From an uncultured Prevotellaceae bacterium (lineage in GTDB: Bacteria > Bacteroidota > Bacteroidia > Bacteroidales > Muribaculaceae): a stretch of DNA of 50,532 nt. The notes beneath the pieces were generated by a model. It was not told the DNA's origin. It made no database searches and was given only the letters and a program-made list of their open reading frames with translations. Numbering within the stretch: position 1 is the first letter of the stretch; the number at the start of each line of letters is the position of its first letter. A program made the position numbers and the translations under genes. Below are positions 1-50,532 of the stretch, one piece after another. The stretch lies in assembly GCA_900320245.1 (NCBI GenBank), contig ONRP01000019.1, forward strand, positions 1 through 50,532, given 5' to 3'.

Positions 1-16
1 ATGTTTAATGAAGTGA

Positions 17-53
17 CACTGGAACCTCAGGAGGGTTCCAGTGCTCATTTTTA
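17..53 (+). terminator. Hairpin terminator of a gene upstream of the window
   Basis: A perfect 10-bp stem (17-26 with 34-43, arm CACTGGAACC) with a 7-base loop is followed by a T-run at 48-52 on the plus strand. This is the form of an intrinsic terminator for a plus-strand gene ending left of the window. It also lies just past the stop of the convergent minus-strand gene and may serve both, although the minus-strand side has no T-run. Confidence 0.7.
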
Positions 54-461
54 ATGGCTACTGAAAAATGCCTTGATTTTCTGAATAATAACCACTGGGT
101 CATCCTCGTCATGGCTCAATCGTTCCATGGGACACCAGCCGTCACCTGCACGGTTGATGATGTGGTCAACGAGTTGGCTGTGCTGGACTTCGATACCATA
201 CCTTTGCAACAGTGCCAAAGCGGGCTCGCTCATGACGTCGGTATAAACCCGGCTTACACCACCCACTGCCATACAGGCTGCTGCCGCCTTGCCCACGGCC
301 TTGTCGGCGACGAGGGCACCTTGCAGCACCTGTGGCTGTTCGGTAACCAGTGCCAGCAGGTCTTTCACGCCGCGCTGGGTGAAACGGTGTAGATTCCCGT
401 CTGCGCTTTTAATGACCAGGGTAAGTCCTTCGTTATGCAGGATGTCGATTAACTCTTTCAT
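51..461 (-). CDS. DUF1893 family protein
   Basis: This 136-residue protein resembles the DUF1893 family of Bacteroidales, small proteins of unknown biochemical role. Recognisable family features are the N-terminal MKELIDIL, the central ADKAVGKAAAA segment, the VSRVYTDVMS stretch and a C-terminal GWCPME motif with a conserved Cys. The reading frame stays open well upstream of 461, into the divergent mtnN gene, but the family start matches the Met at 461 and the upstream residues are AT-rich noise. No signal peptide or membrane segment is visible, so it should be cytoplasmic. It is divergent from mtnN-luxS. A -7-like box lies so close to the start codon that the transcript could be almost leaderless. 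The family assignment is from recall of similar sequences and no function is claimed. Confidence 0.8.
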   Translation of the reverse strand: MKELIDILHNEGLTLVIKSADGNLHRFTQRGVKDLLALVTEQPQVLQGALVADKAVGKAAAACMAVGGVSRVYTDVMSEPALALLQRYGIEVQHSQLVDHIINRAGDGWCPMERLSHDEDDPVVIIQKIKAFFSSH

Positions 462-465
462 GCGG

Positions 466-473
466 CAAAAATA
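466..473 (-). promoter_or_regulatory. -7 box candidate for the DUF1893 gene
   Basis: On the minus strand 473-466 reads TATTTTTG, matching the Bacteroidetes -7 consensus TAnnTTTG. It ends five bases before the ATG, so the predicted transcription start would fall on or next to the start codon. No convincing -33 TTG is seen at the usual spacing, which keeps confidence low. Confidence 0.35.
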
Positions 474-494
474 GTTAAAATGAAGAAAAAATAC

Positions 495-502
495 TAATTT
501 TG
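495..502 (+). promoter_or_regulatory. -7 box candidate for mtnN-luxS
   Basis: TAATTTTG matches the Bacteroidetes -7 consensus TAnnTTTG. It would place the transcription start near 509 and give a leader of about 28 nt before mtnN, similar to the leader lengths inferred for other promoters in this window. The -33 element is not clear. Confidence 0.45.
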
Positions 503-536
503 TAGCGGCAAAAAACATATAATTAAAACTACAGCA

Positions 537-1214
537 ATGAAGATTGGAATTATCGTAGCCATGCGCAAGGAGTTGGATCTGCTCCTGCCCCTGTTGCAAG
601 ATAGCGAGGAAAGCCGCATGAGCGGTTTTGAGTTCCACCGGGGTAAGATGGGCAAGCATGACGTTATGGTCATGCAGTGTGGCATCGGCAAGGTCAATGC
701 CGCCATGGGTACACTCATGTTGGTCAACAATTTCACGCCTAATTTTGTCATCAACAGCGGTGTCGCTGGCGGTGCCGACACGTCGGTCAAGGTGATGGAC
801 GTGGTGGCAGGCGCACGTGTTGTATACCATGACGTGTGGTGTGGCCCCGAGAGTGAACCTGGACAGGTCCAGGGATTGCCCTTATATTTCGAGGGGGCCA
901 AACGCCTGCTTGACCTTGTGCCCGAGCGGGACGATATCCACAAGGGACTGATCTGCTCCGGAGACCAATTTATCGACACGATCGACGCCGTGAACCGCAT
1001 CAAGGGCAACTTCCCCGAAGCCCTGGCTGTGGATATGGAGTCTGGTGCCATCGCCCAGGTTTGCCATCTGAGCAAAGTTCCGTTTCTTGCCCTGCGTGTC
1101 ATCAGTGACTCGCCGGGAGCCAGCCACGACAACACCAAGCAATACCTTGACTTCTGGAATGACGCTCCCCGTGAGTCGTTCGCCTTGCTCGAGGATATGA
1201 TTAAAAGGCTTTAG
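537..1214 (+). CDS. mtnN: 5'-methylthioadenosine/S-adenosylhomocysteine nucleosidase
   Basis: This cytoplasmic enzyme hydrolyses S-adenosylhomocysteine to adenine and S-ribosylhomocysteine, and 5'-methylthioadenosine to adenine and methylthioribose. The 225-residue length is normal for the family. The sequence shows the N-terminal IGIIVAMRKE with Glu12 at the catalytic acid position, the GIGKVNAA loop, the NSGVAGG segment, the AVDMESGA motif with the nucleoside-binding Met-Glu, and RVISDSPG with the catalytic Asp. It lies 48 bp upstream of luxS, which takes its product S-ribosylhomocysteine, so the two genes encode consecutive steps of SAH recycling and probably share a transcript from the -7 box at 495-502. 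Confidence 0.95.
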   Translation: MKIGIIVAMRKELDLLLPLLQDSEESRMSGFEFHRGKMGKHDVMVMQCGIGKVNAAMGTLMLVNNFTPNFVINSGVAGGADTSVKVMDVVAGARVVYHDVWCGPESEPGQVQGLPLYFEGAKRLLDLVPERDDIHKGLICSGDQFIDTIDAVNRIKGNFPEALAVDMESGAIAQVCHLSKVPFLALRVISDSPGASHDNTKQYLDFWNDAPRESFALLEDMIKRL

Positions 1215-1262
1215 CATCATTTTTTAACCAGATAATTCAGATTAATCAGTTGTTGAAAAGAT

Positions 1263-1748
1263 ATGGAAAAGATCGCGAGTTTCAAGATTGACCACACAAG
1301 GTTGTTGCGGGGCATCTACGTGTCGCGCAAGGATTACATGCAGGGTGGTGACGTGGTGACCACATTCGACATCCGCATGAAACTGCCCAACCGCGAGCCG
1401 GCGGTAAGCCAGAGCGCCCTGCACACCATCGAGCACCTGGCAGCCACCTATCTGCGCAACCATCAGCAGTGGGGTGACAAGGTGGTTTATTGGGGCCCAA
1501 TGGGTTGCTGCACAGGTAACTACCTGCTGCTCAAGGGTGACCTTGAGAGCCGTGACATCGTGCCGCTGATGCAGGAAATGTTCAAGTGGATGGCCGACTT
1601 TGACGGCGAGATTCCCGGAGCCAATGCCCATGACTGCGGCAACTATACGCTCAATAACCTGCCCATGGCCAAGTGGGAGTCACGTAAATTCTACATTGAG
1701 GTTCTCCAGGACATCAAGGAAGAAAACCTGGTCTATCCGGCAGAGTAA
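1263..1748 (+). CDS. luxS: S-ribosylhomocysteine lyase (AI-2 synthase)
   Basis: LuxS cleaves S-ribosylhomocysteine to homocysteine and 4,5-dihydroxy-2,3-pentanedione, the precursor of autoinducer-2. The 161-residue protein has the zinc ligands His54 and His58 with the catalytic Glu57 (motif HTIEH). The GPMGC segment carries the catalytic Cys82, and Cys125 in AHDCGN is the third metal ligand. It directly follows mtnN, which supplies its substrate. No AI-2 receptor or importer gene is in the window, so a signalling role cannot be judged here. Detoxification of SAH and recovery of homocysteine is the safe reading. The gene ends 37 bp before a long inverted repeat that separates it from the convergent ABC exporter operon. 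Confidence 0.97.
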   Translation: MEKIASFKIDHTRLLRGIYVSRKDYMQGGDVVTTFDIRMKLPNREPAVSQSALHTIEHLAATYLRNHQQWGDKVVYWGPMGCCTGNYLLLKGDLESRDIVPLMQEMFKWMADFDGEIPGANAHDCGNYTLNNLPMAKWESRKFYIEVLQDIKEENLVYPAE

Positions 1749-1785
1749 TCCTTCAAGTTAAGCCGCCAAGGATCTGCGGTGTATG

Positions 1786-1850
1786 ATGCTAATTACGCTA
1801 ATCATACGGATTGTGTGAATTCAATTCCGTACAATTAGCGTAATTAGCAT
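1786..1850. repeat. Long intergenic inverted repeat between convergent genes
   Basis: A perfect 17-bp AT-rich inverted repeat (1786-1802 with 1834-1850, arm ATGCTAATTACGCTAAT) encloses a second, shorter complementary pair (TACGGA with TCCGTA). It lies between the 3' ends of luxS and the ABC exporter operon, where a bidirectional terminator would be expected, but no clean T-run follows on either strand. It could be a terminator, a mobile palindromic element or a binding site. Confidence 0.6.
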
Positions 1851-1887
1851 TGAAATTATATAGGGCTAAGTGCCTATATGTCATTGC

Positions 1888-3795
1888 CTATGCAATCTCG
1901 CCGCCGGTGTAGAGTTGATAATACTTGCCGTGCAGGGCGAGCAATTCGTCGTGGTTGCCCCGCTCGATAATGCGTCCCTTTTCGAGAACGATGATGCAGT
2001 CACTGTTGCGCACTGTTGACAGTCGGTGGGCAATGACAAATGTCGTCCTGCCCTGCATCAGCGAGTCCATACCGCGTTGCACGAGTTTCTCGGTGCGCGT
2101 GTCGATGCTGCTGGTTGCCTCGTCGAGGATGAGCACTGGCGGATCGGCAACGGCAGCGCGGGCGATGGCCAACAATTGGCGCTCACCTTGGCTCAGGTTG
2201 CCGCCATCAGCATTGAGGACTGTCTGGTAGCCATTGCTCAGACGGCGGATGAAGCCGTCGGCATTGACCAGTTTGGCGGCCTCGATGCAGTCCTGGTCAG
2301 TAGCATCCAGACGCCCATATCGAATGTTGTCCATCACCGTTCCCGTGAACAGATGGGTCTCTTGCAGCACCATGCCAAGGCTGTGGCGCAGGTCACGCTT
2401 GCCGATCTCGTTGATGCTGATGCCGTCATAGGTGATCTTGCCGTCCTGGATATCATAGAAGCGGTTGATGAGGTTGGTGATGGTAGTCTTGCCTGCACCC
2501 GTCCCGCCGACGAAAGCAATCTTCATGTCGGGCATCGCATCAATGTCGATGTCAAAGAGTACCTGTTTCTCCTCATTATATCCAAAGTCTACCTGGTTCA
2601 GTTTGACACCGCCGTTCACCTTGCGGTAGACATAACTGCCGTCGGTCTGCGGAATCTTCCAGGCCCATACACCTGTGCGGCGATTGGTGGGGTAGAGTTT
2701 GCCGTCGCCACCGTGCCCGGCATTGACGAGCGTGATTTTGCCGTAGTCGGTCTCGGGCTTCTCATCATTGATCTTAAAGATGCGGTCGGCGCCTACCGAG
2801 GCGTTGAGCACGCTGTTGATCTGCTGGCTGATGCTGGCAATGGGACGGGCAAAACTCTTGTTCAACGTCAGGAAGGCCACCAGCGTACCCAGCGTCATCC
2901 CGCTGTGTCCGTTAAGAATCAGAGCGGCGCCGAGCACACCCATGAGCACGTAACTCAAGTGTCCCAGGTTGCCGTTGACAGGCATCACGATGTTGCTGAT
3001 GCGGTTGGCATCGTAGGTGTTGCTGCGCAACTCCTCGTTGATGACCTCGAACTGTTCGATGGCTTTGTCCTCGTGGCAGAATACCTTAACGACCTTTTGG
3101 CCGGTCATCATCTCCTCGATAAAGCCGTTCACCTCGGCAAGTTTCTGCTGCTGAACGCGGAAATGCTTGCGGGAGCGCTTGCCCAGATAGGCGGTGGACC
3201 AGGCCATGATGAGCGCCATGACAATCGACAAGATGGTCATCGGCACACTCATGACAATCATGCTGGCAAAGGTGATGGTCAGCGTGATAAGGGAGTTGAA
3301 AGCCTGGGGCAGGCTGTTGCTGATCATCTGCCGCAGCGTGTCGACGTCGTTGGTGTAGATAGACATCACGTTGCCGTGGGCATGGGTGTCGAAATACTTG
3401 ATGGGCAAGGATTCCATGTGGTTGAACGTGCCCGTGCGCAACTTGAGCATCGTTCCTTGACTGACGTTGATCATCAGGCGGCTATGCAGATAGGAGCACA
3501 GGGCGCCGAAAACCAGCACGATGCCCAGTTTGATGAGCGTCTGGGCCAACGGTCCGTAGTCGGGGTGCAACTGGCCCATCAGCGGCTTGATGTAGTCGTC
3601 GATGAGGGTGCGGGTGAATAGGGTAGAGGCTAGGGTAGTGCACGCTGTCACGATGATGCATGCCGCCACACCTACAAACGAGAACTTGTAATTCTTCATT
3701 ACAAAGGTGAACAGCCTCAACAGGGTGCTGCGCTTGTTCACGCCGCTGGTGTCTACTACGACATTGCGGTTGTGGGGTCCTCCGGGCATTCTCAT
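1888..3795 (-). CDS. ABC exporter half-transporter, subunit with canonical ATP site
   Basis: A 635-residue fused membrane plus nucleotide-binding half-transporter of the MsbA/LmrCD/BmrCD type. The N-terminal part has about six membrane segments. The ATPase domain has Walker A GGTGAGKTT, signature LSQGERQLL (a deviation from LSGGQ), Walker B LILDEATS with the catalytic Glu, and switch His in VIAHRLS. A Gly/Lys-rich insert of roughly 40 residues separates the two domains. It overlaps the upstream half-transporter by 4 bp (ATGA), with GGAGG ahead of its start, so the pair is translationally coupled. In such heterodimers the Walker motifs of this subunit pair with the signature of its partner to form the hydrolysing site. 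The substrate is unknown; lipid, drug or peptide export are all possible. Confidence 0.9.
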   Translation of the reverse strand: MRMPGGPHNRNVVVDTSGVNKRSTLLRLFTFVMKNYKFSFVGVAACIIVTACTTLASTLFTRTLIDDYIKPLMGQLHPDYGPLAQTLIKLGIVLVFGALCSYLHSRLMINVSQGTMLKLRTGTFNHMESLPIKYFDTHAHGNVMSIYTNDVDTLRQMISNSLPQAFNSLITLTITFASMIVMSVPMTILSIVMALIMAWSTAYLGKRSRKHFRVQQQKLAEVNGFIEEMMTGQKVVKVFCHEDKAIEQFEVINEELRSNTYDANRISNIVMPVNGNLGHLSYVLMGVLGAALILNGHSGMTLGTLVAFLTLNKSFARPIASISQQINSVLNASVGADRIFKINDEKPETDYGKITLVNAGHGGDGKLYPTNRRTGVWAWKIPQTDGSYVYRKVNGGVKLNQVDFGYNEEKQVLFDIDIDAMPDMKIAFVGGTGAGKTTITNLINRFYDIQDGKITYDGISINEIGKRDLRHSLGMVLQETHLFTGTVMDNIRYGRLDATDQDCIEAAKLVNADGFIRRLSNGYQTVLNADGGNLSQGERQLLAIARAAVADPPVLILDEATSSIDTRTEKLVQRGMDSLMQGRTTFVIAHRLSTVRNSDCIIVLEKGRIIERGNHDELLALHGKYYQLYTGGEIA

Positions 3796-5558
3796 GGTTG
3801 GGCCTCCTTTCTGTTGAAATGGGGTTTGTCAAAGTCTCCTCCGCTCTCCTCCTGAATGGCGCAAATCTCCTTATAGATAGCGCAGGATTTCAGCAGATTG
3901 TCATGGCTGTCAAATCCGGCTATCTTGCCGTTGTCGAGCACGAGTATGCGGTCGCAGTCCTTGATGCTGCTGATGCGTTGGGCGATGATGATTTTTGTCA
4001 TGTCGGGCCGGTGGTCGCGCAGGGCGGCGCGAATCTGAGCGTCGGTGGCGTTGTCACAGGCGCTGGTGCTGTCGTCCAGCACCATGACCTTGGGATTCTT
4101 GAGCAGGGCTCGCGCTATGCACAGGCGCTGTTTCTGACCTCCCGACACGTTGGTGCCGCCTTGCTCAATGCGCGTGTCATAGCCGTCGGGCATCTCGGTG
4201 ATAAACTCGTCGGCACAGGCCACGCGGCAGGCTTCGCGGCACTGCTCGAGGGTGGCATTCTCGTCGCCCCAGCGCAGGTTGTCGAGGATGGTGCCCGTGA
4301 ACAGTACGTTTTTCTGTAGCACTACAGATACATTGTCGCGCAGGGTCTTCAAGTCATAAGTCGTGACGTCTTTGCCGCCAATCATGACGCTGCCTTTGGA
4401 CGTGTCATATAACCGGCTCAACAGATTGATCAACGAGGACTTGCCGCTACCGGTGCCGCCAATCATGCCGATGGACTCGCCGCTGTTGATGTGGAGGTCG
4501 ATGTTGCTGAGGGCATACTCGCCGCTACCTCCCTTGTAGGCGAAGTAGACCTTGTTAAAGTCGATGCGTCCGTCGGGTACCTCAGTGTCGGCATCTTCGG
4601 GGTTCACGATGTCAGGGATTTCGTCGATGACCTGGGCCACGCGCTGTCCACTGGCAAGACTCTGTGTGATGGTGACAAAAATCATGCTGAGCATCATCAG
4701 CGACGATAGGATGGTCATCACATAGGTGAACAGGGAGGTCAACTGGCCAGTGGTGAGATTGCCGGCAACGACAAATTGTGCACCGAACCACGAGATGGCG
4801 ATGATGCAGCCATAGACCACCATGTTCATTACGGGGCCGTTGAGGGCCATCAGACTCTCGGCCTTGACGTTGAGATCGTAAAGTCGCTTGGCAGCCTTCC
4901 AGAACTTGCTCTTCTCGTAATCCTCGCGCACAAACGCCTTGACAACGCGAATTCCCGTGACATTCTCCTGAACCACACTGTTGAGCACGTCATATTGTTT
5001 GAACACCAGGGCAAACATCTTGGACACCTTGCTGATGATCACGGCAATGATGATGCCGAGCACGATGCTGGCGATAATGAAAATCACGCTCAGATGTGGA
5101 CTGATGATGAAACACATCACGATGCTGGAAATCAGGTTGAACGGGGCGCGTACCGAGGTGCGGATGATCTGCTGATAGGCGTTCTGCAGATTAGTCACGT
5201 CTGTTGTCATGCGTGTCACCAGTCCCGAGGTGCTGTATTTGTCAATGTCGCTGAAGGCAAACCGCTGGATGTTCTTGTACATCGCATCTCGCAGGTTGCA
5301 GGCAAAACCGGACGAGGCGAAAGAAGCATATTTTCCAGCGAGAATCGCAGCAAACATGCTCAGGAAAGCCATCACGAGCATGATGATACCATACTTATAG
5401 ACGCTGGGCATGTACCCTTTTTCGATACCCTGGTCGATGAGCATGGCTGTCACGTAGGGTATCAGCACGTCAAGCACCACCTCCAGCATAATAAAAACGG
5501 GTGTCAGCAGTGACGCCGTTTTGTATTGTTTGACTTGTTTGAGGAGGGTCTTTAACAT
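3792..5558 (-). CDS. ABC exporter half-transporter, subunit with degenerate ATP site
   Basis: The 588-residue partner of the preceding exporter subunit and the first gene of the operon. About six membrane segments are followed by an ATPase domain with Walker A GGTGSGKSS and a canonical signature VSGGQKQRL. Walker B reads VMVLDDSTS, with Asp where the catalytic Glu should be, and the switch histidine is replaced by Gln (IIAQRISS). These are the marks of the non-hydrolysing subunit in heterodimeric exporters such as TM287/288 and BmrCD, and the intact signature complements the altered LSQGE of the partner. The start at 5558 is preceded by an AAAGG purine run and a promoter about 25 nt further up. 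No transporter accessory genes or regulator are adjacent. Confidence 0.9.
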   Translation of the reverse strand: MLKTLLKQVKQYKTASLLTPVFIMLEVVLDVLIPYVTAMLIDQGIEKGYMPSVYKYGIIMLVMAFLSMFAAILAGKYASFASSGFACNLRDAMYKNIQRFAFSDIDKYSTSGLVTRMTTDVTNLQNAYQQIIRTSVRAPFNLISSIVMCFIISPHLSVIFIIASIVLGIIIAVIISKVSKMFALVFKQYDVLNSVVQENVTGIRVVKAFVREDYEKSKFWKAAKRLYDLNVKAESLMALNGPVMNMVVYGCIIAISWFGAQFVVAGNLTTGQLTSLFTYVMTILSSLMMLSMIFVTITQSLASGQRVAQVIDEIPDIVNPEDADTEVPDGRIDFNKVYFAYKGGSGEYALSNIDLHINSGESIGMIGGTGSGKSSLINLLSRLYDTSKGSVMIGGKDVTTYDLKTLRDNVSVVLQKNVLFTGTILDNLRWGDENATLEQCREACRVACADEFITEMPDGYDTRIEQGGTNVSGGQKQRLCIARALLKNPKVMVLDDSTSACDNATDAQIRAALRDHRPDMTKIIIAQRISSIKDCDRILVLDNGKIAGFDSHDNLLKSCAIYKEICAIQEESGGDFDKPHFNRKEAQP

Positions 5559-5589
5559 ATACCTTTGAATATTTGATGTTTAATATCAA

Positions 5590-5618
5590 CAAAATTACAA
5601 CAAAATCACCACAATCAA
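5590..5618 (-). promoter_or_regulatory. Promoter candidate of the ABC exporter operon
   Basis: On the minus strand TAATTTTG (5597-5590) matches the -7 consensus TAnnTTTG, with TTG at 5618-5616 eighteen bases upstream as a -33 element. The inferred leader is about 25 nt, like other promoters here. The sequence is very AT-rich, so chance matches are possible. Confidence 0.4.
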
Positions 5619-5984
5619 ATCATGCTACTGATAAAAGTTATCAACAAAACCATGGAAAAATCAATCCGATGAAACGAAGAATATGCCAAAGAAGTATAAT
5701 TAAACCATTGCTTTATAAGAAATTATATAATAAATTGATTATCAGTTTGATATATTACAAATACATATTAAATTTGTACTATGATATGAGGTCAGTGGGT
5801 GTTTGCCGATGTAAAGATGCTTACAGATTCGTTTTGACTTATAAAATTTATTTAAAGATACAATTTAATATAAATAATTTAAAATACTGAATAATAGCAA
5901 TTAACAAATGAAAATCGAAATATAAGTACTATTAATTTTACATAATTATAGGGGTTTTCTTAAAACATCACAGTGAGGCTTTCC

Positions 5985-6125
5985 ATGACAGATAATCAAT
6001 TTAAATATTTACTTGATAATGATAATTGTAATCCAATAATTAATAGAAGAATAGCAAATAAATTTGTGTTGAAATTAAATAATGTGGGACTACAGGACCA
6101 TAGCATGCAGAGTGAGATCGACTGA
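5985..6125 (+). CDS. Doubtful small ORF, 46 residues
   Basis: An ATG ORF in the AT-rich gap with a TGAGG purine run nine bases upstream of the start. The peptide begins MTDNQFKYLL and is rich in Asn, Ile and Lys, as expected by chance in AT-rich DNA. It matches no family I know. It overlaps the start of the next small ORF in another frame. I list it because it has a plausible ribosome-binding site; it may not be a gene. Confidence 0.15.
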   Translation: MTDNQFKYLLDNDNCNPIINRRIANKFVLKLNNVGLQDHSMQSEID

Positions 6126-6237
6126 CCTCATGTGTAGAATAGAATTCAAGGATGGGAGTTTTTCTTTGGATTATTCTGTGACGTATTGTGAATCGTGTCT
6201 CGACGGCGTGTCTAAGGCGGATTGCAGAATTTTTTGA
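6082..6237 (+). CDS. Doubtful small ORF or gene remnant, 51 residues
   Basis: This ORF covers the only part of the AT-rich gap whose composition approaches that of the coding DNA around it. The C-terminal part has a varied, protein-like sequence with a YCESC (CxxC) motif and a Lys-Asp-Gly turn. An internal Met at 6130 gives an alternative 35-residue product. I do not recognise it. It may be a remnant of a larger gene, since short fragments of readable sequence continue in other frames to about 6330. No ribosome-binding site is convincing. Confidence 0.2.
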   Translation: MWDYRTIACRVRSTDLMCRIEFKDGSFSLDYSVTYCESCLDGVSKADCRIF

Positions 6238-6558
6238 CTCAGTTAACTCGATGAGAATTGAATATTCTGAAACGTTTTTGAAATAGGTCGATGGAGCAGT
6301 GGCAAAATCGTCTTAAAACAACTGTAATTTTTTGATTATATTATCATCCGTTAGAAGGCTGATGACATTATTATATATTATCGGGGCTTTTCTTGGCTAT
6401 TTTGATAAATATTGATATTATGTAAAATAGAATATCACAAATTTACTGTGGATATAATATGGGATATCCCCCATCAATCAAGAGTGGAAAAAAGAGGTAA
6501 ATGAGATAAATTCTACAATCGCTGAATGAGTTTTCTGTTCATCATGAGCATGAGAATC

Positions 6559-8643
6559 TCATTTTTTCTTTCTTGTAGTTTTTGATTTGTAGAGTGCCTT
6601 GCGCAGTCGCTCTGCAATTTCGTGTTCTTCTTCGGCCAGGTCGTCAAAGCCAATCTTCTCGTAGATGGTTTCCAGCCGTTCGTGAGGCTCCGGGCGTTTT
6701 TTGTCGGCTTTGGCAGCCTTCTTATAAGCCTTGATAGCCTCGGGCACATCTTTGAACATCTCCATCAATTCGGCCATGGTGAAAAGTGCCAGATAGTTAT
6801 TCTTCTCTATCGCTAGTGCGTTGTTCAGTTCCTGCTCTGCTCCATCGAGTTGGTCGAGTGTCATCAACAGCCGTGCTTTGCCGATCATGGCTTCTATGCA
6901 GTCAGGCATAATGCGTAGGGCTTTGTTGTAATTGGCTAACGCTGAACGAATTGCGATATCATCTAAGCGCTTGCCATAAGGTGTATTACTTTCACCCACT
7001 ACCCCACTCTGGTCGATGTCCAGTGCCTGGTCTCCCATCGAAGCATACTCCAGCGCGAGTTCCCGAAGCATTTTCTTCTGACTCTCAATCACTTGCTGCA
7101 ACCGCTCAATTTGTCTTGCTTGAGTTTTGAAGACGTTCAATTTTCTGGTTATCAGACGCTTGATGGCAGGATTCTGAATATTGTCTTTAATCTTCATCGC
7201 GTCGGTGAAGCAGTTGACGCACTCCTCGAAGTCCTTGAGGTCGAACGCATGTGCAGCACGCCTGTATAGTTGGTTGGCGCGCTCCTGCTCCATCGCTTCG
7301 TTGAGAATCTGCTTGTTATTGAACTGCCGGCTGAATTCCACCACAGCAGGATGAACGATGATGTCCCTCTCGTTCAAGGGTTTAAGCAATGTGATACCTT
7401 CGATAGACGTGCATCGCGACAGTGCCACATAGGTCTGCCCACCGGTAAAGGCTCCTCCCACAAAATCAATCACTACATGGTTGAAAGTCAGGCCTTGGCT
7501 CTTATGGACGGTGAGTGCCCACGCCGGTTTGATGGGAATCTGCATGAAGGTGCCGAGCACTTTTTCCTCGACTTTCTTTTCCTTTTCATTATAGGTATAC
7601 TGCATGTTCTCCCAAACCTCGGGCAAGACTTCAAGTTCCTCCCCGTTCTCAAGTGTCACGTAAACCTGATCGTCACGCAACAGGGTCACCTTTCCGATTG
7701 AGCCGTTGAACCAGCGTTGCTCTTTATCGTTGCGGATAAAGATGACTTGTGCTCCCACTTTCAGCACGAGCCGTTCGGCTGTGGGCAGGCTGTTCTCGGG
7801 GAAATCGCCGTCGATTTTGCCGTAAAAGATGTATTCCGGTGTTTTCAAGGCCAGCATATGCTCGTCATTGATGGCATCAACGGTGTCGCGTCTTGTGGCC
7901 AAGGTGATTGCGAAATCGTCGCTGATTTCCTGATAATTAGGGTTGTAGCGCTTGTTCAGGTGGGCAATGTCACTGCTGTTGGCTCGGTTGATGCGCACGC
8001 GGTCCAGCAACGAGATGAAGTCGTTGTCGCTCTGGCGATATATCTTGCGCAGTTCTACCGCTACCAGGTTAATCATGCTGAAGGCCCTCGCGTTGAAGAA
8101 AAAGAAATTCTTGTAATAGCGCCTGAGAATATCGCGCATGTCATGCGTCACGACAGGCTCCAACTGGAAGATGTCTCCCACAAGCAGCAACTGCTTGCCT
8201 CCAAAGGGCTCGCGCATATTGCCCGAGAAAACCCTCAGTACGCGGTCCACAAAGTCGATGATGTCGGCCCTAACCATCGAAATCTCGTCGATGATGATGA
8301 GGTCCAGTTCGCGTATGAGTTTGATTTTCTCCTTGGTGTAACGCAGCATCTTGCGCAGCCGCGTAGTGCTTGAAATGTCTGGGTCGTCAGGGAGCAGCGG
8401 CTTGAAAGGAATCTTGAAGAACGAGTGCAACGTCTGCCCGCCCACGTTGACCGCAGCGATGCCTGTGGGAGCCAGTACCACATATTTCTTCTTGGTATTG
8501 GCACAAATGTACTTGAGGAACGTGCTTTTGCCGGTTCCCGCTTTTCCTGTCAAGAAGACGGAGCGGCTGGTCTTGCGGATAACGCTCCACGCATCCTGAA
8601 ACTCAGGATTGTCAAGGTCGATATGTTGTAAGTCGCCGTCCAC
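6559..8643 (-). CDS. PIF1-like helicase with C-terminal TPR region
   Basis: A 694-residue protein of the PIF1/RecD-like superfamily 1B helicases, presumed 5'-3' DNA helicases. The N-terminal region has Walker A TGKAGTGKST (residues 32-41), Walker B LIIIDEISMV, the GDIFQLEPV motif III, a WALTVHKSQG motif and the YVALSRC motif VI. From about residue 455 to the end the protein switches to helical TPR-like repeats with a Lys/Arg-rich tail. The TPR tail is absent from E. coli or yeast relatives and suggests a protein partner. The start lies 10 bp after the lepA stop, so the two genes probably share a transcript. An accessory role in replication or R-loop/G-quadruplex removal is inference from the family. 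Confidence 0.9.
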   Translation of the reverse strand: MDGDLQHIDLDNPEFQDAWSVIRKTSRSVFLTGKAGTGKSTFLKYICANTKKKYVVLAPTGIAAVNVGGQTLHSFFKIPFKPLLPDDPDISSTTRLRKMLRYTKEKIKLIRELDLIIIDEISMVRADIIDFVDRVLRVFSGNMREPFGGKQLLLVGDIFQLEPVVTHDMRDILRRYYKNFFFFNARAFSMINLVAVELRKIYRQSDNDFISLLDRVRINRANSSDIAHLNKRYNPNYQEISDDFAITLATRRDTVDAINDEHMLALKTPEYIFYGKIDGDFPENSLPTAERLVLKVGAQVIFIRNDKEQRWFNGSIGKVTLLRDDQVYVTLENGEELEVLPEVWENMQYTYNEKEKKVEEKVLGTFMQIPIKPAWALTVHKSQGLTFNHVVIDFVGGAFTGGQTYVALSRCTSIEGITLLKPLNERDIIVHPAVVEFSRQFNNKQILNEAMEQERANQLYRRAAHAFDLKDFEECVNCFTDAMKIKDNIQNPAIKRLITRKLNVFKTQARQIERLQQVIESQKKMLRELALEYASMGDQALDIDQSGVVGESNTPYGKRLDDIAIRSALANYNKALRIMPDCIEAMIGKARLLMTLDQLDGAEQELNNALAIEKNNYLALFTMAELMEMFKDVPEAIKAYKKAAKADKKRPEPHERLETIYEKIGFDDLAEEEHEIAERLRKALYKSKTTRKKK

Positions 8644-8653
8644 GGCCGGCAGG

Positions 8654-10441
8654 TTAGTCGAGTTTGAGCACCGCGAGGAAGGCTTTCTGCGGAACCTGAA
8701 CGGTACCGATCTGTTTCATGCGCTTCTTACCGGCCTTCTGTTTCTCGAGCAGTTTGCGCTTACGGCTCACGTCACCGCCATAGCATTTGGCAGTCACATC
8801 TTTACGTACTTGCTTGACGGTCTCGCGGGCCACAATTTTGGCACCAATGGCCGCCTGGATGGCAATATCGTACTGCTGGCGCGGAATCAGTTCCTTGAGT
8901 TTCTCGCACATGCGTCGTCCAAGCGACACTGCGTTGTCAACATGAGTCAACGTGCTCAGCGCGTCCACGGGTTGGCCGTTCAATAGGATGTCCAACTTGA
9001 TCAGTTTGGACTCGCGATAGCCGTTGATGTAGTAGTCAAATGAGGCATAACCCTTGCTGATGCTCTTGAGTTTGTCGTAAAAATCAATCACGATCTCGCC
9101 CAGGGGGATGTCAAAGGTCAGTTCCAACCTGTTGCCCGAGATATACTCCTGCTTGGCAAGTTCACCGCGCTTTGACAGGCACAGGGTGATGATGGGACCC
9201 ATATACTCGCTCTGGGTAATGATAGATGCGCGGATATAGGGTTCCTCGATGTGCTCGATGATGGCGATATCGGGCAGACCGGCGGGATTGTGAACCTCGG
9301 TCATCGCGCCTTTCTTGTCATATACCTTATAGGAAACGTTGGGCACAGTGGTGATGACCTCCATGTTGAACTCGCGGCTCAGGCGCTCCTGCACAATCTC
9401 CATGTGGAGCAGGCCCAGGAAGCCGCAGCGGAAACCGAAGCCCAGAGCCACCGACGACTCGGGGGTAAAGGTCAGTGCAGCATCGTTGAGTTGTAGTTTC
9501 TCGAGCGAGGCACGCAGGTTCTCGAAATCTTCGGGGTCGATGGGATAGACGCCGGCAAACACCATCGGTTTCACCTCCTGGAATCCCTCGATGGCCTTTT
9601 CGCACGGCCGCTGCACGTGGGTGATGGTGTCGCCTACCCTCACCTCGGTCGAATTCTTGATGCCCGAGATGATGTAGCCCACATTGCCTGTTGAGAGGCG
9701 GTCACAAGGCTGCTGGCGCAACTTGAGCACGCCCAATTCGTCGACATTATACTCCTTCTCGGTATTGACGAATTTCACAAAGCCACCTTTTGCAATCGAG
9801 CCGTTCAAGATCTTGAAATAGACAATAATGCCACGGAACGAATTGAACACCGAGTCAAAAATCAAGGCCTGCAGCGGTGCATCCGGGTCACCCTCGGGAG
9901 CAGGAATGCGGTCCACGATTGCATCAAGGATAGCGGGCACACCTTCTCCCGTGCGGGCGCTGCAGCGGATGATGTCGCCGGGGTCGCAACCCAGCAACTC
10001 CACAATCTCGTCCTCTACCTCGTCGGGGTGTGCGCTGTCCATGTCAATCTTGTTGATAACGGGAATGATTTCCAAGCCGTTGTCAATCGCCATATACAGG
10101 TTGGATATGGTCTGTGCCTGCACGCCCTGGGTGGCGTCGACCACCAGCAGCGCGCCCTCACAGGCTGCTATCGAACGAGACACTTCGTAGGAGAAGTCCA
10201 CGTGTCCCGGGGTGTCAATCAGGTTGAGCGTGTATTTCTCGCCGTCCTTCATATAGTCCATCTGGATTGCGTGGCTCTTGATGGTGATGCCGCGTTCGCG
10301 CTCCAGGTCCATGTCGTCAAGAACCTGGGCCTGCATATCCTTGCCGGCAACCGTGTTGGTGTACTCGAGCAACCGGTCGGCCAGCGTACTCTTGCCGTGG
10401 TCGATGTGCGCCACGATGCAGAAGTTGCGTATTGTCTTCAT
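8654..10441 (-). CDS. lepA: Elongation factor 4 (LepA)
   Basis: A ribosome-associated translational GTPase of 595 residues, the usual length. The G1 motif AHIDHGKST lies at the N-terminus, followed by the switch region [14 protein letters not shown] (G3), NKID (G4), the EF-G-like domains and the LepA-specific C-terminal domain with [16 protein letters not shown]. The frame is open further upstream, but the family start [12 protein letters not shown] fixes the Met at 10441. A promoter is seen 34-41 bp upstream and the PIF1-like gene follows 10 bp after the stop. LepA remodels or back-translocates stalled ribosomes; the exact physiological role is debated. Confidence 0.97.
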
Positions 10442-10474
10442 TAAAGTATGTTGTTCGGTTTTTATTCTGGAGTG

Positions 10475-10482
10475 CAAAGATA
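10475..10482 (-). promoter_or_regulatory. -7 box of the lepA-helicase operon
   Basis: TATCTTTG on the minus strand (10482-10475) is a perfect match to TAnnTTTG and gives an inferred leader of about 27 nt. The -33 TTG is not evident; only a T-rich stretch lies at that distance. Confidence 0.5.
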
Positions 10483-10576
10483 GTGATTTTTTTGCGAAAA
10501 AGCGTGATGGACTCGTTAATTCGTTGCGTCGCTGCAGCAATTAGTGCCACGGGAGCATATCTTTTGCTCAGTTCAC

Positions 10577-10607
10577 TTGGCGGCAAGACCATTTTTTCAT
10601 ATTTTTG
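10577..10607 (+). promoter_or_regulatory. Promoter of the transglutaminase-like gene and hydE
   Basis: TTG at 10577-10579 and TATTTTTG at 10600-10607 are separated by 20 bases, the typical Bacteroidetes -33/-7 arrangement. The inferred transcription start near 10614 leaves a leader of about 22 nt before the ATG at 10636. Confidence 0.65.
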
Positions 10608-10635
10608 TCAAAATTTTATTGTACGTGAAATTCCG

Positions 10636-13209
10636 ATGAAAAAGGTTTTACTGATATTGTCCCTGGTGATGGCCATCAATGGCTTGTGCCAAGCAGCGAC
10701 TGTCGAAGAATTGAGGAATCCTGACTTGACAGGACTCCAAGCCAATGAGCAAGAGAAGGAAGCACTGCGATTCCTGTATGCCTACATGCCGCTGGCCGAT
10801 GTGACCGACTACACGGTCGAGTTCCATCTGGAGAACGTGCGTGCCACCTTTGAGGCCCGCGAGCAGATGCCCTGGGGCAAAACCGTTCCCGACCTTCTGT
10901 TCAACCACTTCGTGCTGCCATTGCGTGTCAACAACGAGGCGCTGGACATGTCGCGGCCAGTGTTTTTCAAGGAATTGAAAGAGCGTGTGGCAGGCATGAG
11001 CATGGAGGAAGCCATCCTCGAAGTCAACCATTGGTGCCACGAGCATGTCACCTATCAGCCCAGCGATGCCCGCACCCTGTCGCCGCTTGCCTGCATGAAC
11101 ACCGCCATCGGCCGCTGTGGCGAGGAGTCCACATTCACGGTAGCGGCCCTGCGTTCCATCGGCATTCCCGCCCGCCAGGTCTATACGCCCCGTTGGGCCC
11201 ATACCGACGATAACCACGCCTGGGTAGAGGCCTGGGCCAACGGCAAATGGCATTTTATGGGTGCCTGCGAACCCGAGGCCGTGCTCGACTTGGGCTGGTT
11301 CAATGCTCCCGCGTCACGTGCGCTGCTGATGCACACGCGCGCCTTCGGTGACTACAACGGACCCGAGGAAGTGATGTCGCGTACCCGCAATTTCACCGAG
11401 ATCAACCTCATCGGCAACTATGCCGCTACCGCCTCCACCCGGGTGCAGGTGCTCGACAAGAAGGGCAACCCCGTCAAGGGCGCCAAGGTGGAATTCCGCA
11501 TCTACAATTACGGCGAGTTTTATCCTGCTGCCACCAAGTATACCGACAACAACGGAGAAGCGTCGCTCACTGCCGGCATGGGCGATATGCTCGTGTGGGC
11601 CAGCAAGGACGGATGGTATGGCTATCGTAAGGTGACCTTCGGTAAGGACAGCAAGGTGGATATCACACTCACTCACAGCAATATGCTCCATAGCAGCCCC
11701 ACCTATGAAACATTCGACATTATGCCCCCTGTTGAGAAGGCAGTGATGCCCAAGGTCAGCCCCGAGATGGCTGCTGCCAACAAGGCCCGTTTTGCCCAAG
11801 AAGATTCCATTCGCAAGGCATACGAGGCCACCTTTGTAGATGCCGAGAAAGCACAACAACTCTGTCCCGCCGCTGCTGATTTCCTTGTTAAGTCTAGAGG
11901 CAATTGGCGCACCATTTTTGGGTTTGTCACCAAACACGCCGACAATACGGACCGAGTGCTTGGTGTCCTCGGTGGACTGAACGACAAGGACATGCGCGAT
12001 GTGTCGATGGCCATCCTGGAAGATGCCTTCAATGCCCGCAGCAATCAGTTGGCCCAACGCGTGGAATATGAGATGATCACGTCACCGTTCAAGTGCGAGT
12101 TGCAGGATGCCTTTGATGCGGCCACGGCCCAACAGATGCGCAACGACCCTGCACGTCTCGTGTCATGGGTGCGCGACAATATCGAAATCCGTCCCGAGGA
12201 GAATGCGCTGCACATCGCTCAAACGCCGATGGGCGTGTGGCGCTCCCGCGTTGCCGATGGACGAGGCCGTGACATCTTCTTTGTCGATTTGGCCCGTTCG
12301 CTCGATATCGAATCCCGCATGGACCCTGTCACCGGCAAGGTGCAGTACCGCAATGGAGGTGATTGGCAAGATGTGAATTTCGAGGCCGTTGAGCAGCAGA
12401 ATGCCCAAACGGGCACCCTGAAGTTGCTCTACACCCCTACCCCAACCCTTGACGACCCGAAGTATTACCACCACTTCACGTTGTCACGCATCCTGGATGA
12501 CGGCACTACACAGTTGCTGAACTATGACGAGGGTGACTCTGGTCTTGAGCAAGGCTCGTCCTGGAGCAATACGTTCAAGGACGGCGCCACACTCGATGCC
12601 GGCACCTATATGTTGACCAGCGGCACCCGCGCCGCCAGTGGCAAGGTGCTGGTAGCCAACAGCATTTTCACCATAATGCCTGAAGAAACGACGACTATCA
12701 ACCTGACTATGCGCCAGAGCGAAGACATCGTGGCCGTCATCGGCAATTTCAATTCTGAATCCAAGTTCCAGTTGCTGGATGACAAAATGTCGCCTGTCAA
12801 GGGTGATGTCGTGAGCATCCTGTCACAGACAGGCCGCGGCTACTTTATCGTCGGCGTGCTGGGTGTGGGTCAGGAACCGACTAACCATGCCATGCGTGAC
12901 ATCGCCGCGATGAGCGCATCAATCGACAAGTGGGGACGGCCGATGGTACTGCTGTTTGAAAATGAGGCCGAGGCCCGGAAGTACCGCCAGGAGAATTACG
13001 GCACACTGCCCAAGAATATCGTTTACGGTATCGACACCGACGGCAGCATCCGCCGCCAGATTGCCGAAGAAATGAAGTTGCAGAGCGAGACCCAATTGCC
13101 CATCTTCATTCTTGCTGACACGTTCAACCGCGTGATGTTCTGCTCCCAGGGTTACACCATTGGGCTCGGTGAACAGTTAATCAAGGTCATCGGCAATCTG
13201 GACAAGTGA
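10636..13209 (+). CDS. Secreted transglutaminase-like multidomain protein
   Basis: An 857-residue exported protein. The frame is open further upstream, but the Met at 10636 starts a clear signal peptide (MKKVLLILSLVMAINGLCQA) and sits just downstream of a good promoter. A transglutaminase-like core occupies about residues 130-230, with the probable catalytic Cys in GRCGEES and His in DNHAWVEAW; the acidic third residue is probably in ACEPE. It is followed by a carboxypeptidase-regulatory/Ig-like beta domain (VQVLDKKGNPVKGAKV), a helical region, a second beta-rich part and a C-terminal segment that may be thioredoxin-fold-like (MVLLFEN...LPIFILAD), though it lacks a CxxC. Such proteins are common in Bacteroidetes and may act in peptide or glycan processing; the activity is unknown. 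It overlaps or abuts hydE. Confidence 0.85.
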   Translation: MKKVLLILSLVMAINGLCQAATVEELRNPDLTGLQANEQEKEALRFLYAYMPLADVTDYTVEFHLENVRATFEAREQMPWGKTVPDLLFNHFVLPLRVNNEALDMSRPVFFKELKERVAGMSMEEAILEVNHWCHEHVTYQPSDARTLSPLACMNTAIGRCGEESTFTVAALRSIGIPARQVYTPRWAHTDDNHAWVEAWANGKWHFMGACEPEAVLDLGWFNAPASRALLMHTRAFGDYNGPEEVMSRTRNFTEINLIGNYAATASTRVQVLDKKGNPVKGAKVEFRIYNYGEFYPAATKYTDNNGEASLTAGMGDMLVWASKDGWYGYRKVTFGKDSKVDITLTHSNMLHSSPTYETFDIMPPVEKAVMPKVSPEMAAANKARFAQEDSIRKAYEATFVDAEKAQQLCPAAADFLVKSRGNWRTIFGFVTKHADNTDRVLGVLGGLNDKDMRDVSMAILEDAFNARSNQLAQRVEYEMITSPFKCELQDAFDAATAQQMRNDPARLVSWVRDNIEIRPEENALHIAQTPMGVWRSRVADGRGRDIFFVDLARSLDIESRMDPVTGKVQYRNGGDWQDVNFEAVEQQNAQTGTLKLLYTPTPTLDDPKYYHHFTLSRILDDGTTQLLNYDEGDSGLEQGSSWSNTFKDGATLDAGTYMLTSGTRAASGKVLVANSIFTIMPEETTTINLTMRQSEDIVAVIGNFNSESKFQLLDDKMSPVKGDVVSILSQTGRGYFIVGVLGVGQEPTNHAMRDIAAMSASIDKWGRPMVLLFENEAEARKYRQENYGTLPKNIVYGIDTDGSIRRQIAEEMKLQSETQLPIFILADTFNRVMFCSQGYTIGLGEQLIKVIGNLDK

Positions 13210-13211
13210 AA

Positions 13212-14252
13212 ATGAAAAGCCTCATCGACACCTTGCATGACCGACACCGGTTGATGCCCCGTCAATACAGGGCATTGCTCACCATGCGTGACCCGCAAGA
13301 TGTGGATTACCTGATGAGCCGGGCACGCGAAGTGACCCAGCAACAGTTCGGCAAACGGATTTTTTTGCGCGGCCTTGTTGAGTTGTCCAACGTGTGCCGC
13401 AACGACTGCCTGTATTGCGGCATACGCCGCAGCAACGGCCATGTGGCCCGTTATACACTCACCCGCGAACAGGTGCTTGCCTGTTGTGAACAAGGCTACT
13501 ATATCGGTTTCCGCACCTTTGTGCTGCAAGGTGGTGAATGGGGAGAGGAACGCTCACAGTGGATTGCCGATCTGATTGCCGACATCAAGCAGCGTTGGCC
13601 CGAGTGCGCCATCACATTGTCGCTGGGCGAGCATCCACGGGAGACCTATGCCCTGTGGCGTGATGCCGGCGCTGACCGTTACCTGTTGCGCCACGAGACC
13701 CATAACCCTCGTCTTTACAGCCTGTTGCACCCCAATGGCATGACGATTGCCCATCGCTTGCAATGTCTTGAATGGCTCAAGGATTTGGGCTATCAGGTAG
13801 GTGCCGGCATCATGGTTGGAGCACCTTTCCAGAGTTTGGAAAACCTGGTTGAGGACATTCAATACCTCATTGAGTTTGGTCCACACATGATTGGCATAGG
13901 GCCTTTTATTCCACAACACGACACACCCTTTGGCCGCTTTCCCGCAGGCCGTGTTGATGTAACGGCCCGCCTGTATGCCATCTTGCGCCTGGCTATTCCC
14001 CATGCCCTTATTCCCAGCACTACCGCTATGGCAACCTTGGCTCCAGACGGACGGCAGCGCGGTATCTTAGCCGGAGCCAATGTCGTGATGCCCAATCTGT
14101 CACCAACGGACTATCGTAGCCAGTATGCATTGTATGACAACAAAGTCGGACTCGGTGCTGAGTCGGCCCAAGGCATCAAGTTGCTTGAGGCCGACCTGGC
14201 GACCATCGGCTATCATATCGATTGGTCACGTGGAGATTCTCCATTAGGATAA
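13212..14252 (+). CDS. hydE: [FeFe] hydrogenase maturase, radical SAM protein HydE
   Basis: A radical SAM enzyme of the HydE/BioB-like group that helps build the diiron part of the [FeFe] hydrogenase H-cluster. The cluster motif CRNDCLYC places Cys62, Cys66 and Cys69 in a CX3CX2C pattern. The barrel continues with LQGGEWGEE, a LLRHETHNP segment, IMVGAPFQ and IGPFIPQHDTPF, all typical of HydE. The second, non-essential cluster Cys residues of some HydE proteins are not visible. I chose the ATG at 13212. A GTG at 13206 would add two residues and overlap the upstream stop (GTGA), so translational coupling is possible. HydF, HydG and the hydrogenase itself are not in the window. A strong terminator follows. 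Confidence 0.92.
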   Translation: MKSLIDTLHDRHRLMPRQYRALLTMRDPQDVDYLMSRAREVTQQQFGKRIFLRGLVELSNVCRNDCLYCGIRRSNGHVARYTLTREQVLACCEQGYYIGFRTFVLQGGEWGEERSQWIADLIADIKQRWPECAITLSLGEHPRETYALWRDAGADRYLLRHETHNPRLYSLLHPNGMTIAHRLQCLEWLKDLGYQVGAGIMVGAPFQSLENLVEDIQYLIEFGPHMIGIGPFIPQHDTPFGRFPAGRVDVTARLYAILRLAIPHALIPSTTAMATLAPDGRQRGILAGANVVMPNLSPTDYRSQYALYDNKVGLGAESAQGIKLLEADLATIGYHIDWSRGDSPLG

Positions 14253-14261
14253 CCCTATTAT

Positions 14262-14305
14262 AAAACAGAGCAGGCTAACCGTTAACAGTTGGCCTGCTCT
14301 GTTTT
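14262..14305. terminator. Bidirectional terminator
   Basis: A perfect 14-bp stem (14262-14275 with 14292-14305) begins with AAAA and ends with TTTT, so either strand gives a GC-rich hairpin with a short U-run. It sits between the convergent ends of hydE and the TPR/aspartic protease gene. Confidence 0.85.
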
Positions 14306-14322
14306 AATGAGATGTAGCGTGA

Positions 14323-16377
14323 TTATTTGGTGTGCGAGATTTTAAGCACCTGGCGCTGGTTGTCAATCTCGATTTTACCCAGTCTGCCTAATACACTCTG
14401 CCCCAGGAGCAGAGGCGCCTTCTGGTTGAGAACGACCGAGGCCTTCACATTGTTGAGCGTGAAACCGCCAAAGTCAACCTCTTTCAGATTGATGACCGTG
14501 CCCACGCTGACATTGCCATTAGCGTCCATATAGCGCTGGCTGCCCACGATATCACTGTCACTGAGGTAGCCGTTCTTCACCATGAAGGTTGCCTCCACCA
14601 TCGACAAGGTGACGTCACTGGCCCCCGTGTCAAAAATGAAGTAAAGCGGCAGATCGTTGACCCGGCATTTCACCTTGCAAACACCGTCCTCCTTGGTGAA
14701 CGGCACTTCGCCGATTGTCTCTTCACCCTCGGCTTGGTTATCACGCATGCCGAAAGCCGTGTCGCCGTCATCGTCAACATGGTTGAACTCATCGATAAGG
14801 GCTTTGAACTCATCGGTACCCCTGATGTTGTCCAAGTCGATATCACGGCTGATGTGGCCGAAGTGCCTGTTTCCTAACTCGAGAGACTTCCTGAGGTAGC
14901 GTAAGGCATTCTCCTTGTCATTCATGCGTGAGTACAGGCAAGCCTTGTTATAGTATCCATCAAAACTGGTGGTGTCTCGGGCAATGATGGTGTCGATACA
15001 TGCTATGGCCTTTTCATTGTCGCCCAAACCCAGATAGGCATAGGGAATGCACTGATAATCCTCGGGTTTACTTTCCAGTTCAATCACTTTGCGGTAATCG
15101 TCCTCGGCGAGATCGTTCTGACCTTGTTGGGTGTAGATTAAAGCGCGTGAATTGTAATAATAGGCGTTCTTGGGCGCAAGGACGATGGCCATTGACAGGT
15201 CTTCGAGTGCATCATCGAGGTTCCCATTCAGCCTCTTGTAATAGCCTCGCTGATGATAGCCAGCGGCAAACTCCGGCACCTCTTCTATCACTTTGTCCCA
15301 TATGTCGATTGCTCCTTGGTGGTCTCCCATTTCGGAAAGAACTACAGCCTTGAATTCCAAATCATCCAGGTCATCGGTGTTCAGGTTGAGCGCCGAGTTG
15401 ATGCTGCTCAAAGCCTTCTTCATGTTACCCATGTCGTAGTAGCAGTGTGAAAGACGATAATAGGTAGCATCGTCAGCATCCCTCTCGTTGGCTTTGTTAT
15501 AAGCCTCGATGGCTTTGTTGTACTGTCTATTGCTTTCATACATGTAACCCATCAACTCAAACCAAGAAGCATCATTGGGATTCTTGGCCGCCTGAACCTT
15601 CAGTTTTGTAATCAGCATCGAGAAGGCGGGTTCCTCCAACGTTATTGCGAGCAGAACCGCTTGCTCATCAAAGTCGTATTTCAACACTGTGATGATGTCG
15701 TCGGTGGCTTCGTCCCACTTCTTGAGCCCAATATAGGATTCGGCTCGGAAAGAGTAAACGTAGTAATAGTCGCTCGACAGTTTTGTTACATAATCAAATT
15801 GCTTGATGGCATCCTCCCAACGTTCCTGGGCATTGGCATTGCGTCCCAATCCCATGTATCCAAGCGTTTCTCCCGGTTCCAACTCAATCAACTTGCGGTA
15901 GTCGGCATCCGATAGATCATATTGGCCTAACTCATAATACAATTGGGCTCGTTTATCAAAGAGGATTACCTGGTCGGAGGGACATCTTTTAATGCCCTCG
16001 GCAAAAGTGGATAGCGCCTTGGTGGTGTCTTCGAGTACCAGGAGTACGCCAGCCTTGGCCAGGTAGGCCATGCACAGATACTCCGAATCCTTCTTGGGCA
16101 GGTACTTCAAAGCAGCATCGGCTTCGCTTAATGCCTTGCCGTAATCATTCCTGCTATAATGGATTGCCGAGACCAAGGTGTGTGCATAACCGTTCTTGGG
16201 ATTGTCTTGCAACTCCCTGGAGAGGTATTCAAACGCCTCATCGTAATTATCGTTCTGAAATGCTTCGAGGCCACGCTGATAGTTATAGGTATCAGGCCGC
16301 TTGAATTTTTCGGCATGAGCCTCGATACCCATCATCATGAACCCGAAGAGGAGTATCCAGATACTAATGTTTTTCAT
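14323..16377 (-). CDS. Exported TPR protein with C-terminal retropepsin-like aspartic protease domain
   Basis: A 684-residue protein starting with a signal peptide (hydrophobic ISIWILLFGFMMM, then EAHA). Most of it is a long run of tetratricopeptide repeats, from about residue 30 to 510, for example YNKAIEAYNKANERD and EDALKQF-like units. After an acidic linker the last 120 or so residues form a clan AA aspartic protease domain: FIFDTGAS with the catalytic Asp at about residue 583, a flap-like hydrophobic strand, and LLLGQSVLGRLGKIEID near the end. A single such domain must dimerise to be active. The context, between hydE and trxA, gives no clue to the substrate. A role as an envelope protein-quality or assembly factor is inference. 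Confidence 0.85.
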   Translation of the reverse strand: MKNISIWILLFGFMMMGIEAHAEKFKRPDTYNYQRGLEAFQNDNYDEAFEYLSRELQDNPKNGYAHTLVSAIHYSRNDYGKALSEADAALKYLPKKDSEYLCMAYLAKAGVLLVLEDTTKALSTFAEGIKRCPSDQVILFDKRAQLYYELGQYDLSDADYRKLIELEPGETLGYMGLGRNANAQERWEDAIKQFDYVTKLSSDYYYVYSFRAESYIGLKKWDEATDDIITVLKYDFDEQAVLLAITLEEPAFSMLITKLKVQAAKNPNDASWFELMGYMYESNRQYNKAIEAYNKANERDADDATYYRLSHCYYDMGNMKKALSSINSALNLNTDDLDDLEFKAVVLSEMGDHQGAIDIWDKVIEEVPEFAAGYHQRGYYKRLNGNLDDALEDLSMAIVLAPKNAYYYNSRALIYTQQGQNDLAEDDYRKVIELESKPEDYQCIPYAYLGLGDNEKAIACIDTIIARDTTSFDGYYNKACLYSRMNDKENALRYLRKSLELGNRHFGHISRDIDLDNIRGTDEFKALIDEFNHVDDDGDTAFGMRDNQAEGEETIGEVPFTKEDGVCKVKCRVNDLPLYFIFDTGASDVTLSMVEATFMVKNGYLSDSDIVGSQRYMDANGNVSVGTVINLKEVDFGGFTLNNVKASVVLNQKAPLLLGQSVLGRLGKIEIDNQRQVLKISHTK

Positions 16378-16437
16378 AATCTTCAGATGCTAAAATGATA
16401 CATAATCCAACTGTATAAGGGTATATATAACTCTAAT

Positions 16438-16464
16438 CAGCAGGCTTTACGGTAAAACCTGCTG
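16438..16464 (-). terminator. Hairpin downstream of thioredoxin
   Basis: The arms CAGCAGGCTTTAC (16438-16450) and GTAAAACCTGCTG (16452-16464) pair with one wobble. The hairpin lies just past the trxA stop and before the next gene on the same strand. There is no long T-run, so a weak or partial terminator is the best reading. Confidence 0.5.
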
Positions 16465-16489
16465 TATAGAGCCTTTTCAAGTTGCGGAA

Positions 16490-16804
16490 TCAGAGCAGGG
16501 CGTCGATCTTGGCTGCCAAGGCGTCGCGTGTGATGGTACCCACGTGCTTGTCCACCATCTGGCCGTCCTTGAAGAACAGCATGGTGGGGATGTTGCGGAT
16601 GCCATACTCCACACTCAGTTCGTCACCCTCGTCGACATTGTATTTGCCGATAATGGCACGGTCCTCGTAGACACCTGCCAAATCCTCAACGATGGGGGCG
16701 ATGCTGCGGCAGGGACCACACCACGGAGCCCAGAAGTCAATCACTACGGGTTTGCCTGAATCCAATAACTCTTTGTAGTTAGCGTCGTTAATTTCTTTTG
16801 CCAT
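16490..16804 (-). CDS. trxA: Thioredoxin
   Basis: A 104-residue cytoplasmic thioredoxin, the standard length. The active site WCGPC places the redox cysteines at residues 29 and 32, preceded by VVIDFWAP, with the cis-proline in RNIPTMLFF. It reduces disulfides in client enzymes such as ribonucleotide reductase and peroxiredoxins. It lies 66 bp downstream of dnaE on the same strand but has its own sigma-54-type site in that gap, which argues for separate, possibly stress-linked, transcription. Confidence 0.96.
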   Translation of the reverse strand: MAKEINDANYKELLDSGKPVVIDFWAPWCGPCRSIAPIVEDLAGVYEDRAIIGKYNVDEGDELSVEYGIRNIPTMLFFKDGQMVDKHVGTITRDALAAKIDALL

Positions 16805-16847
16805 TTTTTAATTCGTATTTTTGATGTTAAAGTATATAGTTATTTAC

Positions 16848-16864
16848 TGCAAAAACAATGCCAA
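16848..16864 (-). promoter_or_regulatory. -24/-12 (sigma-54-type) promoter candidate of trxA
   Basis: The minus strand reads TTGGCATTGTTTTTGCA. The GG and GC dinucleotides are separated by exactly 10 bases, as the sigma-54 consensus TGGCAC-N5-TTGCW requires; the only -24 deviation is T for C. The inferred start near 16838 gives a leader of about 34 nt. No TAnnTTTG box is seen in the gap. Confidence 0.5.
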
Positions 16865-16870
16865 CACAAG

Positions 16871-19800
16871 TCATATGCGGGCATTGACCTTGAATTTGAT
16901 GCCACTCTCGTTCAAGGCGTCCATCAGTTGCTTGTCTACGGTGATGGATTTCTTGGAACGCAGCATGACATAGTTGCCGCTCATGGTGTCCTTCATGCGG
17001 AAGTAGAGTTCACACTTGTTGTCGCCATCACGGCCCATGTGCTGTTTCAGGAACCCTACGTTGATCAGGTCGTCATCATTGAGACTGATGACCAGGTTCC
17101 GCACCATTTTGCCCTTGAGGTTCTCGAGCAGGTCGATGGAACGCACATTGAAGCGGACATTTTCGCTGTAACCCTTCTCAAAAGCGCCTCTGACGACGAT
17201 GGCACAGCCGGGGATGCCGAATTTCTGATAATCGATAAACTTGTTGCCGAACAGCATAAACTCGTAGGAGCCGCTGTAGTCCTCGATTTTCATGATGCCG
17301 TACTGGCCGCCTTTCCTGTTCATGCGTGTCTGGAAATCCACCACGAGGCCGCCCAACGTGAGTTCCTTGTCCAGTTGGTCGGCTTGGTTCTTGACTTCGG
17401 CCAACGGGGTGTTGCAGCCATAGGTCACCTCCATGTAATAGGGGTCCAGCGGATGTGCTGACAGGTACATGCCCACCAGTTCGCGCTCGCGATTCAGGAG
17501 TTCCAATTGTGACCAGGGCTCGGCCTTGGGGATGGCCGGTGTGGCCACCTCTACCCCGCCGATAGCGCCGAACAACGAGTTCTGCATCTCCTGCACGCTG
17601 GCCTGGTAGCGGCTGCCAAAGCGCATGAGCGTCTCGCTGAAGACCTCGCCGCGCGGGTTCGTCTCAAAGAAGTCTTCGCGCTTGATTTCCTTAAAGTCGT
17701 CGAAGGCACCGGCCAGAGCCATCGATTCCAGTGCCTTGCGGTTGCAGGCGCGCTGGTCGATGCGCTGGACAAAGTCAAAGATATCCTTGAACGGGCCTTC
17801 CTTTTCGCGCTGCTCGATGATGGAGTCCACACAGCCCACGCCCACGCCCTTGATGCCGGCGAGGCCGAAGCGGATGCGGCCGTCCTTGGTAGCGCTGAAG
17901 TTCTTGTAACTCTCGTTGATGTTCGGTCCGAGTACCTCGATGCCCATCGAGCGGCACTCGTCCATATACTTGGAGAGTTTGTCCACATCGTTGAGGTTAC
18001 TGCTCAGCACGGCAGCCATATACTCGCTGGGATAGTTGGCCTTGAGATAAGCCGTCTGGTAGGCAACCCAACTGTAGCAGGTGGCGTGGGATTTGTTGAA
18101 CGCATAGGATGCGAACTTCTTCCAGTCCTCCCAAATCTTGTTCAAGACCTTCTTGTCATGTCCGTTTTTCTCTCCACCCTCATAGAACAGGGTTTCCAAC
18201 TCGTTCATCTTGTCGATCTGCTTCTTACCCATCGCCTTGCGCAGGGTGTCGCTTTGGCCACGGGTAAAGCCGGCCAACTGTCGCGACAGGAGCATGACTT
18301 GCTCCTGATAGACGGTGATGCCGTAGGTCTCCTTCAGGTATTTTTCCATGCAGGAGATGTCATACTCAATGGGTTCAACGCCATGCTTGCGGTTGATGAA
18401 CTGCGGGATGTATTCCATGGGGCCCGGCCTGTAGAGGGCGTTCATCGCAATCAGGTCCTCGAAGCAGGTGGGATGCAACTCGATGAGGTACTTCTGCATA
18501 CCGGCCGACTCGAACTGGAAAGTGCCTGCGGTCTGTCCCTTGCAATACAGTTCATAGGTCTTGGGGTCATCGATAGGAATTTTCTCGATGTCGATGTCGA
18601 TACCGTGGTTCAGTTTGATATTGGCCAGCGCCTCCTTGATGATGGAGAGGTTTTTCAGCCCCAGGAAGTCCATCTTGATCAGTCCTGTGCTCTCGATGAC
18701 GCCGCCCTCATACTGGGTGACGATGATGCGCTCGCCGTCGCTGTCGGTGGCGGTGCTCACAGGAACCCAGTCCGAAATGGGGTCGTGGCCGATGATGACG
18801 CCACAGGCATGGACGCCGGTGCTGCGGATGCTGCCCTCCAGTTTCTCGGCAAAGCGTATGGTCTCCCCTACTCTGGGGTCCTCGTTGTCAAGTTCGGCCC
18901 GGAATTCATTGAAGCATTCCAGACAATTCTTGACGGTGATCTTGTATTTCTTTCCCGGCTTCTCCTCGGGCATATCGTTAGGGGTGGACGGGATAAACTT
19001 GGCCAGACGGTTACTCTCGGCAATCGAGAGGTCTTCGACACGCGCAACATCCTTGATGGCGCTCTTGGCGGCCATGGTGCCGTAGGTGACAATGTGGGCC
19101 ACCTTATCGGCTCCATATTTCTCAGTCACATAGTTGAGCACAGCCGCACGGCCGTCGTCATCAAAGTCGGTGTCGATATCGGGCAGCGAGATGCGGTCGG
19201 GATTCAAGAAACGCTCGAACAGCAGGTCATACTTCATCGGGTCGATCTTGGTGATGCCCAGGCAATAGGCGACAGCCGAACCGGCCGCAGAACCACGTCC
19301 GGGCCCCACCGAGCAACCCAGTTTGGGCGCCATCTTGATGTAGTCCTGCACAATGAGGAAGTAACCGGGGAATCCCATGTTCTTGATGGTCTCCAACTCA
19401 AAGTCAAGGCGCTCGCGATGCTCCTCGTCCAGTTCGGGCCAGCGTTCCTTGGCGCCCTCGTATACCAGATAGCGCAGGTAGTCATCCTCGTTATCGAATC
19501 CGTCGGGCAAGGGGAAGTCGGGCAAGATGGGAGCATGGTCAATGCTGTAGATTTCCACCTTGTCGAGAATCTCGTTGGTGTTCTGCAGCGCCTCGGGAAT
19601 GTCGGCAAACACGCCATTCATCTCCTCTTGGGTCTTGAACCACTCCTGTTTGCTGTAGAGCATCACGTTGTCATCAGTCAGTTTTTTGCCGGTCGAGACG
19701 CAAATCAGACGCTCATGGGCATCGGCATCCTCCTCGTTGACAAAGTGGGAGTCGTTGCTGCAGATGAGTTTGATGTCCATCTCACGGGCAAACTGTATCA

Positions 19801-20416
19801 GGACGTCATTGACCATGCATTGGCGCTCGTAGGTCTCGTGGTTGGCGTGAGCCACAGTGGCTTTGTGCCGCTGCAACTCCAGATAATAATCGTCGCCAAA
19901 GACGTTCTTGAACCACTTGACCGTCTCTCGCGCCTGGTTCATCTGGCCACCCATGATCAACTGCGGCACTTCGCCGCCCAGACAAGCCGAACAGCAGATG
20001 ATGCCCTCGTGGTACTTCTCGAGTTCGCTGTGGTCGGTGCGGGGATGATAATACATACCCTCGGTCCATGCATGCGAAACAATCTTGATCAGATTCTTGT
20101 AGCCTTTGAGGTTCTTGGCCAACAAGATGAGGTGGTTGCCGTTGTCACGTTTGTCGTTACGGTCATGGCGGTCCTTCCACGCCACATAGACCTCGCAACC
20201 GAAAATCGGCTTGAATTTCTCGTCATCGCCGCGTTTCTTGTTGATCTTGGCTACGTAGTCATGAAACTCCTTGATGCCGTACATGTTGCCATGGTCGGTA
20301 ATCGCCATGCCGCGCATGCCATCGGCTATAGCCTTGTCGACCAACGCCTTAACAGGTGCCATGCCGTCAAGAATCGAGTATTGTGAGTGTACGTGAAGAT
20401 GTACAAATGGTATCAT
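16871..20416 (-). CDS. dnaE: DNA polymerase III alpha subunit
   Basis: The replicative polymerase catalytic subunit, 1181 residues. The N-terminal PHP domain is visible as HLHVHSQYSILDG, ITDHGNMYG and SNDSHF. The polymerase core has GPGRGSAAGS and the catalytic aspartates in LPDIDTDFDDDGR at about residues 408-418, then the GTMAAKSAIKDVAR and MSRQ/RGQSDTLRKAMGKK finger motifs. A helix-hairpin-helix region (AGIKGVG) and a C-terminal OB-fold follow. The protein ends soon after the OB-fold, a little shorter than E. coli DnaE, with no separate exonuclease domain, so it is DnaE-type rather than PolC. Confidence 0.97.
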   Translation of the reverse strand: MIPFVHLHVHSQYSILDGMAPVKALVDKAIADGMRGMAITDHGNMYGIKEFHDYVAKINKKRGDDEKFKPIFGCEVYVAWKDRHDRNDKRDNGNHLILLAKNLKGYKNLIKIVSHAWTEGMYYHPRTDHSELEKYHEGIICCSACLGGEVPQLIMGGQMNQARETVKWFKNVFGDDYYLELQRHKATVAHANHETYERQCMVNDVLIQFAREMDIKLICSNDSHFVNEEDADAHERLICVSTGKKLTDDNVMLYSKQEWFKTQEEMNGVFADIPEALQNTNEILDKVEIYSIDHAPILPDFPLPDGFDNEDDYLRYLVYEGAKERWPELDEEHRERLDFELETIKNMGFPGYFLIVQDYIKMAPKLGCSVGPGRGSAAGSAVAYCLGITKIDPMKYDLLFERFLNPDRISLPDIDTDFDDDGRAAVLNYVTEKYGADKVAHIVTYGTMAAKSAIKDVARVEDLSIAESNRLAKFIPSTPNDMPEEKPGKKYKITVKNCLECFNEFRAELDNEDPRVGETIRFAEKLEGSIRSTGVHACGVIIGHDPISDWVPVSTATDSDGERIIVTQYEGGVIESTGLIKMDFLGLKNLSIIKEALANIKLNHGIDIDIEKIPIDDPKTYELYCKGQTAGTFQFESAGMQKYLIELHPTCFEDLIAMNALYRPGPMEYIPQFINRKHGVEPIEYDISCMEKYLKETYGITVYQEQVMLLSRQLAGFTRGQSDTLRKAMGKKQIDKMNELETLFYEGGEKNGHDKKVLNKIWEDWKKFASYAFNKSHATCYSWVAYQTAYLKANYPSEYMAAVLSSNLNDVDKLSKYMDECRSMGIEVLGPNINESYKNFSATKDGRIRFGLAGIKGVGVGCVDSIIEQREKEGPFKDIFDFVQRIDQRACNRKALESMALAGAFDDFKEIKREDFFETNPRGEVFSETLMRFGSRYQASVQEMQNSLFGAIGGVEVATPAIPKAEPWSQLELLNRERELVGMYLSAHPLDPYYMEVTYGCNTPLAEVKNQADQLDKELTLGGLVVDFQTRMNRKGGQYGIMKIEDYSGSYEFMLFGNKFIDYQKFGIPGCAIVVRGAFEKGYSENVRFNVRSIDLLENLKGKMVRNLVISLNDDDLINVGFLKQHMGRDGDNKCELYFRMKDTMSGNYVMLRSKKSITVDKQLMDALNESGIKFKVNARI

Positions 20417-20452
20417 AGTTTGCTTCTTTTTGCCTATAAAATATTGGAGTGT

Positions 20453-20482
20453 AAAATTACTTCAAATTTTATACTTCTGCAA
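20453..20482 (-). promoter_or_regulatory. Promoter candidate of dnaE
   Basis: On the minus strand TTG (20482-20480) is followed after 19 bases by TAATTTTA (20460-20453), seven of eight matches to the -7 consensus. The inferred leader is about 30 nt. Confidence 0.4.
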
Positions 20483-20519
20483 AAAAAAGTTATTAACAAT
20501 TTAGGCTTCGCCCGAATCA

Positions 20520-20543
20520 GGCTTTAGGTCTTAGGCTTTAGGG
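20520..20543. repeat. Degenerate heptad repeat at the 3' end of the SGNH gene
   Basis: Three consecutive seven-base units (GGCTTTA, GGTCTTA, GGCTTTA) run across the stop codon of the SGNH-like gene. Similar heptads occur at 29454-29482 and 48506-48530. The role is unknown. Confidence 0.4.
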
Positions 20544-21575
20544 ATGCTGATGTAAATCAGGCTGAAGGTGGCGATAAATCTCGTCGGCGACGGCTTGGGC
20601 TGCTTTGTAGGACCAGTGGGTATCGTTGAACAGGAAGACATCCTTCTCGCCCTGCTCGACAAGGGGCCTCAGGCAGTCGCGGGTGATGAGCAGACGGCTA
20701 TCGTCGTTGAAAATGCGTTTGATGTCCTCGTTGACCGTTTTGGGCGGATAGGGATTGTCAACGATATGGTCTTGATAGAGGTCATACTTGTCGACGGGCA
20801 CAACAAACATCAGGCGTATGCCCTTCTCGGCTGCCTTGTCGACCAGCGACTGCCAGGTCTTTTTCATTTTCTCCTCGTGCTGTGGGTTGATGCCCATCTG
20901 CTTGATGTCGTCGGCATAGAAGAAGAGGTGCCGCTCGTCGCCCGGATAAGAGAAATAATCACCGTCGAGCATCATGTCGATGATGGGCGCCTCGGTAAAT
21001 CCTGAGCGGTAGGCAAAATAGTCCCTGAGACGGGCAAGCGACCACTGGTTGGGACTCTTCTTGGCCAGTTTTTTCTTGTCGGCGCGAACCATCTGCAGCG
21101 ATGATTTAGGGTCAAAACGGTACATGAACTCGTCAACCCCTCGCTCGGCGCATTCAACGATGATCACCGGCGCGTTGGTGCTGTCGATGATGCCGAGATT
21201 CATGATTTCGTAAGCAAACGTGTAGGGGTTGAAATACAGGCGCCGCTCGCAGTTAACCACCTTGACGCCATGCTGCGCCAAATAGTTCTGGTAGCCGTCG
21301 ATGCCACGTTCCGAGAATGAAGTGCCCACCGTAATCACGTCGGCCTGACTGCGATTGAGTTCGTCCAGGTCATAGACGGTGGTAAACATGATTTCGGGCA
21401 AGTAATTCTTGGCCAGCGTGCTGTCATAATCGTTGCCGAAGGGTATGAGTTGCAAACGCCCGATGTCGCCACTGGTGAGCGGACAGATGTTTAACGAGAA
21501 ATAGGTCACGCCAGCCACCAGTATGAGCCACAGCGGCAACAAGGTGTAGGATATCTTGATGAGAAATTTTTTCAT
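20538..21575 (-). CDS. AlgX/AlgJ-like SGNH hydrolase-fold protein
   Basis: A 345-residue membrane-anchored protein with an N-terminal hydrophobic segment (about residues 8-28) and an extracytoplasmic domain of the AlgX/AlgJ/DHHW type. The nucleophile motif is VGTSFSERG with Ser86, and the Asp-His pair is in NDTHWS (Asp318, His320). Such proteins receive acyl groups from a partner MBOAT protein and move them to a polysaccharide or other envelope acceptor. The MBOAT gene lies 21 bp upstream on the same strand, so the two form an acyl-transfer pair. No polysaccharide biosynthesis gene is near, so the acceptor cannot be named. Confidence 0.82.
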   Translation of the reverse strand: MKKFLIKISYTLLPLWLILVAGVTYFSLNICPLTSGDIGRLQLIPFGNDYDSTLAKNYLPEIMFTTVYDLDELNRSQADVITVGTSFSERGIDGYQNYLAQHGVKVVNCERRLYFNPYTFAYEIMNLGIIDSTNAPVIIVECAERGVDEFMYRFDPKSSLQMVRADKKKLAKKSPNQWSLARLRDYFAYRSGFTEAPIIDMMLDGDYFSYPGDERHLFFYADDIKQMGINPQHEEKMKKTWQSLVDKAAEKGIRLMFVVPVDKYDLYQDHIVDNPYPPKTVNEDIKRIFNDDSRLLITRDCLRPLVEQGEKDVFLFNDTHWSYKAAQAVADEIYRHLQPDLHQHP

Positions 21576-21596
21576 ATCAGTTATCGGTTGGCGTTT

Positions 21597-23042
21597 CTAG
21601 AATTGGAAATAGATGAACGTCTGGACCTGCCCAGAGAATAATATCATAATCACTAACAGAGTGATATAGAGCGCGTAGCGAGCCGCGGCATAGCGGAAGA
21701 TTCCCCAGCCGTCGATTTGTAACGCGTGTTGCTTGTCTCGCTGTAGCCACTCATAATAAAGGAGGGCCATACCCAGCATCAAGTCACTCTTCCCGACAAT
21801 AGCCGAACGGAAGTCAAACATTGACGTGAAAAACTTGTAAAGGAAACCCGCAGCCTGTGTAATCGACTCTGAACGGAATAATGTCCAGCCAATGATGAAC
21901 AGGAAGAACGTCAGCGCCATCTGAAGGAATTCCTTGAGAGACGGGAAAAAACGGCTGCCGGTGATAGTGTCAGCATACTTCTGGTTTGCCCCAAAGAAGT
22001 TATACACGGGTATCAGCACCGCATAGAGCAAACCCCAGCAAACAAAAGTCCAGTTCGCTCCGTGCCACAAACCGCTCAGGCCAAAAACGATAAGTATGTT
22101 GATAGTCCTGCGTGCCTGTCCGTTGCGGCTGCCTCCAAGAGGGATATAGATATAATCCTTGAACCATGACATGAGCGAGATGTGCCAACGACGCCACACC
22201 TCGGGTATATTGCGGGCAAAGAAAGGGTTGTTGAAATTGCGCATCAGGTTGAACCCGAACAGGCGACCGCAGCCGATTGCGATGTCGCTGTATCCCGAGA
22301 AATCGCAATAGATCTGTATGGCGAACAGGACCATTAGCACCAGCAGGGATGGTCCTGAAAGGTCTTGATACTGGTCCCAGTACATATTGACCGTAACAGC
22401 AATATTGTCAGCGACAAGGAGTTTCTTAACAAAACCCCATAACATCTGACGCAAGCCGTCAACTGCTTTGCAGTAGTCAAAAGAGCGTTCATGTTGGAAC
22501 TGTGGCAACAGGCTGGTGGCGCGTTCAATAGGTCCCGCCACAAGTTGTGGGAAGAAACTGATGTAGGCGAAGAATTCCACCACATCGTGTGTGGCATGCA
22601 CTTTATGCCGATATGCGTCGATAGTATAACTCAGGGCTTGGAAAGTATAGAAACTGATGCCCACAGGCAGAATAACCTCGGTGGTTACCCAGTCGAGTTC
22701 GTAGCCGAAGGTGGAGCGCAGCAACAAATTCAAGTTGTCGATAAAGAATCCGAAGTATTTAAAATAGCATAGTATCAACAGGTTCAATACAATGTTAGCG
22801 GCACTGATAAATTTCTGACAACCTCGCTTGTCTTCAAATCTTTCAATCAGCAAGCCGCTGTAGTAACTGCAAAACGAAGTCAGCACTATCAGTCCGAGGC
22901 ACCGCCAATCCCACCAGCCATAGAACACGTAACTGGCAATGACCAGCAACAGGTTCTGCCATCGCCGTCCCTTGAAGACGAACCAGTAGAGCAGGAACAC
23001 TACTGGCAGGAATATCAGAAATGGAAAAGAGTTAAACAGCAT
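21597..23042 (-). CDS. MBOAT family O-acyltransferase (AlgI/DltB-like)
   Basis: A 481-residue polytopic membrane protein. The start MLFNSFPFLIFLPVVFLLYW, the NLLLVIASYVFYGWWDW segment, the PVGISFYTFQALSYTID motif and the FNNPFFARNIPEVWRRWHISL loop are typical of AlgI/PatA proteins, as is the conserved histidine in SGLWHGANWTF. It is expected to carry an acyl group, usually acetyl, across the inner membrane. It heads a two-gene operon with the SGNH-fold partner downstream and is preceded by its own promoter. Confidence 0.93.
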   Translation of the reverse strand: MLFNSFPFLIFLPVVFLLYWFVFKGRRWQNLLLVIASYVFYGWWDWRCLGLIVLTSFCSYYSGLLIERFEDKRGCQKFISAANIVLNLLILCYFKYFGFFIDNLNLLLRSTFGYELDWVTTEVILPVGISFYTFQALSYTIDAYRHKVHATHDVVEFFAYISFFPQLVAGPIERATSLLPQFQHERSFDYCKAVDGLRQMLWGFVKKLLVADNIAVTVNMYWDQYQDLSGPSLLVLMVLFAIQIYCDFSGYSDIAIGCGRLFGFNLMRNFNNPFFARNIPEVWRRWHISLMSWFKDYIYIPLGGSRNGQARRTINILIVFGLSGLWHGANWTFVCWGLLYAVLIPVYNFFGANQKYADTITGSRFFPSLKEFLQMALTFFLFIIGWTLFRSESITQAAGFLYKFFTSMFDFRSAIVGKSDLMLGMALLYYEWLQRDKQHALQIDGWGIFRYAAARYALYITLLVIMILFSGQVQTFIYFQF

Positions 23043-23073
23043 GATTCACTCCATTATGTCTGCATAGAACATG

Positions 23074-23106
23074 CAAAAATACTACTTTTTTGTCACACGG
23101 CATCAA
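23074..23106 (-). promoter_or_regulatory. Promoter candidate of the MBOAT-SGNH operon
   Basis: On the minus strand TATTTTTG (23081-23074) matches the -7 consensus, with TTG at 23106-23104 at a slightly long spacing of 22. The inferred leader is about 25 nt. Confidence 0.45.
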
Positions 23107-23138
23107 TTAAACGGCAATAATTGGTCATTAACGGATAA

Positions 23139-25682
23139 TTAGAAGTTGAAGTGCAACTGAATGCGCACACCATGTCGGTCGGTGCCCGCATGCTCACGGT
23201 AAGTGAGGCGCCAGACGTAGTCCACACGCAGCACAGTCAAGATATTGTCCAGGCCGACGCCGACCTCCATATAGGGTTTGCTGCCCATCGGTTGGCACAG
23301 GGCATCGGCGGGAAACATGAACAGAAGATCATTGCAGCCGGGGTCATTCTTCTCGCTCAGGCTGCCCCACACGCCCCGCCACGAGAACACTTCGCGTAAC
23401 CGCAACCGTTTAATCAGCGGCAACCGGTTCATCAACACGCCGTTACCCCAGTAGGTCACATCCCACGACAGGGATTGGTCGTTGATGAATTCCATGGGTT
23501 TCATCAGCGAGAAACTCTCAGGCTGGATAGTGTATGAGAGGTTCACGTTGGGCAACAGCAGGTCGGGATAAGCCACTTGGCTCCACACCTTCTCACCCTT
23601 GAGGATGACGTCGGCATAGCCAAAAGCCGAAAACCAGAATCGCTTCTGCAGGGCCAGTTCGGTCTTGTTCACCTCGTGCAGGCTACCCATGAATCCCTTG
23701 GGCATATAGGTCTGGCTGAGCGTGATGATGGGGGCATCCATATTGATGGGAATGCGATAGGAACGCGATTGGTAGAAAGTCTCGCCAGGAGCGTACCGCA
23801 GTTGCACCGTGAAGCCGGCCTGGGTGTAACGCTCGTGCATGGTGCTGTCGGGGCACATAAAGGGTACCCATGGTGTCGCCTCGTGGATGTTGTGCTCGAT
23901 GCCCAGTGCCAGCGAGAAGTGGTTGTACCACTCGTGGCGATACTCGAGGCGCGTAGTGCACAGATACTGCATCATGATGTCCTTGTGGCGCCTGAGTGAG
24001 AGGAATACGTTGTCCTGGTTGGTGTAAAGGTAGTGCTGCGCCAGTTTGTCCACATCGTAGCGATGGGTGAGCCTGAGGCTGTGAATGGGAAATTCCTGGT
24101 CCATCGCCCGCTTGGGCAGGAAGGAATATTCCAGCGAGCCCATGTACTTGAACTTGCGGTCGTTGGTGCCATAGGCCACATAGCCGCGTGCAAACCAGTG
24201 CCGGCTCAGGTTGACGTTGGTCATACCGCCCAAGCGCAGGCGCAAACCCTCCAGCGAGTTGCCGCTGATGATGGTGTTTAACGGTCCGATGTCAAACCGG
24301 CTCATTTTGGCTGTGGGAACGTAGCCGTTCACTAATGTAACAATCACCTGCTCAGCCCAATAGAATAGTTTGGAACCGCGCAGTCGCTGCATCAGGCTTT
24401 GCATCGTTTCGGTGGTGGTTCGTGCTTCAGGAGGACGGTATTCCATCCAGAACTCCTCGGGCATAAAGGCTGCACTGCCGTCGGCGTGCTGTTCCTCCTT
24501 GAAGTTGAACACACCACTCTCGGGGCGTTCGAAGTTGTGGTCACGGTAGGACGTCTCACGGCGCGCAAACAGTTCTGGCAGTCCAGGCATCACTTTCAGG
24601 TTGATTTCAACATTGTCGCGCACCTTTAGGCGGCATCCGTTAGGCGCCCGCTCAAAATCTTGCTCGATGCTCATGCGTTCCACGTAATTCAGGTTGATAT
24701 CATGGGGAACCCCCATCGATACGCGCTTGATGAACATGGTGGTGTCCTCGAGCGAGACATACAGCCGCCCCAGGAAACCGAAAGTCTGTGGTGTGAAAGG
24801 CACGAAACTCAAAACGGCGCAGCGCTCACCGTCGACGATGACCGTGTCGTTGAGGTAGAACTTGTAGAAATCCACCGCGATGCGCGATAGCGGGCTGACG
24901 AAGCGGTTGGTCAGCAGGGTGACGTCGTTCTGGAAGATGTCGACCTCGCCCATGTAGTCGTCGAGCAACTTCTTGATGTTGGTCTGGTCGATGTGCTCGT
25001 CGATGCCGGCACTGCGGCTGCCCAGGATAAGTTGCTTGTGGGTGTCGGGGTCGTGGGTGAAATGGTCACGCGCCACGGTCTCCTTGATTGAGAACGGCAG
25101 CACGCGCTGTCCCGTCAGCAGCGATGTGTCGGCATATTGGTCAATCCACCGCTGCTCCTCGGGCTTGTTGGTAAGGGCTTCCAGGTTGCCGAAGCCCACC
25201 ATCATGCGTTCATACTGGCAATAGCCGTAGTGCGGCATGCGGCTCGGGTCTCCGTCATCACGGCGGGCACGCAACTTCTTGATCATATCGACAGCGGGAT
25301 TGTTCTTCTTGCTGTAGTGTTCCTTGCCGCGCCTGACGACTACTTCGCCCAGTTCAACGCCAGTGGCCACCAGGTCTACGAGCACCACGTTGCCTTGGCC
25401 CGGCTTGATGTCCACCACCTTGGGGCGGTAGCCCATCGCCGTAATGCGTAACTGTCTGAATGAGGCCCTGGTGGAAACTGTGAAACCGCCCTTGTCGTTG
25501 GCCAGTACCCCTTCGCTGGTACCCATCAGGGTAACCGAGGCATAGGGCACTCCGTCGCGCGACAGCGAGTCGCGCACCAGGCCCGTGATCTGCGTCACGG
25601 GATTGGCGTGCTGACCCCATGCCGCAATCGCGTAACACAATAGCAGTGCCAGCAGTACAATATGCCTCTTGATTGGTTTCAC
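23139..25682 (-). CDS. DUF5686 outer-membrane protein with carboxypeptidase-like regulatory domain
   Basis: An 847-residue exported protein. A signal peptide (HIVLLALLLCYAIAAWG) is followed by a carboxypeptidase-like regulatory beta-sandwich (ITGLVRDSLSRDGVPYASVTLMGT, residues about 32-110), as in TonB-dependent receptors. The DUF5686 region then runs to a C-terminal aromatic strand pattern ending in HFNF, consistent with a beta-barrel. No TonB plug domain is visible. The start is GTG at 25682; no ATG fits the signal peptide better. A -7 box lies only five bases upstream, so the message may be nearly leaderless. The function of DUF5686 proteins is not known to me. Confidence 0.85.
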   Translation of the reverse strand: MKPIKRHIVLLALLLCYAIAAWGQHANPVTQITGLVRDSLSRDGVPYASVTLMGTSEGVLANDKGGFTVSTRASFRQLRITAMGYRPKVVDIKPGQGNVVLVDLVATGVELGEVVVRRGKEHYSKKNNPAVDMIKKLRARRDDGDPSRMPHYGYCQYERMMVGFGNLEALTNKPEEQRWIDQYADTSLLTGQRVLPFSIKETVARDHFTHDPDTHKQLILGSRSAGIDEHIDQTNIKKLLDDYMGEVDIFQNDVTLLTNRFVSPLSRIAVDFYKFYLNDTVIVDGERCAVLSFVPFTPQTFGFLGRLYVSLEDTTMFIKRVSMGVPHDINLNYVERMSIEQDFERAPNGCRLKVRDNVEINLKVMPGLPELFARRETSYRDHNFERPESGVFNFKEEQHADGSAAFMPEEFWMEYRPPEARTTTETMQSLMQRLRGSKLFYWAEQVIVTLVNGYVPTAKMSRFDIGPLNTIISGNSLEGLRLRLGGMTNVNLSRHWFARGYVAYGTNDRKFKYMGSLEYSFLPKRAMDQEFPIHSLRLTHRYDVDKLAQHYLYTNQDNVFLSLRRHKDIMMQYLCTTRLEYRHEWYNHFSLALGIEHNIHEATPWVPFMCPDSTMHERYTQAGFTVQLRYAPGETFYQSRSYRIPINMDAPIITLSQTYMPKGFMGSLHEVNKTELALQKRFWFSAFGYADVILKGEKVWSQVAYPDLLLPNVNLSYTIQPESFSLMKPMEFINDQSLSWDVTYWGNGVLMNRLPLIKRLRLREVFSWRGVWGSLSEKNDPGCNDLLFMFPADALCQPMGSKPYMEVGVGLDNILTVLRVDYVWRLTYREHAGTDRHGVRIQLHFNF

Positions 25683-25686
25683 GCGG

Positions 25687-25694
25687 CAAAATTA
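25687..25694 (-). promoter_or_regulatory. -7 box candidate of the DUF5686 gene
   Basis: TAATTTTG on the minus strand (25694-25687) matches TAnnTTTG but ends four bases before the GTG start, which implies a leaderless or near-leaderless transcript. No -33 TTG is seen at the usual distance. Confidence 0.3.
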
Positions 25695-25974
25695 CTGCAT
25701 TTTTTCTCGCTGCGTTGCATCACCGCTTTTAAATATCACATTTATTTTATAGCAGTTAGCCACAACCCCGTTTTAAAATGCGTAATTTGTTTATGATATG
25801 AAAGACGAAATGAAATGCTTCAATCTATCAAAAAGTATCCCTGTTTTGACTATGATAATTGTCTGAAAATCAAAAAACTTAGCGTCTTTGCGACTTAGCG
25901 TGACATTTGGTGGCGGGTGTTTTGGCTGAATAGTTACCGCAGGGTTTTGGGTCATCTGGAATACGGTTCCTAAG

Positions 25975-26194
25975 AAAATATAGGATTTTTCTTGGCATTG
26001 TGTTCGGCTTGCACTCCCGTTGGCTTCGCCGAAGGTAGGCTGCGCCTCAACAATGCTCAAGAAAATTGGGATTTTTCTTGGCATTGTGTTCGGCTTGCAC
26101 TACCGTTGGCTTCGCCGAAGGTAGGCTGCGCCTCAACAATGCTCAAGAAAATTGGGATTTTTCTTGGCATTGTGTTCGGCTTGCACTACCTTTG
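25975..26194 (+). repeat. Tandem 86-bp promoter-bearing repeat, two full units plus a partial third
   Basis: Units begin at 25991, 26077 and 26163 (each opening CTTGGCATTGTGTTCGGCTTGCAC), a period of exactly 86. The first two are nearly identical and the third diverges after the -7 box. Each unit has TTG, a 20-base spacer and a -7-like box: TCCCGTTG, TACCGTTG and finally TACCTTTG. The junctions carry complementary arms (ACAATGCTCAAGAAAA with TTTTTCTTGGCATTGT, one bulge) able to form a hairpin. The inner part pairs CTACC with GGTAG around the -7 box. The rest of the 25683-26211 gap holds the DUF5686 promoter, an AT-rich stretch and a short direct repeat around 25880-25901 (CTTAGCGT twice), with no gene. 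Confidence 0.85.
26164..26194 (+). promoter_or_regulatory. Promoter of the LptF/G-type permease within the repeat
   Basis: TTG at 26164-26166, a 20-base spacer and TACCTTTG at 26187-26194 form a complete Bacteroidetes promoter in the last, partial repeat unit. The inferred start near 26201 gives a leader of only about 11 nt. Confidence 0.7.
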
Positions 26195-26211
26195 CAGGTT
26201 ATTAGTGCGCA

Positions 26212-28167
26212 ATGCTGATGATAAAAGTCAAGAGGCTATACACGTTCATGCTGTCCAGGTTCCTGCCCAGGTTCCTGATGACTTTCTGCATCTGTCTGTT
26301 TATCGTGATGATGCAGTTCTTGTGGCGCTATATCGATGAACTGGTAGGCAAGGGACTCTCTATCGGGGTAGTTGCCGAACTGTTCTTCTATGCCGCACTG
26401 TCGATGGTGCCCTTGGCACTGCCCCTCAGCATCTTGCTTGCTGCGTTGATGACTTTCGGCGACTTGGGCGAGCACGTCGAATTGACAGCGCTCAAATCGG
26501 CCGGCATCTCGCTCACCACCATCATGAAGCCTCTGGCCATCCTGATGGCCATTGTAGCAGTGGGGGCATTCTTCTTCCAGAATAATGTTCTGCCCAAGTC
26601 ACAGGTCAAGATGTGGACACTGCTCTTCTCGATGCGGCAGACCTCCCCCACCCTTGACATCCCCGAAGGAGCCGTCTACAGCCAAATCCCAGGCTACAAC
26701 ATCTATGTCAAGCGCAAGGATAAGGAGCGCGACATGCTGTATCAGATGCTTATCTACGACGTGTCAAACGGCACCATGTATCCGCGCATCGTGGCTGCCG
26801 ACTCGGGTCGCTTGACCATGACCGAGGATAAACGGCACCTGGTGCTCACGCTCTACAAGGGTTCGTGGTATGAGGAAATGAAGGGTGGCGGTGGCGTCAG
26901 CGGCATGAGTGGAGAACTATATCGTCGTGAGACCTTCCACGACAAGGAAATCATGATTCCCTATGATGCCAATTTCACCCGTATGGATGACGAGACGATG
27001 CGTTCGCAATACATCGGCAAGGATATCACCGAACTGCGGCAGACCATCGACTCGGTGCGCCTGAAGGTGGACTCGGCGGCCACCTTGGTGCTGGCCCGTA
27101 TGCGCACCAATCCCGAGTGCGGCGTGCCGCTGCAACGCACTGTGGTCAAGGACGGACACACCGCATTGGAACCCGTCGCCGAGGTGAAACTCGACAAGCC
27201 GCTCGACTTGGACAAAATGATTAAGGAACGGCCCGCCTTCGAGCAGCAGGAAATCTACAACCAGGCTATCATGCGCGCCACTAATGCCATGCAGGACCAG
27301 CAATTCCAGGGCTATACCATCAACGACGACAATTTCATCATACGTCGCCACCAGATTGAGTTGATGAAGAAATTCACCCTGTCGCTGGCATGCCTCATCT
27401 TTTTCTTTATTGGTGCGCCGCTCGGTGCCATCATCCGCAAGGGCGGCCTGGGAATGCCCATTGTGGTGTCGGTGCTGCTGTTCATCGTGTATTACATCAT
27501 CGACAATTCGGGCTATAAACTGGCGCGCGACGGTCGTTGGCACGTGTGGCAGGGCATTTGGCTCAGTTCGGCAGTGTTGCTGCCGCTGGGCATCTTCCTC
27601 ACCCGCAAGGCTGTCAACGATTCGGCAGTGTTTAACCCCGACGCCTGGCTGGCTGTGCTGAGGCGCTTCACTGGATTGCATCAGACACGCAAACTCGTTG
27701 CCAAAGAAGTGGTTATCAACGAAGTGGAAACTGATACCGCCATCGCCAAGATTGAAGACCTGAAGAACGACTGTCAGCAATGGCTCGACAGCCACCCTGG
27801 CCGTCAACGCTATATCGATTACTGGCGTCAGGGATATGACAAGCCCGCCATCAAGGAACTGGCTCAAAAAGTTGACTCCGTGGTTGAGTATCTCTCCAAC
27901 TCGCGTGACCAGATGGTGCTCAACAAGGCCATGGACTTCCCCTTCATCCGCCAGTTGCTCACCTACCAGCCTGTGACCAACAGGAATGTGGGAACCGCTG
28001 TGGCAGCCTTGTTCCCCATCGGCTTGCCCGTATGGCTCTTGGGCTTGCATCATCAGCATAACCTGAAGCGCGACATCCGCCTCACCATCAAGACGTGTGA
28101 CCAACTCGTGGCCATCTTCAACGGTGAATACAGCCGTGAGATGGAGTACAGTGACACCGTGTCGTGA
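26212..28167 (+). CDS. LptF/LptG family permease (YjgP/YjgQ)
   Basis: A 651-residue inner-membrane protein of the family that, with LptB and LptC, moves lipopolysaccharide from the inner membrane to the periplasmic bridge. Three N-terminal membrane segments (about residues 20-125) carry the typical VMMQFLWRYIDELVGKGLS start and the LTALKSAGIS coupling region. A periplasmic domain with an inserted region follows, then membrane segments at about 385-475 (FFFIGAPLGAIIRKGGLG). A further C-terminal part of some 170 residues, with a hydrophobic segment near 610, is absent from the E. coli proteins, which are about 360 residues. A second Met at 26218 is an alternative start. Transcription probably begins in the adjoining repeat. 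Confidence 0.88.
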   Translation: MLMIKVKRLYTFMLSRFLPRFLMTFCICLFIVMMQFLWRYIDELVGKGLSIGVVAELFFYAALSMVPLALPLSILLAALMTFGDLGEHVELTALKSAGISLTTIMKPLAILMAIVAVGAFFFQNNVLPKSQVKMWTLLFSMRQTSPTLDIPEGAVYSQIPGYNIYVKRKDKERDMLYQMLIYDVSNGTMYPRIVAADSGRLTMTEDKRHLVLTLYKGSWYEEMKGGGGVSGMSGELYRRETFHDKEIMIPYDANFTRMDDETMRSQYIGKDITELRQTIDSVRLKVDSAATLVLARMRTNPECGVPLQRTVVKDGHTALEPVAEVKLDKPLDLDKMIKERPAFEQQEIYNQAIMRATNAMQDQQFQGYTINDDNFIIRRHQIELMKKFTLSLACLIFFFIGAPLGAIIRKGGLGMPIVVSVLLFIVYYIIDNSGYKLARDGRWHVWQGIWLSSAVLLPLGIFLTRKAVNDSAVFNPDAWLAVLRRFTGLHQTRKLVAKEVVINEVETDTAIAKIEDLKNDCQQWLDSHPGRQRYIDYWRQGYDKPAIKELAQKVDSVVEYLSNSRDQMVLNKAMDFPFIRQLLTYQPVTNRNVGTAVAALFPIGLPVWLLGLHHQHNLKRDIRLTIKTCDQLVAIFNGEYSREMEYSDTVS

Positions 28168-28221
28168 CGGATTCATCAATTTAACGAAAACAAGACATTA
28201 GACAGAGGACTGTTTTTAAGA

Positions 28222-29436
28222 ATGGACGAAATCAAACTCAATACTATTGACGAGGCAGTTGAGCAACTGCAACGTGGCGAATTTGTCATCGTTGTCGATG
28301 ACGAGGACCGCGAGAACGAGGGCGACTTTATCATTGCCGCCGAGAAGATCACCCCCGAGAAGGTCAACTTCATGATGCGCGAGGGGCGCGGCGTGCTGTG
28401 TGCCCCTGTCACCGTTGAGCGCTGCCACGAGTTGGAACTCAATATGCAGGTCGACGACAACACGTCGATGCTTGGCACCCCATTCACCGTGACTGTCGAC
28501 CTGTTGGACGGCTGCACTACAGGTGTGTCGATGCACGATCGTGCAATGACCATCAGGGCTCTTGCCAATCCTCATAGCAAACCTCAGGACTTCGGCCGTC
28601 CGGGCCACATCAACCCCTTGAGGGCCGTCGACAAGGGCGTCCTCAAGCGTGCGGGACACACCGAGGCCTCCATCGACCTGATGCGCATCGCCGGCCTCTA
28701 CCCTGCCGCTGCACTCATCGAGATCATCAACCCCGACGGCACCATGGCACGCCTGCCACAACTCGTCGAGGTGGCCAAGAAATTCAATATGCCCATCATT
28801 ACCATCAAGGACCTTATCGCTTACCGCCTGCGTACCGAGAAGGTCGTCGAGGTGGGCGACGAGGTGGAACTGCCCACGCAGTACGGCCACTTCAAACTCA
28901 TTCCCTTCCGCCAAATCAACAACGGCTTGGAGCACATTGCCCTCATAAAGGGCCAGTGGCGCCCCGACGAGCCCATCCTGGTGCGTGTCCACTCCTCGTG
29001 TGCCACCGGCGACATCTTCGGCTCGATGCGTTGCGAGTGCGGCGAACAACTGCACATGGCGATGCAGATGATTGAGAAGGAAGGCAAAGGCGTGCTCGTC
29101 TATATGAACCAGGAGGGGCGCGGCATTGGCCTGATGAACAAAATCAAGGCTTACAAACTTCAGGAGGATGGCTATGACACCGTCGATGCCAATGTGCATC
29201 TGGGCTTCAAGCCCGACGAACGCGACTACGGCGTCGGGGCCAACATCCTGCGAATCCTGGGCGTCACCAAGATGCGGCTGATGACCAACAACCCCGTCAA
29301 ACGCGTCGGTCTCGAGAGTTACGGCCTTGAGGTCGTCGAGAATGTGCCCATCGAGGTCACTCCTAACCGATACAACGAGTTCTACATGCACACCAAGAAG
29401 GCCCGTATGGGACATGACCTGCACAAGGTCGATTGA
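28222..29436 (+). CDS. ribBA: Bifunctional 3,4-dihydroxy-2-butanone 4-phosphate synthase / GTP cyclohydrolase II
   Basis: This 404-residue enzyme makes both riboflavin precursors: from ribulose 5-phosphate (N-terminal half) and from GTP (C-terminal half). The RibB domain shows [24 protein letters not shown] and a [11 protein letters not shown] motif. The RibA domain, from about residue 205, shows the zinc site [17 protein letters not shown] (three Cys) and NQEGRGIGL with the catalytic Arg region. It is 54 bp downstream of the permease on the same strand, with no clear promoter or FMN riboswitch in the gap, so cotranscription is likely. No other rib genes are nearby. Confidence 0.96.
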
Positions 29437-29453
29437 GCATCGGGTCGCTCGCA

Positions 29454-29482
29454 GTTTAAAGGTTAAAGGTTAAAGTTTAAAG
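29454..29482. repeat. Short heptad repeat between ribBA and the HD gene
   Basis: Four seven-base units (GTTTAAA, GGTTAAA, GGTTAAA, GTTTAAA) follow the word GCTCGCA and precede GAAGCATC. The same order, GCTCGCA then heptads then GAGGCATC, occurs at 48495-48540, so the two are copies of one element. Confidence 0.6.
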
Positions 29483-29521
29483 AAGCATCAGCACTCCTTA
29501 GTTCGTAAATTCAAGACAGTG

Positions 29522-30157
29522 ATGATGGAACATGGATTCAGTGAAATACAGGAGTTTGTCGAGCACGAAATCGTGCCGCGCTATGATGACTTTGATGCCG
29601 GTCACGGGCGCGACCATGTCCATACGGTCATCGAGCAGGCCCTAAGCCTGTCGCAGTATTATCCCGAGGTGGACCGTCGCATGTTGCTTGTGGCGGCCGC
29701 CTACCACGACCTGGGGCTGGCCTACGGCCGTGACGAGCACCACATCCATAGTGCGCGCATCGTTCGCGAGGATGAGCGCCTGCGCCGATGGTTCAATCCC
29801 GACGAGATTGACACCATTGCCGATGCTGCCGAGGATCACCGCGCCTCAAGCGGCCACGAGCCGCGCACCATCTATGGCCGCCTTGTTGCCGAGGCCGACC
29901 GTGTCATCGACGGTGAGACCATTGTGCGCCGCGCTTTGCAATACGGCATGAAGCATGAGCCGGGCCTTGACCGCGAGGGGCAATACCGTCGACTGATGGA
30001 GCACATGCGCGAGAAATATGACTACGGCGGTTACCTCAAGTTGTGGATTCCGCATGGCGACAATGCGCGGCGGCTCGAAGAATTCCGCCAACTCCTTGCC
30101 GACCCTAAGGCTTTCCTCCGCCTGTTTGATAAGATATATAACTCACTAATACATTAA
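29522..30157 (+). CDS. HD domain phosphohydrolase-like protein
   Basis: A cytoplasmic protein of 211 residues in the HD superfamily of metal-dependent phosphohydrolases. Metal-ligand motifs are GHGRDHVHTV (His), AAYHDLG (the HD pair) and a later EDHRASS segment, with an AEADRVIDG motif typical of stand-alone HD proteins. The substrate is unknown. Starts are stacked: GTG at 29519, ATG at 29522 and ATG at 29525; I chose the first ATG. The next gene begins 4 bp after the stop, so the two are probably cotranscribed even though that product is exported. Confidence 0.85.
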   Translation: MMEHGFSEIQEFVEHEIVPRYDDFDAGHGRDHVHTVIEQALSLSQYYPEVDRRMLLVAAAYHDLGLAYGRDEHHIHSARIVREDERLRRWFNPDEIDTIADAAEDHRASSGHEPRTIYGRLVAEADRVIDGETIVRRALQYGMKHEPGLDREGQYRRLMEHMREKYDYGGYLKLWIPHGDNARRLEEFRQLLADPKAFLRLFDKIYNSLIH

Positions 30158-30161
30158 CGAT

Positions 30162-32006
30162 ATGAAAAAGACAATTACATTATTTATCTTGGCTGTGATG
30201 ACGGGCTTAAGCGCGTCGGCCGATATTCCTGCAGGCTATTACACCCTTGCCGTCGGCAAGAGCGACGAGGCCTTGATGACCGCACTTGAAGGTATCATCA
30301 GCATGCATCGTGAACTGAGTTACAATGCCTTGTGGGACAGTTACCCCTATACTGACGCGGGCAGCGATGGCTACTACATCGACATGTATTCCACCTGCAA
30401 GTACAACCATGACTCCCCTCACCCTGGAGGCGCATCCTACGTGGGTCAAGGCCTCAACCGCGAACACTCGTTCCCTAAGAGTTGGTTTGGCGGCGAGGTG
30501 GATCCCATGTTCACCGACCTGATGATGATCATCCCTGTCGACGCCTTTGTCAACCAGCGCCGCAGCAACAACCCCTATGGCGTGTGTGCCGGTGGCGTGA
30601 CCTATGTCAACGAGGAGTTGGGCGTATCCATGCTCGGCAAGTTGGGTACGAGCACCTACAACGGCTACACCTCGACGGTCTACGAGCCCGATGACGAGTA
30701 CAAGGGCGACTTTGCCCGCATCTATTTCTATATGGTCACCTGCTACAAGGGCCTGGTGGGTTCTTGGCCCGGCTGCGACCAACTGGACTATGCCGACAAT
30801 GGTTACAAGGCGTTCTCGGACTGGTCCATCCAGATGCTCATGGAGTGGCACCGTGCCGACCCCGTCAGCGACAAGGAACGTGCCCGCAACGAGGCGGTTT
30901 ACAGCAGCATTGACGGCAATAAGGACTATGGGCAGGGTAACCGCAACCCCTTTGTGGATCACCCCGAGTTGGCCGAATACATCTGGGGAACCAAGCAGCA
31001 CGTCTCGTGGACTGGCCAGGACACCCCCGTCGACCCGATTGTCAAGCGCACACCCGAGATGCTCCCCGTCGACACGACAGCGATTGCTCCGGGAGCCTTC
31101 CGCGCCGACTGGACTTCGGGTGGTGACGTCTCGAGTTACACGCTGCACGTCGACCGCATCGCTTCCAGCGAGGATGATCTCATCACGTTGATGATGTCCG
31201 AGAACTTCTCGGGTATCAACGCCTCCTCGGACGGCTCGGGCGACATTGGCAAAACGCTTGACCGCTATACCGACAACCCGGGTTGGACGGGCTACAAGGT
31301 CTATACCGCGGCAGGACAAGGTGTCAAGGTTGGTACTTCCAATGCCATCGGCTATCTTGTTACTCCTGAACTCGATCTCGAGAGCACCGTGACCGTCGTG
31401 TTCGATGCCAAGAACTGGAGTGGCTCTGCAGGCAGTGACAACAGTTCGGTTATCGTTTCGTGCGGCGATGTGAGCAAGACGATTCCCCTCGCTGACACTA
31501 CTGCCACCTATACCGTAGTCCTGCGTGGCTGCACTGCTAACAAAGTGCAGTTTACCATGACGGCTGTCAGCAAGCGCTTCTATATCTACCATGTAGATGT
31601 GTATAACGGAGACCTGTTGCTGAATCCGCCCACGTTGCGTGAAATTGTCGAGGAGGGAGATTCCACCTGGCGCACCGTCAGCGGCATCACCGATACCTGC
31701 TACACCGTACAGGCGCTCGCCAAAGGTGTCTATGAGTATTATGTCAAGGCCATCTATACCGATGGCACCGAGAGCGTGTGGTCCAACATCCAGCACGCGA
31801 CCATCACGGCCGGCGGCGACCTGCCGCTCAATGGCGATGTCAACCTCGACGGTGAGGTCGATATCAACGACGTGACGGCACTCATCGGCTATGTGCTTAG
31901 TGGTAGCAGCCAGATTGATACCGATGCTGCCGACCTCAATAACGACAAGCATATCGACATCAATGACATCACGGCATTGATTGACATGGTGTTGGGCAAG
32001 CGGTGA
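30162..32006 (+). CDS. Secreted endonuclease I with C-terminal dockerin-like repeats
   Basis: A 614-residue exported protein. A signal peptide (TLFILAVMTGLSASA) precedes an endonuclease I (EndA/Vvn-like, His-Me finger) domain to about residue 285, with the catalytic motif GLNREHSFPKSWFGG, FTDLMMIIPVDAFVNQRR and RNPFVDHPELAEYIWG. Two beta-sandwich segments follow, including a jellyroll-like FSGINASSDGSG...TPELDL part and a fibronectin-III-like part. The last 60 or so residues hold two Ca-binding dockerin-type repeats, DVNLDGEVDINDVTALI and DLNNDKHIDINDITALI. There is no type IX secretion C-terminal domain. It should degrade extracellular DNA or RNA. A strong terminator follows. Confidence 0.9.
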   Translation: MKKTITLFILAVMTGLSASADIPAGYYTLAVGKSDEALMTALEGIISMHRELSYNALWDSYPYTDAGSDGYYIDMYSTCKYNHDSPHPGGASYVGQGLNREHSFPKSWFGGEVDPMFTDLMMIIPVDAFVNQRRSNNPYGVCAGGVTYVNEELGVSMLGKLGTSTYNGYTSTVYEPDDEYKGDFARIYFYMVTCYKGLVGSWPGCDQLDYADNGYKAFSDWSIQMLMEWHRADPVSDKERARNEAVYSSIDGNKDYGQGNRNPFVDHPELAEYIWGTKQHVSWTGQDTPVDPIVKRTPEMLPVDTTAIAPGAFRADWTSGGDVSSYTLHVDRIASSEDDLITLMMSENFSGINASSDGSGDIGKTLDRYTDNPGWTGYKVYTAAGQGVKVGTSNAIGYLVTPELDLESTVTVVFDAKNWSGSAGSDNSSVIVSCGDVSKTIPLADTTATYTVVLRGCTANKVQFTMTAVSKRFYIYHVDVYNGDLLLNPPTLREIVEEGDSTWRTVSGITDTCYTVQALAKGVYEYYVKAIYTDGTESVWSNIQHATITAGGDLPLNGDVNLDGEVDINDVTALIGYVLSGSSQIDTDAADLNNDKHIDINDITALIDMVLGKR

Positions 32007-32038
32007 CCTTCCCGCCCTGACCCGATGTCCTGATAACA

Positions 32039-32094
32039 TGCCAGGGACGCCGACGTGATTCAGAATGAGCACGCCCCGTCCCTGGCAGTTTTTT
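32039..32094 (+). terminator. Terminator of the endonuclease operon
   Basis: An 11-bp perfect stem (32039-32049 with 32077-32087, arm TGCCAGGGACG) is followed by a six-T run at 32089-32094. It isolates the endonuclease gene from the Clp ATPase downstream. Confidence 0.85.
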
Positions 32095-32119
32095 GGAACA
32101 CCCGACTTGAAAGACTGGT

Positions 32120-32136
32120 TTGGCATGGTGTTTGCT
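32120..32136 (+). promoter_or_regulatory. -24/-12 (sigma-54-type) promoter candidate of the clpC-like gene
   Basis: TTGGCATGGTGTTTGCT has GG and GC separated by exactly 10 bases and matches TGGCAC-N5-TTGCW except for T in place of the -24 C. The inferred start near 32147 leaves a leader of about 50 nt. The same motif precedes dnaK and trxA. Confidence 0.5.
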
Positions 32137-32196
32137 CTTGCCAAATAATGAAGTACAAACAATCATCCAAACACATCGAAGATACAATCAAGCAAT

Positions 32197-34392
32197 ATGA
32201 GCGACAAGCAACAAGATAAAAGGCTCCAGCAGCAGTGCTGGCGCCAGCAGTCCGCCCTGCCCATTGCAGGCGCGGACTTTGCCGGCGATGACGAAGACGA
32301 AGATGACGACATGTTGCCCGGAGGTGGTGACCAGGGCGACAGCAGTGGTGACCAGGGTTCCTACCGTGAGACCCGACAGCGACGAAATGTCAGTCGAGGT
32401 GACAATTCGGCCACTCCCGTCATCGACAAGTATGGCAAAGACATTACCCGTGAGGCGGCTGAAGGTCGTCTGGACCCCGTCGTGGGCCGCGAACAGGAAA
32501 TCGAGCGCCTGGCACAGATTCTGAGCCGCCGCAAGAAGAATAACCCCGTGATGATCGGTGAACCCGGTGTGGGCAAGAGTGCCATCATCGAGGGCTTGGC
32601 CAAGCGCATCGTTGAGCGCAAGGTAGCCCGCACGCTGCTCGACAAGCGCATCGTGTCGCTGGACATGGCCGCCATCGTGGCAGGCACTAAGTACCGTGGC
32701 CAGTTTGAGGAACGCCTCAAGGCCGTCATCGACGAGGTGAGCCAGAACAAGAATGTGATCATGTTCATCGATGAGATCCACAACATCGTGGGTGCCGGCA
32801 ACGCCAGCGGGTCGATGGACGCCGCCAACCTGCTCAAGCCCGCCTTGGCTCGTGGCGAGTTCCAGTGCATCGGCGCCACCACGCTTGACGAGTACCGCAA
32901 GAGCATCGAGAAAGACGGAGCCCTGGAGCGCCGTTTCCAGAAGGTGCTCGTCGAGCCTACCACGCCTGAAGAGACACTCGAAATCCTGAATAACATCAAG
33001 GAGATGTATGAGAAGCACCACGGTGTGTCCTATACCGACGAGGCCCTGCGTGCTTGTGTGACACTGACCGAGCGCTACATCAGCGACCGCTTCTTCCCCG
33101 ACAAGGCCATTGATGCCATGGACGAGGCAGGTTCGCGTGTGCACATCACCAAAGTGGATACGCCCAAGGAAATCGAGGACCTGGAGCAGCGCATCGCCGA
33201 GGCGCAGCAGAACAAGTTCAATGCCGTGCAGCAGCAGAACTTTGAGAGTGCTGCCAGTTATCGCGACCAGCAGGAGAAACTCAAGGAGGAACTGCAAGAG
33301 GCCAAGCAGCGATGGGAGGCTGAGTTGGACAGCCGCCGCGTGACCGTCAACGAGGGCCACATCGCCGAGGTTGTCGCCATGATGACTGGTGTGCCCGTGC
33401 AACGCATCGCCCAGAGCGAGGGCATCCGCCTGCTGGGTATGACCGACGAACTCAAGAAACAGGTCGTCGGTCAGGACGAAGCCATCGACAAGATTGCCCG
33501 CAGCATTCGCCGCAACCGAGCCGGCCTGCGTGACCCCAAACGCCCCATCGGCTCATTCATGTTCTTGGGACCGACGGGTGTAGGAAAGACCTTACTGGCC
33601 AAGAGGCTGGCCGAGTTCCTGTTCAACAGCGATGAGGCGCTCATCCGCGTGGATATGAGCGAATATATGGAGAAATTCAACGTGTCCAGGCTTGTTGGTG
33701 CACCTCCGGGCTATGTGGGCTATGAGGAGGGCGGACAGTTGACCGAGAAGGTGCGTCGTCACCCCTACAGCGTGGTGCTGCTCGACGAGATCGAGAAAGC
33801 CCACCCCGACGTGTTCAACATGCTGCTGCAGGTGCTCGACGAGGGCAACCTGACCGATGGCTTGGGCCGTAAGGTGGACTTCAAGAACACCATCATCATC
33901 ATGACTTCGAACATCGGTACTAGGGAACTGAAGGACTTCGGCGCCGGTGTGGGCTTCAATACCAGCGAACTGACCAAGGAGCGCAGCGACTCGGTCATCC
34001 GCAAGGCCCTGAACCGCCAGTTCTCGCCCGAGTTCCTGAACCGTGTTGACGACATCGTCACCTTCGGAGCCCTGAACCACGACTGCATCCTCAAGATTGT
34101 CGACATCGAACTCGCCTCGTTCTACAAGCGCGTCGAGGAGAACGGCCTGAAACTGGAAATCACCGCTGCCGCCAAGAATCTGGTGGCCGACCGCGGATTT
34201 GACATCCAGTACGGTGCCCGCCCGCTCAAACGCGCCATCCAGAGCGAGATTGAGGACCCCTTGAGCGAGATGCTGCTGCGTGAGGAGGCCAAGACGGGTG
34301 ACACCATCGTCATCGATGTCAAAGACGATAAAATCACCACTTCTATCAAGAAGGCGCGCGCGTCCAGGAAAGAGCCCCAACCGGAACAATAA
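32197..34392 (+). CDS. clpC: ClpC-type AAA+ unfoldase lacking the N-terminal Clp domain
   Basis: A 731-residue Hsp100 protein with two AAA+ modules. Module one has Walker A GEPGVGKSA (about residue 123) and FIDEIHNIVGAG. A short coiled middle domain (about 325-385, EDLEQRIAEAQQ) is of ClpC rather than ClpB size. Module two has GPTGVGKTL (about 458), VVLLDEIEKAHPD and TSNIGTREL. The VGF tripeptide at about residue 585 matches the ClpP-docking loop, so it should work with ClpP. The paired helical repeats of about 145 residues that bind adaptors are missing: the protein starts with a Gln-rich segment and an acidic/Gly linker, and an in-frame stop lies at 32149-32151. A ClpP partner is not in the window. 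Confidence 0.85.
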   Translation: MSDKQQDKRLQQQCWRQQSALPIAGADFAGDDEDEDDDMLPGGGDQGDSSGDQGSYRETRQRRNVSRGDNSATPVIDKYGKDITREAAEGRLDPVVGREQEIERLAQILSRRKKNNPVMIGEPGVGKSAIIEGLAKRIVERKVARTLLDKRIVSLDMAAIVAGTKYRGQFEERLKAVIDEVSQNKNVIMFIDEIHNIVGAGNASGSMDAANLLKPALARGEFQCIGATTLDEYRKSIEKDGALERRFQKVLVEPTTPEETLEILNNIKEMYEKHHGVSYTDEALRACVTLTERYISDRFFPDKAIDAMDEAGSRVHITKVDTPKEIEDLEQRIAEAQQNKFNAVQQQNFESAASYRDQQEKLKEELQEAKQRWEAELDSRRVTVNEGHIAEVVAMMTGVPVQRIAQSEGIRLLGMTDELKKQVVGQDEAIDKIARSIRRNRAGLRDPKRPIGSFMFLGPTGVGKTLLAKRLAEFLFNSDEALIRVDMSEYMEKFNVSRLVGAPPGYVGYEEGGQLTEKVRRHPYSVVLLDEIEKAHPDVFNMLLQVLDEGNLTDGLGRKVDFKNTIIIMTSNIGTRELKDFGAGVGFNTSELTKERSDSVIRKALNRQFSPEFLNRVDDIVTFGALNHDCILKIVDIELASFYKRVEENGLKLEITAAAKNLVADRGFDIQYGARPLKRAIQSEIEDPLSEMLLREEAKTGDTIVIDVKDDKITTSIKKARASRKEPQPEQ

Positions 34393-34412
34393 AATACACA
34401 GCCAATAATTAT

Positions 34413-34460
34413 CCCGAAGATTTCAGCGTCGATATCGACGCTGAAATCTTCGGGTTTTTT
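34413..34460. terminator. Palindromic terminator between clpC and tamL
   Basis: A perfect 42-base palindrome (arms of 21 at 34413-34433 and 34434-34454) is followed by six T on the plus strand. It ends the clpC transcript and lies 18 bp past the convergent tamL stop, so it may act in both directions. Confidence 0.92.
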
Positions 34461-34477
34461 ATGTGATGTTTCTATGT

Positions 34478-36787
34478 TTAGAACGGGTAGCCGATGGCTA
34501 TGTGCATGGCATGACCGCTCTTGAAACTGGCCATATTGAAATATCCGCTCTTGCCCGTGTCATAGGGAGCGTGGATGACGATACCCAGGTCGGCGCGTAC
34601 GACAAGCATCGACATGTCGAAACGCAATCCCACACCGGTACCCACCGCGAGTTCGTCAAAGAAATTCTTCATCTTGAGTTTTCCTTCGGGACGCAGGGGG
34701 TCGTCCTGAAGAAGCCAGATGTTGCCGGCATCAAGGAATACGGCGCCCTTGAAATAACCGATGATCGGGAAACGGAATTCGGTGTTGGCTTCAAACTTGA
34801 ATGTACCCGTCTGGTCATAATAGGTGAAGTTGTCTCCTTCACTGGGATGGAATTTGCCAGGACCGAGCGTGCGTACCGAGAAGGCACGAATAGAGTTAGA
34901 ACCACCGACATAGAATTGCTCACGATAAGGCAGTTCCTTGCTGTTGCCGTAGGCATGGGCTGCACCTAGAAAAACGCGCGTCGCCAATTCTGTCTGGGGG
35001 GCAAAGCGACGGGTCCACACGACTTGCCCCTGGGCCTTGACGAACTGTGAGAACGGCGTACCCAGCAACTGCTTGGTGCCATCGGCGCCAAACAATGCCC
35101 ACAAGCCCGAACAGATGTTGCCCGCCTCGCTGAAACTTGCCGTGAAGTTGATGTGGTCCCGGTAAGTGATGTCGCGTTCAAAGGTATAGGTGTATTCAAT
35201 TTTAGGGATAAACACATTTTTGAAACTCTCCTTGAGCGCCGGGTGCCCCTCAATCTGATTTTCAAACTTTTCGCTTTTGCTTAGCAAGCGGTTGTAGTTG
35301 AGTTTGAAGGGTGTCAGCATATGGCTGGAATAGCGGTTGGCATGCCACTCCCACGTAGCAGCAAAAGACAACTGCGACATCTTGAAGTAGTCGGGGCGAT
35401 TCATCAGGTCGGCCGACAGCGAGAAACGTGTCCAGTTGGTATAGCGTCGTGACGGATACAGGAACTTGGGCGCCAGCAGGCGGGGAAAATCCAGTTTGGT
35501 CTCGATACCGAACTCGTAGGAGTTGAAATCTGAGCCCTTGTATTGGCCAGAGCCGCCCGTCTGCCACTCGTAGTCACCGTAGATGTCGACCGAGAACTTC
35601 TCCCCTGCCCCGAAGGCGTTCTTGTGGGTTGCTCCAACCTCGAGACCCGGGCCAATGAAACTGTTGCTCTTAGAAGTGCCATGTGCTTCAACTGTCACCT
35701 CCCACGGCTTGTCCAACTGGCAGTTAATGGTCAGGTCAAGTAATCCTTCGCCGTCGGGGGTGATACTGTCGAGCGGGGTCACCTGGATGTCCACCATGCT
35801 GAAGATGCCTAACCGTGACAGTGCCGCCTGGGTCCTGTCAATGCTGTTGACACGGAACAGGCCACCCTTGCGGGCTCGGATGCACGACGGGATGACGTGA
35901 TCCTTGATGTAGACGGGCTCATATTTGATGAGTGTGCATCGGCTGGTTTCGATGGTATCGGGGTCACCGTGGCCATCGTCATTGACGACTGTGGCAACGA
36001 TGTCGTTGGTGCGGTAGCGCATCATCGCATTGTTGGGAATATCGTTGGCCTCGATCAGACGCATGTGAATCACTCCTTGGTCCTGCACGCTGTCGGCAAG
36101 ATACTGGATATATTCCGGCCTGAAGAAGTAATAGCCACGGTTGCGCACGAAGTTGGTGATATCGATGCGCACAGCGCTCAGCGAATCCAGACAATAGCGG
36201 CTTCCCGTCTGCAGATAACGGTTGGCGCGGGCCAACGAATCCACCATCATCATAAGCGGGTCCTGGCTGTTGATATACTCCACATTGCCGATGGTGAAAG
36301 GCGGATTCACGTTCACATCATAGGAAATCTTGGCCTTCTTAGGGTTCTTCTTGGGATGAATCTGGTAACTGGCCGAAGAAGTGAAGTAACCGTTGTTGCG
36401 CAGGATTGTGTTGATCATATCGACACGGGCCTCGGGATTGACACGCCTGATGAGCACGGGTTTTGCGGCAAAGTGCTTGTAGAGCCAGCCCTTGAAACCG
36501 GTGGCATCCTCGTCGATGTTGTTGTAAATCATCAGGCCAAAGGGGAACGGCGTGCGGTAATAGGGCGAATACAGGGGGTTGTTGGGCTTGACATTGATGG
36601 CCGTGAAAATGTCTTCCTTCACGCCTTCGTCCAACTTGGTACTGTTCTCGTGGTACTTGAGATGCTTCACGCCCGTGTAGAGCACATCGTTCTCACCCAA
36701 CTTCTTTGTCGTCGAGCATGCGACAGCCATCCATGCGAGCACAGAGACAATCACAATTCCAATGTATTTCCTATTCGTCGCTCTCAT
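34478..36787 (-). CDS. tamL: TamA/BamA-family outer-membrane lipoprotein TamL
   Basis: A 769-residue Omp85-superfamily protein. The N-terminus has a lipoprotein signal (AWMAVACS with the lipobox Cys at about residue 24), as known for TamL of Bacteroidetes. POTRA-like domains follow (ILRNNGYFTSSASYQI, SRLGIFSMVDIQVTP), then the C-terminal barrel with PYREQFYVGGSNSIRAF, the conserved region before the last strands, and a terminal aromatic residue (GYPF). It overlaps tamB by 17 bp at its start. TamL and TamB are thought to help build outer-membrane proteins or carry lipids between the membranes. Confidence 0.93.
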   Translation of the reverse strand: MRATNRKYIGIVIVSVLAWMAVACSTTKKLGENDVLYTGVKHLKYHENSTKLDEGVKEDIFTAINVKPNNPLYSPYYRTPFPFGLMIYNNIDEDATGFKGWLYKHFAAKPVLIRRVNPEARVDMINTILRNNGYFTSSASYQIHPKKNPKKAKISYDVNVNPPFTIGNVEYINSQDPLMMMVDSLARANRYLQTGSRYCLDSLSAVRIDITNFVRNRGYYFFRPEYIQYLADSVQDQGVIHMRLIEANDIPNNAMMRYRTNDIVATVVNDDGHGDPDTIETSRCTLIKYEPVYIKDHVIPSCIRARKGGLFRVNSIDRTQAALSRLGIFSMVDIQVTPLDSITPDGEGLLDLTINCQLDKPWEVTVEAHGTSKSNSFIGPGLEVGATHKNAFGAGEKFSVDIYGDYEWQTGGSGQYKGSDFNSYEFGIETKLDFPRLLAPKFLYPSRRYTNWTRFSLSADLMNRPDYFKMSQLSFAATWEWHANRYSSHMLTPFKLNYNRLLSKSEKFENQIEGHPALKESFKNVFIPKIEYTYTFERDITYRDHINFTASFSEAGNICSGLWALFGADGTKQLLGTPFSQFVKAQGQVVWTRRFAPQTELATRVFLGAAHAYGNSKELPYREQFYVGGSNSIRAFSVRTLGPGKFHPSEGDNFTYYDQTGTFKFEANTEFRFPIIGYFKGAVFLDAGNIWLLQDDPLRPEGKLKMKNFFDELAVGTGVGLRFDMSMLVVRADLGIVIHAPYDTGKSGYFNMASFKSGHAMHIAIGYPF

Positions 36788-39700
36788 CTTCTCTCTTTCG
36801 GGTTACTGTGGGTTTATCAATCTCCTGCCCGCTGCCGTTGTTGTCCAGAGGTACGGTGAACGTGCTGTTCTGCTGCTCTTCCGACATGGCGTCGATGGCA
36901 TTCTCCATCAGTTTCAACTCTGCCTTGCGGGCCTTCTCGAGGGAGTCACGCAGAAGGTATTCGCGCGAGTGCTTGAATGTGAAGAGGTTCTTCAGATTGG
37001 TGAGTTTGCGCTTGATGACATAGGCGACACCGGTCTCGGTCACCGGCCCCTCAAGCACGTTCTCGTAACTGGAGTGGCGGAAGAGCCTCAGGTAGCGTGA
37101 GCCGGTATCGTTGAGGTAGTATTCCAGCGACACATCGTTGAAGAGTTTGCTGGCAATCTGTTCGGATTCAATCGCTTCGGGGCTGTATTCACCGCCCACA
37201 ACAATCTTGAAGCGGTCGTTGAACAGCGATTTAGCCAATCGGTAACTGTAACTGGTTATGGTATTGCCGTTGATTGCACCCTGATATTGGTTAACGCCGA
37301 ACGAGAGGTCAATACCAGGCAAGGTCGCGGCGGCCCACGCGTTGAGCCTCGATTGCAGGAATGAGAACAGAGCCGACGTAGCCATCGTCGAGCCGTTGAA
37401 TTTGAAGTCGCCACCGGTTCCCAGATAGGTGTTGTACATCAACAGGCTCATGGCGTTCTGCAAGCACTGGCTCTCGCTCATCGTCTGCAGTTCGTTCTTC
37501 ACGTTGGTGACGTGCTCGCCCTCGCAGGATAAGTCAAATGACAGGTCGATATTCTCAAGTGTGCCACCCACCTTGGCATCGATGAGGAAATCTGCGACAT
37601 GCTGTTGGTCGTCATCGCCGGGTACGCTGGTCTTGATATGTGTGTTGCCCCGGAGGTTAAGTTGCGGATTCAGCATCTCCCCGATCCAATTGATGGTGCT
37701 GCCGTTATTGATATCGAAGATTCGCTGGGTGATCAGTGGCGGTGTGTACCGCAGATTGCCGTTGGCAATCGTGTAGGTGCCGGTGAGGTTGTCACGTCCG
37801 GCGAAGTCCAGCGTATATTTCAGGCGTCCGCTGCCGTCGACGGTCGCGCGGTTCTGGCCGTCCTCCGAGAGGTAAGCATTGATTTTGGCTCCTTGCTGCA
37901 CCTCGATATTGGCCAGGATGTTGAGGGCGCTGCTGCCCTTGCCGGTCACCAGAACGGCTGTTTTATTCTCGGGGTGGTTAAAGTCGACGAAGGTCACCAT
38001 ATCCTCGTCGACGGTCGAGGACAACTGCGAGATGTCGTCCATCATCACATAGGTGATGTTTGAGCCCGACAGCAGCGTGGCGTCGGCCCGCACATTCATC
38101 ACGTTGCCGCGGCTCTTGACGGTGGCGCTGATATCAGCAAGACCTTTACCGAAGATCTGTGTCATTTCGTCCTGTTTGCTGTTCATGAACTGCACCTCAC
38201 GGCCATTGGCCTTCAGGTCGATGACCATATCGTCGAGGTTGCGCAGGTCGACGATGCCGTTCAGCATCACCGGGCTGCGGTTAGCGCCGGTCAGCCTGTA
38301 ATCGGTGAAGGTGATGACGTTGTCCTCGATGGGCACCCTGTCGGTTGCCAGAGTCAACGAACTGCCGTATCGGGGCAGGTTGACCGTGGCCATTTCGGCT
38401 GCGAAATAGCCGTTCACATGCAGGTCGTCGAGCGAGCCGCTCACCTTGACGTTGCCAATGGCATAGCCGTCGAGCCACACATAGTCGCCGGGAATGAACG
38501 GGTTGGCTCGCTGCAGGGGGAAGCGGTTGAACCGCGTTTCCATGTTCAGGGGCGATCCTGTTGTTATGTCGTTCAATGCTCCCTCGAGCACGAGTACCTC
38601 ATTGTCGTCGAGGACGACATTGGCAGTGAGGCGCGTCGTCGACGTGGCGGGATCCAGGTCAAAGTCTGCATTGAGCACGACGTCGCCCTCGTACTTGCCG
38701 TTATAGACAAAGTCTTGGATTGATATGGTGCCATCACCATCAGCGTTGGCGCCATCCCAATTGATGTCCACCTTGGCATTGACGGTGCCGCTTGTACGGT
38801 CCAGCATGGGCACGATGCGTGTCCACTCTTCGAGCCTCAGGTTGTCGATATTGAGCAGCACGTTTTCGTTATTCTCGCCGGGGATGCGTTGCGTGAGCAG
38901 TTCGATGCTGCTGCTGTCGCTGCGCAGTTTCAGGTCGGCATCAAGCATACGGGTACGGTAGTCCAGGTTCACGTGGTTGTCCTCGTTGAAGGTCCAGTGC
39001 CGGTATCCGATGACGGGATCTTTGCCGAATAGCCTCATCCTCACCTCGTCGTCGGTCAGGCGGGCATTACAGCCCAGTCGGTAGCCCGTTTCACCCTTGA
39101 TGTTCTGCTGGTGCAGCATGAAATCGACGGCAGGCCCCTTGATGCCGCCCTCGATATCCACCTGTGCAAATTCGTCCCACGTGCCTGGTCGGTTGCCCAT
39201 GTGGGCATTGAAGGCCAGGTACTTGTTATGCAGTTCGTTGGCATGGATGGTGATGGTGTCGATATTGGTCTCGCCGTAACTGATGCCGTGTGCCCTACCG
39301 TCGATGAACAGGCTGCTGTCGCGGCTCATCTCGCAACTGATGTCGCGGAAGTCGAACTCATACTGCTGCAGGTAGCGTTGTGCCAGTCCGTCGGCACCCA
39401 TGTGCATGTCGAAGTCGAAGCGCGGCATGGACTTGACGAGGCGTTCGATGTCAAACCAGCGTTCGCCGAGTTGGCGCTGTACCTCGTCGGCGGTCTTCTG
39501 CAAGTCTTCGATCAGGGGCATCATGCTGCAGGGGGCGTTGATGTGGGCGTAGTTGTCCTCGTTCTCGACGGTGATGCAGGTCTGCCACGGTGTGCTGTGC
39601 AGCGTGCCGCGGGCATCGTCGGCGACAAGGCGGCTGCTGTCGAGTTGCCAGTCCAGGTCGGTGAGTTTCAGGTCGGCATCCCATTGCTGGGTGCGCAGGT

Positions 39701-41711
39701 TGATGTCGCCCTCGGCATGCAGTTTTGTCGAACCGTTGCACGGCCCGTCATACAGGCCCATGCGCTGGAGGTCCAGGTCGCGGATGTTGCCGTCGGCAGT
39801 GAAGACGTAGTGGTCGTCACAGATGGTGCCATGGGCATTCACGTCCAGGTCGCGCCCCTTGGCGCTGCTCGAGGCATACACGTCGGCATAGCCGCCGCGC
39901 AGTTTACCACGTGCCCTGATGTTGCCATATTGCTTGCCGTTGTAGCGCACATTGGCCAGGTTGACGGTGGCATCGGTCCAAGTGCTGCCGCAGTCGGTGA
40001 AGTCAAAGCCGTGGCCCCTTGCGTCGATGCTGCCCGTGAGGTTCTTCACGTCATAGTCGGGCAGGAATGACTGGACGGGGAAATTGTTGAAGTCGGCGTT
40101 CACGTCATAGTCCTCGTTGCACACGTCATAGTAGCCGTCGCCACGCATCGTACCTCCACCGGTCGACACGCGCAGGTTGCGTGCCACCCATCGGCAGCCC
40201 TGCTTGCTCACCTTGCCGCTCATCTTCATCGGCGGCAACTTCACGCCGTCGAGTCCCAGCATCTTGTTCAGCACGCTGGGATCACGCAGGTCGACCTCGG
40301 TGTCCAGGTCGGCTTTCATGCGGTCCATGTCGGTGGGGTTATAGATGGTTCCCTTGCCCTTGATGCGGCCCACTCCGGGAACGTCGGCATCGAGCGAATG
40401 CACGTCCAGGCGCTTGTCATTGCCGCGGGCTTTGGCCTTGATGCGCACGGGCTTGTTGTGCGGCAGGTCCTTGAGGGCTTTGCGGGCCTCGGGCACCAGT
40501 TTCTCGACCTCGTTCAGGTCAATTTTGCTGTCGGTGTCGATACTGGCTTTGCCGTTAGCCTTGCCGTCGAGCATATCCTGGTCGACATGGGCATCGAGTT
40601 TGATGTCGCTGCCCTTGGTCTTGAGTTTCATGTCGTTCAAGTCAAGGCCGTTCTTGTTCTTGTTGACGGTGCCGCTGGCATCCTTGACCTGGAGGCCGCT
40701 GCGCTCCTTGCCGCTCAGGTGCTTGACGGGCACGCTCATGTTCTCGCCGTCATACTCAAAGTTGTCGACTTCGGCGTTGACATCGTCCACCTCGATATTG
40801 TTGGGGTCAAGCGAGGTGCCGGGCTTATTGGGCTTGTGGCCTGTCTGGCTGTATTTGCCCTTGCTGTTCGAGAGTTTCACCTTGTCGGCTTTCACCTTCC
40901 ATGGCTTGTCGTCGCCGTCTTGCGGGGTCTCCTCGGGCATTGGATGGTCCTTGCGATACTGCTTGGCATCCTTCTCGCTGGGATACTGGTAATCGACGTC
41001 GGCCTTGTCCACGTCGAGTTCGCCGACATCAACGGTCTGTTCTCCGGTATCCACTTTCACGTCTTTGGCCTCGGCATGGCCCACCTTGGCATCCAGTTTG
41101 TCGATAGTGGGTTTCATGTCCATCTTGAAGTCCACGTCGTCGGCGGTGACCTTCTTGGCATTGACCTTCCATGGCTTGCTGGGTTCCTTGTCGGGATCGG
41201 GCTTTTTCTTCTCGGGCTTGTAACTCATCTTGGCCTTGCCGCCCTTGAGCGATGCGTTGCCCACATCTACCTTGTTGTTTTTCAGGTCGATGTCGGCCTT
41301 GTCGACCTTAGCCTCGTCGAGGTCCACATCCAGGTCGGTCGAACCGTCCTCGGTCTTAATCTGGCTCTTGGCGCCCTTGAGCGAAACGTTGTCGGCATCA
41401 ATTTTTTTGTCGAACAGGGGACCAGGCTTTACGTTGGCCTTGACCTCATCGGCGCGGAACAGCGTGTCACCGTTCTGGTCGATGACCTGCACATCGGTGG
41501 CACTCACGTCGAGCGGAAACCTCACTCGCACATCGCCCACGCTGATGTCCATACCGGTCTTTTTACTGGCAATGTCGGCAGCGATGTCGGCAGCCTTGTT
41601 CTGCACCCAAGGGATATACATCGCGGCAGGCAGACCGATGGCAAGCGCAGCCAGCGTTGCACCGGCCCAGCGCGCCACCTTGCCCATGATATGTCCCAGT
41701 TTGCCAAACAT
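36771..41711 (-). CDS. tamB: TamB family inner-membrane-anchored translocation/assembly protein
   Basis: A 1646-residue protein with an N-terminal membrane anchor (about residues 15-35) and a long periplasmic part of beta-strands typical of TamB/AsmA bridge-like proteins. The C-terminal DUF490 region is recognisable (INAYLSEDGQNRATVDGSGRLKYTLDF, LRGNTHIKTSVPGDDD, LSFGVNQYQG). Residues 105-290 are unusually rich in Lys and Asp and contain two related blocks, each with VDVG and later KPWKV followed by an AxKV. This Lys/Asp-rich stretch is not seen in E. coli TamB. The gene precedes tamL and overlaps it by 17 bp, so the two are translationally coupled. Confidence 0.93.
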   Translation of the reverse strand: MFGKLGHIMGKVARWAGATLAALAIGLPAAMYIPWVQNKAADIAADIASKKTGMDISVGDVRVRFPLDVSATDVQVIDQNGDTLFRADEVKANVKPGPLFDKKIDADNVSLKGAKSQIKTEDGSTDLDVDLDEAKVDKADIDLKNNKVDVGNASLKGGKAKMSYKPEKKKPDPDKEPSKPWKVNAKKVTADDVDFKMDMKPTIDKLDAKVGHAEAKDVKVDTGEQTVDVGELDVDKADVDYQYPSEKDAKQYRKDHPMPEETPQDGDDKPWKVKADKVKLSNSKGKYSQTGHKPNKPGTSLDPNNIEVDDVNAEVDNFEYDGENMSVPVKHLSGKERSGLQVKDASGTVNKNKNGLDLNDMKLKTKGSDIKLDAHVDQDMLDGKANGKASIDTDSKIDLNEVEKLVPEARKALKDLPHNKPVRIKAKARGNDKRLDVHSLDADVPGVGRIKGKGTIYNPTDMDRMKADLDTEVDLRDPSVLNKMLGLDGVKLPPMKMSGKVSKQGCRWVARNLRVSTGGGTMRGDGYYDVCNEDYDVNADFNNFPVQSFLPDYDVKNLTGSIDARGHGFDFTDCGSTWTDATVNLANVRYNGKQYGNIRARGKLRGGYADVYASSSAKGRDLDVNAHGTICDDHYVFTADGNIRDLDLQRMGLYDGPCNGSTKLHAEGDINLRTQQWDADLKLTDLDWQLDSSRLVADDARGTLHSTPWQTCITVENEDNYAHINAPCSMMPLIEDLQKTADEVQRQLGERWFDIERLVKSMPRFDFDMHMGADGLAQRYLQQYEFDFRDISCEMSRDSSLFIDGRAHGISYGETNIDTITIHANELHNKYLAFNAHMGNRPGTWDEFAQVDIEGGIKGPAVDFMLHQQNIKGETGYRLGCNARLTDDEVRMRLFGKDPVIGYRHWTFNEDNHVNLDYRTRMLDADLKLRSDSSSIELLTQRIPGENNENVLLNIDNLRLEEWTRIVPMLDRTSGTVNAKVDINWDGANADGDGTISIQDFVYNGKYEGDVVLNADFDLDPATSTTRLTANVVLDDNEVLVLEGALNDITTGSPLNMETRFNRFPLQRANPFIPGDYVWLDGYAIGNVKVSGSLDDLHVNGYFAAEMATVNLPRYGSSLTLATDRVPIEDNVITFTDYRLTGANRSPVMLNGIVDLRNLDDMVIDLKANGREVQFMNSKQDEMTQIFGKGLADISATVKSRGNVMNVRADATLLSGSNITYVMMDDISQLSSTVDEDMVTFVDFNHPENKTAVLVTGKGSSALNILANIEVQQGAKINAYLSEDGQNRATVDGSGRLKYTLDFAGRDNLTGTYTIANGNLRYTPPLITQRIFDINNGSTINWIGEMLNPQLNLRGNTHIKTSVPGDDDQQHVADFLIDAKVGGTLENIDLSFDLSCEGEHVTNVKNELQTMSESQCLQNAMSLLMYNTYLGTGGDFKFNGSTMATSALFSFLQSRLNAWAAATLPGIDLSFGVNQYQGAINGNTITSYSYRLAKSLFNDRFKIVVGGEYSPEAIESEQIASKLFNDVSLEYYLNDTGSRYLRLFRHSSYENVLEGPVTETGVAYVIKRKLTNLKNLFTFKHSREYLLRDSLEKARKAELKLMENAIDAMSEEQQNSTFTVPLDNNGSGQEIDKPTVTRKREDESDE

Positions 41712-41743
41712 TACTCCCGCAGAACAATGGTGATTAAAACCTA

Positions 41744-41772
41744 CAAATGTACAAAATTATCGGAAACAACAA
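41744..41772 (-). promoter_or_regulatory. Promoter candidate of tamB-tamL
   Basis: On the minus strand TACATTTG (41751-41744) matches TAnnTTTG and TTG (41772-41770) lies 18 bases upstream. The inferred leader is about 26 nt. Confidence 0.5.
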
Positions 41773-41823
41773 GAAAAATTACCGATTTTTATGTAGTCTT
41801 TTCGCAAAACTTATGCCAATGGA

Positions 41824-41873
41824 CAACAAAAACGGCAACCCGTTCCCCAGTGGGGTTATGGCGGGTTGCCGTT
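41824..41873 (-). terminator. Terminator of the glycogen operon
   Basis: A 12-bp perfect stem (41831-41842 with 41862-41873) contains a second small hairpin CCCCAGTGGGG in its loop. On the minus strand it is followed by a T-run (41831-41827), as expected for the end of the glgP transcript. Confidence 0.85.
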
Positions 41874-41932
41874 GATATCGGTAATTGATGATGTACCCCG
41901 TTAGGGGTAATCTTGTTGCCGGAGTGGGTCGC

Positions 41933-44485
41933 TTAGAACCACTTCAGGTAGGCGAAGTCCTGGCGATGAGGCAGGTTGTCGCTCCAGGGGTATGCACGGT
42001 AGGCATAGCGGAAGATGCCGTTCTCGTGGAAGGGCTGCTTGCAGTTGTAGGTCAGCACGTCGCCGTCCTGAGCCACCACCTTGAAGGGTGCGGTGCGGAA
42101 GAACTTGGTCTGTCCGTCCTGCTCCTTGTAAACCACGAGTTCGAGGCGCACGTCTTGTCCCAAGCCTGCAGTGTCGATGCGCATGGTGACGTCGATGTCG
42201 GCCTTGCCGCCGGCGATGGCCTCGCGGTTGCCCATGATGTCACCCACCAGATGCACGTCATCCCAATGTGCTGCTACATTCTCTTTCCAGTCGACGATGT
42301 TGCGTGCCAGGGCATAGTTGCGTGCCGTGAGTCGATGGGCGCGTTCGGCCTGGGGGCAGTAGAACTTGTCGAAGTAGTCCTTCATCATGCGTGACATCGT
42401 GTAGTTGGGAGCGATGTGGCAGATGGAGTTCTTGATGTACTGGATCCACTCGGGCGAGTATCCCTTGCTGTTCTTGGCAAAGTACAGGGGGATAATCTCG
42501 TTCTCGAGCATCGAGTAGATGGTCGCCGAGTCGAGCCTATCCTGCTGAGCCTGCTCGGTGTAGGTGCGCTTGCTGGTCAGAGCCCAACCGGCACCCTCGC
42601 GATAGCCTTCATACCACCATCCGTCGAGCACCGAGAAGTTAAGCAAGCCGTTCATCTCGGCCTTCTCGCCAGAGGTACCCGAAGCCTCGAGGGGACGCGT
42701 CGGCGTGTTGAGCCAGACGTCAACGCCCGTGATAAGGCGCTTGGAGAGCGTCATGTCGTAGTTCTCGAGGAAGATGATCTTACCCAGGAACTCGGGCATC
42801 TTGCTGATTTCGATGATGCGCTTGATCAGGCCTTGTCCGGCACCGTCGGCGGGATGTGCCTTACCGGCAAAGATGAACTGCACGGGGTAGCGCTCGTCGT
42901 TGACAATCTTCTTGAGACGGTCAAGGTCATTGAAGATCAGGTGGGCACGCTTATAGGTGGCAAAGCGGCGAGCAAAGCCGATAAGCAGGGCGTCAGGGTT
43001 GATTTTATCAACGATGTTGGCAATGCGTGTGGGATCGCCCTGGTTCTTGAGCCAACTCTCCTTGAAGTCGCGTTTCACGAAGCGGATAAACTTGTGCTTC
43101 AGGGTCATACGCATCTTCCAGATTTCCTCGTCGGGGACATTCATCAGGGGTGCCCAGGTGGACTCGAGTTCCTGGTTGTCCATGAAGTCGTCGCCCAGCA
43201 CCTGCTTGTAGAATGCTTTCCACTCGCTGGCGGCCCAGGTGGGCATGTGCACACCGTTGGTGACGTAGCCCACGTGTGACTCCTCGGGGGCATAGCCCTT
43301 CCAGATGCCACTGAACATCTTCTTGCTCACCTCGCCGTGGAGCCAACTAACGCCGTTGCTCTCCTGGGTGGTGTTCAGGGCGAAGGTGCTCATGCAGAAG
43401 CGCTCGTCACTGCCGGGGTTCTCGCGGCCCATGTCCATGAGTTCCTGCCAGGAAATGCCCAGGCGTTCGGGATAGCCACCCATGTACTTGCCGAAGAGTT
43501 CCTCGTCAAAATAGTCGTGGCCGGCAGGCACGGGGGTGTGGACGGTGTAGAGCGAGGTGGCACGTACCACCTCCAGAGCCTGGTTGAAGGTCAGTCCGTC
43601 TTCCTGCACGTAGTCGACAAGGCGCTGCAGGTTGAGCAGTGCGGCATGTCCCTCGTTGCAATGGTAGATGTCGGCCTTGATGCCCAAGCGCTTGAGCAGC
43701 AGCACACCGCCGATGCCGAGCAGGTATTCCTGCTTGATGCGGTTCTCCCAGTCGCCACCATAGAGTTTGTGGGTGATTTCGCGGTCATACTCGCTGTTCT
43801 TGTCGATGTCGGTGTCGAGCAGATAGAGCGTTACGCGGCCCACGTTGACCTTCCACACGTTGGCATAGATGGAGCGGCCGGGGTAAGGTACCTCATGCAC
43901 GAGTTGTATGCCGTTCTCGTCGAGCACGGGCTCGATGGGCAGTTGGTGGAAGTTCTGGGCCTCGTAATTGGCAATCTGCTGGCCGTCCATGGCCAGTGTC
44001 TGGGTGAAGTAGCCGTAGCGATAGAGGAAGCCCACAGCGGTCATTTTGACGCAGCGGTCGCTGGCCTCCTTGACGTAGTCGCCGGCGAGAATGCCAAGAC
44101 CACCGGAATAGATCTTGAGGGCATTGCACAGACCATACTCCATGCAGAAGTAGGCGATGGAGGGCTTGTCGGTGCGCAGCGGCTTCTTCATGTATTGCTT
44201 GTAGAGTTCGTAGGTGTGGTCAATGCGGGCCATCATGGCGGGATCCTTCTGGATCTCGGCAATCCTCTCATTGGAGAGGTACTGGAGCATCTTCACGGGA
44301 TTCTCGCTGGTGGCACGCCACGTGTCACGGTCGATGTCATGGAACAGGGTCTTGCCCTCGGCGTTCCATGCCCACCACAGGTTGCGGGACATCTCGTTGA
44401 GTTTGTTTAATTTGCCTGGCAACTCAGACTTTACAGTGATGTTTCTCCACTGAGGTTCGTTGCTGTTACTGACTTGAAGTTTCAT
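41933..44485 (-). CDS. glgP: Alpha-glucan phosphorylase (GT35)
   Basis: A cytoplasmic PLP-dependent enzyme of 850 residues that releases glucose 1-phosphate from glycogen or maltodextrins. It belongs to the shorter alpha-glucan phosphorylase branch: NLWWAWN near the N-terminus, CMEYGL followed by [22 protein letters not shown], and the PLP-site region [14 protein letters not shown] with [12 protein letters not shown]. The canonical NMK of the PLP region reads GEK, leaving the lysine in place. It lies 24 bp downstream of glycogen synthase on the same strand, so synthesis and breakdown of glycogen are encoded in one operon. Confidence 0.94.
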
Positions 44486-44509
44486 AAATGTATATTTAGT
44501 ATTGAGTTT

Positions 44510-46126
44510 TTATTTACGAGTTTTAGTTGTACGTTTGGGTGCTACCGTGGCGTTGGGGACTTTGAGCCTCTCGGCGGCACAGAGCAGCGCCTGTTCGTAG
44601 GCCATGTCATAGCACTCCATGAAGTTGTCCCACGAGGCGGCTTTGCTGGTCGTGCGGTTGGCATTGCGGATGGCACGGTTGTCCTTCTCGCTCATGACAT
44701 ACAGGTTCATCATGCTCATCGCAATGGCCCTGAAGGTCTCATCATAGTTGCTGTCGGTGCGGTGGAGGACCTTCACACCATAGCGGTCGGAATCGTCACC
44801 GAACCGGTCAAGGACCCACTGCCCGAATCCTGCCAGGTCGGTGGTGATGGTGGGAACACCAAAGGCTGCGCTCTCGAGCGGCGTATATCCCCACGGCTCA
44901 TAGTAGGACGGGAACACTGCGGCATCCAGACCGGGCAACAGGTCATAGTAGGACAAGTCGACGATGCCGTCGTTACCGTTCAGGTAGCATGGCACATCGA
45001 TGACGGTAACCTTGTCCTCAGGATCGTTATGGAAGCCCAGCGCATTGATGCGGTTATAGATGGAATCGTGGTCCTGATTGTGCAGGTGATGGGTGATTAC
45101 CGGGTCAAACAGGCGGTGAGGCTTGGCGGCATGGAGGTTCTCCAGCAGGTCAGCCCGGGGCGCCTTCATCCAGGCGGGCACAAGCACCAGGGCGACCACC
45201 TTGCGTGCCTTGCTCGACACAAACCTGAGGGAGTCACGCAACGACGCAACGGCGTCCAGATAGACGTCGATGCCCTTGTTGCGCATCTCAAGGCGGCCCG
45301 AGGTGGCTACAATCAGTGTATCGTCGGCGTAAAGTTGTCCCGTGAGGGCTGATGCCACCTGCAACAAGCGCTTACGCGCGGCTGCACGCTTGGCATTGAA
45401 CTTGGAGCCCTTGGGGACATAGTTCTGCTCAAAGCCATTGGGCGTCACCATCGGGTAACGCTCGAGCAGTTGTCGGCACTCGCGGGCAGTGACATCGCTC
45501 ACGGTGGTGAAGACGTCGGCGGCATGGGCCGCAGCCTTCTCGAGCGAATGCTTGGACTGCATGTTGAGTTCGTCGGCCATCTGGTCGCCGTTGTAGCCGT
45601 CCATGTAGTCATACAGGGGCTTGCCGTTACCGCAGATGCTGCGGCCAATGCTCGTGGCATGGGTGGTGAAGACTGTGGCTACTTGGGGCAGATGCGACTT
45701 GACGTGAAGCAGTCCCATGCCTGTGGTCCATTCGTCGAAGTGGGCGATAACCTTGAGGCTTGGTTTGTTTTTCCACTTGATGATGCTCTCGATGACAAGG
45801 GCAGCAGCCAGGGCAAACATGCATGATTCATCGTAGTCGCCATAGCCGTGCAGGGAGTCCACACGGTAACGACGCCACATGTCGGCATAGAGTTCGTTCT
45901 TGCAGGGATAGAGCGCGTCATAGGTGACCAGCACAGCCAGGGGGCGGCCCGGCACATCCCATCGCCCTACCCTCACCTTTTCGGCACTCCATAGGTCGGG
46001 GCCGATAAAAATGAGATTGTCCTTATATCGTTGTTGAAGGGTCTTGGCCTTGGTCGAGAGTACGGCATAGATACCGCCGACCTTGTTGCAGACCTCCCAA
46101 CTTGTTTCAAACAGTAAGTCTATCAT
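44510..46126 (-). CDS. Glycogen synthase, GT3 family
   Basis: A 538-residue glycosyltransferase of the eukaryote-like GT3 glycogen synthase family rather than the bacterial GlgA (GT5) type. Supporting segments are LFETSWEVCNKVGGIYAVLSTK at the N-terminus, FTTHATSIGRSICG, VSDVTARE, the NGFEQNYVP loop and the donor-binding region FPSYYEPWGYTPLESAAFGVPTITTDLAGFG with its catalytic-type Glu. GT3 enzymes use UDP-glucose, but the donor here is inferred. It is shorter than the eukaryotic enzymes, lacking their regulatory C-terminus. A -7 box 33 bp upstream suggests that it heads the operon with glgP. Confidence 0.92.
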   Translation of the reverse strand: MIDLLFETSWEVCNKVGGIYAVLSTKAKTLQQRYKDNLIFIGPDLWSAEKVRVGRWDVPGRPLAVLVTYDALYPCKNELYADMWRRYRVDSLHGYGDYDESCMFALAAALVIESIIKWKNKPSLKVIAHFDEWTTGMGLLHVKSHLPQVATVFTTHATSIGRSICGNGKPLYDYMDGYNGDQMADELNMQSKHSLEKAAAHAADVFTTVSDVTARECRQLLERYPMVTPNGFEQNYVPKGSKFNAKRAAARKRLLQVASALTGQLYADDTLIVATSGRLEMRNKGIDVYLDAVASLRDSLRFVSSKARKVVALVLVPAWMKAPRADLLENLHAAKPHRLFDPVITHHLHNQDHDSIYNRINALGFHNDPEDKVTVIDVPCYLNGNDGIVDLSYYDLLPGLDAAVFPSYYEPWGYTPLESAAFGVPTITTDLAGFGQWVLDRFGDDSDRYGVKVLHRTDSNYDETFRAIAMSMMNLYVMSEKDNRAIRNANRTTSKAASWDNFMECYDMAYEQALLCAAERLKVPNATVAPKRTTKTRK

Positions 46127-46158
46127 TATCTTTTGCTTTAAGACTCAAAATTTGGGCG

Positions 46159-46166
46159 CAAAGGTA
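46159..46166 (-). promoter_or_regulatory. -7 box of the glycogen operon
   Basis: TACCTTTG on the minus strand (46166-46159) matches TAnnTTTG exactly and gives an inferred leader of about 26 nt. A -33 TTG at normal spacing is not evident. Confidence 0.5.
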
Positions 46167-46328
46167 CAAAAAAATCCTCAAAATCAGATGATAAACAGCA
46201 GATAATCTGCAACTGTATTGCATAATTATCTAAACATCAAAGCCTTAGGAGTTATAACGAACTGGCTGTAAAAATGCGGTTACACGTTGAAAATCAATAA
46301 GATGCTGCCGAATGCAATCGTTTCCGCA

Positions 46329-46363
46329 ACAAAAAAAGGCGCACTGCGTGATTGCAGTACGCC
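46329..46363 (-). terminator. Terminator of dnaK
   Basis: A 10-bp stem with one mismatch (46338-46347 with 46354-46363) is followed on the minus strand by a run of nine T (46337-46329). It lies 25 bp past the dnaK stop. Confidence 0.85.
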
Positions 46364-46388
46364 CTCCATTAGTTTTTTTCAATCTGTG

Positions 46389-48320
46389 TTACTTCACTTC
46401 CTCGTAGGTGGTGTCTTCAACATTGTCGCCACCCTGGCCGGGGTTGCCGCCCTGCTGAGGACCGCCCTGGAAGCCTGCGCCGCCCATGTTGCTGGGGTCG
46501 AAGCCTGCGCCCGGTTGGCCTTGGGCACCGCCTGCCTGCTGGTACATCTTCTCGAACAGCGAGTTGAGTTCGGCTGTTGCAGTGTCGATGGCAGCGAGGT
46601 CTTGGCTCTTGTGGGCATCTTTCAGTTTGCCCAGCGCGCCCTCGATCTGGCCCTTGATGTCGGCGGGAAGTTTGTCACCGCTGTCCTTGAGCACCTTCTC
46701 GGTTTGGAAGATGAGGGCGTCGGCACCGTTGATCTTGTCGATGCGCTCCTTCTCGGCAGCGTCGGCAGCAGCGTTGGCCGTGGCCTCGTCCTTCATGCGC
46801 TGGATTTCAGCGTCGCTCAGGCCGCTGGAAGCCTCGATGCGGATGCTCTGCTCCTTGCCGGTGGCTTTGTCCTTGGCGCTGACGTTCATGATACCATTGG
46901 CGTCAACCTCAAAGGTCACCTCGATCTGCGGGATGCCACGCGGTGCGGGAGCGATGCCATCGAGGTGGAATCGGCCCAGGGTCTTGCAGTCCTTAGCCAT
47001 GGGACGCTCGCCCTGCAACACGTGGATCTCAACCTCGGGCTGGTTGTCGGCAGCGGTCGAGAACACCTGGCTGCGGCGGGCAGGAATGGTCGTGTTGGCC
47101 TCGATGAGTTTGGTCATCACGCCGCCCAAGGTCTCGATACCTACTGACAGGGGCACAACATCGAGCAGCAGCACGTCCTTGACGTCACCGGTGAGTACAC
47201 CACCCTGGATAGCGGCGCCCACAGCAACCACCTCGTCGGGGTTAACGCCCTTGGACGGAGCCTTGCCGAAGAATTTCTCCACAATCTGCTGAACAGCGGG
47301 AATACGGGTCGAACCGCCCACGAGGATGACCTCGTTGATATCGCTGGTGCTCAAGCCAGCATCGCTCAGCGCCTTGCGGCAGGGCTCGATAGTGCTCTGA
47401 ATCAAGTCGTCGCACAGTTGCTCAAACTTGGCACGTGACAAGGTCTTTACCAGGTGCTTGGGCATGCCATCGAGTTGAGTGATATAGGGCAGGTTGATCT
47501 CAGTGCTGGTCGAACTGGAGAGTTCGATTTTGGCCTTCTCGGCGGCCTCTTTAAGACGCTGCAGGGCCATCGGGTCCTTGCGCAGGTCCATATTGTTCTC
47601 TTGCTGGAACTCGTCGGCGAGCCAGGTGATGATACGCTGGTCGAAGTCGTCACCGCCCAGGTGGGTATCACCATTGGTGGCCTTTACTTCAAATACGCCG
47701 TCACCGAGTTCAAGGATAGAGATATCAAATGTACCGCCACCCAGGTCAAACACAGCGATGCGCTTGTCACTGTTGTCCTTGTCAAGGCCGTAGGCCAAGG
47801 CTGCCGCAGTGGGCTCGTTGACGATGCGCTGCACCTTGAGGCCGGCGATTTCGCCTGCTTCCTTGGTGGCCTTGCGCTGTGCGTCATTAAAGTATGCAGG
47901 TACGGTGATTACCGCCTCGTCGACGGTAGTGCCCAGATAATCCTCGGCGGTCTTTTTCATCTTCTGAAGAATCATGGCCGAAATTTCCTGGGGTGTGTAC
48001 TGGCGGCCGTCAATCTCGACGCGAGGCTGGTTGCTGCCGTTGTTCACCACCTTGTAAGGCATGCGGTTCACATCCTTGGTGACGTGGTCGAATGTTTCGC
48101 CCATAAAACGCTTAATGGAAAACACGGTACCTGTGGGGTTCATGATGGCCTGGCGCTTGGCAGGGTCGCCGACGATGCGCTCGCCGCCATCCTTGAAGGC
48201 GACTACCGAGGGCGTGGTGTTGCGTCCCTCGCTGTTGGGAATTACGACAGGCTTGGAGCCTTCGAGAACCGAAACACAGGAGTTAGTGGTTCCTAAATCG
48301 ATACCAATAATCTTTGCCAT
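46389..48320 (-). CDS. dnaK: Chaperone DnaK (Hsp70)
   Basis: The major ATP-dependent Hsp70 chaperone, 643 residues, normal length. The true start is the Met at 48320 ([16 protein letters not shown]); the frame extends upstream without family similarity. The ATPase domain shows [28 protein letters not shown] and FDLGGGTFD. The substrate domain follows the [17 protein letters not shown] linker, then a helical lid and a Gly/Gln-rich tail ending in EEVK. grpE and dnaJ are not adjacent. The upstream region has a sigma-54-type site and CTGNCA/TGNCAG inverted repeats instead of a usual -7 box. Confidence 0.98.
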
Positions 48321-48415
48321 AATAAATGTCTCTCTTTCTTTGTTTTTATTTTGTTTGTTAATGTTTATTCTGATCTTTGGGTCGGCCAGCATGACACTAG
48401 TCAACGACCATACCG

Positions 48416-48433
48416 TTGCAAACGATGTGCCAA
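48416..48433 (-). promoter_or_regulatory. -24/-12 (sigma-54-type) promoter candidate of dnaK
   Basis: On the minus strand 48433-48416 reads TTGGCACATCGTTTGCAA. It matches TGGCAC-N5-TTGCW exactly, with GG and GC separated by 10 bases. The inferred start near 48407 gives a leader of about 87 nt. No TAnnTTTG box is seen in the dnaK upstream region. Confidence 0.55.
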
Positions 48434-48443
48434 AAACGGTGTA

Positions 48444-48469
48444 CTGACACATTGGCAGAAAAACTGACA
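48444..48469 (-). promoter_or_regulatory. Inverted repeats upstream of the dnaK -24/-12 site
   Basis: Reading the minus strand, TGTCAG, a 5-base gap, CTGCCA, a 3-base gap and TGTCAG lie just upstream of the -24 element. Adjacent half-sites are near-perfect inverted repeats of each other. They could bind a heat-shock regulator or activator, which is inference from position. Confidence 0.4.
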
Positions 48470-48480
48470 AGGATTACTCA

Positions 48481-48570
48481 CTTTTATGCTCGCTGCGCTC
48501 GCAGTTTAGAGTTTAGGGTTTAGAGTATAGAGAGGCATCCGCTTTTATGCTCGCTGTGCTCGCTGTTTAC
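48481..48570. repeat. Duplicated GCTCGCTG-type element with heptad repeats
   Basis: The word CTTTTATGCTCGCTG starts at 48481 and again at 48542, a 61-base period. The first copy continues with heptad units GTTTAGA, GTTTAGG, GTTTAGA, GTATAGA and then GAGGCATC, the same order as at 29446-29488. The second copy stops after GTTTACA. It fills the gap between divergent dnaK and the response regulator. The rest of the 48321-48655 gap holds the two dnaK regulatory sites and the regulator's weak -7 box. Confidence 0.6.
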
Positions 48571-48633
48571 AGGATTCTGATGCTTGAGAATGATTTTGTT
48601 ACAAATAATGGCGATGGATTCTGAAAAAAGAAT

Positions 48634-48641
48634 TATCTTTA
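48634..48641 (+). promoter_or_regulatory. Weak -7 box candidate of the two-component operon
   Basis: TATCTTTA matches seven of eight positions of TAnnTTTG. The inferred start would be only about 8 nt before the chosen ATG, and no -33 TTG is clear. Confidence 0.3.
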
Positions 48642-48655
48642 CGGGCAAAATTCAG

Positions 48656-49345
48656 ATGATGGATACTAAAAGAATACTTGTTGTTGATGACGAGCAGGAC
48701 CTGTGCGACATCCTGGTCTTTAATCTGAATGCCGCTGGCTATACGGCCCACGCCGTACACTCGGCTGAGGCTGCGTTGGAGTTGGATATGTCGGATTATG
48801 ACCTGCTGCTGGTGGATGTGATGATGGAAGGCATGTCTGGCTTTGACCTGGTCCGCAGGCTGAAGATGGATGCCCAAACCGCACGTGTGCCCATCATCTT
48901 CCTGACGGCTAAAGACGGTGAGGAGGACACCTTGTATGGTTTCAGCATCGGTGCCGACGATTATGTCACCAAGCCGTTCTCGGTGCGCGAGGTATTGGCC
49001 CGTGTCAAGGCCGTCCTGAACCGTATGTCGCCCGTTGTAGCCGATGAGGCTGCACGTGTATTGGTTCATGAGAGCCTGTCGATGGACGTTATGAACAAGA
49101 CCGTGACAGTGGACGGCGAAAGCATTTCGCTGACCAAGACCGAGTTTGAATTGCTGCGGTTGTTCTTGAGTCATCGTGGTGAAGTGTTCACGCGCCAGCA
49201 GGTCATCGAGCGGGTATGGCCACCGCATGTGATCGTGAGCGACCGCACTGTGGATGTGAACATCGCCCGCATGCGCAAGAAGATAGGCCGCTATTCGTCG
49301 TGTATCGTGACCCGTCAAGGCTTCGGCTACATGTTTAAGGTATGA
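48656..49345 (+). CDS. OmpR/PhoB-family response regulator
   Basis: A 229-residue DNA-binding regulator. The receiver domain has the acidic pair after VVD at residues 11-12, the phosphoacceptor Asp54 in LLLVDVMMEG, Thr84 in FLTAKDG and Lys106 in DDYVTKPF. The winged-helix output domain spans about residues 130-229 (LTKTEFELLRLFLSHRGEVFTRQQ, DRTVDVNIARMRKKIG). The frame is open 24 codons upstream, but the family normally begins next to KRILVVDDE, so I chose the Met at 48656; 48659 is equally possible. It overlaps the kinase gene by 4 bp (ATGA). Target genes are not evident. Confidence 0.93.
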   Translation: MMDTKRILVVDDEQDLCDILVFNLNAAGYTAHAVHSAEAALELDMSDYDLLLVDVMMEGMSGFDLVRRLKMDAQTARVPIIFLTAKDGEEDTLYGFSIGADDYVTKPFSVREVLARVKAVLNRMSPVVADEAARVLVHESLSMDVMNKTVTVDGESISLTKTEFELLRLFLSHRGEVFTRQQVIERVWPPHVIVSDRTVDVNIARMRKKIGRYSSCIVTRQGFGYMFKV

Positions 49346-50265
49346 GGAAGTTGACCGAGGGCAACAAGATGTTCATCAGCGTGATGGTGGTGTTTGCCGT
49401 CTATGCGTTGATTTTCGTTCTCTTTGAAGATATCGACCGCCTGTTTCTGGAGCCAATCGAAGAAATCACGCCGTGGCACATTCTTGCCTTCTCGCTCGTG
49501 GTGATGGGCGGCCTGGCCCTGTTGCTGCACCGCTATGCACGCCACATGGATGAGCGCATCAGCCGTGAGCAGGCCGAAAAGGAGAATCGCATGCGCCGTG
49601 AACTCACCCAGAATATTGCCCACGAACTCAAAACTCCCGTGTCCAGCATCCTGGGCTATGTGGACACCATCTTGGAGAATCCAAACATTGATCCTGAAAC
49701 GCGACATCAGTTTGTGGTACGCACAAAGGCCCAGGCCGAACGGCTGACATCATTGCTGCAGGACATCTCGACGCTCAACCGCATGGATTATGCCCAGGAC
49801 CAACTGGTGCGAGAACCGGTAGATATTACGCAGATAGTGAAGGATATCGTTCAGGAGACAAGACTTGCCGCCAGCGAGAAACAGATGACGGTTCATAACC
49901 GTCTGCCTGACGGGATTACTGCGGTTGGCAACTACTCGCTGCTTTACAGTATCTTCCGCAATCTTGTGGACAATGCCATCAACTATGCCGGTCGGGGCGC
50001 TGATATCGAGATTTTGGCAATGGAGAAGGATGACTGTTGGGATTTCGTCTTCCAGGATAATGGGCCGGGCATTCCAGCCGAGCATCTGTCGCGCATCTTC
50101 GAACGCTTCTACCGCATCGACAAGGGGCGCAGCCGCTTGCTGGGCGGGACAGGCCTGGGGCTGTCGATTGTCAAGAATGCCGTGCAACTGCATGGCGGGA
50201 CCATCAGCGTCCACAATGTGGATGGTGGAGGCTTGTGCTTCGAATTCTCTATAAGTAAGGAATAG
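49342..50265 (+). CDS. Sensor histidine kinase
   Basis: A 307-residue membrane histidine kinase, cognate to the overlapping response regulator. Two membrane segments (about residues 10-28 and 46-64) enclose a very short extracytoplasmic loop of some 17 residues, so it probably senses within the membrane or through a partner. The phosphoacceptor is His94 in NIAHELKTPVSSI. The ATPase domain has the N box FRNLVDNAINYAG, the G1 box DNGPGIP, the F box FERFYRID and the G2 box GGTGLGLSIVK. There is no PAS domain, and the loop is far shorter than in PhoR- or RprX-type kinases. Confidence 0.93.
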   Translation: MRKLTEGNKMFISVMVVFAVYALIFVLFEDIDRLFLEPIEEITPWHILAFSLVVMGGLALLLHRYARHMDERISREQAEKENRMRRELTQNIAHELKTPVSSILGYVDTILENPNIDPETRHQFVVRTKAQAERLTSLLQDISTLNRMDYAQDQLVREPVDITQIVKDIVQETRLAASEKQMTVHNRLPDGITAVGNYSLLYSIFRNLVDNAINYAGRGADIEILAMEKDDCWDFVFQDNGPGIPAEHLSRIFERFYRIDKGRSRLLGGTGLGLSIVKNAVQLHGGTISVHNVDGGGLCFEFSISKE

Positions 50266-50330
50266 CAAGACTGGCAATTGGCTGTGGCTGGCGATTCCTA
50301 ACGAAAGTCTGATAAATAATAGACCATTTG

Positions 50331-50532
50331 TTTGGCATTCCGCTCGGCTTGCACTAACGTTGGATTTGCCGAAGATAGGCTGCGCCTCAACAATGCTCAA
50401 GAAAAATGGTTTTTTTCTTGGCATTGTCTTTGGCTTGCACTATCTTTGCCTGCAGCGAAGATAGGCGGCGCCTTGGGATAAAAAACAAAAAACTTTGTTT
50501 TTCGTTTTGTTCTCCGCTTGGCTTGCACTAAC
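50331..50532 (+). repeat. Second array of the promoter-bearing repeat, running to the window edge
   Basis: Units start at 50332 and 50418 (period 86), with a third whose GGCTTGCAC word begins at 50520, 88 bases after the matching word of unit two. They are the same family as 25975-26194. Unit one has the altered box TAACGTTG, unit two the intact TATCTTTG, and unit three is cut by the window end at TAAC. Unit two also has GCGAAGATAG pairing with CTATCTTTGC around the -7 box. The repeat lies downstream of the histidine kinase. Confidence 0.8.
50418..50448 (+). promoter_or_regulatory. Intact promoter in the right-hand repeat array
   Basis: TTG at 50418-50420, a 20-base spacer and TATCTTTG at 50441-50448 form a full Bacteroidetes promoter reading out of the window. 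Which gene it serves cannot be seen. Confidence 0.6.

Follow-up and report, generated by a model that had tools for sequence, protein, structure and literature searches.

The common view is that promoters evolve chiefly through point mutation. The putative mobile promoters of Matus-Garcia et al. 2012 are reportedly homologous promoter regions dispersed before unrelated genes, as is the unit described here, and they are said to be a class defined statistically, with no set unit, no set target and no rule for arrays. Correia repeat enclosed elements, a MITE of Neisseria, are like our unit in being short intergenic inverted-repeat structures that can have promoter sequence at their ends and in this way drive neighbouring genes, according to the parts of their descriptions used here (PMC2649163, PMC10969869). 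BrickBuilt, a MITE-like element of Porphyromonas gingivalis, shares with the unit the order Bacteroidales, the intergenic position and the presence of internal repeats; its source, in the portion drawn upon, reports outward promoter activity shown by a reporter in E. coli (PMC4596501). REP, BIME and REPIN sequences likewise place numerous short palindromes between the genes of a genome, at times as arrays; as summarized in the sources they are 20-40 bp long, carry a GTAG or CGTC tag and are linked to RAYT transposases (PMC3733652, PMC2817692). Invertible promoters associated with inverted repeats occur in the same order, and those are described as flipping between the repeats (PMC8748976). The promoter consensus given for Bacteroidetes in the part of the source used is TAnnTTTG at -7 and TTTG or TTG near -33 (PMC7366714). 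Such promoters belong to the housekeeping factor sigma-ABfr, and their transcripts begin a few bases downstream of the box.

The window analysed here is a whole stretch of 50,532 nucleotides from an uncultured Prevotellaceae bacterium (contig ONRP01000019.1 of assembly GCA_900320245.1). Tandem Repeats Finder reports in it an array of period 86 with 2.6 copies and 97% matches (25972-26194), in which direct reading gives three promoter-like copies, each made of TTG, exactly 20 bases and then a box; this is the 86-bp repeat of TTG-spacer-box units that the first-pass annotation had described. Its further observation, that the box is broken in the two distal copies (TCCCGTTG and TACCGTTG) and intact in the copy nearest the permease gene (TACCTTTG), holds as well (Table 1). 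Seventeen bases lie between the last TACCTTTG and the ATG of the LptF_LptG gene, which is probably driven by the terminal copy of the array. The orthologues of lptF were tried and rejected as a record of insertion, the closest relative found having only 79% DNA identity, in that gene; the profile matches at 4 of 30 lptF loci, and arrays with an intact terminal box occur only in the genome of the window (G000) and in G016. Given this distance and the few arrays, the lptF locus lends weak support.

Table 1. Coordinates of the two promoter arrays in the window and of the gene next to the first
Feature	Position	Strand	Basis
86-bp tandem array, 5' of lptF/lptG-type gene	25972..26194	+	Tandem Repeats Finder
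First, partial copy, left arm missing: TTG 25992-25994, 20-base spacer, broken box TCCCGTTG 26015-26022	25992..26022	+	direct reading
Second unit, complete hairpin: TTG 26078-26080, broken box TACCGTTG 26101-26108	26030..26108	+	covariance model E 2.8e-19; fold z -4.70
Junction hairpin of units 2/3, CTACCgTTGGC-TTC-GCCGAAGGTAG	26098..26124	+	fold z -3.16
Third, gene-proximal unit: left arm CGAAGGTAG 26116-26124, -33 TTG 26164-26166, intact box TACCTTTG 26187-26194	26116..26194	+	covariance model E 1.9e-21; fold z -6.03
LptF/LptG-family permease gene	26212..28167	+	Pfam PF03739 LptF_LptG, E 4.6e-70
First copy (partial) of right-edge array, with broken box TAACGTTG 50355-50362	50327..50362	+	repeat analysis, direct reading
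Right-edge array, second unit, box TATCTTTG 50441-50448, intact yet interior (exception)	50370..50448	+	covariance model E 4.3e-21
Right-edge array, third unit, cut by window end; 25 N next in contig	50456..50532	+	covariance model, direct reading

A second array, at the right edge of the window, had been read as ending with a gene-proximal intact copy, TAACGTTG first and then TATCTTTG. Both boxes are present, but the TATCTTTG copy is interior, and the array was wrongly taken to end there. It goes on beyond the window, with a further unit, an assembly gap of 25 N (G000:C23:50533-50557) and then the terminal unit at contig positions 50563-50641, with box TATCTTTG; the gene downstream reads as a uridine kinase. 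The interior intact TATCTTTG, which has the 25-N gap nearby, either departs from the rule or reflects a fault of the assembly. A tRNA scan of the window found none. At 34398-34469 stands a 36-nt inverted repeat, its arms 83% complementary and without spacer, followed by TTTTTT; it looks like a strong terminator, with an apparently perfect inner part. A small repeat (CTCGCTGCGCTCGCAGTTTA with TTTAAAG/TTTAGAG runs) occurs twice, at 29431-29492 and 48481-48572.

Aligned over 29 terminal units of the window's own genome, the unit is an imperfect palindrome of about 80 bp (range 68-90 nt), whose left arm begins CGAAGATAGGCKGCGCCTC... and whose right arm ends ...CTCGGCTTGCAC-TATCTTTG, with a top between them that varies and is rich in A or T. 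Both promoter signals, -33 and -7, lie in the right arm (TTG-N20-TAnnTTTG), which by the known consensus is a predicted sigma-ABfr-type promoter, and the left arm is complementary to it in sequence, the left end pairing with the -7 box itself. Occurrence and fold are far beyond chance: CGGCTTGCACTANCNTTG with at most two mismatches is found at 55 sites in the genome and its reversed pattern at 1, and the terminal unit folds as single-stranded DNA with z -6.0. In the 29-unit alignment 92.0% of cells pair under the given structure (78.5% when shuffled); 12 base pairs change on both sides, with 89 double-change cells against 24.3 shuffled, and sliding the pairing partner abolishes this covariation signal. 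Fold and covariation uphold the hairpin that the first-pass annotation had proposed. One-sided G-U intermediates are rare and the double changes are nearly always Watson-Crick, a rarity that suits complementarity at the DNA level better than selection at the RNA level; template-switch correction of the quasi-palindrome could be another source of the covariation. The complementarity reaches into the box: the two free bases of the terminal box have their complement in the left arm of 120 of 183 units, where 55.4 are expected and the maximum of 5000 shuffles is 71. Among upstream units the left arm matches the terminal box of its own array in 55 of 105 (25.2 expected) and its own upstream box in 31 of 105 (14.2 expected). 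Since the base preceding AAnnTAG is A in just 20 of 183 terminal units, the box that the left arm would offer on the reverse strand is mostly incomplete. In one array (L030; G000:C28 around 113059) the first unit apparently stands between two divergent genes, and there the left arm has the sequence of a full reverse promoter, CAAAGATAGTGCAAG.

At E<=0.01 a covariance model of the unit matches 76 times in the own genome; it matches 9 to 94 times per genome in 22 of the 25 genus genomes, the own included (none in G004, G015 and G021). Sixteen genomes of the order's other families were also scanned, and just 1 of them has matches. A pattern scan with one genome per species returned at least 117 stretches, and among the matches listed (80) the titles name Prevotella, Alistipes, Parabacteroides, Muribaculaceae, Tannerella, Barnesiella, Bacteroides and others. 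Similar units are present in records of many other Bacteroidales. Two records among the matches listed, titled Microvirga and Proteobacteria, have no hairpin in the context listed with them.

Orthologous promoters occur with and without the unit. Before udk it is present in 14 of 50 genomes, with the terminal box intact in all 14 and 65-68 nt before the start codon, and 27 of the 36 genomes without it have TAnnTTTG at 65-69 nt, which in the close subclade holds for 24 of 25; TATGTTTG overlaps in several udk leaders, and the distances were counted with the overlap accounted for. At the TPP riboswitch, where the anchor is present at 48 of 50 loci, the unit occurs in 12 of 48 with its box 17-18 nt from the anchor in all 12, and a box stands at 17-18 nt in 28 of the 36 loci without a unit. 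The same box distance with and without a unit indicates that the right-hand box of the unit occupies, in sequence terms, the native -7 position at both promoters. One filled and empty pair is clean, in that G098 equals the unit-free G070 plus 86 bp at the box, with CTATCTTTG and CTACCTTTG as their bounds. A 9-bp CTAnCTTTG, a possible target-site duplication, flanks both sides of the G098 unit, but the two copies differ at one free base, and the box also lies within the palindrome. When 30 unit-bearing loci were compared with unit-free orthologues, six alignments of native promoters (five independent) came above the score cut, and in the five alignable cases the unit lies 3' of the old native box. 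That box is broken in three of them: it reads TATCGTTG in G006 and TCACTTTG in G071, where the relatives have TACCTTTG, and TGCCATTG in G059, where the relative has TAATTTTG and the alignment ends seven bases before the box end. It is still intact in G074 (TAACTTTG) and in G047 with G098 (TATCTTTG; two species, one case). Where no further copy was recognised to the left, an exact TAnnTTTG occurs within 42 nt in 24 of 167 flanks; among control stretches it occurs in 3 of 162. Immediately 5' of the unit, both in arrays and in part of the single copies, there is a second box or box-like sequence with a short linker, often a hairpin, which to judge by its letters is the box of the previous unit or the old native one.

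The mobility that the first-pass annotation had suggested is supported by the presence and absence of the unit at orthologous promoters together with the one clean 86-bp filled and empty site; the search for a mover covered Y1 transposases and identified none. Those proteins (PF01797) were rejected for this role, their counts over the 25 genus genomes being uncorrelated with those of the element (Spearman 0.03, p 0.90; RAYT pooled with other Y1 proteins). In its dispersed copies and its presence and absence at udk and the TPP riboswitch, the unit resembles a MITE. Its left and right arms are inverted repeats, and the parent elements considered for them were the Y1 transposases. At the udk promoter two related species (L387 in G052, L388 in G051) have the terminal unit in common and differ in their upstream junctions (TATCTTTG and TATCGTTC), with the linkers swapped, as if array segments had been exchanged.

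The profile scan of the collected loci, with a profile made from 29 terminal units of the own genome, gave 196 distinct loci, 90 of them arrays, mostly of two or three copies; the lptF loci other than L115 were excluded. The tally of -7 boxes dropped two copies, one with an N and one under the core cut, and retained the doubtful arrays L160, L101 and L248 and the first copy of L038. By sequence, the gene-proximal box is normally the only intact one in a tandem array: TAnnTTTG is present in the terminal box of 87 of 90 arrays and in 18 of 115 upstream boxes. The tally over all arrays concerns the -7 box, and the -33 TTG was read in the window copies. In the own genome the terminal and upstream counts are 22/22 and 2/29, in the genus 21/22 and 4/27, and in the species-level set, among the matches listed, 44/46 and 12/59; array copies and related species are non-independent, so Fisher values overstate the contrast. 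The base 3' of the box is C or T in 184 of 186 intact terminal boxes, and A or G in 6 of the 18 intact upstream boxes (first family). At base N of CGGCTTGCACTANCNTTG, over at least 117 loci, copies with a further copy downstream have T 9 times and G 5 times, and copies without one have T 110 times and G and A once each, these last being the Microvirga and Proteobacteria records. Most upstream matches keep T in this count because the pattern omits most other broken forms; the broken junctions include GTTG, TTTA, TTTC, TACTTTG, TACTCTG and CACC. Three arrays with 66-bp spacing break the rule, their upstream boxes being intact (L216 of Hoylesella buccalis, L260 and L266), and in L216 the last box is broken.

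A second family of hairpin promoters, first met in TPP promoters, has the core CTCGCTTATTCG and a left arm AAGTTACTC.., and it repeats both the architecture of the first family and its T-to-G rule. It was seen in G079, G003, G011, G044, G104 and others (L398, L444, L445), and a search for CTCGCTTATTCGTAANNTTG in 101 genus genomes gave 132 sites in 11 genomes. The last copy of the array has T in 27 of 27 cases, and copies with another one 40-200 bp downstream have G 28, A 1 and T 3 times (n=32), the three upstream T boxes reading TTTGG. Five G sites without a downstream pattern match were inspected: one has a downstream copy with a variant core and TAACTTTG, two are cut by contig ends inside or just past the next unit, and two resemble decayed relics without a live copy. 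The promoter cassette with only its gene-proximal -7 box intact, as first proposed for the window, is therefore strongly supported in the genome, in the genus and in the second family; the random placement of intact and altered boxes with respect to gene position, against which the proposal was to be checked, is contradicted, the exceptions being the 18 intact upstream boxes. A third type of hairpin (..CTTGCACAAnATTTGG) is nested inside units at L445 (about 340-480) and L034 (G000:C40:88137-88271). It seemingly joins its host unit at the -33 TTTG and not at the -7 box, and in the second-family array L445 it brings one unit to a length of 145 bp.

The best explanation, to which we assign a probability of roughly 0.58, is that these are dispersed palindromic promoter-replacement cassettes of about 80 bp, which leave the old -7 box upstream, usually dead, and supply a new live one. 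A unit would be copied into a -7 box, and the box would thereby be duplicated; the upstream copy, attached to the linker of the unit, would then be a -7 box that is dead or on its way to being so, and the downstream copy would join the -33 element and spacer of the unit and become the sole start. Further insertions could lengthen an array, as could unequal exchange between right arms. Since homology goes no further than the box, such exchange would leave the leader-linked live box last and copy the dead box with its linker into the interior junctions. Selection against extra upstream starts, whose mRNAs would begin with a hairpin of about 70 nt, plausibly removes intact upstream boxes. Stacking, then, seems to relocate the live promoter and not to add a second one, and the upstream copies are probably switched off. 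Promoter activity, the order of events, selection and the route of copying are all things that we infer from comparison of the letters. The 18 of 115 intact upstream boxes and the native box left intact in two of the five cases count against this explanation, and it is weakened further by the folding of the junctions and by the free bases of the box. A short linker, often folding, bridges each upstream box to the next left arm, and 55 of 103 distinct junctions have a fold z < -2 (mononucleotide shuffles). This level is reached by 12 of 16 junctions with intact boxes (median -3.5) and by 43 of 86 in the broken classes (TAnnTTT[ACT] 9/16, TAnnGTT 13/23, other 21/47); the stem is thus kept at some broken-box junctions and the best folding is at the intact ones, and selection may possibly act on the junction stem instead of the box.

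The free bases bear also on the strongest competing account, which we regard as unlikely: that upstream boxes are under no selection, that unequal exchange in the right arms keeps the leader-linked box last, and that the founding junction happened to be dead. Exchange of this kind is what one would read from the right arms, identical over 24 nt and up to the box in 54 of 115 upstream-terminal pairs, from neighbouring interior boxes, which share one 8-mer in 16 of 25 pairs taken from arrays with at least three copies, and from the swapped junctions at udk. In 12 arrays the 68-nt units show no difference at all, yet every one of the 12 has a broken upstream box; single-step mutation does not yield several differences within a box beside 68 identical flanking bases. 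The box stands out in the 68 pairs with at least 22 of 24 arm positions identical: differences affect 1.0% of sites in the arm, 27.9% at the conserved positions of the box and 44.9% at the free ones, the two box rates being ungapped counts inflated by one-base deletions. The free positions thus differ as much as the conserved ones, which makes an inherited foreign junction likelier than point mutations of a copied live box. Breakage is also non-random. In the 36 of these pairs whose boxes agree at 6 of 8 positions or more, it is chiefly the first T of TTTG (16) and the final G (17) that have changed, the T mostly to G; many independent losses of function would be less expected to give this than an inherited junction. 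Breakage takes many forms, and the idea that insertion always cuts the box at the same point was given up for that reason. The same variety tells against exchange without selection, which requires founding junctions that were dead at most loci and in many forms, and the second family reached the same outcome with a different core. As sources of the rule itself, an inherited dead junction and selection that disfavours upstream starts cannot be told apart.

Selection without any inherited junction is a rather improbable account. Tandem duplication would yield identical live promoters, and point mutations of the upstream box would then be selected because upstream starts are harmful. The upstream box is indeed broken in 48 of the 54 pairs with identical right arms, the broken forms vary between loci, and native boxes that are intact in unit-free relatives are broken in three of five cases with a unit. 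What this account does not give is multiple changes per box with zero in 68 flanking bases, nor the finding that T-to-G changes are strongly over-represented at the first T of TTTG. Pairs with an intact upstream box are also not younger than those with a broken one (Mann-Whitney p 0.72), and the ratio of intact to one-off boxes shows no clear difference with and without the right arm (18:47 and 24:50, p 0.58).

We hold it still less probable that the unit acts as RNA, its hairpin terminating, processing or stabilising read-through transcripts with the promoter incidental. The strong fold, the covariation and the second hairpin at many junctions would all suit such a role, but the double changes are of the Watson-Crick kind with very few one-sided G-U steps, no Rfam family matches the window at the gathering score, and an RNA function provides no obvious reason for the -7 rule. 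That the upstream copies are decoys which bind sigma factor or RNA polymerase without starting, the alternative offered in the first-pass annotation, is very unlikely: none of the observations speaks for it, the -33 element, spacer and most of the box that they retain are explained by recent duplication, and the copies are mostly two or three.

If promoter replacement is the correct reading, promoters appear to be swapped in cassette form, and at the native -7 position, by bacteria throughout an abundant order, with tens of cassettes per genome in many species of the genus and a simple, readable rule for which copy is live. This would give a direct handle on promoter turnover and on the tolerance of upstream starts, and it would make live promoters readable from sequence in uncultured Bacteroidales. 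It also carries a warning for promoter prediction, as most upstream array copies look like promoters and probably are not. More tentatively, and as a wider claim that we would not yet favour, promoter turnover of this kind could be order-wide and transposase-free: palindromic units flanked by -7 boxes might be copied between promoters by exchange at the 8-9-bp box, the left end bringing a dead half-box and the right end a complete promoter. Each event would silence the resident promoter and install a new one in place without moving the start, and several hairpin families may have converged on this or share it, one perhaps targeting the -33 box.

In the open-licence literature we found relatives of these cassettes and no description of this unit family; a search there for the unit's own letters gave only a chickpea reference-gene paper. 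Membership among REP and REPIN sequences is not supported: in place of a tagged palindrome of 20-40 bp we find a promoter-bearing unit of 68-90 nt whose arm end varies as AAnnTAG with the box, and whose numbers do not follow those of Y1 transposases. Unlike the invertible promoters of Bacteroidales, the unit has its promoter within the repeat, and inversion of a palindrome would presumably change little. The Correia elements belong to another phylum and are set apart by description, not by sequence. The unit differs from them in being one long palindrome, in that the -7 box is itself the target and is duplicated, in its tandem stacking and in a displaced box that is usually broken. BrickBuilt, likewise set apart by description, has a 23-nt minisatellite trapped in the element, and the portion of its report used here describes neither -7 targeting nor a dead-box rule (PMC4596501). 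The closest known kinds are the promoter-bearing MITEs, Correia and BrickBuilt, and the mobile promoters, and the unit works like them.
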